Virus record (IMG/VR): IMGVR_UViG_3300049491_000234
Location: 1 to 25,949 of that record
Strand: one strand, 5' to 3'
DNA: 25,949 bases
From: a virus
Below the pieces are notes generated by a model. It was not told the DNA's origin. It saw only the letters and a program-made list of their open reading frames with translations, and ran no database searches. How positions within the stretch are numbered: the first letter of the stretch is position 1; each line of letters opens with the position of its first letter. Below are positions 1 through 25,949 of the stretch, piece by piece. The translations under genes and the position numbers were made by a program.

Positions 1-285
1 TGCTGGCGTTGTGATATTGGCGGATTCTCAAACGCAGCGCATGCAGACGCAGGAAAAGGCGGAGGCATCAAGTCGAGTGATCTAACCTGCTTCCCATTGT
101 GCGTTGACCGTCCCGGAGTGCAGGGATGCCACAGCATATTCGGGGCCTCTGGTAAATACACAAAAGAGTCGCGCAGGACGCTTGAACTATCAGCCGCCGA
201 TGAAACACAAGAAGCGCTCATCGAACTGAGCCAAGACGACCCAAAGATTCGCAAGGTGCTGGTTAATGTGGGGCTGGTGAAGTAA
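1..285 (+). CDS. Partial zinc-binding HNH/YbcO-like nuclease-type phage protein
   Basis: The reading frame is open from the first base, so the N-terminus lies outside the window; 94 residues are visible. Counting from the edge, C1 and C4 form a CxxC knuckle, H14 sits in an AHAD motif followed by a glycine/lysine-rich stretch, and C30, C34 and the C43-H44 pair form a second metal-binding cluster. The order CxxC, AH, GxGxK, SD, CxxxC, CH resembles the phage HNH-related YbcO/Ref-type proteins of nin regions, which act in recombination. The last 50 residues look like an acidic helical tail. The stop overlaps the ninB start by one base (TAATG), so the two are probably co-translated. The nuclease role is inferred from motif order only; it could be a non-catalytic zinc-ribbon protein. 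Confidence 0.6.
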   Translation, partial: CWRCDIGGFSNAAHADAGKGGGIKSSDLTCFPLCVDRPGVQGCHSIFGASGKYTKESRRTLELSAADETQEALIELSQDDPKIRKVLVNVGLVK

Positions 286-692
286 TGAAGTTCGTTCTTT
301 CCAACAACGCTCAGCGCGAACGCGTTTGTGAATACGTGTGGGCCGCACTCGATGGCTATCGCGTGGAACTCCGCGAGCCAAAGCGAACAGACGGCCAGAA
401 CGACCGATTTCACGCGATCTGCTCAGACATTGCGCGCTCAGGCTTTCAGTGGTTCGGCAGGCGCAGAACCGCGCAGGAATGGAAGGTGTTGCTTATCAGT
501 GGGCACGCAGTCGCTACAAAGGAGGGCGCTGAAATCATTCCCGGCCTTGAGGGCGAGCTTGTGTCAATTAGGGAAAGTACCGCCTTGATGAGCGTAAAGC
601 GCGGTGCTAGTCTCATCGAATACGCTCAAAGTTGGGCCGTCAACAACGGGATTGCGCTTCGTGATCCTGCACTGAATATGGAGAATCCATGA
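285..692 (+). CDS. ninB: NinB/Orf-family recombination mediator
   Basis: This 135-residue protein matches the lambda NinB (Orf) family in length (about 146 residues in lambda) and in its signature. The stretch RTDGQNDRFHAICSDI at about residues 34-49 corresponds to the family's SLDQNRKLWACLGDV-type motif. It is followed by GRRRTAQEWK, and then by a SIRESTALMSV segment that corresponds to the IGQSTSRMRV region. In lambda, Orf is a dimeric single-strand DNA-binding protein that helps load recombinase onto SSB-coated DNA, replacing RecFOR. It starts inside the stop codon of the zinc-binding gene upstream and overlaps the next gene by four bases (ATGA), an operon arrangement typical of nin regions. 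The family assignment is strong; activity is known only from relatives. Confidence 0.88.
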   Translation: MKFVLSNNAQRERVCEYVWAALDGYRVELREPKRTDGQNDRFHAICSDIARSGFQWFGRRRTAQEWKVLLISGHAVATKEGAEIIPGLEGELVSIRESTALMSVKRGASLIEYAQSWAVNNGIALRDPALNMENP

Positions 693-913
693 ACCCAGAC
701 TTCGAGAAACTCCCGCCCGGCTGGCTAGACTCGCCGCTCAATATCTGCGTCGGCGCCGCGAAAGTGCCTTGGGCGACAGAAACTGTTGACCATTATTGCG
801 GATGGGTTCTGCCAGGTGGAAGCAGAACCCAGAAACGCGATGTTGCGATACAGGCCGCGGCCTACATCGCTTCAGTCTTCAAGCGTTACGGTGCTGGCGT
901 GAAAATGTCCTGA
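689..913 (+). CDS. Small phage protein of unknown function
   Basis: This 74-residue product has no family I recognise. Its ATG overlaps the ninB stop by four bases (ATGA), which supports it as a translated member of the same operon. It is hydrophilic, rich in proline, tryptophan and glycine in the first half (PPGWLDSPLN, then a WATETVDHYCGWVLPGG segment), with a short helical, alanine-rich C-terminus. There is no signal peptide or membrane segment. Its 3' end overlaps by 28 bases the end of the convergent minus-strand gene at 886-1206. The sequence does not show a function. Confidence 0.65.
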   Translation: MNPDFEKLPPGWLDSPLNICVGAAKVPWATETVDHYCGWVLPGGSRTQKRDVAIQAAAYIASVFKRYGAGVKMS

Positions 914-1206
914 ATCAGCGCATTCAACGCGTCGAGGTCGGCTTGAGTCACAACCGTACCGTTTGCCAATTGCGCCTGAAGCGCCGCGATCTGGGCCGTC
1001 AGAGCGGCAATGCCGTCCGTGACCTGTTGCCGTTCCTGAGCGATGGTGTCTTTCACATCTTGAAGAGTAGCCATGATGGTTCCTTGGTTTGCTCCGATTG
1101 CGGAGACGGTTAGAACGATGTCGTTCAATCTTGCGAGCATCACAGGATCGGAAGCCGCGAACAGTTCACGAAGTTCTGCGAGCGGGCCGGTTACTGTGAT
1201 TGCCAT
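886..1206 (-). CDS. Small alanine-rich coiled-coil phage protein
   Basis: This 106-residue protein starts at ATG 1206. A helical N-terminal half (residues 1-45) is followed by a long heptad-like region (about 48-90) with repeated alanine, leucine, isoleucine and glutamine positions, including the IAALTAQIAALQAQL stretch, then a short loop with TQADLDALNALI and a proline-ending tail. It has no cysteines, signal peptide or membrane segment. Such short coiled-coil proteins are common in phage genomes and probably form homotrimers or dimers; I do not know this one's role. It is isolated: the neighbours on both sides are on the plus strand, converging with a 28-base overlap on one side and diverging across a 37-base gap on the other. 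An AGGA lies very close (one base) to the start, so initiation may be weak. Confidence 0.65.
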   Translation of the reverse strand: MAITVTGPLAELRELFAASDPVMLARLNDIVLTVSAIGANQGTIMATLQDVKDTIAQERQQVTDGIAALTAQIAALQAQLANGTVVTQADLDALNALIQDIFTPAP

Positions 1207-1243
1207 GTCCTATCATATCAAGTCGATGTAAGGAATTTATTAC

Positions 1244-1753
1244 ATGTCACTCATCTGGGCAGACTCTGAACTAGAAACCCTGCGCGTGCAATATCCGCAC
1301 GTCGAAACTCAGACACTCGCGAAATTGTTCAAGAGAACAGCGGCATCAGTGATTGCGAAGGCGAACAAGATCGGGCTCAAGAAAGCCGCAGATGCGCCTA
1401 ACACTGTCTCGTTGATCCGAGAATTGGCGAAACATCCTGACGGGTTCAGAACCGCTCAGTTACCAGGTGACTGCCACACAAACAGCGGCATCGTCTGGAA
1501 ACAGGTTCAAGCGGGGCATTTGTTCAAACTATCGATAAGCCACAAAAACGTGCGCTACTTCGATTCGCTCAAGTCAGCCGAAGCGTACAGGGATAGGAAC
1601 TGCAAGGCGCCGACTGTGACTGTGAAGCACCACGGGCCAGCTCGCGCGCCGTGGAAACCAGACACACCGGCTTACTACCCACCGGGTTTCAAAATCACCG
1701 TGATTCCGTGCAAACAAGATGGGTTTCACACTTCAACGCATTCGGAGGATTGA
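1244..1753 (+). CDS. Phage protein with Myb/SANT-like DNA-binding N-terminus
   Basis: This 169-residue protein has residues 1-47 in the pattern W-x3-E-x2-L-x3-YP-x5-LA-x2-F-x-RT-x2-S-x3-KA-x-K-GL. That pattern is typical of small Myb/SANT-like or homeodomain-like helix-turn-helix domains found in phage and bacterial proteins, and it suggests DNA binding. A second region (about 54-110) may be a winged-helix-like domain (SLIRELAKHPDGFRTAQL). The C-terminus is basic then proline-rich. A good ribosome site (AAGGAA, eight bases before ATG) sits in the 37-base gap between this gene and the divergent coiled-coil gene, so a promoter may lie there or within that gene. A regulatory role is inference. 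Confidence 0.7.
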   Translation: MSLIWADSELETLRVQYPHVETQTLAKLFKRTAASVIAKANKIGLKKAADAPNTVSLIRELAKHPDGFRTAQLPGDCHTNSGIVWKQVQAGHLFKLSISHKNVRYFDSLKSAEAYRDRNCKAPTVTVKHHGPARAPWKPDTPAYYPPGFKITVIPCKQDGFHTSTHSED

Positions 1754-1998
1754 TGAGTCAATTGGCAAACAATCTCGAATCAGAGATTGAGATATTGCGC
1801 GCTGCGAACGAGAAAATGCGCACTGACTGCCGAGATGCTGGGAATGCAATGGCAGAGATGGAAGACGAGTTCCAGCGCCTGCTATCCCCAACAAACGCCG
1901 AGATACGGCTAGCCGCAGGCGAGATGACTGCGCAAGAACTAAGGACGGTTCGCGCCGTCCTTAATTGGCTGAAGGCCAAGAGCGGAGCAGGCTTCTAA
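1753..1998 (+). CDS. Small coiled-coil phage protein
   Basis: This 81-residue protein starts at ATG 1753, which overlaps the previous stop by one base (TGATG) and is preceded by CGGAGG, so it is very probably translated with the Myb-like gene. Residues 5-45 are strongly helical and acidic (LESEIEILRAANEKMRTDC), consistent with a coiled coil, and the C-terminal half reads as two more helices. No family is recognised. Its last 60 bases are antisense to the 3' ends of the convergent spanin genes, a tail-to-tail overlap between the plus-strand operon and the late minus-strand operon. Confidence 0.65.
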   Translation: MSQLANNLESEIEILRAANEKMRTDCRDAGNAMAEMEDEFQRLLSPTNAEIRLAAGEMTAQELRTVRAVLNWLKAKSGAGF

Positions 1999-2244
1999 CG
2001 GTGTCAGCGTGACGCTCAGCCGCGACTGTATGCTCGCTCGCAACTGACAAAGCCTCAGCCAGTACGTCGCCGCAGGCGGCGGCAATTCCACCACCGGAGG
2101 GGGCGGCACCTGCGGAGGTTTCACCACTACTGGCCGCATCGATTCGCTTGCGCAGGATTGCAGCATCAGCGCTAGCAGCAGCGCGCACGGTAGCCACAGC
2201 AGCCGTGAATTCTCGTTTTGCTTGGTCGATTGCCTTTTGTCCAT
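1939..2244 (-). CDS. Rz1: Rz1-like outer-membrane spanin lipoprotein (o-spanin)
   Basis: This frame lies inside and beyond the Rz gene in a different reading phase, the classical nested Rz/Rz1 layout. The product has 101 residues. A basic N-terminus is followed by a hydrophobic segment ending in a lipobox (LALMLQSC, with cysteine at about residue 31). After it comes a proline-rich stretch typical of Rz1 (VVVKPPQVPPPPVVELPPP). In lambda the lipoprotein sits in the outer membrane and pairs with Rz across the periplasm to fuse the two membranes in the last step of lysis. It is longer than lambda Rz1 and runs 22 bases past the Rz stop. The nested position, lipobox and proline content make the call firm despite little sequence identity. 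Confidence 0.87.
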   Translation of the reverse strand: MDKRQSTKQNENSRLLWLPCALLLALMLQSCASESMRPVVVKPPQVPPPPVVELPPPAATYWLRLCQLRASIQSRLSVTLTPLEACSALGLQPIKDGANRP

Positions 2245-2473
2245 CTTGCACCGCCTCTATCCATTGCCGTTCGGTTTCCCTGAATTCCTTGTCGGCCACC
2301 AAAGCCGCCGCGTTGGCCGCTGCGCGCTCGTTAGCGATCACCGTTTGCAGTTCCGCTAGGGATGCCTTGGCACGGTTCATTCGCCACGTTTGAGCGCCTC
2401 CAAACAGCAGCGCGAACACCAGTAGGGCGCCGCCAGCGGGGAGCAGGTAGGGGGCTAGGAATTTCAGGATCAC
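1961..2473 (-). CDS. Rz: Rz-like inner-membrane spanin (i-spanin)
   Basis: This 170-residue protein has one N-terminal membrane anchor (about residues 5-27, LAPYLLPAGGALLVFALLFG) followed by a long alanine- and glutamate-rich coiled-coil region (about 35-110), as in Rz spanins, and a C-terminal part with two cysteines or fewer. The start is GTG at 2473, overlapping the upstream TGA by four bases (GTGA), so translation is coupled. The nested lipoprotein gene in another frame confirms the identity. Family knowledge: the i-spanin spans the periplasm and contacts the o-spanin once the murein has been degraded. It is the second-last gene of the lysis cassette. Confidence 0.87.
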   Translation of the reverse strand: MILKFLAPYLLPAGGALLVFALLFGGAQTWRMNRAKASLAELQTVIANERAAANAAALVADKEFRETERQWIEAVQDGQKAIDQAKREFTAAVATVRAAASADAAILRKRIDAASSGETSAGAAPSGGGIAAACGDVLAEALSVASEHTVAAERHADTVRSLLRSWPSAN

Positions 2474-2586
2474 GCGCGCTGCCCGTAGTAATCAGGATGC
2501 CCATAGTAAGCGAGGATGGTTGCCGCTCTAGGCGCAGACTCAAGCATCCAGATTCGGCGCTCAAGTTCGGCAATCTTCGCCATCAT
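2470..2586 (-). CDS. Very small protein between endolysin and Rz
   Basis: A 38-codon frame starts at ATG 2586 (or the adjacent ATG at 2583) and overlaps the endolysin stop (ATGA). Its own TGA overlaps the GTG of Rz. The product has a short amphipathic helix (MAKIAELERRIWMLES) and a tyrosine/glycine-rich tail (YYGHPDYYGQ). Without it there would be a gap of about 110 bases in a cassette where every other junction overlaps, which is the main argument that it is real. Longer upstream starts would run within the endolysin gene and are unlikely. Function unknown. Confidence 0.5.
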   Translation of the reverse strand: MMAKIAELERRIWMLESAPRAATILAYYGHPDYYGQRA

Positions 2587-3032
2587 CGCGGCTTCCGTTC
2601 CCAGACTTCCCAGTGCGGGCCATCGAGGAACGCCTTCTTTCCCTGCAAGCCCCGACGCTTTGCGTAGTTCGCTGACATCGCTTCCGCCGTCTCCGTCCAT
2701 GTCGTTACCTCGCGATCCCAACAGCCGCCCCACTTCAATTGCACGCCCAATTCCTTGGCGGCAATGTGCATTGAATTCGCGATGGTGTGATACAGCGGCC
2801 AGTCCCAGCGGACCTCGCCGCCGATCATCGCGCCAAGGTCCAGGGCCTCTGCCGTGATGTGAGCCGAGTCCATTGTCTGACTCGCGCTCGCAGCAACCAA
2901 TTCAGACTGCCGCATCACGGAGCGAATTCCCTCTAGAACGGAAATATCGATCAGGCAGATTTCCGCAGCGCGTTCTGCAACTGCGACCAGGTTTCTATCC
3001 ACGCCTTTGGCGCGTTCTAGGTTGTAGATCAT
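2583..3032 (-). CDS. Endolysin, peptidase M15 (L-Ala-D-Glu / D-Ala-D-Ala type) family
   Basis: The 149-residue protein follows the short phage M15 endolysin plan. There is an N-terminal helix pair, then VLEGIRSV at about residues 41-48. Next is the zinc-site motif SAHITAEALDL at about residues 64-74 (family consensus SxHxxGxAxDL), then KELGVQLKWGGCWD and DGPHWE near the C-terminus. The histidine and aspartate of the first motif and the histidine of the last would bind zinc. Relatives such as the T5 endolysin cut murein peptide bridges. The consensus glycine is alanine here. There is no signal peptide, so a holin is needed. The start was chosen at ATG 3032 because it aligns with the usual start (MxYxL). 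Alternatives are ATG 3044 and a TTG at 3116 with a better GAGGAA ribosome site. Confidence 0.85.
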   Translation of the reverse strand: MIYNLERAKGVDRNLVAVAERAAEICLIDISVLEGIRSVMRQSELVAASASQTMDSAHITAEALDLGAMIGGEVRWDWPLYHTIANSMHIAAKELGVQLKWGGCWDREVTTWTETAEAMSANYAKRRGLQGKKAFLDGPHWEVWERKPR

Positions 3033-3033
3033 C

Positions 3034-3213
3034 TTAGGGGGCATCGTCGTTTTCGGGAAGCGGAAGGAACGCGATGCACCCCATGTCCGCAGTAATTCCC
3101 GTAGAGTGGTCAGCAAGGGGTGTTCCTCGATCTGGGTTCGCTCGGAATCTCAGGCACTGGTGCTTGTTCAAACAAGGCTCGCTCGGCGCGCAGCGCTCTT
3201 CGTCTTTGGGCAT
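3034..3213 (-). CDS. Small cysteine-rich protein in lysis cassette
   Basis: This 59-residue product starts at ATG 3213; an in-frame GTG at 3237 directly after the preceding stop is an alternative. It contains four cysteines arranged as CAPSEPC, then KHQC, and a final C in MGCIAFLPL. This resembles short cysteine-rich phage proteins found in other lysis and late regions and may be a small metal-binding fold. There is no membrane segment. The stop lies one base before the chosen endolysin start. Function unknown; reality is supported by position and the conserved-looking cysteine spacing. Confidence 0.55.
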   Translation of the reverse strand: MPKDEERCAPSEPCLNKHQCLRFRANPDRGTPLADHSTGITADMGCIAFLPLPENDDAP

Positions 3214-3238
3214 GTGCCATATGCGAACGCGGTGCACG

Positions 3239-3547
3239 TCAGGTATCCGGCACGTTTCGCTTGGTCGGGCCGAAGTTGAAAACGCCCGCAGGAAGTAAGG
3301 AAACGTCACCATCGGACCAGATCATCAAAATCGCTTCATTCTCCACCCGCCAGCATCCAGACCAGCGGACAGTCCCATCGGCGTTTAGGAAGTCCACCTG
3401 AAACCGTGGTTTCTTATCAGGCATCTTTAGCTGACAAGGCGCCTCATAGAGCAGGATAGAAACCCCTCGAGGCCCCTTTGCCTCACCCACTACCGCAGCC
3501 CCCGCTGAAAGTGAAACAGCGCATAGGACAGCGGCAATGGTTTTCAT
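3239..3547 (-). CDS. Small secreted (signal peptide) phage protein
   Basis: The 102-residue product has an N-terminal signal peptide: MKT, then a hydrophobic alanine-rich core to about residue 18 and a likely cleavage near AVVGEA. The mature part is beta-rich with two cysteines (about residues 38 and 65) that could form a disulphide, and it includes VDFLNADGTVRWSGCWRV. The ATG at 3547 directly follows the TAA of the 33-codon gene upstream. A periplasmic protein in a lysis cassette could assist murein access or interfere with host envelope enzymes, but I do not recognise a family and this is only inference. Confidence 0.7.
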   Translation of the reverse strand: MKTIAAVLCAVSLSAGAAVVGEAKGPRGVSILLYEAPCQLKMPDKKPRFQVDFLNADGTVRWSGCWRVENEAILMIWSDGDVSLLPAGVFNFGPTKRNVPDT

Positions 3548-3649
3548 TTAGTCGTCTCTCATCGAGTCGTGAAACTCGTCGATGGTGCACTTCCATGTCA
3601 TCACGAGGAACTGTACGATTCTTTCGTACAACTCAATGATTGCTGTCAT
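3548..3649 (-). CDS. Very small (33-residue) lysis-cassette protein
   Basis: A 33-codon frame starts at ATG 3649, overlapping the stop of the membrane protein upstream by four bases (ATGA). It ends with TAA directly before the ATG of the secreted protein. The predicted peptide begins MTAIIELYERIVQFLVMTWK and ends acidic, so it reads as one amphipathic helix that could lie on or in a membrane. Seamless junctions at both ends are the main support. Its function is unknown; a small lysis regulator or antiholin-type peptide is possible but unproven. Confidence 0.5.
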   Translation of the reverse strand: MTAIIELYERIVQFLVMTWKCTIDEFHDSMRDD

Positions 3650-3879
3650 GATTTCGAATCCAGGTACGCTTTGAAAACCGCAACTTGAAGGTAGCAGATT
3701 GGAGCAGTAACGGCTGTGATGATTGCGGCAATCGCGATGGAGTCTGTCCCGTCCACACCGTTGACGTTTGCGAATTGGGCGGCCCAGTCAAACGCACGCC
3801 AAGTCATCCATAGCGTTACGCCGAGCACAGAGGTCCGGCGTAGGCCGATTTTCTCCTCCCACTCGACGAATGTATTCAC
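3646..3879 (-). CDS. Two-segment membrane protein, holin candidate
   Basis: The 77-residue product starts at GTG 3879, which overlaps the upstream TGA by four bases (GTGA). Longer in-frame starts would lie inside the upstream gene and give an unlikely cysteine-rich N-terminus. Two hydrophobic stretches are visible: about residues 17-38 (TSVLGVTLWMTWRAFDWAA) and about 48-68 (SIAIAAIITAVTAPICYLQV). A basic/acidic N-terminus precedes them and a charged KAYLDSKS tail follows. Small size, two membrane passes and a position just before the endolysin fit a class II-type holin. The neighbouring membrane proteins at 3876-4160 and 4157-4507 are competing candidates. Confidence 0.65.
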   Translation of the reverse strand: MNTFVEWEEKIGLRRTSVLGVTLWMTWRAFDWAAQFANVNGVDGTDSIAIAAIITAVTAPICYLQVAVFKAYLDSKS

Positions 3880-4160
3880 TGGATATGCAACGCACGCAAT
3901 ACAGACACCACAACCCAGAACGCAGCGGCAATCGCTGAAATCCCCAGCGCTATCTCGGTCCACTTCTTCCAGATCGTCTTGGGCGCCTGGCTTTGCATTT
4001 CCACGCGCAAGGCCGCAACCTCCCGATTGAGTTCCTCTTTCGTTGCGAGCACATTCTTCATTTCGACAAGTTCTCGGCGCATGTTTTGGAGTTCTTCCAT
4101 CATGTAGCCGAAGTGGACATCAAGCTGCTCGATTGTCGTCGCTGATCGTCGTTCGGTCAT
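3876..4160 (-). CDS. Coiled-coil plus C-terminal membrane anchor protein
   Basis: The 94-residue protein starts at ATG 4160, overlapping the upstream stop by four bases (ATGA). Residues 10-58 form a strongly charged helix with heptad character (MMEELQNMRRELVEMKNVL). After KTIWKKW comes a single hydrophobic segment at about residues 69-90 (IALGISAIAAAFWVVVSVL). This plan, a soluble coiled coil followed by a C-terminal transmembrane helix, resembles haemolysin XhlA-like and related phage proteins encoded beside holins. It may be a holin partner. No sequence-specific family is certain. Confidence 0.65.
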   Translation of the reverse strand: MTERRSATTIEQLDVHFGYMMEELQNMRRELVEMKNVLATKEELNREVAALRVEMQSQAPKTIWKKWTEIALGISAIAAAFWVVVSVLRALHIQ

Positions 4161-4507
4161 GGTTTGTTCTTTCTTGCTACCAAAGCTAGGACCATCACGA
4201 CGGACAGAATTCCAATCGAACTGAGGTCGAATCCCAAAAGGCTCGAACACTGAGCCTGCCCCGGCTTCACTTCCCAAGGCCGGATCATGTATAGAGTAGA
4301 ACAGACTATTACCTGCGCTTCCTCCGCTATCCACCAAACCGCAACCAGTGACAGCGGCCTCCATCTCCATGCAGCCGCCACTAGACACGCTAGGATGATC
4401 GCTGATCCTGAGATGTTCCATACTTGCGCCTGCCATTCCGGTCTGACCCATTCCCACCCGTAGTGCCTTAGAACGCCTGCCAATAAGAGCGGCGCGAACC
4501 ATCGCAT
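4157..4507 (-). CDS. Multi-pass phage membrane protein
   Basis: This 116-residue tryptophan-rich protein has three hydrophobic regions: about residues 1-13, 32-62 (ISGSAIILACLVAAAWRW and the following leucine/valine-rich stretch) and 91-110 (LSSIGILSVVMVLALVA). A central soluble loop with two cysteines separates the last two. The ATG at 4507 directly follows the TAA of the 43-codon gene. Proteins of this type are frequent in lysis regions of proteobacterial phages and are usually listed as membrane proteins. A holin or antiholin function is possible. Confidence 0.68.
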   Translation of the reverse strand: MRWFAPLLLAGVLRHYGWEWVRPEWQAQVWNISGSAIILACLVAAAWRWRPLSLVAVWWIAEEAQVIVCSTLYMIRPWEVKPGQAQCSSLLGFDLSSIGILSVVMVLALVARKNKP

Positions 4508-4639
4508 TTATTTTGTTGGGACAGGACCGCCGCCGCCGAGCGTCACCACCAGCGTATCTTTCACCTTGCCGGCCGGCATCTTCGAAACTGCAACCAGTGC
4601 AGCGCGGTAACCGAGAATCGTCAGAGCAATTGTGAGCAT
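4508..4639 (-). CDS. Very small (43-residue) hydrophobic protein
   Basis: A 43-codon frame starts at ATG 4639 with a good ribosome site (AAAGGA, five bases upstream) and ends with TAA immediately before the ATG of the next membrane protein. The N-terminal half is hydrophobic (MLTIALTILGYRAALVAVSK) and the C-terminal half is beta-prone and glycine/proline-rich. The ribosome site and zero-gap junction make it likely to be translated. Function unknown. Confidence 0.55.
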   Translation of the reverse strand: MLTIALTILGYRAALVAVSKMPAGKVKDTLVVTLGGGGPVPTK

Positions 4640-4651
4640 GGCAGTCCTTTA

Positions 4652-5071
4652 TCAGAATTTATTCAAAAACGATAATTGTGTAACCCCTCGTTCGCGGGAT
4701 AGATAAATCGCTCCATCCCCGATATACATTCCCAAAGCACCCCCGGCAATCGTCGCCGCCAGGTCTTTGCCGCTGAAGTGATTCCCGGTCTGCGTCGAGT
4801 CTGCAAGTTCCTTCAGGAGCCCGATTGTCGCCGGAACGGCCATTGCTTTCCAGCGGCTATCTTGGAACTGAAGGCGCCCCGCAAACCCGGCAAGCGCACC
4901 GAACACAGCATGCTCTGACTTGTCGTTGTTCGTGACATATAGCCCGGAATCCTGCTGAACAGGAGGCTTTTTGTCATGCGCATGCGCAGCACTGGCGAGA
5001 GTCAACAGCATGACACCAGCAAGGAGCATCGCTGCTGCGACGCCTAGATAGACTTTGTGATGTGCTTTCAT
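4652..5071 (-). CDS. Secreted YfiM/DUF2279-like protein
   Basis: The 139-residue product starts at ATG 5071 with AGGA six bases upstream. A longer in-frame start at 5092 would overlap the tailspike gene. Residues 1-32 form a signal peptide (KVYLGVAAAMLLAGVMLLTL, ending ASAAHAH). The mature part matches the general YfiM/DUF2279 pattern: NDKSEHAVFGALAGF, then GLLKELADS, GKDLAATIAGGALGMYIGDG. The HxxxG, KE-x-DS and DL-x3-GG elements are visible. These proteins are predicted periplasmic or membrane-associated with no firmly established role. It is the first gene of the lysis cassette, so a function in envelope disruption or superinfection control is possible. Confidence 0.68.
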   Translation of the reverse strand: MKAHHKVYLGVAAAMLLAGVMLLTLASAAHAHDKKPPVQQDSGLYVTNNDKSEHAVFGALAGFAGRLQFQDSRWKAMAVPATIGLLKELADSTQTGNHFSGKDLAATIAGGALGMYIGDGAIYLSRERGVTQLSFLNKF

Positions 5072-5081
5072 TGGATTCCTA

Positions 5082-6788
5082 TTAGTCTTCATCGCATTCA
5101 AAAATGACACTAATCTCACCAGTGCCGACCTTACCTCCAGCAGACGTGACAATGACAGGACGACTACTTGAAACGATGGTAGATGACGCAATCGTGATTT
5201 CCTGCACATCGTGCAAGGCTTGTGACGTATGCGAGGTAAACGATGCGTAGGTGTATGTTGCGTCGTCTGATTTAACCGTAATAGTCACCCCTGCATCTGC
5301 GCTTGACGCCTCGGTGTAGATCACTGCAATGCGAGTTACTCTGCCGTTGCGCTTCGGGATGTAGATGATTTTTGTAGACGCAGCGCCGGACAAATCCATG
5401 ATGTCAGACCTGTATTGCCGGGACTGATAAGGGCTATGGACAACTGTGCCGGCAGTGGTCCCACTGGCATGATTTACAGTCCCCAATTGGTCATCATATT
5501 TTGTCAGTGTTGCCGTGTCGGAGATGTAGACCTGTGACCAGTTGGCACCGCCCGCAAAATCCTTGCAATTATGCACCTGTGCGGTTGCTGAATTCTTCAA
5601 AGCCAACGCATACCCATTTGCCGAGGCCCCATCGTTGCTGCTCCAAGTACAGTCTTCCAGAATTACTTTTGCAGTGCTTGAAATATTCACGACACCAGTG
5701 TTTGCGGCAACTAAGTGCGACTCAAAATTACATGAGACACACCGCAAAGCAGCATTAGAGGTGACGACTAACGCTTGTGACTGGCCTCCGCCTTGTTCGC
5801 CCCCAAAGTTGCAGGCATGCAGGAGATATGTGAAACATGAAGCGATATTGAACCCTGTAATCTGGTGTTCCTCAGAATAAAAGCGATCCCAGTGCACGTT
5901 TATGTTTGTCCCCGCCGTCCCGGTTGAATATGCTCCATAGGAGCAACTATCGCACCGCACATTGCGAACGGTCGAATCCCAAAAGCGATCCCCGTAGTGA
6001 ATCCCGTACTCAAATGTGAGAATCCGCAAATTTTTGAATTCTGATTGAGCAACACCAAGCGTTATGTTTTGCTTGATCCCCGCATTCGATGCACCACGCC
6101 CAGCCGTCGATACGATCCCAAAATCTCTGAGTACAACTCTGCGGGCATCCGAAGTTGTCTCAATGCAGTTTATGGTATTGACGGAGGTCGCAAGGATGGA
6201 TGCGTTACTTCCCTCACCAAACAATGTTCGATTGTCTGTAACGCTCAGAGCGGTCGAAATCTTGTATGTACCAGCGGGCAAGAAAACAACTTTCCCGGCA
6301 TCTAATGCAGCCTGAATTTCAGCCGTGTCGTCAGCGACTCCGTCCCCGGTTGCCCCGAAATCTGTTTTGACGTTCAGTATCTGGCCTTCATGCCAAGCAT
6401 GCTGTGTCGTCGCAATGGCCCCAGCAGCGGTTCGCTTCACGCCAACCATTGCGTCGCCATCAGCGATATCACCGGTGTTTGCTAGTCTAGTCCACATAGC
6501 CGCAGCAGACTCTGCGCCTTCAGTTTGGACAAGCCTCTCAGGCCCCCAGATCGTTGAGGCGGCCGAGTCTTTCAGAACTACGTCATACGTCCCAACCCAG
6601 TAGATTGCAGCTTCACCCCGGGCATCCAGAACAACCGGGTGCGCATTGGCGACACTCGCCGCTGCTGTGGTGTAGGTATCTTTCGGGGTCGTCGTCCCTG
6701 CGACATAGGCGTACACCTTCCCGCCGACAAGAGGGGCGCCGGTTGATGTGGCGAAGTAATTCTTGCCGTTAGGAAGGACTACAGCCAA
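5082..6788 (-). CDS. Tailspike with beta-helix (pectate-lyase-like) domain
   Basis: The 568-residue protein has two parts. Residues 1-80 form a particle-anchoring domain (LVGGKVYAYVAGTTTPKDTY, then VVLDARGEA and VVLKDS), which is shared with the fibre at 6966-7994. From about residue 142, DFGATGDGVADDTAEIQAAL and VFLPAGTYKI mark the start of a right-handed beta-helix of the Pectate_lyase_3 type. A compact beta-rich C-terminus (about 470-568) probably trimerises or binds receptor. Family knowledge: such spikes bind and often cleave capsule or O-antigen. The start is TTG; alignment with the other fibre (MAxxxP) supports it, and AGGTAGGG lies upstream. Enzyme activity and substrate are not shown by the sequence. 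Confidence 0.88.
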   Translation of the reverse strand: MAVVLPNGKNYFATSTGAPLVGGKVYAYVAGTTTPKDTYTTAAASVANAHPVVLDARGEAAIYWVGTYDVVLKDSAASTIWGPERLVQTEGAESAAAMWTRLANTGDIADGDAMVGVKRTAAGAIATTQHAWHEGQILNVKTDFGATGDGVADDTAEIQAALDAGKVVFLPAGTYKISTALSVTDNRTLFGEGSNASILATSVNTINCIETTSDARRVVLRDFGIVSTAGRGASNAGIKQNITLGVAQSEFKNLRILTFEYGIHYGDRFWDSTVRNVRCDSCSYGAYSTGTAGTNINVHWDRFYSEEHQITGFNIASCFTYLLHACNFGGEQGGGQSQALVVTSNAALRCVSCNFESHLVAANTGVVNISSTAKVILEDCTWSSNDGASANGYALALKNSATAQVHNCKDFAGGANWSQVYISDTATLTKYDDQLGTVNHASGTTAGTVVHSPYQSRQYRSDIMDLSGAASTKIIYIPKRNGRVTRIAVIYTEASSADAGVTITVKSDDATYTYASFTSHTSQALHDVQEITIASSTIVSSSRPVIVTSAGGKVGTGEISVIFECDED

Positions 6789-6836
6789 GGGTAAACCCTA
6801 CCTTCCTGCGGTTGAATATCGCCTAGAGTAGTCAAC

Positions 6837-6965
6837 ATGAAAACACTCATCATCTGCCTGTTTCTAGTTGCCTGCGGTGGGGGCGATCCTGAAGACATCG
6901 ATTCCACTTCGGATGGTAAAAAGACAATTGACCCTCCGAAGTGCGAATTGCTGGTCTGTGTTTGA
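6837..6965 (+). CDS. Small lipoprotein on the opposite strand (moron candidate)
   Basis: A 42-residue product starts at ATG 6837: MKTLIICLFLVACGGGDPED is a complete short lipoprotein signal with lipobox LVAC, cysteine at residue 13. The mature peptide has about 30 residues, begins with glycines and acidic residues and ends KTIDPPKCELLVCV with two further cysteines. It occupies the only sizeable gap between the two tail fibre genes, on the strand opposite to the operon, and its TGA abuts the stop codon of the convergent fibre gene. No clear promoter was identified in the 48 bases upstream. The D after the GGG spacer does not make the sorting compartment certain. A role in superinfection exclusion or surface alteration is inference. 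Confidence 0.72.
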   Translation: MKTLIICLFLVACGGGDPEDIDSTSDGKKTIDPPKCELLVCV

Positions 6966-7994
6966 TCAGTCAGCAAAATACGCCCCGGTGATATACATAT
7001 CTAACGTATCAGTCACCGACGTATCCGTTAACTGAGTGCCGGTCCCTGTCGCCCCCCATTGAACAATCCCGACCGTCGTCGCGCCGGTTAACGGGTTCGC
7101 TACTACCGATCCCGTGAGCCCGGTAAACCCAGTACCGTGCACCACCATCGCAGATTCTGCGGTGTCGGTTGAAGATGCGGCGTAAGGAAGCCCGGTAATT
7201 TTGAACGTCCCCGTAGAACTTCCTTTGGAAGTTAGTTTCATCCTGATCTGCACATAGACTGCTTTACCGATCCTGACGTAGTATCCTTTTCGGTTGATGT
7301 TGTAAGTTACCCCAACCGCTGCGCCGCCAAATGTGATGCCAGGAGTCCAGTTGCCCTCTTCATAGTAATCAAGCGTCGAGGCATCTGATCTGGCTGTATT
7401 ACCTACTTTTATGCCGAATGTATGGGTGCTAACTACTAACGGGAATGATGCTGCACCATTGCATGTCAGCGTTGAACTGAGCGTCTGCGCGCCACTCCAC
7501 GTATGCGCCCCTGAATGGGTAGGGTTGTTTGTCCACGTCACTGCATTCGGAGTGACGGTGAACGAATCCGCTCCTGCGTCTCCTACAGTAACGTTTCCGT
7601 TGAACAGGTGATTCCCGGACCACGTGTGATTCCCTGAATGTGTCGGGTTTCCTGACCACGTAACCGCAGAGCCTGTGAATACCGCAGTCCCTGAAACAGT
7701 AGGACTCGCAAACGTCTGCGAACTTGTCAAGTCGCGAACATCATCGACTGACCATATCTGAACGTCTATGGAATCCTTCAGCGTGAGTTTGTAGCTGCCA
7801 TTGAGCCACACATCCGCTTCGCCTCGGGCGTCAAGAATCACCGGGTTTGTATTCGCTGTCCCGAGTGTGTAACTGGTGTATGTGTCCTTCGGCGTCGAAG
7901 TCCCTGCGGTGTAGGCGTAGAGTTTCCCGCCAACCAAAGCTAGCCCATCCGAGCCGACTGCGCGGAATTTAGGTGCTGGGGTTAGTTGGGCCAT
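6966..7994 (-). CDS. Tail fibre protein with shared anchor domain
   Basis: The 342-residue protein begins with the same anchor domain as the tailspike downstream (LVGGKLYAYTAGTSTPKDTY, VILDARGEADVW). A middle region (about 95-185) consists of short Thr/Ser/Asn/Gly-rich repeats of the form NPTHSGNHTWSG. This occurs three times with variations and is typical of fibre shafts. A C-terminal domain starts near YYEEGNWTPGITFGG and includes GYYVRIGKAVYVQIRMKL and KITGLPYA, a pattern common in phage fibre tips. It lacks the beta-helix, so the particle probably carries two alternative receptor-binding proteins. The ATG is at 7994. Confidence 0.83.
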   Translation of the reverse strand: MAQLTPAPKFRAVGSDGLALVGGKLYAYTAGTSTPKDTYTSYTLGTANTNPVILDARGEADVWLNGSYKLTLKDSIDVQIWSVDDVRDLTSSQTFASPTVSGTAVFTGSAVTWSGNPTHSGNHTWSGNHLFNGNVTVGDAGADSFTVTPNAVTWTNNPTHSGAHTWSGAQTLSSTLTCNGAASFPLVVSTHTFGIKVGNTARSDASTLDYYEEGNWTPGITFGGAAVGVTYNINRKGYYVRIGKAVYVQIRMKLTSKGSSTGTFKITGLPYAASSTDTAESAMVVHGTGFTGLTGSVVANPLTGATTVGIVQWGATGTGTQLTDTSVTDTLDMYITGAYFAD

Positions 7995-8002
7995 AATGTG
8001 GG

Positions 8003-8173
8003 GTGACGTGGATTATCGCTTTGATTCTTCGGCCTGTAGCTGCTTTGATTCTTCTCGGGCTAATCTGTCTGCCTGTTCGCTTGGTTGTTCAATACTGGAT
8101 GCCGAGCGGTTCATTGAAGAGGTTATTGTTGCGCGATCTGCGAACCACCAAAAACGCCAATAGGCATCGCTAG
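8003..8173 (+). CDS. Small single-pass membrane protein on the opposite strand
   Basis: A 56-codon plus-strand frame starts at GTG 8003 (TTG 8021 is an alternative). Residues 3-31 are hydrophobic (ALILRPVAALILLGLICLP), followed by RLVVQYWMPSG and a basic tail with KRLLLRDLR. The architecture of a membrane helix, then a MPxG turn, then KRLLL resembles small membrane proteins I associate with other phages. It fills the 128-base gap between the fibre and ejection-protein genes and runs 51 bases antisense into the 3' end of the latter. A CATAAT sequence at 7992-7997 could be a -10 box, but the matching -35 is poor and the ribosome site is weak. A real gene is plausible, not certain. Confidence 0.5.
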   Translation: MTWIIALILRPVAALILLGLICLPVRLVVQYWMPSGSLKRLLLRDLRTTKNANRHR

Positions 8174-9739
8174 TTGTTCGTTTGAAAGAAGCCTAGCAAG
8201 AGGGTTTGCGCCACCAACCCGGCCTGCGTTTTCAACCGCCCGGCGTTGAATCGGGCCTGAAAGGATGGCGCTTCTAGCCGCCGGCCTGGCAACCAACCAC
8301 AGAGCCGCCAGAGGATTTCCACCGCTGCCGGCTAAACCAATACCAGCCGCGCCGAAGTCCAAAGGCGAAAGTGATTTAGGGGTTTCCTTGAGCGCTTGCG
8401 TCGCTTTCGGAAAAAAAAGCCCAGTCTCTGCAATCGTTCTAAGTTCGCCTGACAGCGGTTTCTTGCGCTTCAATTCGTTCGCCAGGACTTGTGTAGATAC
8501 GTCCCCTGTGGCTGGGTTCAAAGCCTTTTCAACCGTATCGGTTTTGGCGATCTGTTGCCGCGCTTCACGGAAAGCCGCCAACGCATTAGGCGTGCCGTTC
8601 GTCGCCAGATGGCGCTCTAGTTCATCCTCAAGTGCCCGGGATGCTTCCTTCGCAGCCTTCCCTAGCCCGGTGTCGCCTTTGCGGAATGCAGAGTCTGCGG
8701 TTTCCCGCAAGACCTTGGTCATGTCTACGGCCCCCTCAGCGCTGAAGCTCGGTTGCTTCAACGCCTCGACCATCTGCCCGACCTCGTTCTTTACCGCCCC
8801 CGGGAAGTCCTTAGCTGCTGCCGTGTACTTGTTCGCGATTCCGTCCAACGCCTGGGCATACTGCGGACTCGCAGAAACCGTCCCCGTACCTTTAACAACC
8901 TGATAGGCTTGCCCAGCATCGGCCCGGAGTCGATTCAGCGTCTGCGGGTTCAATGGAACATCGTCAGCAATCCCTAGCGCTTTCTTGGCTAGGGCATTCG
9001 CGATCGGCTGATTCCGTGCGCTCGCCTCCTGCGCAGTCTTGATCTTTCCTGAAAGCCCAGATACCGCCTCGGCGATCTTCCCAGCCCCCGGAATATCAGC
9101 AAGCGGGATTACATACCCGTAAGCCGCTGCTTTCTCTGCGGCTTGAACCTTCGGGGCGACAGTCTTTGCGGTCTTCCCAGCGGCCGACAGTTGATCTTGA
9201 ACAACCGCCCCGGCACGGTTCGCGATAGCTTGTCCCGCAGCCCCGCCGGCCGCTCCCAATACGGGATTTAGCAACGCTTCCTTTGTCGATTCGTAGGGCT
9301 GCAGAGCGCCCACCACACCACCAACAGCAGTGGCCCCTGCGACTGTGTTGGCACCGGGGATTAGGGCAGTAGGCGCGATCATGGCGATGTTTCCGCCGAT
9401 GTTTCCCGTAACACCGCCTGCGGTTTTCATCAAAGGAGCATCTAGCCGGCGGGACTCCGCAATGTCTTGCGTGGAAACAAGTCCGAGCTTCTGCCCAACA
9501 CCGCGACCTAGATCGACAAACGCCTTGCCAATTCCTTCGACTGCGTTCTGCCCAAAACTCGACCCTGCCGTGGGGTTGTGTTTCGCTTGGTACTCAGGAG
9601 ACTGCGGATCGTACTCCGCAGGGTTTTGCTTGATGATCTTGATTTTCTTGAGCGTATGAAGCCCTTCGACGGACATGCCGTCTAGGTTCCTGGCCTTCAG
9701 GGCTTTCAGGTCTTCAATGCTCAAGTCGTCAAGGATCAT
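8123..9739 (-). CDS. Large internal virion / DNA-ejection protein candidate
   Basis: The 538-residue protein is alanine-rich and mostly helical. It starts with LSIEDLKALKARNLDGMSVE, then has a glycine/alanine-rich hydrophobic region (about 105-175, for example NIGGNIAMIAPTALIPGANT) that could insert into a membrane. Long charged helices follow (about 190-440), then a second hydrophobic stretch near residues 470-500. Position as the third large gene after the gp10 homologue, and composition, match the gp16/gp20-type ejection proteins of P22-like phages, which leave the capsid with the DNA and help it cross the envelope. Sequence similarity to those is not evident to me, so the call rests on synteny. 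ATG 9739 overlaps the previous stop by four bases. Confidence 0.65.
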   Translation of the reverse strand: MILDDLSIEDLKALKARNLDGMSVEGLHTLKKIKIIKQNPAEYDPQSPEYQAKHNPTAGSSFGQNAVEGIGKAFVDLGRGVGQKLGLVSTQDIAESRRLDAPLMKTAGGVTGNIGGNIAMIAPTALIPGANTVAGATAVGGVVGALQPYESTKEALLNPVLGAAGGAAGQAIANRAGAVVQDQLSAAGKTAKTVAPKVQAAEKAAAYGYVIPLADIPGAGKIAEAVSGLSGKIKTAQEASARNQPIANALAKKALGIADDVPLNPQTLNRLRADAGQAYQVVKGTGTVSASPQYAQALDGIANKYTAAAKDFPGAVKNEVGQMVEALKQPSFSAEGAVDMTKVLRETADSAFRKGDTGLGKAAKEASRALEDELERHLATNGTPNALAAFREARQQIAKTDTVEKALNPATGDVSTQVLANELKRKKPLSGELRTIAETGLFFPKATQALKETPKSLSPLDFGAAGIGLAGSGGNPLAALWLVARPAARSAILSGPIQRRAVENAGRVGGANPLARLLSNEQLAMPIGVFGGSQIAQQ

Positions 9740-11061
9740 TTCTTGGTTTTCCGCGCAATCGCCGCGTCGATCTCAGCGTCGCCAAAGTCCCCAGTAGCGC
9801 CACCTTGAACGCCAGCCTTCGCAGGGCTCGTTCCCTTCCGAAGATCGCCCAAGTACGTCAAATAGCCGTTCAGTTTGTCTACGATCTGTTCATCCGAGTC
9901 GGTATCCGCCGGCAGAAAACTGCGCAATCTCGCCATTTCCTGCGCAGACTGCGCAGCGCCAGCCCGCTCATTAATAATCTTGCTGACGTTGTTGAAAATG
10001 TAAGACCTGGCCTGTCTTTCCGCAGACGAATCCAGTCGCCCCACAAGAGATTCTGAAACATCTCCGCCCTTCGTCCCAAGCCCACGCTGGAAACTAAACG
10101 CAGATGGATTCGCCTTCACTGCGGCGATTGCGCCTTGAATCACTGACTCTTGCTGCCCGATAGAAGTTAGTTCCTTCTTCGTGTTCGCATCGATTTTTGC
10201 CGCTACTGGTTTGCCACCTGCGGTAATAGCCCGCCCCTCACCAGATCGCAGGTCTACAATCATCGGCCCATCTTCCGTATCAAGCACGACGCCTTTAGGG
10301 GCCGCCGTGTCTATGGCTAGCCTGCCTTGGTTCACTGCCAGATTGCCTCTGGCAACAGCGTCCTGATTCTGCTGATGTGCTGCGGTTGCGGCATCTCGCG
10401 CTTCAGTCAACCCAGCAGTTCTATTGAAATGCGTGTCCGCCTGATTACGCGTCAAACTCCTATCGTGAGACTCCAACAACTTGTCAGCGTCCATGATGCT
10501 TTTCAGTTCACGCAGTTTGTAGGAATCAAACTCTGGTCCCTCTTGTTGAGGAACTCCCGCCTTCAATTGATCCGCGTATGCTTTGTCCCAGTATCCTTGA
10601 AGCACTCCGTTATCAATTGCCGCGATGGCGTCTGCCGGTCCTTTGGCTGATTGAAGCGATTTAATCCCGTATTGAAGTTTCAGCCGACCAGTCTTCACCG
10701 CGTTTTGCCGTGCGTCTTCCTCGTCCTTGATTGCTTGCGCTTCGACCTTCCGCTTATCGAGCATTGCTTTCCGCAGAACATCCGCAGCCGCATAGCCTTG
10801 CTGTAGATTCGTGCCCTCCATCGCTGATATACGCGCTTCAGGCGTTGCATTCGGCCCAAGTGATGCCAGGGCATTCCGAATTGTTTGCGCTTCCTGTAGG
10901 CCCCTTTGCCGGTCTTGCAGGTTCATTTGCCCGGTTTGAAAATTGAGCGCGTTCGCCCCCATCTGCTGTCGCTGCAGATCGAGCGCGTTCTGTTCCTGCG
11001 TGTAGTCCGCTACGCTGCGAACCGGCTGCGTAGCCGCTGGGCTAATGATGGGTTGCGGCAT
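9736..11061 (-). CDS. Putative internal virion / DNA-ejection protein, glutamine-rich helical
   Basis: A protein of 441 residues (443 if the TTG at 11067, overlapping the upstream stop as TTGA, is used). Residues 20-130 are glutamine- and alanine-rich helices (NALDLQRQQMGANALNFQTG), with more coiled coil around residues 200-250. A short beta segment follows (GVVLDTEDGPMIVDLRSGEG), then a helical C-terminal domain ending in lysines. There is no signal peptide or strong membrane helix. It sits between two other ejection-protein candidates with overlapping ends, so a role as part of the ejected protein set is inferred from position and composition. A virion protease or scaffold function cannot be excluded. 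Confidence 0.6.
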   Translation of the reverse strand: MPQPIISPAATQPVRSVADYTQEQNALDLQRQQMGANALNFQTGQMNLQDRQRGLQEAQTIRNALASLGPNATPEARISAMEGTNLQQGYAAADVLRKAMLDKRKVEAQAIKDEEDARQNAVKTGRLKLQYGIKSLQSAKGPADAIAAIDNGVLQGYWDKAYADQLKAGVPQQEGPEFDSYKLRELKSIMDADKLLESHDRSLTRNQADTHFNRTAGLTEARDAATAAHQQNQDAVARGNLAVNQGRLAIDTAAPKGVVLDTEDGPMIVDLRSGEGRAITAGGKPVAAKIDANTKKELTSIGQQESVIQGAIAAVKANPSAFSFQRGLGTKGGDVSESLVGRLDSSAERQARSYIFNNVSKIINERAGAAQSAQEMARLRSFLPADTDSDEQIVDKLNGYLTYLGDLRKGTSPAKAGVQGGATGDFGDAEIDAAIARKTKK

Positions 11062-11063
11062 GT

Positions 11064-12332
11064 TCAAGGCCCGTAAGGATCGGTCGCGTAATTCGGCAAC
11101 CCGTATTGATTGATTCCATTCGAGTCCTGCTGTCTGCCGTACAGTGACGCCAGTTGATTCACCGCCCCAGCATAAATGTTCCCCTGAGCAATGTTGTTCC
11201 CGGCCTGAGCCTGTCCGCCGAATATCGAGTTAGCCCCGGCCTGATTCGCGTAGTTCTGCCCAGCTCCTGCGACTTGCTGGTTCGCCTGCGGGCCGAATCC
11301 TGCCAATTGAAAGAGCGGATTAGTGGTGTTTGTTCGCTCGGTCTGAAAACGATTAAACGCGTCGTTGTAGAACTTGTTCGCGTTGTCTTCAGCAAACCTA
11401 GCCCCGGCTTTCAGCGAAGCCCCACCAATCCCTCCCCTTGCCGCTGCGCTGTTGTCAATCGCTCGTTGTCCTTCTCGCGATGCGAACTTGTACCCGGCTT
11501 CCTCCATTGGATTCATACCAGCAAATTTGCTGGTAAGACTGCCGTCTTGCAGAAGACCCGAGAGTTTTGCTAAGGCGTTTTCACCCGCAGCGCGCCAAGG
11601 CGCGGCATCCGCTCGGACTTGATTGAATTGATCCCGCTGCAACGCAGTGGCTTGATTCGCCGCATCGCGTTGTGCGCTTGCCGCATCACTTGCTCCTTGA
11701 GACTGCAGCAAAGCGCTAAGAATCGGCGCCCCGTACTGCGCAGCCCCGGCCCATCCTGTTGCCATACCGCCCCCAATTCCGCCCGCTACCCCGCCCGCCG
11801 AACCGCCAGCAAGAGCGCCGCCGCCATAGCCGCCGGCTGCACCGCCAGATACCCCGCCAGCTGCTCCACCAACCTCTGCAGCCCCTCCACCGGCAGCGCC
11901 CCCCGCGACAGCGCCTCCAAACACGCCGGCAGCCGCAGCCGCTCCGCCGAGCCCTAGCAAACCAGCGTTAAAAAACCCGGAATCATTGATCGACCCATTC
12001 CGAGCAATGATATTTCCTTGTGGGTCCACCAGCCCGGTATACCCAGTTGAATTGTTATACGCGGTTTGGAAGCCTTGATCTCTAGCCCACGGAGCTACCC
12101 CAGCGTCGTAAACAGGCGAACCTTCAAACGCCCCAGATTGGGGGTTTTGTGATGCCGAATCTGCCGAACCTGTATAGCCTGCGTTTCTATAGTTGTCAGG
12201 CGCAAACAGCGAGTAAGGATCAAACGCGGTGGTGAATTGGTTGTCGAGATTCGCCCCGCCTATAGGTTCTGCTCCCCCTGTTAATGGCGTCCACCCGGAT
12301 GGCAATTGTGCTTTTCGCAGTGCATTAGCCAT
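11064..12332 (-). CDS. DNA transfer/ejection protein with glycine-rich membrane-like segment
   Basis: The 422-residue protein has three regions. The first (1-120) is Asn/Gly/Tyr-rich. The second (about 122-205) consists almost only of Gly and Ala (AAAGVFGGAVAGGAAGGGAA), a likely membrane-active or flexible segment. The third is helical (about 210-422) and includes SDAASAQRDAANQATALQRD, APWRAAGENALAKLSGLL and AARGGIGGASLKAGARFAED. The last region resembles phage proteins annotated as DNA transfer proteins, in which a GGLRGG-type motif follows an APY/W-x-AG-x-NAL motif. It would act during DNA injection. It has a three-base gap to the upstream gene. The family call is moderate and the exact function inferred. 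Confidence 0.68.
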   Translation of the reverse strand: MANALRKAQLPSGWTPLTGGAEPIGGANLDNQFTTAFDPYSLFAPDNYRNAGYTGSADSASQNPQSGAFEGSPVYDAGVAPWARDQGFQTAYNNSTGYTGLVDPQGNIIARNGSINDSGFFNAGLLGLGGAAAAAGVFGGAVAGGAAGGGAAEVGGAAGGVSGGAAGGYGGGALAGGSAGGVAGGIGGGMATGWAGAAQYGAPILSALLQSQGASDAASAQRDAANQATALQRDQFNQVRADAAPWRAAGENALAKLSGLLQDGSLTSKFAGMNPMEEAGYKFASREGQRAIDNSAAARGGIGGASLKAGARFAEDNANKFYNDAFNRFQTERTNTTNPLFQLAGFGPQANQQVAGAGQNYANQAGANSIFGGQAQAGNNIAQGNIYAGAVNQLASLYGRQQDSNGINQYGLPNYATDPYGP

Positions 12333-12335
12333 ATA

Positions 12336-12956
12336 TCACCAGCATGGGATGTACCTCGTGGTGCCATTATCGTTTATCGGCACCCATTTAGTTGGGTTAC
12401 CGGCTGCCGGAGCGTTCAGCAAAGTCCCCGCCGCAGCAGCCGCGCCGTTTGTCAGTCCTGTCGTCGTGGTTAGAAGCGTCGCGCTGCCGTGCGTAATCCC
12501 GCCTGTCGTGGAGATTGACGTAGCACCGCTCAAGGCGCCGCTCATCGTCAACGAGGTTACCCCGGTCAGAGTACCGGACATAACCAGACTTGTCATCGTC
12601 GTGCCGGTCGTGAAGATATGCGCTGCTGTCCAAGTCGGAGCGATTCCTACGTTGATTGCCGGTGCGCCGTCAGATCGAAGGAAAGTGGCCGCAGACCCGT
12701 TAACCGCAGTCAGATCTGCGCTTCCTGTGGGGTCTGCTCCTACAGGGTAGGCGGGTGTCGTGAACGTCCCGGAAGCATTCAGGAATGTCGTCGTCGTGGT
12801 CCCGTCTCCTCCGAGGCTTCCAGTGGGAACCTGACCGAACGTAGCGCCGATGAAATCGAACAAAGCCCGCATCCAGCCCAAAGCCCGAGGCGTAGGCGTT
12901 CCGTCTGGGTTAGACCAGACTGCGGTGGGCTCGAAGTTGCGGACTTGTGCAACCAT
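12336..12956 (-). CDS. Fibre-like virion protein at the gp26 (tail needle) position
   Basis: The 206-residue protein has a predicted alpha-helical head (about 20-45, PRALGWMRALFDFIGATFG) and then a Thr/Ser/Gly-rich, beta-prone shaft. The shaft repeats LTGVTSLTMSGALSGATSIS-like units at about residues 125-155, and the protein ends in a compact VPINDNGTTRYIPCW. That ending resembles C-termini I associate with podophage fibre proteins. In P22 the gene directly after gp10 encodes gp26, the trimeric needle that plugs the tail; this gene has the same place, but no helical-needle sequence is visible. A short spike or needle tip is the best guess. The ATG overlaps the upstream stop by one base (TAATG). 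Confidence 0.6.
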   Translation of the reverse strand: MVAQVRNFEPTAVWSNPDGTPTPRALGWMRALFDFIGATFGQVPTGSLGGDGTTTTTFLNASGTFTTPAYPVGADPTGSADLTAVNGSAATFLRSDGAPAINVGIAPTWTAAHIFTTGTTMTSLVMSGTLTGVTSLTMSGALSGATSISTTGGITHGSATLLTTTTGLTNGAAAAAGTLLNAPAAGNPTKWVPINDNGTTRYIPCW

Positions 12957-14341
12957 TACGTGATGTAGGCCCCGGTGACGTTTCTTTTGACTGGGTCTGT
13001 GATCGTTACCTCAAGCACCATCCTACGACCCCCTCCGATACGCCTCCAGACGCATCGCTTTGCGTATTCGCCGATAGCGCCGAAACTGCGCCACAAAGCA
13101 TTCGACCAAGTTTTGCCGCCGTCCTTAGACCAGCGAAGCATGGCCTGAGGATCACTACCCTGTCCCGATGTCAATCCAACCCCGGTATCCATGTCCAACT
13201 GGAAAGAGGTATGGGGCTGCATCTCTAGCCCGCTTTGAAGCGTCGAGCAAGCCCGAATCGCCGGCAGTGGGTTCCCATTGTCCGAATAGGTATCGAGGTC
13301 ATACTCGTAAATCGCCCCGGTTTCCCAATCTCCCACGAGATTCCGATTCGTGAAGTACATATGGCACCTGGGGCGAATCCGGTACAAGGCGCCGCTTGAA
13401 TGGAGATAGGCCCGCTGGTGCCATTCGTTTGTCGTGATGTCATAGCACCACGTTTCATTCCCTGAGACTGAACTGAGGACGTAGAAACTATGTCCTTCTT
13501 GGTTATAGGTGAACGCCTCTGCGTCCGACATATCAGACCAATTCGAAATGGCAAACTCAATCGCAGGGGTGGAGATTCGCCTAGGGGCCCCTCCGGTCAC
13601 GGTCCACACTGAACCAGCGCCCTTCTCATCCCCACTGAGCCAGAACACACCATCCATCTCTGCAATGGAGTCTTTCGCCACACAACCGATTTCAAAGAAC
13701 CCGCCGTCAATGCGTGAGAATGGGGTATCAGCCCCACCTGAGTCGTACCATTGCTCTAGTGATTTTGTCCCGAACAGATACACCGTCCTGCGCGCGACCT
13801 TCACCCCGGCCATCTTGTCAGGGGAGCCGTTAGCGGCTTGAATGCTTAGTGCCTTGAAGGTCGTCGAAACAACGTCAGACCAGACAAAGAAATCCGTTCC
13901 TTGTTCAGTAGCTACAAACCTATCATCGATGTAGTCAACGCTGCTGATGGTTGTGCGAATCAGCGTAGCCGCAGCACCAGTCAACGTTAGCGAGTACATA
14001 CTTCCAGCGGAAACCACAACGATGCTTGTCCCGTTCCATACAATCTGAACAGGCCGTGAGTCGTTTGCAATCGTACCTAGAAGTGTCGTAGCGAAGTTAT
14101 TATCTACCTTCCATACATTCCCGCCGCAGACAACCACCGAATTCATGGTGTCGATTGGATACATCCCGCGAATCCCGCCGCCCGTCAAAGTCATTAGCGG
14201 AGAAGTCAATCCGGGACACCCAATTAGCAGGGCTGGCGACTTTCCCTTACCAGCTTCCAAATACCAGTTCACGCACCGCTGCGAGCTGTAGTTATCACTA
14301 CGGCCCTGGTAACTTGAGCCAATGAACGGAATTTCCTTCAT
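12956..14341 (-). CDS. P22 gp10-like packaged-DNA stabilisation (tail hub) protein
   Basis: The 461-residue length matches P22 gp10 (472 residues). The N-terminus IPFIGSSYQGRSDNYSSQRC followed by VNWYLEA corresponds to the start of the Phage_stabilise family (usual form: IPL-GSY-x-RS, then RC-x-NLY-PE). The rest reads as repeated beta-strand blades, with VYLFGTKSLEQWYDSG, GVFWLSGDEKG and WCYDITTNEWHQRAYL, consistent with the beta-propeller-like tail hub. In P22 it binds under gp4 and closes the channel after packaging. The start is ATG 14341, overlapping the upstream TGA by four bases; a longer TTG start at 14365 is less likely. Confidence 0.88.
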   Translation of the reverse strand: MKEIPFIGSSYQGRSDNYSSQRCVNWYLEAGKGKSPALLIGCPGLTSPLMTLTGGGIRGMYPIDTMNSVVVCGGNVWKVDNNFATTLLGTIANDSRPVQIVWNGTSIVVVSAGSMYSLTLTGAAATLIRTTISSVDYIDDRFVATEQGTDFFVWSDVVSTTFKALSIQAANGSPDKMAGVKVARRTVYLFGTKSLEQWYDSGGADTPFSRIDGGFFEIGCVAKDSIAEMDGVFWLSGDEKGAGSVWTVTGGAPRRISTPAIEFAISNWSDMSDAEAFTYNQEGHSFYVLSSVSGNETWCYDITTNEWHQRAYLHSSGALYRIRPRCHMYFTNRNLVGDWETGAIYEYDLDTYSDNGNPLPAIRACSTLQSGLEMQPHTSFQLDMDTGVGLTSGQGSDPQAMLRWSKDGGKTWSNALWRSFGAIGEYAKRCVWRRIGGGRRMVLEVTITDPVKRNVTGAYIT

Positions 14342-14685
14342 TGCGCGAGCCTGTTCTTTGCCCAACCAACCACGCCTTGCCCGTAACCCCTGAATCCGGC
14401 CCCGATCTGATCGAACGATGGATCGCTTCTAGCACCTAGATTTGTTGGGCTCATTTTCTTGGCTAGCGCGTATCCTGGGGCCAGAATCATAGGTAAAGCG
14501 CCTGCAATCGGGCCTTGATCCATCGTCAATTGACGAACGTAGGCAGCATGCTCGTAGGGTGCCAACTTGTTCTGCGCCTGTTTGTCTGGGTACATCATCC
14601 GAAGTTTCTGCAATTCATTGAATGGCATCGAAGCCAGGTCTTCATCTGTCAGGTCTGCCCACAACGGGAAATCAAGCGGATTCAT
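14338..14685 (-). CDS. Conserved-looking small late protein, unknown function
   Basis: The 115-residue protein is acidic and helical at the N-terminus (LWADLTDEDLASMPFNELQK), with a basic middle. It has a glycine-rich C-terminal part containing a weakly hydrophobic segment (GPIAGALPMILAPGYALAKK). It lies between the gp4-like and gp10-like genes, starts with no gap after the previous stop (ATG 14685) and overlaps gp10 by four bases. P22 has no counterpart here. A minor virion or ejection protein is a possibility from position only. Confidence 0.65.
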   Translation of the reverse strand: MNPLDFPLWADLTDEDLASMPFNELQKLRMMYPDKQAQNKLAPYEHAAYVRQLTMDQGPIAGALPMILAPGYALAKKMSPTNLGARSDPSFDQIGAGFRGYGQGVVGWAKNRLAQ

Positions 14686-15060
14686 TCAATCTTTCGGGTA
14701 TTTCGCCTTGACCCCAAAGACCAGTGCTTTCATGTCCTTCTCGTCCTGTCCGCCTTTCCAGATTGCATCTAATTGATCCGCTATGCTCGGGTAAGACGCT
14801 GCGCGTTTCTCTTGGTATCCAGAAGGCATGTTCCAGTCTTTAGCAAAGGCTACGTAGTCGTAACTACCTCCTTCTTGAAGCATGTAAACCGAAAAGTGCA
14901 CCGCCTCCTGAAATGGTCCGAGATTCGTTCGCCCGGCCAAACTCACGGTGTATTCGTGCTTCCCGACCGGTTTCAGGTTCGCATTCCCGTGCCCGTAGAT
15001 GTTCACAACCTCGCCCGCCATGAGGTCGAATTGCGCGACTGAATTAGGTTTGATTTCCAT
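14686..15060 (-). CDS. Small late protein with tail-assembly-like C-terminus
   Basis: The 124-residue protein starts at ATG 15060, overlapping the gp4-like gene's stop by one base (TAATG); longer in-frame starts would lie inside that gene. Residues 1-80 are beta-rich (NSVAQFDLMAGEVVNIYGHG, EYTVSLAGRTNLGPF), suggesting a small virion domain. The C-terminal KRAASYPSIADQLDAIWKGG resembles the YPS-x-x-x-QLDAL motif seen at the ends of many phage tail-fibre-assembly and related proteins. Whether it is structural or an assembly factor cannot be decided from the sequence. Confidence 0.65.
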   Translation of the reverse strand: MEIKPNSVAQFDLMAGEVVNIYGHGNANLKPVGKHEYTVSLAGRTNLGPFQEAVHFSVYMLQEGGSYDYVAFAKDWNMPSGYQEKRAASYPSIADQLDAIWKGGQDEKDMKALVFGVKAKYPKD

Positions 15061-15770
15061 TAGTACCCCGAGATAAAGTCGCTTGGTGAATTGCCTCGGC
15101 CTACCCCGGGATACCTGACTTCCATCTGTGGCGTGCAATAGTTCGTTCGCTTAAGTAAGCGCTTACTATTAGCGGCCATTCCTTGCAGCATAGGACTCGG
15201 TGAAACGTTGAAGTCTGCAGCGATCTCGATAGCCAGGTTGTTTTCGACCATCCGCTTATAGCCTGGCGGGAAGTCATAGGTCGTCGTCGTGGCGGTCGCT
15301 ACCCCACCCGGAGCAGGCGTGATCAGGTGCAATTCAACCGAAGTCGAAGCCGTAGGCCAGAAGTAGACGTTCCCAGTAGGATTTCCGCCATCATAGAAAC
15401 AGATGCACGGGGCCACCGAGCCAATGGACGACTTCAGACTGATAGCGTTGTACTCAGGCTCTGAAACTGGATCAATTGGGTAGTCAATCGCGCCAATTCG
15501 CCCGAATGATCCTTTGAGAATCTTCACCGGGCGAGTCATTGCGATCTGTTGCGCCGCACCAATCGTCCGTGACGTTGTGCTTGCCGGAAGTGTGGCGATT
15601 GTCTTTGTCGTCGTGTAATTGAACATCCCCTCGTTTTCGAGGGAAGTCATTAGGGAATTGAGCCGGTTCAAGCAAACATCAGCATCCTCTGCGGACACGG
15701 TTTCCCCTGCCGCCAGCATGTTGATTTTGCTCATCGCGGCTTCGATCAGATCGAGCGCCGTAGTAGCCAT
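15060..15770 (-). CDS. P22 gp4-like tail accessory / head-tail adaptor protein
   Basis: The 236-residue protein begins with TALDLIEAAMSKINMLAAGE and then DADVCLNRLNSLMTSLENEG. This helical N-terminus is characteristic of the P22 gp4 (tail accessory factor) family. It is followed by a beta-rich section (TLPASTTSRTIG, PVKILKGSF) and a C-terminal helix pair (PPGYKRMVENNLAIEIAADF). In P22 twelve copies of gp4 bind below the portal and form the platform for gp10; P22 gp4 has also been reported to have murein hydrolase activity. P22 gp4 is 166 residues, so this version is longer. Gene order coat, gp4, gp10 matches P22, with three to four extra small genes inserted. Confidence 0.85.
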   Translation of the reverse strand: MATTALDLIEAAMSKINMLAAGETVSAEDADVCLNRLNSLMTSLENEGMFNYTTTKTIATLPASTTSRTIGAAQQIAMTRPVKILKGSFGRIGAIDYPIDPVSEPEYNAISLKSSIGSVAPCICFYDGGNPTGNVYFWPTASTSVELHLITPAPGGVATATTTTYDFPPGYKRMVENNLAIEIAADFNVSPSPMLQGMAANSKRLLKRTNYCTPQMEVRYPGVGRGNSPSDFISGY

Positions 15771-16039
15771 TATTCGTGCCTAATGACGACCGTTCCTGTC
15801 GCGCCGTTGAAATCAACGAACAGCCCGCCGTCGCAAGCGACCCCAAGACTGTAATCCTTCGTCGCCCCTGCGGCGGTTGCCGAAGGAATCACGTCAATGA
15901 TCTGTCCGGTTAGCGAGTTCTTGCGGATATTGATTGCTGCGGTGGCAGTAACCACGGTAACCGTGTAGCCGTAGTAAACCGCATTCCCTTGCCCGACCTG
16001 CGCAGACGCCGTGAGAGATGGTGAAGCGTAGACTTTCAT
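15770..16039 (-). CDS. Small beta-rich virion protein
   Basis: The 89-residue protein is almost entirely beta-strand-like (VYYGYTVTVVTATAAINIRK, then IIDVIPSATAAGATKDYSLG) with a final hydrophobic strand (TGTVVIRHE). There are no signal peptide or membrane segments. It sits between the coat gene region and the gp4-like gene and overlaps the latter by one base (TAATG). Position and composition suggest a head decoration or head-completion protein. No family is recognised. Confidence 0.65.
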   Translation of the reverse strand: MKVYASPSLTASAQVGQGNAVYYGYTVTVVTATAAINIRKNSLTGQIIDVIPSATAAGATKDYSLGVACDGGLFVDFNGATGTVVIRHE

Positions 16040-16045
16040 GCGTAT

Positions 16046-16067
16046 CGGCCCCAGTTTCCCGGGGCCG
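16046..16067 (-). other. GC-rich hairpin between two small head genes
   Basis: Seven-base perfect inverted repeat CGGCCCC / GGGGCCG with an eight-base loop, filling most of the 33-base space between the stop at 16073 and the ATG at 16039. It is not followed by a T-run on the minus strand, so a classical intrinsic terminator is unlikely. The 3' arm lies where a ribosome site for the 15770-16039 gene would be expected, so it may restrict translation or protect upstream RNA. Confidence 0.5.
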
Positions 16068-16072
16068 TTCCG

Positions 16073-16399
16073 TTAGATCGGAGGAACAATCGAAAGCAGG
16101 GTGCTCGGATCAGGGCGAATCACGAGAAGCCGCCAAGTCTCCGAAGCGGCATCGACGCCACCTGCGGTCGGATTGACGAACGTCACAGCCAAGGTATCAG
16201 CCGCTGACACTCGCATATTCACCACACCAACGCCTGCGGTGTTGGTGGGCTTCTGCCAGTAGATCATATCGCCGGTTTTCAAGCCAACGACGGTCGTGGT
16301 TTGCTCTGCCGTGGTGATGGTCGCGACCGATGCCGGATTGAACGTGACATCAATCATAAACATGGCGCGGACATTGCCGCGTGGAATCAGGGTGCTCAT
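16073..16399 (-). CDS. Small beta-rich head protein (decoration candidate)
   Basis: The 108-residue protein starts at ATG 16399 with AAGGA eight bases upstream. It reads as a small beta-sandwich: MFMIDVTFNPASVATITTAE, then GLKTGDMIYWQKP, GVGVVNMRVSAADTLAVTFV and a C-terminal strand. This resembles small phage proteins found right after coat genes, which often decorate or stabilise the capsid. The gene is bordered by predicted RNA hairpins on both sides (16046-16067 and 16428-16445). Its role is inferred from position. Confidence 0.7.
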   Translation of the reverse strand: MSTLIPRGNVRAMFMIDVTFNPASVATITTAEQTTTVVGLKTGDMIYWQKPTNTAGVGVVNMRVSAADTLAVTFVNPTAGGVDAASETWRLLVIRPDPSTLLSIVPPI

Positions 16400-16427
16400 G
16401 TGGTTTTCCTTTGGTTAGTTGGAAATC

Positions 16428-16445
16428 GGGGAGCCGAAGCCCCCC
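16428..16445 (-). terminator. UUCG-tetraloop hairpin downstream of the coat gene
   Basis: In the minus-strand RNA the sequence GGGGGGC-UUCG-GCUCCCC can form a seven-pair stem with one G-U pair, closed by the very stable C(UUCG)G tetraloop. In the opposite strand's RNA that G-U pair would be an A-C mismatch, so the structure suits transcription of the late operon. It lies in the 53-base gap after the coat stop at 16453. There is no following U-run, so it is either a weak terminator or a 3'-end stabiliser or processing site. Confidence 0.55.
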
Positions 16446-16452
16446 GGATTCA

Positions 16453-17661
16453 TCAACCATAGAGAACGCAAGCCCATTCCGGCCGCACTACCTTGATGCC
16501 GTACAGGATGTCGAAGCGAGCCAGGAAGTTATCCGTCGTCGCATCGTACTGCCGGATGAAGCGCAGGCTCAGACCATCCATGTTGGCGCGCGAAGCCATA
16601 TCGACACCGCCTGGCAGTTCCAGGTCAGCCGTCGCCAGCACCGTCGAATCACGGTGGATAGCAAGGTTTCTCGGGTAGGCCGTGGAAGCCGTGCCAATGA
16701 ACGTCATCGCCAGGCCGTTGGTAATGGCTGCGGAGATGTTTTGGTACGGGCCCGACGTGTAGATGACCTGCGACAAACTAATGGTGCCAGCGCCGCCCGC
16801 GTATGCGACGGAAACAGTAAACACCTTCGGAATGCCGGTGGATTGCTTGGTATCCGGGTTCACCTCGTTCATACCGGCGATGGTGAACTGGTCACCAACA
16901 ACCATCGCGTTCGCACCCGTCGCCACCAGCAGTTGATTCGTGCCGGAAACAAGCGGCGTACCCGCACCAGTGACATACGCAGTGTTCCGCGCGCCAGCGG
17001 TCAGGGTCTGAACCGACTGATCCATCACGAAATCAAACCCGGTCATCGCCTCCATGACGCCGCTTTCGTACTGATCGGCAATCCGGGGGCCGGAGTGGAA
17101 CAGGCCCTTCTGAGCATCGACAGTCGCCGCCATTGCGGTCGGGCTGAGGATCACAGCGCGATTCCCATCGCGGGGTGCAGTTTGCCAGTCCAGACGCTCG
17201 CCAGCTTGCCCGTAGGTCAGGAACGAACTGGGCGTGGTGCCCGGGGTTCCAACATAGTTTGCCGCTGCGCCTTGAATCGCCGTGCAGGTATCCGAAGCGA
17301 TTGTGGAAGCCAGGACGGACATTGCCGGCTTGAGATACCGGGCCGAGAAGTCATCGAGCGAAAGCGTGAGTTCAGCCGAGAAGAAACCCATCGAAACGTG
17401 CTTCTGCGTCGCGACCACCAGAGCGGTGGATGTTTCCACCGTGTTATCGCCGCCGGGCGTTGCCATGCGACCCGTGGTGACGCTGTAGCGGTTCGGCAGG
17501 CGAATGTTCAGCGTGCCGCCGTTCTTTGCCCCAGTGGCGCCAAAACGGTCGTCGTACTGTCGGTTGACTTTCTTGATGACGCCATTGGCGTTTTTCAGGA
17601 TTCGGAGCGCCTCACGGGTAATGTCCCCGTCGTTGAGGGTCTTGAAGGTATTCGTGGCCAT
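16453..17661 (-). CDS. Major capsid (coat) protein, P22 gp5-like
   Basis: The 402-residue protein (P22 gp5: 430) begins MATNTFKTLNDGDITREALR and continues with ILKNANGVIKKVNRQYDDRF, GGTLNIRLPNRYSVT and MGFFSAELTLSLDDFSARYL, matching the P22 coat family N-arm and HK97-fold spine region. The middle carries VILSPTAMAATVDAQKGLFH and FDFVMDQSVQTL, and the C-terminus SLRFIRQYDATTDNFLARFD and GIKVVRPEWACVLYG is typical of the family. It assembles with scaffold into an icosahedral procapsid. It lies 19 bases after the scaffold gene with its ribosome site in a predicted hairpin (17662-17682). Confidence 0.92.
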   Translation of the reverse strand: MATNTFKTLNDGDITREALRILKNANGVIKKVNRQYDDRFGATGAKNGGTLNIRLPNRYSVTTGRMATPGGDNTVETSTALVVATQKHVSMGFFSAELTLSLDDFSARYLKPAMSVLASTIASDTCTAIQGAAANYVGTPGTTPSSFLTYGQAGERLDWQTAPRDGNRAVILSPTAMAATVDAQKGLFHSGPRIADQYESGVMEAMTGFDFVMDQSVQTLTAGARNTAYVTGAGTPLVSGTNQLLVATGANAMVVGDQFTIAGMNEVNPDTKQSTGIPKVFTVSVAYAGGAGTISLSQVIYTSGPYQNISAAITNGLAMTFIGTASTAYPRNLAIHRDSTVLATADLELPGGVDMASRANMDGLSLRFIRQYDATTDNFLARFDILYGIKVVRPEWACVLYG

Positions 17662-17682
17662 GATTCACCCTTTCGGTGATTC
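17662..17682 (-). promoter_or_regulatory. Hairpin holding the coat-gene ribosome site
   Basis: Minus-strand RNA directly before the coat AUG can fold as GAAUCACC - loop GAAAG - GGUGAAUC, with seven of eight pairs (one A-A mismatch). The Shine-Dalgarno-like AAAGG spans the loop and the first bases of the 3' arm. The 5' arm overlaps the scaffold stop codon (17681-17683). A ribosome ending scaffold synthesis would open the stem, which suggests translational coupling of coat to scaffold. The fold is read by eye; no energy was computed. Confidence 0.5.
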
Positions 17683-18436
17683 AACGCCCCCGCGCTTCCC
17701 TGATCTGAGCTTCCCGGCGCTTCATCCATTCCGCGTCGGATAGTCCTGGTCCTAGAGCACTGTCGCTGGCTTTTCCTTTGACGGGTTCCAGCGGTTTCGG
17801 AGCGTTACTGGTTTTGGGCTTCGACGAATCGGTCAGCTCGCGTTCGAGGCGGTCTAGTCGTTTCGCCAACTGAATTGGGTTCAGGTCCGCCAGATCGGCC
17901 GCAATGTCGGGGTTTTTCCCCAAGTGATAGAGCAGTTCCGCGCGCCTCTGTGGTGTCTCGGAAACCTCAATCACGACTTCCATAAACGGGCTTGGTTTCC
18001 CGTCGCGCTTCACGAAATCACCCACCTCGCCGGATAGGTCTTTCAGCACGTGCATGTAGTCGGAATGTTTCTTGGTCCCCGCGTCCACCAACTGATTCGA
18101 CATCTCTGCAAACCTGTCCGCCTTTGCCAAATCTTTGGCTAGTGCGTAAGGGTCTACCTGCGTCTCTTCCTTTGGTCCGTCTCTAGCTTCGAGCGCTGCC
18201 AGTCGTTGCTTGAGCTGTTCGTTTTCAGCCCTCTCCCGATAGACATCTGCTGTCCGCTTGTCGATCCTTCGCTGCATTCGCTTGAGCGCTTTGCCGGCAT
18301 CGTCCTCTTCAGGACTCGCCTCTTGCTCAGTGTTTGCATCGGTTTCCGGGGTTGCGACTTCCGTGGTTACAGGCGCAGAGACAGGTGCATTTATTTCAGT
18401 GACATCACCAGTAGTCACTTGTGGTTCAGTGCTCAT
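17681..18436 (-). CDS. Scaffolding protein candidate
   Basis: The 251-residue protein sits directly before the coat gene, the scaffold position in P22-like phages (P22 gp8: 303 residues). It is highly charged and lacks cysteine. An acidic, low-complexity N-terminus (1-50, TTEVATPETDANTEQEASPE) precedes a coiled coil (about 55-90, MQRRIDKRTADVYRERAENE). A helical middle follows, and a basic C-terminus (MKRREAQIREARGR) resembles the basic coat-binding end of scaffolds. The start is ATG 18436 with GGAAA upstream; a TTG at 18460 is an alternative. Scaffold proteins guide coat assembly and leave before or during DNA packaging. The call rests on position and composition. Confidence 0.78.
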   Translation of the reverse strand: MSTEPQVTTGDVTEINAPVSAPVTTEVATPETDANTEQEASPEEDDAGKALKRMQRRIDKRTADVYRERAENEQLKQRLAALEARDGPKEETQVDPYALAKDLAKADRFAEMSNQLVDAGTKKHSDYMHVLKDLSGEVGDFVKRDGKPSPFMEVVIEVSETPQRRAELLYHLGKNPDIAADLADLNPIQLAKRLDRLERELTDSSKPKTSNAPKPLEPVKGKASDSALGPGLSDAEWMKRREAQIREARGR

Positions 18437-18507
18437 CGTTTCCGATTTTCGTGCCGTCAAACCTCGGCAAGTAGGTGCTTACATCGGCAAGCATAGCACA
18501 GTGAACA

Positions 18508-18966
18508 CTAACTAACAAGCAACAGGATTGCCTCTAGGTCGTCTTCGTCTTGGGCTATCTCTTCGGCCCTCGCAACCCCGGATTGCAGCGCATCCTGCTC
18601 GGCATAGATCGCGCGAAGCTGGGCCGTGATCTGCTGGTCGCGCTGTTCTGCTTGCCTAAGTTCTTGGCGCTGTTTGAGTGCTTCTGTGGCCGCTTCCAGA
18701 ACATTAACTGGTTCAACAATCTCGGGCTCTTCATCAGGGCGTTCAATAGGCTCCCTGAGAACCCGCCGCTTTCTACGCGGATAGTAGATCGGCCACCCGC
18801 CGGTAACCTGTTCTTCTTCCTCAACCGGAATATCTACCGGCGCCGCATTTTCCTGAAACCCATCGGATTGAAACGCGTTCGGCTGAAACGCAGTATCAAT
18901 CCTCAGGACTACATCTTCAGTGCCATCCTGAAACGCGTCTTGCTGGAATAGGTCAAGTTGAAACAC
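18508..18966 (-). CDS. FQ-pentad repeat protein of unknown function
   Basis: The 152-residue product starts at GTG 18966; the nearest upstream in-frame stop is three codons earlier, so this is the only plausible start, though its ribosome site is weak. The N-terminus carries FQ dipeptides at residues 2, 7, 12 and again at 27, 32, 37, exactly five apart in each triplet. Then come an acidic stretch (VDIPVEEEEQ), a WPIYYPRRKRR segment, and a glutamine/glutamate-rich coiled coil (about 95-145). Proteins with FQ repeats of this spacing occur among phage late genes, but I know no function. It lies between the methyltransferase and the scaffold, so it may be a minor head or assembly protein. Confidence 0.68.
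   Translation of the reverse strand: MFQLDLFQQDAFQDGTEDVVLRIDTAFQPNAFQSDGFQENAAPVDIPVEEEEQVTGGWPIYYPRRKRRVLREPIERPDEEPEIVEPVNVLEAATEALKQRQELRQAEQRDQQITAQLRAIYAEQDALQSGVARAEEIAQDEDDLEAILLLVS
18853..18963 (-). repeat. Pentad FQ coding repeats
   Basis: Two groups of three FQ pairs (residues 2/7/12 and 27/32/37 of the FQ-repeat protein) with exact five-residue period, 25 residues apart. The consensus is roughly (D/N)-(A/G/L)-F-Q-x. It is a protein-level repeat; base-level identity between copies is partial. Confidence 0.6.
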
Positions 18967-19010
18967 GCTTTGTCAAATATTCTGTGATGCGGGCCTCATG
19001 CCGGCCATGA

Positions 19011-19586
19011 TCACTTGCGAGCGGTTAAGGTGATGATCAAATCACGCCAGGAGTTCACGTATTTATCCATCATGAACGACTTCGCTTCTTGATTCCGACC
19101 CTCAATCGACGCATCCCACGACCCAGCGACGACATGATCGAAATGACAGGTGTATGAGACATGCGGAGCATTCGCGCTGCGCCAGTCTTTATGAAGGTAC
19201 AGCGGCCACCATTGAGACATGGGAGGCCATTGGTGAGTAGGATCGCCGTAGGCACAGGAATGCGACCAGTTCGGGGTGATGATCAGCGCCGTAGCGTCTG
19301 GCTTCATGACCCGCCAAAGATCGTTGAAGAACGAAACCCGCTCAGCCCCGGTCAGGTGTTCTACAAAATGTGACGACCGGACTTCGGCGATTGACTCATC
19401 AGGGAACGGAAGGCCCTTGCGAACATCGTGGACATGCTTCTGTCCAAAATCGATGGCGTCGATCCCGACCCATCCATCCGGCGTTGTTTTGCCGCATCCA
19501 ATATCAAGCCTGATCGGCACGCCGCCCATAGGCTCAAGCGTTGGGTCTGATAGCTCAACAGCGCGTAGAACATTCCCTTTAGCCAA
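19011..19586 (-). CDS. Class I SAM-dependent methyltransferase
   Basis: The 191-residue protein shows the Rossmann methyltransferase order: motif I RLDIGCG (residues 26-32), GWVGID ending strand 2 (38-43, acidic D43 for SAM ribose), HDV (53-55), then SSHFVEHL (71-78) and LWRVMKPDATALIITPN (90-106). A GDPTHQWPP segment follows. This is the Methyltransf_11-like layout of small phage and sugar-cluster methyltransferases. The start is TTG 19586 with AGGAG eight bases upstream, a strong site that decides it. It follows the glycosyltransferase by 12 bases. The substrate is unknown: a virion sugar, a virion protein or host surface glycan are possible. DNA methylation is less likely, as no DPPY/NPPY-type motif is seen. 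Confidence 0.82.
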   Translation of the reverse strand: MAKGNVLRAVELSDPTLEPMGGVPIRLDIGCGKTTPDGWVGIDAIDFGQKHVHDVRKGLPFPDESIAEVRSSHFVEHLTGAERVSFFNDLWRVMKPDATALIITPNWSHSCAYGDPTHQWPPMSQWWPLYLHKDWRSANAPHVSYTCHFDHVVAGSWDASIEGRNQEAKSFMMDKYVNSWRDLIITLTARK

Positions 19587-19598
19587 AGCATCTGCTCC

Positions 19599-20330
19599 TT
19601 ACCAAGTCATGTCGGGTGGGCCAAACTTGCCTTCGAGATCGTAGTGCCCCACCAGCACACCACAATCCACCGCGCAGCGGTAGCCCTGTTTCCGCGCGTC
19701 GCTCCAGAAGTACAAATCCTGAGTCGCTACCCCGTTTTCGGTCTGCGTCTTGAACCACGGCTTTCTAAGGTCCGGGTCGCGGAACATATCGAGGCGCCAT
19801 AGATTAAACCCCATCCCCGTGCCGCAGCATTCGACAACCTCGCCAGCCCTTGGCGGTTGAGGTCTAAAGTTGTTCACTGGGTCACGAGGGTCGCCCCAAA
19901 TCTGAGGCATGCCGCCTTCGCCCTTGGTGAAATAAAGGCCACCGATGCAGTCGAAATCCTTGCCTTCTGGGGATTCCATCCGCTGAAGCAGTTTCACCAG
20001 GCCATCGGGCGGAACGATGTTGTCATGCTCGATAGTCAGGAGATACTTGAACTTGGACAGATCAGGGTGCGCCAGAATCGCCTCGATGGCTTGGCTGTAG
20101 GCTTCTCCAACTTCCATGCCCACCGCGAACATGCGGTAGAGCTGGTTGTTCGGTGGCGAGTACATGTTCCACCATGAGGCCACCACCTTTGTAGGTACAG
20201 TTCCCCCGGCAGGGATCAAAACTATCGTGTCTAGGCGTTTCCACGACGCCGAGTCTTTGACCCGCGCGATGGTCGCTTCCATCTCGGCATTGTGCTTGCC
20301 GTAGTCCTGCGCGATGAATTGAGGTTTCAC
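19599..20330 (-). CDS. Glycosyltransferase (GT-A, family 2-like)
   Basis: The 243-residue protein begins with an unusual 30-residue helix, then TIVLIPAGGTVPTKVVASWW (about 35-54) as the first strand and loop of a GT-A fold. The metal/sugar-nucleotide site is probably IEHDN (residues 100-104, a DxD-like motif after strand LLT). Further elements are CIGGLYF (128-134), CGTGMGFNLWR (169-179, acceptor loop), TQDLYFWSDARKQGY (203-217) and a final GHYD. Such enzymes move a sugar from a nucleotide donor. The start is GTG 20330 with AAGGAA upstream. It is immediately followed by the methyltransferase, suggesting that the two act on one product. The acceptor is not shown by the sequence. Confidence 0.78.
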   Translation of the reverse strand: MKPQFIAQDYGKHNAEMEATIARVKDSASWKRLDTIVLIPAGGTVPTKVVASWWNMYSPPNNQLYRMFAVGMEVGEAYSQAIEAILAHPDLSKFKYLLTIEHDNIVPPDGLVKLLQRMESPEGKDFDCIGGLYFTKGEGGMPQIWGDPRDPVNNFRPQPPRAGEVVECCGTGMGFNLWRLDMFRDPDLRKPWFKTQTENGVATQDLYFWSDARKQGYRCAVDCGVLVGHYDLEGKFGPPDMTW

Positions 20331-20342
20331 TTGCTTGTTTCC

Positions 20343-21032
20343 TTATGCTTTGATCCACGCCAACTCCCCGGCGGTACTACTGTCCGCCTGAACCTCAAAC
20401 GCCAGCCACGCCTCGGTTTCGGCAGTGCCATCTGAAACGCTCCCGATGGTGAATGCAGAGACATCGGTGCGCGGCTGCGTTGTTGGCCGAATCCAACCGG
20501 TGGTTTGCTGGGTGGCTTGATTGGTGCCGCCCTCTTTCGTGCAGTTTGCGGCGGCTGCGATAGCATTGGATTGTGTCCAATCGCTGACCAAGAACCACAG
20601 GCAACTGCCCGCAGATGTAGGGGTGATCGATACAGTTACATCGTTTCCACCAACGCCGTTCGATGCATTACCCGCAGGAATCGGGGTTGTTGCGTGCTGG
20701 CCCTGATGGGCAACGACGTAGAGTGCACCGTCAATGATACCGCCACCATTACCGGCAACCGTTATCGTCATCGACTGCGTGACGCTCATCACGCAACGCC
20801 ACGCCGCTACTTTGCAGTTTGCTGTGGTATTCGTCGGCCCGGTAATCAGCGTCCATGACTGTGCTGTACCGGTGTTGCTGATGCTCAAGCTTCCTGTGCT
20901 ATCGTTGTCAGCCATCGACACCGCAACGGTGATCAGATCACCAGATGTGTAGCTTCGAGATGTCGATGTGACATCTCCACTGGGCACGGCGGTACTTATG
21001 TCTGGCGCATAGGCTGTATAAGTGAGAGCCAT
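20343..21032 (-). CDS. Beta-sandwich virion protein
   Basis: The 229-residue protein is Thr/Ser/Gly-rich and beta-prone throughout, with strands such as LITVAVSMADN, SMTITVAGNGGG, GALYVVAHQG and WLAFEVQADS. Several cysteines occur (about residues 73, 79, 143, 163). It resembles phage decoration or fibre-associated beta-sandwich domains and some phage cement proteins. The ATG at 21032 directly follows the previous stop, so it is tightly coupled to the gene at 21033-21374. No precise family is recognised; the role is inferred from neighbours. Confidence 0.65.
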   Translation of the reverse strand: MALTYTAYAPDISTAVPSGDVTSTSRSYTSGDLITVAVSMADNDSTGSLSISNTGTAQSWTLITGPTNTTANCKVAAWRCVMSVTQSMTITVAGNGGGIIDGALYVVAHQGQHATTPIPAGNASNGVGGNDVTVSITPTSAGSCLWFLVSDWTQSNAIAAAANCTKEGGTNQATQQTTGWIRPTTQPRTDVSAFTIGSVSDGTAETEAWLAFEVQADSSTAGELAWIKA

Positions 21033-21374
21033 TTAGAAAGACTCCACCAAGATCGCGCTGGTGAAAGTTTGCAGCACCTGAATGCGCACCGTCCCGCCTG
21101 TAAACCCGGGCGGTTTGGAGACTTGCAATGTGGTGATAGTCGTGCCGCCGATAGGCGTGCCAGCCTTGTTGCGGATCAGTCCCCCACCCGTCTCGAATAC
21201 GCCGGCCGACACACCGCCCCAAAGCAGCTCGCAGCGCACCACGGCACTGCCTTCCGGCCAGTCTGGATGAGTGAACGTCACGAGGATACGCGTCGCATTA
21301 GTCGCGACAGAAAAAGCCAGATTCTGCGTCTGCGGGCTGAATGACTGCGACGTGACGGTGACGAGCACGGTCAT
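21033..21374 (-). CDS. Small beta-rich virion protein
   Basis: The 113-residue product reads as a single beta-sandwich domain: VLVTVTSQSFSPQTQNLAFS, NATRILVTFTHPDWPEGSA, CELLWGGVSAGVFETGG and GGTVRIQVLQTFTSAILVES. There is no signal peptide or membrane segment. Zero-base gaps on both sides place it in the same translational unit as the large repetitive protein upstream and the beta-sandwich protein downstream. It probably belongs to the same particle structure; I do not recognise a family. Confidence 0.65.
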   Translation of the reverse strand: MTVLVTVTSQSFSPQTQNLAFSVATNATRILVTFTHPDWPEGSAVVRCELLWGGVSAGVFETGGGLIRNKAGTPIGGTTITTLQVSKPPGFTGGTVRIQVLQTFTSAILVESF

Positions 21375-23918
21375 TCAGGCTGTCCCAGATTGCAGGAAAA
21401 ACGCCGGAGGCCGCAGCGCAACGCTACCCGTCCCATTGATTCCAGAAAATGCCACGCTTCCCGGCAGCGCCGCGCTTGTCACAGAGAAGATTCCAACACC
21501 CAACGCATATTGATTCGTTGCGTTGTTTGCAACGCCAAAATTACCAACAAAGTTGGAATTGACCTGTGATGCAAGATACTGACTCATGGTCATACCTGCT
21601 GCCCCTGCTGTGCTGGTGCTGGACATGATCCCGACAAAGTATTGCCCGCCAGGCAAAGTAGTCGTGGCGCCAATCGTAACGCGCTTGAACCCGGATAGAT
21701 TCGAGTAACTTCCAACCGTACCAGATAGAGTCGCAGCGATATTTGTAGACGTGCTGAAAAGCAATGACAGCGTAGACACGTTTTGCGTATAGAACCCGAT
21801 TCTAAACGTTGCGCTAAATGACCCTGATGAATTGCTTGTTGCAGTGAACGCAATTGGCAGGCCAATCATGTCGAACTGGATGCAAGGAAACATTTGCGGC
21901 ATGAATTGCAGCGTGTTCTGACCCTGCTGCCCAGCCACCAGCACGGCTTCGTCATACACATCGAAGCGCGACACGTTCCGCGGCAAGATGCTGATTGTGC
22001 TACCCGCAGTGCTAATCGACATCCCGCTTGTGCCGACGAGGCTGGACGTGGCTGGGGCGCTGATTACGATCTGCGATCCGTTCGTACCACTGAGGGTAAT
22101 GTTTTGCCCAGACCAACCGATTGTTGACCCCGTGGCTGTGGTATTTCCTGCAGTATTGGCCCCGAGCAAATTGATGGCGTTGGCCTCTGCTGCTGCGCCT
22201 GGCGCGGCAACTGAAGCAGTGATGATGCCGCCCGCGCTGGTGCCGAATGTGACGTTGTTCGCGTTGCTGAAATTCAGCGTCTGGAATGTGAACGACCCTG
22301 CGCTGTTGCTCGCTGCTGGGCTAGCCACATGAAATGCAATAGTGCCCGCAGTCGATGCGCCGCCTGTGCTTAGGGTGACGTTGCTTCCGCCCGACAGCAC
22401 CATATCCCCAAAGAACGTCGTGGCGGTGCCGGAGGCAACAATCCCTCTGATGCCTCGGTGCTGGTGATCGTGCATCGCAAAGCGGCTGGTCGCCGTGCCG
22501 CTTTGCGTGGCGGTGGTGACATCCAGAATGCCGTTCGACTGCACAGGCACCGTATAGCTGCCGGTAATTGCGGAGCCTGCCGATGTACCGAAGCTGAAAG
22601 CATTGGCATTGCTGAAGCTAAGAGTTTGGAACGCGAAGCCGCCGTTCGCAGCGGTTACGTTCTGATTGCTCTGGCTTGTCAGCGCGTTGTGGCTGCCGAC
22701 GATGGTGTGCGAGCCCGCTGCGCCCGTAGACAGAGAAAGCGTGACGCCGTTCAGGTTCGTAAACGCGAGTTGCCCGACTGTGCCGCTTGTGGCGGCGTCT
22801 GACACCGTTACCGCAGCGCCACCGCCAGGTGCGGCCACGCTGATGGCCAGCCCGTTTGAGTTCAGCGTGATCGATGCGTTCGTTGCGCTGGTTCCAGTTC
22901 CAGCATATCCTGCGGCGTTGAAACTCAGGCCGCCGCTGTTCACCGTCCACGTGACGTTCGTCTGCGCGGTGTTCAGGCCGATAGCGTCATTCGATGCCCG
23001 CGCCGTGGTCAGTGCGTTCGTAATGATCGTTGGAAACGCCAGAGACAGACCGTTCGTGCTGTTCGTCGCAACGATTGCCGTGCCTGCTGTCGTCGTGGAG
23101 GTGAATCCGGTCCCTGCGAGTCCAGACCCATTGAACTGGAACCCGCCGCTGTTCATCGTGATCGCGGCACGGCCTGTAATCGCCGTGGTCGTTCCCGCCA
23201 GGCCAGCACCGTCAAACCGCATGCCCAAGCTGTTCAGCGTGATAACCGCGTTGCCTGTTACCGCCGTAGTGGTTCCTGCGTACCCCGCAGCGTTCAGACT
23301 GATCCCGGCGCTGTTGACGGTCCAGGTGACGTTTGTTTGCGCCGTCCCAAGTCCTACAGCATCCGTGCTCGCGCGGGCCGTGGTGAGCGCGTTATGCGAC
23401 CCGACCATCGACCCATTCGAGGTGTAGAAACTCAGGCCGTTTAGGTTGCCGAACGTAACGGTGTCTGCCGTGAAGCTGCCATTACTCCCGCTGAATGCCG
23501 CCGTCGCGTGTGAATGTGTGCTCTGCGTGTAACTGGCCGTGATCTGGCTGGAACCCGACATTCCAAACGCCATGCCGTTTGAGTCGGCAAAGATCATCGT
23601 CCCGGTTGAGACACTCTGCGTCCCAGCGGAAATCCCCATCCCGCCGCCACCAGCCCCCGCGCTAATAATTAGGGATGCGCCATCCGCTGACAGCGTGATG
23701 TTGTTTCCGCCCTGCAGGATGATGTTCGACCCGCTCATGGTCGAAGCGCCAGCAGTGTTACCTGAAAGCGTCAGGAACTGGTTATGAACGCTATTCCAGT
23801 CGCTAGGCCGAACTAACTGCGATGCTTGGACAGTTTGTGTCGAGCCCGCAGAATTGAATACCGTCACCGTCCCGGTGAAGTCTGCAATGATGTTGTTCTT
23901 AATGTGGCTAACGGCCAT
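21375..23918 (-). CDS. Large repetitive fibre-like structural protein
   Basis: An 847-residue, Ser/Thr/Gly/Asn/Ala-rich protein. Residues 1-50 look like an attachment region (RPSDWNSVHNQFLTLSGNTA). Residues 60-640 are made of recurring beta-rich modules, with versions of FQTLSFSNANAFSFGTSAG (about 149-174, 428-455 and 543-570) and a 41-residue unit occurring twice (177-217 and 302-342). From about 645 (RFDVYDEAVLV) a different, non-repetitive beta domain forms the C-terminus, possibly the tip. Modules of this kind are frequent in phage surface and fibre proteins in environmental sequences. It may be a side fibre, a neck appendage or a capsid-surface protein. The exact location on the virion is not determined. 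Confidence 0.72.
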   Translation of the reverse strand: MAVSHIKNNIIADFTGTVTVFNSAGSTQTVQASQLVRPSDWNSVHNQFLTLSGNTAGASTMSGSNIILQGGNNITLSADGASLIISAGAGGGGMGISAGTQSVSTGTMIFADSNGMAFGMSGSSQITASYTQSTHSHATAAFSGSNGSFTADTVTFGNLNGLSFYTSNGSMVGSHNALTTARASTDAVGLGTAQTNVTWTVNSAGISLNAAGYAGTTTAVTGNAVITLNSLGMRFDGAGLAGTTTAITGRAAITMNSGGFQFNGSGLAGTGFTSTTTAGTAIVATNSTNGLSLAFPTIITNALTTARASNDAIGLNTAQTNVTWTVNSGGLSFNAAGYAGTGTSATNASITLNSNGLAISVAAPGGGAAVTVSDAATSGTVGQLAFTNLNGVTLSLSTGAAGSHTIVGSHNALTSQSNQNVTAANGGFAFQTLSFSNANAFSFGTSAGSAITGSYTVPVQSNGILDVTTATQSGTATSRFAMHDHQHRGIRGIVASGTATTFFGDMVLSGGSNVTLSTGGASTAGTIAFHVASPAASNSAGSFTFQTLNFSNANNVTFGTSAGGIITASVAAPGAAAEANAINLLGANTAGNTTATGSTIGWSGQNITLSGTNGSQIVISAPATSSLVGTSGMSISTAGSTISILPRNVSRFDVYDEAVLVAGQQGQNTLQFMPQMFPCIQFDMIGLPIAFTATSNSSGSFSATFRIGFYTQNVSTLSLLFSTSTNIAATLSGTVGSYSNLSGFKRVTIGATTTLPGGQYFVGIMSSTSTAGAAGMTMSQYLASQVNSNFVGNFGVANNATNQYALGVGIFSVTSAALPGSVAFSGINGTGSVALRPPAFFLQSGTA
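22893..23015 (-). repeat. Internal coding repeat, copy 2
   Basis: Encodes residues 302-342 of the large fibre-like protein (starting ALTTARASNDAIGLNTAQTN). It closely matches copy 1 at 23268-23390, with most residues identical, consistent with internal duplication of a shaft module. Confidence 0.7.
23268..23390 (-). repeat. Internal coding repeat, copy 1
   Basis: Encodes residues 177-217 of the large fibre-like protein (starting ALTTARASTDAVGLGTAQTN and including NVTWTVNS). Between the two copies lie two shorter units ending GLAGTTTAITG-like, so the array is partly decayed. Confidence 0.7.
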
Positions 23919-23961
23919 CTAGTTCTCGTTTGGTAATCTTATTGGTACCTGTCTCTGCAGA

Positions 23962-24336
23962 TTACGGCGACACGCGCAGGACCGGAATACGCGCAACGGA
24001 CCCTGTCCACGTGTAGGCGAAAGGGGCTGACGACGCAACTCCCGCGCCGCTACAAGTGGCAGCGTTAGGAGTTGGAGGCAGGCACCCTGCCTGCGTTGTT
24101 ACGCTCAGCACGAGGGTGTACGTCCCAGGCGCTGTGATTGAGGCCAGATCGCATGTTGGGACTAAGCCGTTTGCGCCGGTAACTAAAGAACAGGAGATCG
24201 GTGTTGCACCGTTCACAGTCACACTCGCTGCTGTGGGCTGTATCCCAGTTGCCGGGTACGGATCTGCGGTAAGGGTAGGAGCCGTCCAAGCATAGGACGA
24301 CACAAGGAGTAGGAACGAAACCAGAAATCTTTGCAT
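23962..24336 (-). CDS. Signal-peptide protein with Ig/Fn3-like domain
   Basis: The 124-residue product starts at ATG 24336, preceded by AAAGAGAA. The frame extends further upstream but into the neighbouring gene. MQRFLVSFLLLVSSYAWTAP is a clear signal peptide with likely cleavage after about residue 18. The mature part is beta-rich with four cysteines (SCSLVT, TCDLASI, AGCLPP, ATCSGAG), probably two disulphides, and has the strand pattern of a small Ig or Fn3-like domain (GTYTLVLSVTTQAG). Export to the periplasm is unusual in the middle of virion genes. It might modify the host surface or be a remnant moron. Function unknown. Confidence 0.68.
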   Translation of the reverse strand: MQRFLVSFLLLVSSYAWTAPTLTADPYPATGIQPTAASVTVNGATPISCSLVTGANGLVPTCDLASITAPGTYTLVLSVTTQAGCLPPTPNAATCSGAGVASSAPFAYTWTGSVARIPVLRVSP

Positions 24337-24385
24337 GCCGTTCTCTTTCAGTTTGTTGGGTGAGAAGAATGTCGAGCCAATCCAT

Positions 24386-25597
24386 CTAGAACGCTCTTGA
24401 TGCCTCAAAGGTTTTCAATAGGCTAGCCGTGACTGTTGTTCCGCCAGATAGCGGCCCGAAACTATCCGAAACATCGCGCGCTAGATCGACTTGATTTGTC
24501 GCCCCGTTTGATGCGCCAAGCGCAGTAAATCTGGAGCCAACCCCGGTAGCGTTCTCAATACCACAAACACCACCGTGTCCGTACCCTAAATAGAGCCGCC
24601 TCCCGCGCAAGCTATTTACACTACTCGCAAAAGCCCTCGTGATCCTGCTTGAATTCACACTGTTTGATAGCACCGTGAATACCGCACCATTCCTATCGCC
24701 CGAGAATCCAAGCCCTCCGTCAACTGATTCAATCCCATTTGCAGAGATGTCGCTAATAAACTGTTGCGCAGTTTGGACTGAGACTTCAATGCCATGCATG
24801 CCGTATCTGGTTGCGGAAATATTTTTATACTTGTGTCCACTAAGCGTTTGCGGGCTCGATTCGTACAACTGTGATGTGAACGTAGAGTCAAAAATATCCG
24901 TCGCACTGCAGTTCTCTACTCGCAACCCATCGGTGCCGAAGGACGCTTCTATTCCGTTGCCGACGTAAGTAGCGCCTCCCGCGAAGAAACCCCCAATCAC
25001 AGACAAGTCTACATTTTTAATAAGAAGGTTCTTCTTGTTGTAAAGCAAAATTCCATGCCTGCTGATGTTGGTGAATTTGAGTCCGTCAACTACACCATTT
25101 TTTGCAGGCGTGCTTGACGCACTCATTCCATGGATTGTCTCTGATACTACGTATGTATGAGCGCTTGGAACTCCTGAACTTGGCCTAATATAAATCAATT
25201 TTGAGACTGGGTCATAGGTCATTGAACCTGCCCAGTAAAACCCGTTTGAGCCAGAATTCATACTGGCCGACGTTGTTGCTATGTTTGTGTTCCACGCAAC
25301 ATATTTCATTGGCACGTCATCTTCTGTGATGTTGCCTAATGTGTTGGACGCGTACGCAGGCCGACTGTAGACATTGTTCCCTGCGTCAAAGGACCAGTCG
25401 GCCCGAATAACTCCACCCGAAATGATTGGCTTACTTCCTGATCCTGAAACGCCAATCGTCAAATTATCGGCGTCTAAAATTGATGCTGGCATTGATGCAG
25501 CAGCGAATGTTGTGTTGGATCTAAATAAAACTGTATCCCCGGAGCCAACGGCCACCGCAGCTAGATCAGAGTTGTTCGTGACATTCCAGATAGCCAT
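24386..25597 (-). CDS. Right-handed beta-helix virion protein (second tailspike-like)
   Basis: The 403-residue product starts at ATG 25597, one base after the preceding TAG. The N-terminus has MAIWNVTNNSDLAAVAVGSG, then DTVLFRSNTTF, as in polysaccharide-lyase-type beta-helix proteins where the first strand contains DTV-L-x-G-x-Y. Central repeats alternate short strands with Asn- and Gly-rich turns (VVDGLKFTNISRHGILLYNK, NLLIKNVDLSVIGG, DGLRVENCSATDIFDSTF), typical of parallel beta-helix coils. It lacks the anchor domain of the two distal tail fibres. Binding or cleavage of a host polysaccharide is plausible. It lies well upstream of the coat genes, an unusual place for a spike. Confidence 0.7.
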   Translation of the reverse strand: MAIWNVTNNSDLAAVAVGSGDTVLFRSNTTFAAASMPASILDADNLTIGVSGSGSKPIISGGVIRADWSFDAGNNVYSRPAYASNTLGNITEDDVPMKYVAWNTNIATTSASMNSGSNGFYWAGSMTYDPVSKLIYIRPSSGVPSAHTYVVSETIHGMSASSTPAKNGVVDGLKFTNISRHGILLYNKKNLLIKNVDLSVIGGFFAGGATYVGNGIEASFGTDGLRVENCSATDIFDSTFTSQLYESSPQTLSGHKYKNISATRYGMHGIEVSVQTAQQFISDISANGIESVDGGLGFSGDRNGAVFTVLSNSVNSSRITRAFASSVNSLRGRRLYLGYGHGGVCGIENATGVGSRFTALGASNGATNQVDLARDVSDSFGPLSGGTTVTASLLKTFEASRAF

Positions 25598-25598
25598 A

Positions 25599-25949
25599 CT
25601 ACGGCCGCTGCAAAACCACGCGGAATGACTCAATCTTCATGTTATCGGCCCCATTGCTTAGCTGTCCGTTTGCGAACAGATTTTGAGCTATGGATGTGTC
25701 GAGAGATGTCGTAGTCCAAACGTTATTTGACAAAGTGAATCCGCTAGCTTCACCATCAGAACACAACTGACTGCTCGCCGAATTTCGGTTTTGGATGTTG
25801 CACCGTATCCCAATGGATTGGGACGTTGTTACGGTAATTGAGCACCCAACACCGCCGCCCCCAAAGGTCACTGTTGTAGTTTTGGTCCCGGCAGAACTAT
25901 TACATGACACTTTCAATTCAATATCAAGTGCGCCATTTAGGCCCATCAG
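25599..25949 (-). CDS. Partial beta-rich protein at the right edge
   Basis: The frame is open to the window edge; its 5' end may be ATG 25946 or lie beyond. The visible 115-116 residues are beta-prone and Ser/Thr/Asn/Gly-rich (GTKTTTVTFGGGGVGCSITV, then SGFTLSNNVWTTTSLDTSIA), with cysteines near residues 15, 35, 49 and 62. It looks like the C-terminal domain of a virion protein or a complete short decoration protein. Its TAG lies one base before the start of the beta-helix gene, so the two are probably co-translated. Confidence 0.6.
   Translation of the reverse strand: MMGLNGALDIELKVSCNSSAGTKTTTVTFGGGGVGCSITVTTSQSIGIRCNIQNRNSASSQLCSDGEASGFTLSNNVWTTTSLDTSIAQNLFANGQLSNGADNMKIESFRVVLQRP

What the first reader, a model, noticed from the sequence alone, without database searches (positions are those of the whole stretch)
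6837..8173. Two counter-strand membrane-targeted mini-genes bracket the second tail fibre gene
In an otherwise unbroken minus-strand late operon, the fibre gene at 6966-7994 is flanked by plus-strand frames encoding a complete 42-residue lipoprotein (6837-6965, lipobox LVAC) and a 56-residue single-pass membrane protein (8003-8173). Both would act in the host envelope. Their position around a receptor-binding gene suggests accessory genes that travel with the fibre and may block superinfection or alter the receptor. Seen: the frames, the lipobox and the hydrophobic segment. Inferred: expression and function.
Basis: partly seen in the sequence, partly recalled or inferred. Interest (0 to 1): 0.58.

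Follow-up and report, generated by a model that had tools for sequence, protein, structure and literature searches.

The report
Antisense membrane mini-gene behind ejection gene
A 56-residue membrane-protein gene sits on the opposite strand, tail-to-tail with a phage gene that looks like a DNA-injection (ejection) gene; phage P22 keeps in the equivalent place a gene that stops other phages from injecting, so this is probably a tiny, different kind of infection blocker, which nobody has tested.

Summary
Both frames exist as stated, but they are different things.

The 56-residue frame (8003-8173, +) is a real gene. Relatives lie in 30 non-redundant phage records, always counter-strand and tail-to-tail overlapping (4-198 nt) the third gene of the ejection-type block ('ejC', 8123-9739). 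Codon-position rates (0.41/0.19/0.64) show selection on the protein. 13 of 30 have a strong -10-like hexamer 4-9 nt before the start (control mean 0.21), so a leaderless message is likely. Three named records carry it unannotated (Rhodoferax P26218, Xanthomonas PBR31, MW202557). A second, unrelated single-helix family fills the same slot in 12 more.

[quoted passage not shown] I infer an exclusion protein that works like SieA but is not a SieA: no sequence match, one helix instead of three. Function untested.

It travels with the ejection-type gene (42 of 42), not the fibre (22 of 42 by the test used). Its distances do not track those of ejC.

The 42-residue lipoprotein frame (6837-6965) has a good lipobox but no relative was found; its reality is open.

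The parts
8003..8173 (+). 56-aa single-helix membrane protein gene (family A), GTG start
   Evidence: 30 non-redundant homologues, all in the same place and orientation; codon-position rates and dN/dS; one helix predicted
7992..7997 (+). -10-like hexamer CATAAT, 5 nt before the GTG; start of a probably leaderless message
   Evidence: 5 of 6 matches to TATAAT; 13 of 30 family copies have such a hexamer 4-9 nt before the start, control mean 0.21, maximum 2
8123..9739 (-). third gene of the ejection-type block ('ejC', 538 aa), convergent neighbour of the mini-gene
   Evidence: relative of PBR31 'putative internal protein C'; position after ejA/ejB; no PHROG or P22 gp16 match
8123..8173 (.). 51-nt tail-to-tail overlap of mini-gene and ejC
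   Evidence: overlap present in 30 of 30 family-A loci
9736..11067 (-). second ejection-type gene (ejB)
   Evidence: synteny and homologues in related loci
11064..12332 (-). first ejection-type gene (ejA)
   Evidence: PHROG 598 'DNA ejection', E 5.5e-27
6966..7994 (-). fibre gene 1, back-to-back with the mini-gene
   Evidence: PHROG 26190 and 17970 matches; fibre-type gene next in 22 of 42 loci
6837..6965 (+). 42-aa lipoprotein-like ORF, orphan; not part of the slot, listed because the finding names it
   Evidence: strict lipobox scan, 0.055 expected per 26 kb; no relative
5082..6788 (-). fibre gene 2 (pectate-lyase-like), downstream of fibre gene 1
   Evidence: PHROG 18522 tail protein; Pfam PF12708

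Best explanation
The 56-aa gene is a small superinfection-exclusion gene of P22-organised short-tailed phages. It has its own promoter just upstream of the start codon, giving a leaderless message from the strand opposite to the late operon, so it can be made while the late genes are silent (in a lysogen, or at once after DNA entry). The product sits in the inner membrane as a single helix, N-terminus probably outside and basic C-terminus inside. There it hinders the conduit that a second phage builds from its ejection proteins, so that DNA does not cross. The gene is physically locked to the ejection-type gene by overlapping tails. Shown: the gene, selection on it, its position, the -10-like element, the helix prediction. 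Inferred: promoter activity, membrane location and orientation, exclusion, and the ejection proteins as target.
For: Same slot in 30 of 30 non-redundant family-A loci, overlapping ejC by 4-198 nt; P22 has sieA (13336-13830, -) directly after gene 16 (11484-13313, +). [quoted passage not shown] A second, profile-unrelated single-helix family occupies the same slot: 9 of 9 loci found (one a repeat), plus 3 from the survey, 12 non-redundant, as SieA itself comes in three divergent types. -10-like element in 13 of 30 family-A and 6 of 12 family-B copies. Integrase in 7 of 23 carrier records.
Against: No exclusion, membrane or transcript data. No sequence relation to SieA; one helix instead of three. 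ejC is not detectably a gp16 homologue. Mini-protein distances do not follow ejC distances (Spearman 0.06 with the C-terminal half, 0.22 with the N-terminal half), so no specific pairing is seen. 16 of 23 carrier records show no integrase, many being fragments, and P26218 is described as lytic (PMC4657236, passages). Ten of 36 surveyed ejC loci have neither family.
Confidence: 0.5

Rival explanations
1. The mini-protein serves its own phage: an inner-membrane accessory for DNA entry, prophage life or host take-over that happens to be encoded beside the ejection genes. The slot is a site for small accessory ('moron') genes rather than an exclusion locus.
For: Distances of the mini-protein do not track ejC, as expected of a free accessory gene; it occurs in P26218, described as lytic, and in records without integrase; it is absent from some ejC carriers.
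Against: Mixed cargo would be expected in a generic site; instead both validated families are single-helix membrane proteins with the same promoter layout and tail overlap. The one characterised gene in this position, sieA, is an exclusion gene.
Confidence: 0.3
2. The transcript matters, not the protein: a counter-strand message running into the 3' end of ejC dampens late-strand expression (antisense control).
For: Opposite strand, tail overlap in 30 of 30 family-A loci, and a late-strand terminator-like hairpin just beyond the mini-gene start in 20 of 42 loci (control mean 2.2).
Against: Codon-position and dN/dS patterns show selection on the protein in family A, and codon positions do so in family B. 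The overlap is short in most loci and can be as little as 4 nt.
Confidence: 0.1
3. One reading: fibre-linked accessory pair, lipoprotein plus membrane protein, acting on the receptor in the envelope, like T5 Llp.
For: The lipoprotein frame has a sound lipobox and fills the gap between two fibre genes. Llp is a small lipoprotein encoded adjacent to the receptor-binding gene pb5 (PMC9586334, passages). A fibre-type gene follows the mini-gene in 22 of 42 loci.
Against: The mini-gene's constant neighbour is ejC, not the fibre. The lipoprotein has no relative. The segment before its cysteine is only 12 residues, short by recalled standards. Its -10-like match is 4 of 6, as at 11-15% of positions.
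Confidence: 0.07

Closest known systems
SieA of Salmonella phage P22 (types A, B, C)
   Same: Counter-strand gene directly behind the third ejection gene and before the tailspike/fibre; own promoter; membrane protein; several unrelated-looking types in one slot.
   Different: 56 aa with one predicted helix against 162-164 aa with three; no profile match; no FxRYPxEAxxFNK motif in the sequence; overlaps the ejection-type gene where P22 sieA lies 22 nt away from gene 16; exclusion not tested.
Membrane exclusion proteins said to act on injection in long-tailed phages (HK97 gp15, Tuc2009, TP-J34), as summarised in PMC10883804 section 14
   Same: Membrane proteins, some small, that block DNA injection through tape-measure or tail proteins.
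   Different: Other phage types and targets; no sequence comparison was made here.
T5 Llp / T1 and phi80 Cor lipoproteins (for the 6837-6965 ORF only)
   Same: Tiny lipoprotein beside receptor-binding genes; two further cysteines (C36, C41).
   Different: No relative found; mature part of 30 residues; short signal segment; opposite strand to the fibres.

Membership tests
SieA | position between the gene 16 and gene 9 equivalents, on the opposite strand | tested here: met
   by gene order only: behind the third ejection-type gene; in the window a fibre gene follows
SieA | neighbour gene is a gp16 homologue | tested here: inconclusive
   ejC profile gives no hit to gp16 at E up to 10, hhalign probability 1.7%; order and annotation in PBR31 support an ejection protein
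SieA | sequence similarity to SieA | tested here: not met
   family-A and family-B profiles do not hit P22 SieA at E up to 10; hhalign probability 0.2% for family A
SieA | about 160 aa, three transmembrane segments | tested here: not met
   56 aa, one predicted helix at 3-32
SieA | FxRYPxEAxxFNK motif | tested here: not met
   absent on reading the window protein; motif from PMC10883804 section 13
SieA | inner-membrane location and block of DNA injection | not testable with these tools
   needs experiments
Llp/Cor-type exclusion lipoprotein (6837-6965) | signal segment with lipobox | tested here: met
   LVAC at residues 10-13; segment before Cys only 12 residues
Llp/Cor-type exclusion lipoprotein (6837-6965) | encoded beside a receptor-binding protein gene | tested here: met
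   lies between two fibre genes
Llp/Cor-type exclusion lipoprotein (6837-6965) | relatives in other phages, or match to a known family | tested here: not met
   no direct alignment to Llp or Cor was made
Llp/Cor-type exclusion lipoprotein (6837-6965) | intramolecular disulphide in the mature protein | tested here: inconclusive
   two further cysteines (C36, C41) on reading the sequence; bonding unknown

The most novel reading that the evidence does not exclude
Behind the last ejection gene of a wide group of short-tailed phages lies a dedicated, largely unannotated exclusion slot. It is filled by interchangeable single-helix micro-proteins (at least two unrelated families, mostly 28-75 residues) made from often leaderless messages on the opposite strand. 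They close the inner membrane to incoming ejection conduits, and sieA of P22 would be one large occupant of the same slot.
Probability: 0.4. Interest if true: 0.8.

Novelty: new variant of a known kind. Interest (0 to 1): 0.62.

Why it matters
If true, superinfection exclusion at the injection step can be done by a single helix of about 50 residues, encoded where annotation misses it: on the opposite strand and overlapping a structural gene. The defined slot behind the ejection gene makes such genes findable across short-tailed phages, and how SieA-like proteins stop a conduit becomes testable with a far simpler protein. The cultured phages P26218 and PBR31 offer ready test systems.

Tried and rejected
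Searches that led nowhere. Nucleotide search of 4500-9800 against phages: no match. tblastn of the window mini-protein against phages: no match; phage-record relatives came through a profile and then a consensus query. Genome-contig scans with A1 and A2: 32 and 53 pattern hits, none confirmed, so prophages in named bacteria remain unshown. Fibre queries: two distant loci and none. Plasmids: none. PDB fold search of the ejC model: nothing below E 0.001; viral library: 15 below 0.001, of which 11 uncharacterised, one with a lytic-transglycosylase domain name and 3 unnamed; an 'Injection protein' only at E 0.018 (model pLDDT 67.6). One search was a pattern of no bearing on the question.

Rejected ideas. 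(1) 'Travels with the fibre': a fibre-type gene is next in 22 of 42. (2) Shadow of a late-strand gene: most of the mini-gene lies outside ejC, and no late-strand ORF of 40 aa or more lies in the gap 7995-8122 of the window. (3) Specific pairing with ejC: not supported. (4) Holin or lysis role: not tested by experiment; the gene is on the wrong strand for the late lysis genes and matches no family. (5) The 45-aa late-strand gene annotated in the gap of MW202557: the counter-strand frame matches the profile instead.

Caveats on counts. The 30 family-A and 12 family-B loci are non-redundant by my own choice: I dropped same-contig and near-identical copies (L009/L039 against L002; L013/L041 against L003; L011 against L010; L016/L018/L021-L023 against L017; L020 against L019; L055 against L042; L035, L036, L043, L046, L048, L049 and L071 repeat earlier contigs). 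Some scripts used another member of the same group as the representative. The 36-locus survey was seeded with ten ejC proteins, nine from family-A carriers, so 22 of 36 with A and 4 of 36 with B are not population frequencies; one of the ten with neither is truncated (L070). L047 and L051 are weak profile hits (E 3e-4 and 6e-4), accepted because of position. The later profile was trained on its own hits. A few members are longer than 75 residues (L030, L069) through C-terminal extensions into ejC.

Papers: searches showed no description of this mini-gene in their listings. Only the open PMC library was searched, and I read abstracts, sections or passages, not whole papers.

Full report
WHAT IS THERE. 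The window is a 25,949-base virus record, probably a fragment, of a short-tailed phage organised like P22: NinB at the left on the plus strand, and on the minus strand a late block with major head protein, head-closure protein Hc3, ejection-type genes, two fibre genes and lysis genes.

THE 56-AA FRAME IS A GENE. Two relatives of the gene 8123-9739 (here 'ejC') showed the same counter-strand frame in the same place. An alignment of three copies found 19 loci among viral contigs; a wider one added one more. A profile then found unannotated copies in three named records: Rhodoferax phage P26218 (E 2.5e-9), MW202557 (5e-8) and Xanthomonas phage PBR31 (8e-7). Applied to 36 ejC loci it found the family in 22. 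Over 30 non-redundant copies, all 30 are counter-strand and overlap ejC tail-to-tail by 4 to 198 nt. Outside the overlap, differences per codon position are 0.407, 0.185 and 0.641 (13 sequences, 38 codons, 2964 codon pairs); dN/dS is 0 to about 0.6 in the 9 of 12 pairs where dS could be computed. No Pfam, PHROG, NCBIfam or PADLOC family matches convincingly (not every member was scanned against every library).

HOW IT IS EXPRESSED. A hexamer with at least 5 of 6 matches to TATAAT stands 4-9 nt before the start codon in 13 of 30 copies. Shifted places in the same loci give 0.21 on average and at most 2 in 2000 draws (a first version with 17 copies gave 8 of 17 against 0.12). In the window it is CATAAT, 7992-7997, before the GTG at 8003. 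22 of 30 copies show no Shine-Dalgarno-like stretch. This is what a leaderless message looks like, but no transcript was seen and no -35 element was tested. On the late strand a terminator-like hairpin lies within 110 nt beyond the mini-gene start in 20 of 42 loci (control mean 2.2, maximum 5). The window's own match is weak and lies inside the fibre gene, so I discount it.

A SECOND OCCUPANT. Four of the 14 ejC loci without family A carry another counter-strand single-helix frame overlapping the ejC stop. A search with these four gave nine loci, one of them a repeat; in 9 of 9 the frame overlaps (14-62 nt) a gene related to ejC. The 12 non-redundant members show coding-type substitution (0.364, 0.362, 0.604) and a strong -10-like element in 6 of 12 (control mean 0.07). 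The two family profiles do not match each other. The 42 convergent neighbours of both families form one BLAST-connected protein group. Ten of 36 surveyed loci have neither family; some of these hold other hydrophobic counter-strand frames that I did not validate.

WHAT IT PROBABLY DOES. P22 keeps sieA on the opposite strand directly after gene 16. Leavitt and colleagues (PMC10883804; abstract, section 13, first part of section 14 and passages read; [quoted passage not shown] Our mini-gene shares place, strand, a private promoter-like element and membrane nature. I therefore think it most likely (0.5) that it is a minimal exclusion protein acting at the inner membrane on incoming ejection proteins. 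Integrase genes in 7 of 23 carrier records fit expression from a prophage, and PBR31 is described as temperate (PMC10975493, passages). P26218, described as lytic (PMC4657236, passages), would need exclusion during infection.

WHAT SPEAKS AGAINST. The mini-protein is not a SieA by sequence, length or helix number. ejC cannot be tied to gp16 by profile, and its model (pLDDT 67.6) matches no solved structure. Its naming as an ejection protein rests on gene order, on ejA's PHROG 598 hit and on annotation in PBR31 ('putative internal protein C'). Distances between mini-proteins do not follow those between ejC proteins (Spearman 0.06 for the C-terminal half). SieA is also broad in its targets, but a tight pair is not supported. 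A free accessory gene with another role remains possible (0.3).

THE LIPOPROTEIN. 6837-6965 fills a gap between two fibre genes and has a good lipobox. Such an ORF is expected 0.055 times in 26 kb of Markov sequence. Nothing related was found, the segment before the cysteine is only 12 residues, and its upstream -10-like match (4 of 6) is ordinary. T5 Llp shows that such a protein beside a receptor-binding gene can exclude phages (PMC9586334, passages). I leave its reality open and keep it out of the slot described above.

VERDICT. I file it as a new variant of a known kind: works like SieA by inference, not a member of SieA.

Noticed in passing
window 5082-6788 and 6966-7994 (-): The two fibre genes share their first 81 residues at 52% identity, so both may attach to the same place on the virion with different tips.
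   Followed up: no
window 19011-20330 (-): A methyltransferase-like gene (PHROG 6636) and a glycosyltransferase-like gene (weak PHROG 12406) sit inside the late block, upstream of the scaffold and head genes.
   Followed up: no
window 1939-2473 (-): Rz-like spanin (PHROG 2466) with a second frame (1939-2244) overlapping it that looks like an Rz1 lipoprotein (Rz1 reading from recall).
   Followed up: no
window 4508-4639 (-): A 43-aa late-strand ORF gives a very weak hit to the family-A profile (E 0.025-0.041); probably chance.
   Followed up: no
L012:926-1402 (-): The gene after the mini-gene repeats a stretch like ejC residues 53-158 (42% identity): a partial duplication of the ejection-type gene behind the slot.
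   Followed up: no
L054:5501-5746, L064:5046-5279, L066:4940-5098, L067:5249-5434 (all - strand): ejC loci without family A or B show other hydrophobic counter-strand frames at or near the ejC stop; they may be further occupants of the slot.
   Followed up: partly
just upstream of the mini-gene start in many loci, e.g. L007, L014, L026, L038, L058: Late-strand terminator-like hairpins between ejC and the fibre gene, 20 of 42 loci against a control mean of 2.2, suggesting that fibre expression is insulated from upstream late transcription.
   Followed up: partly
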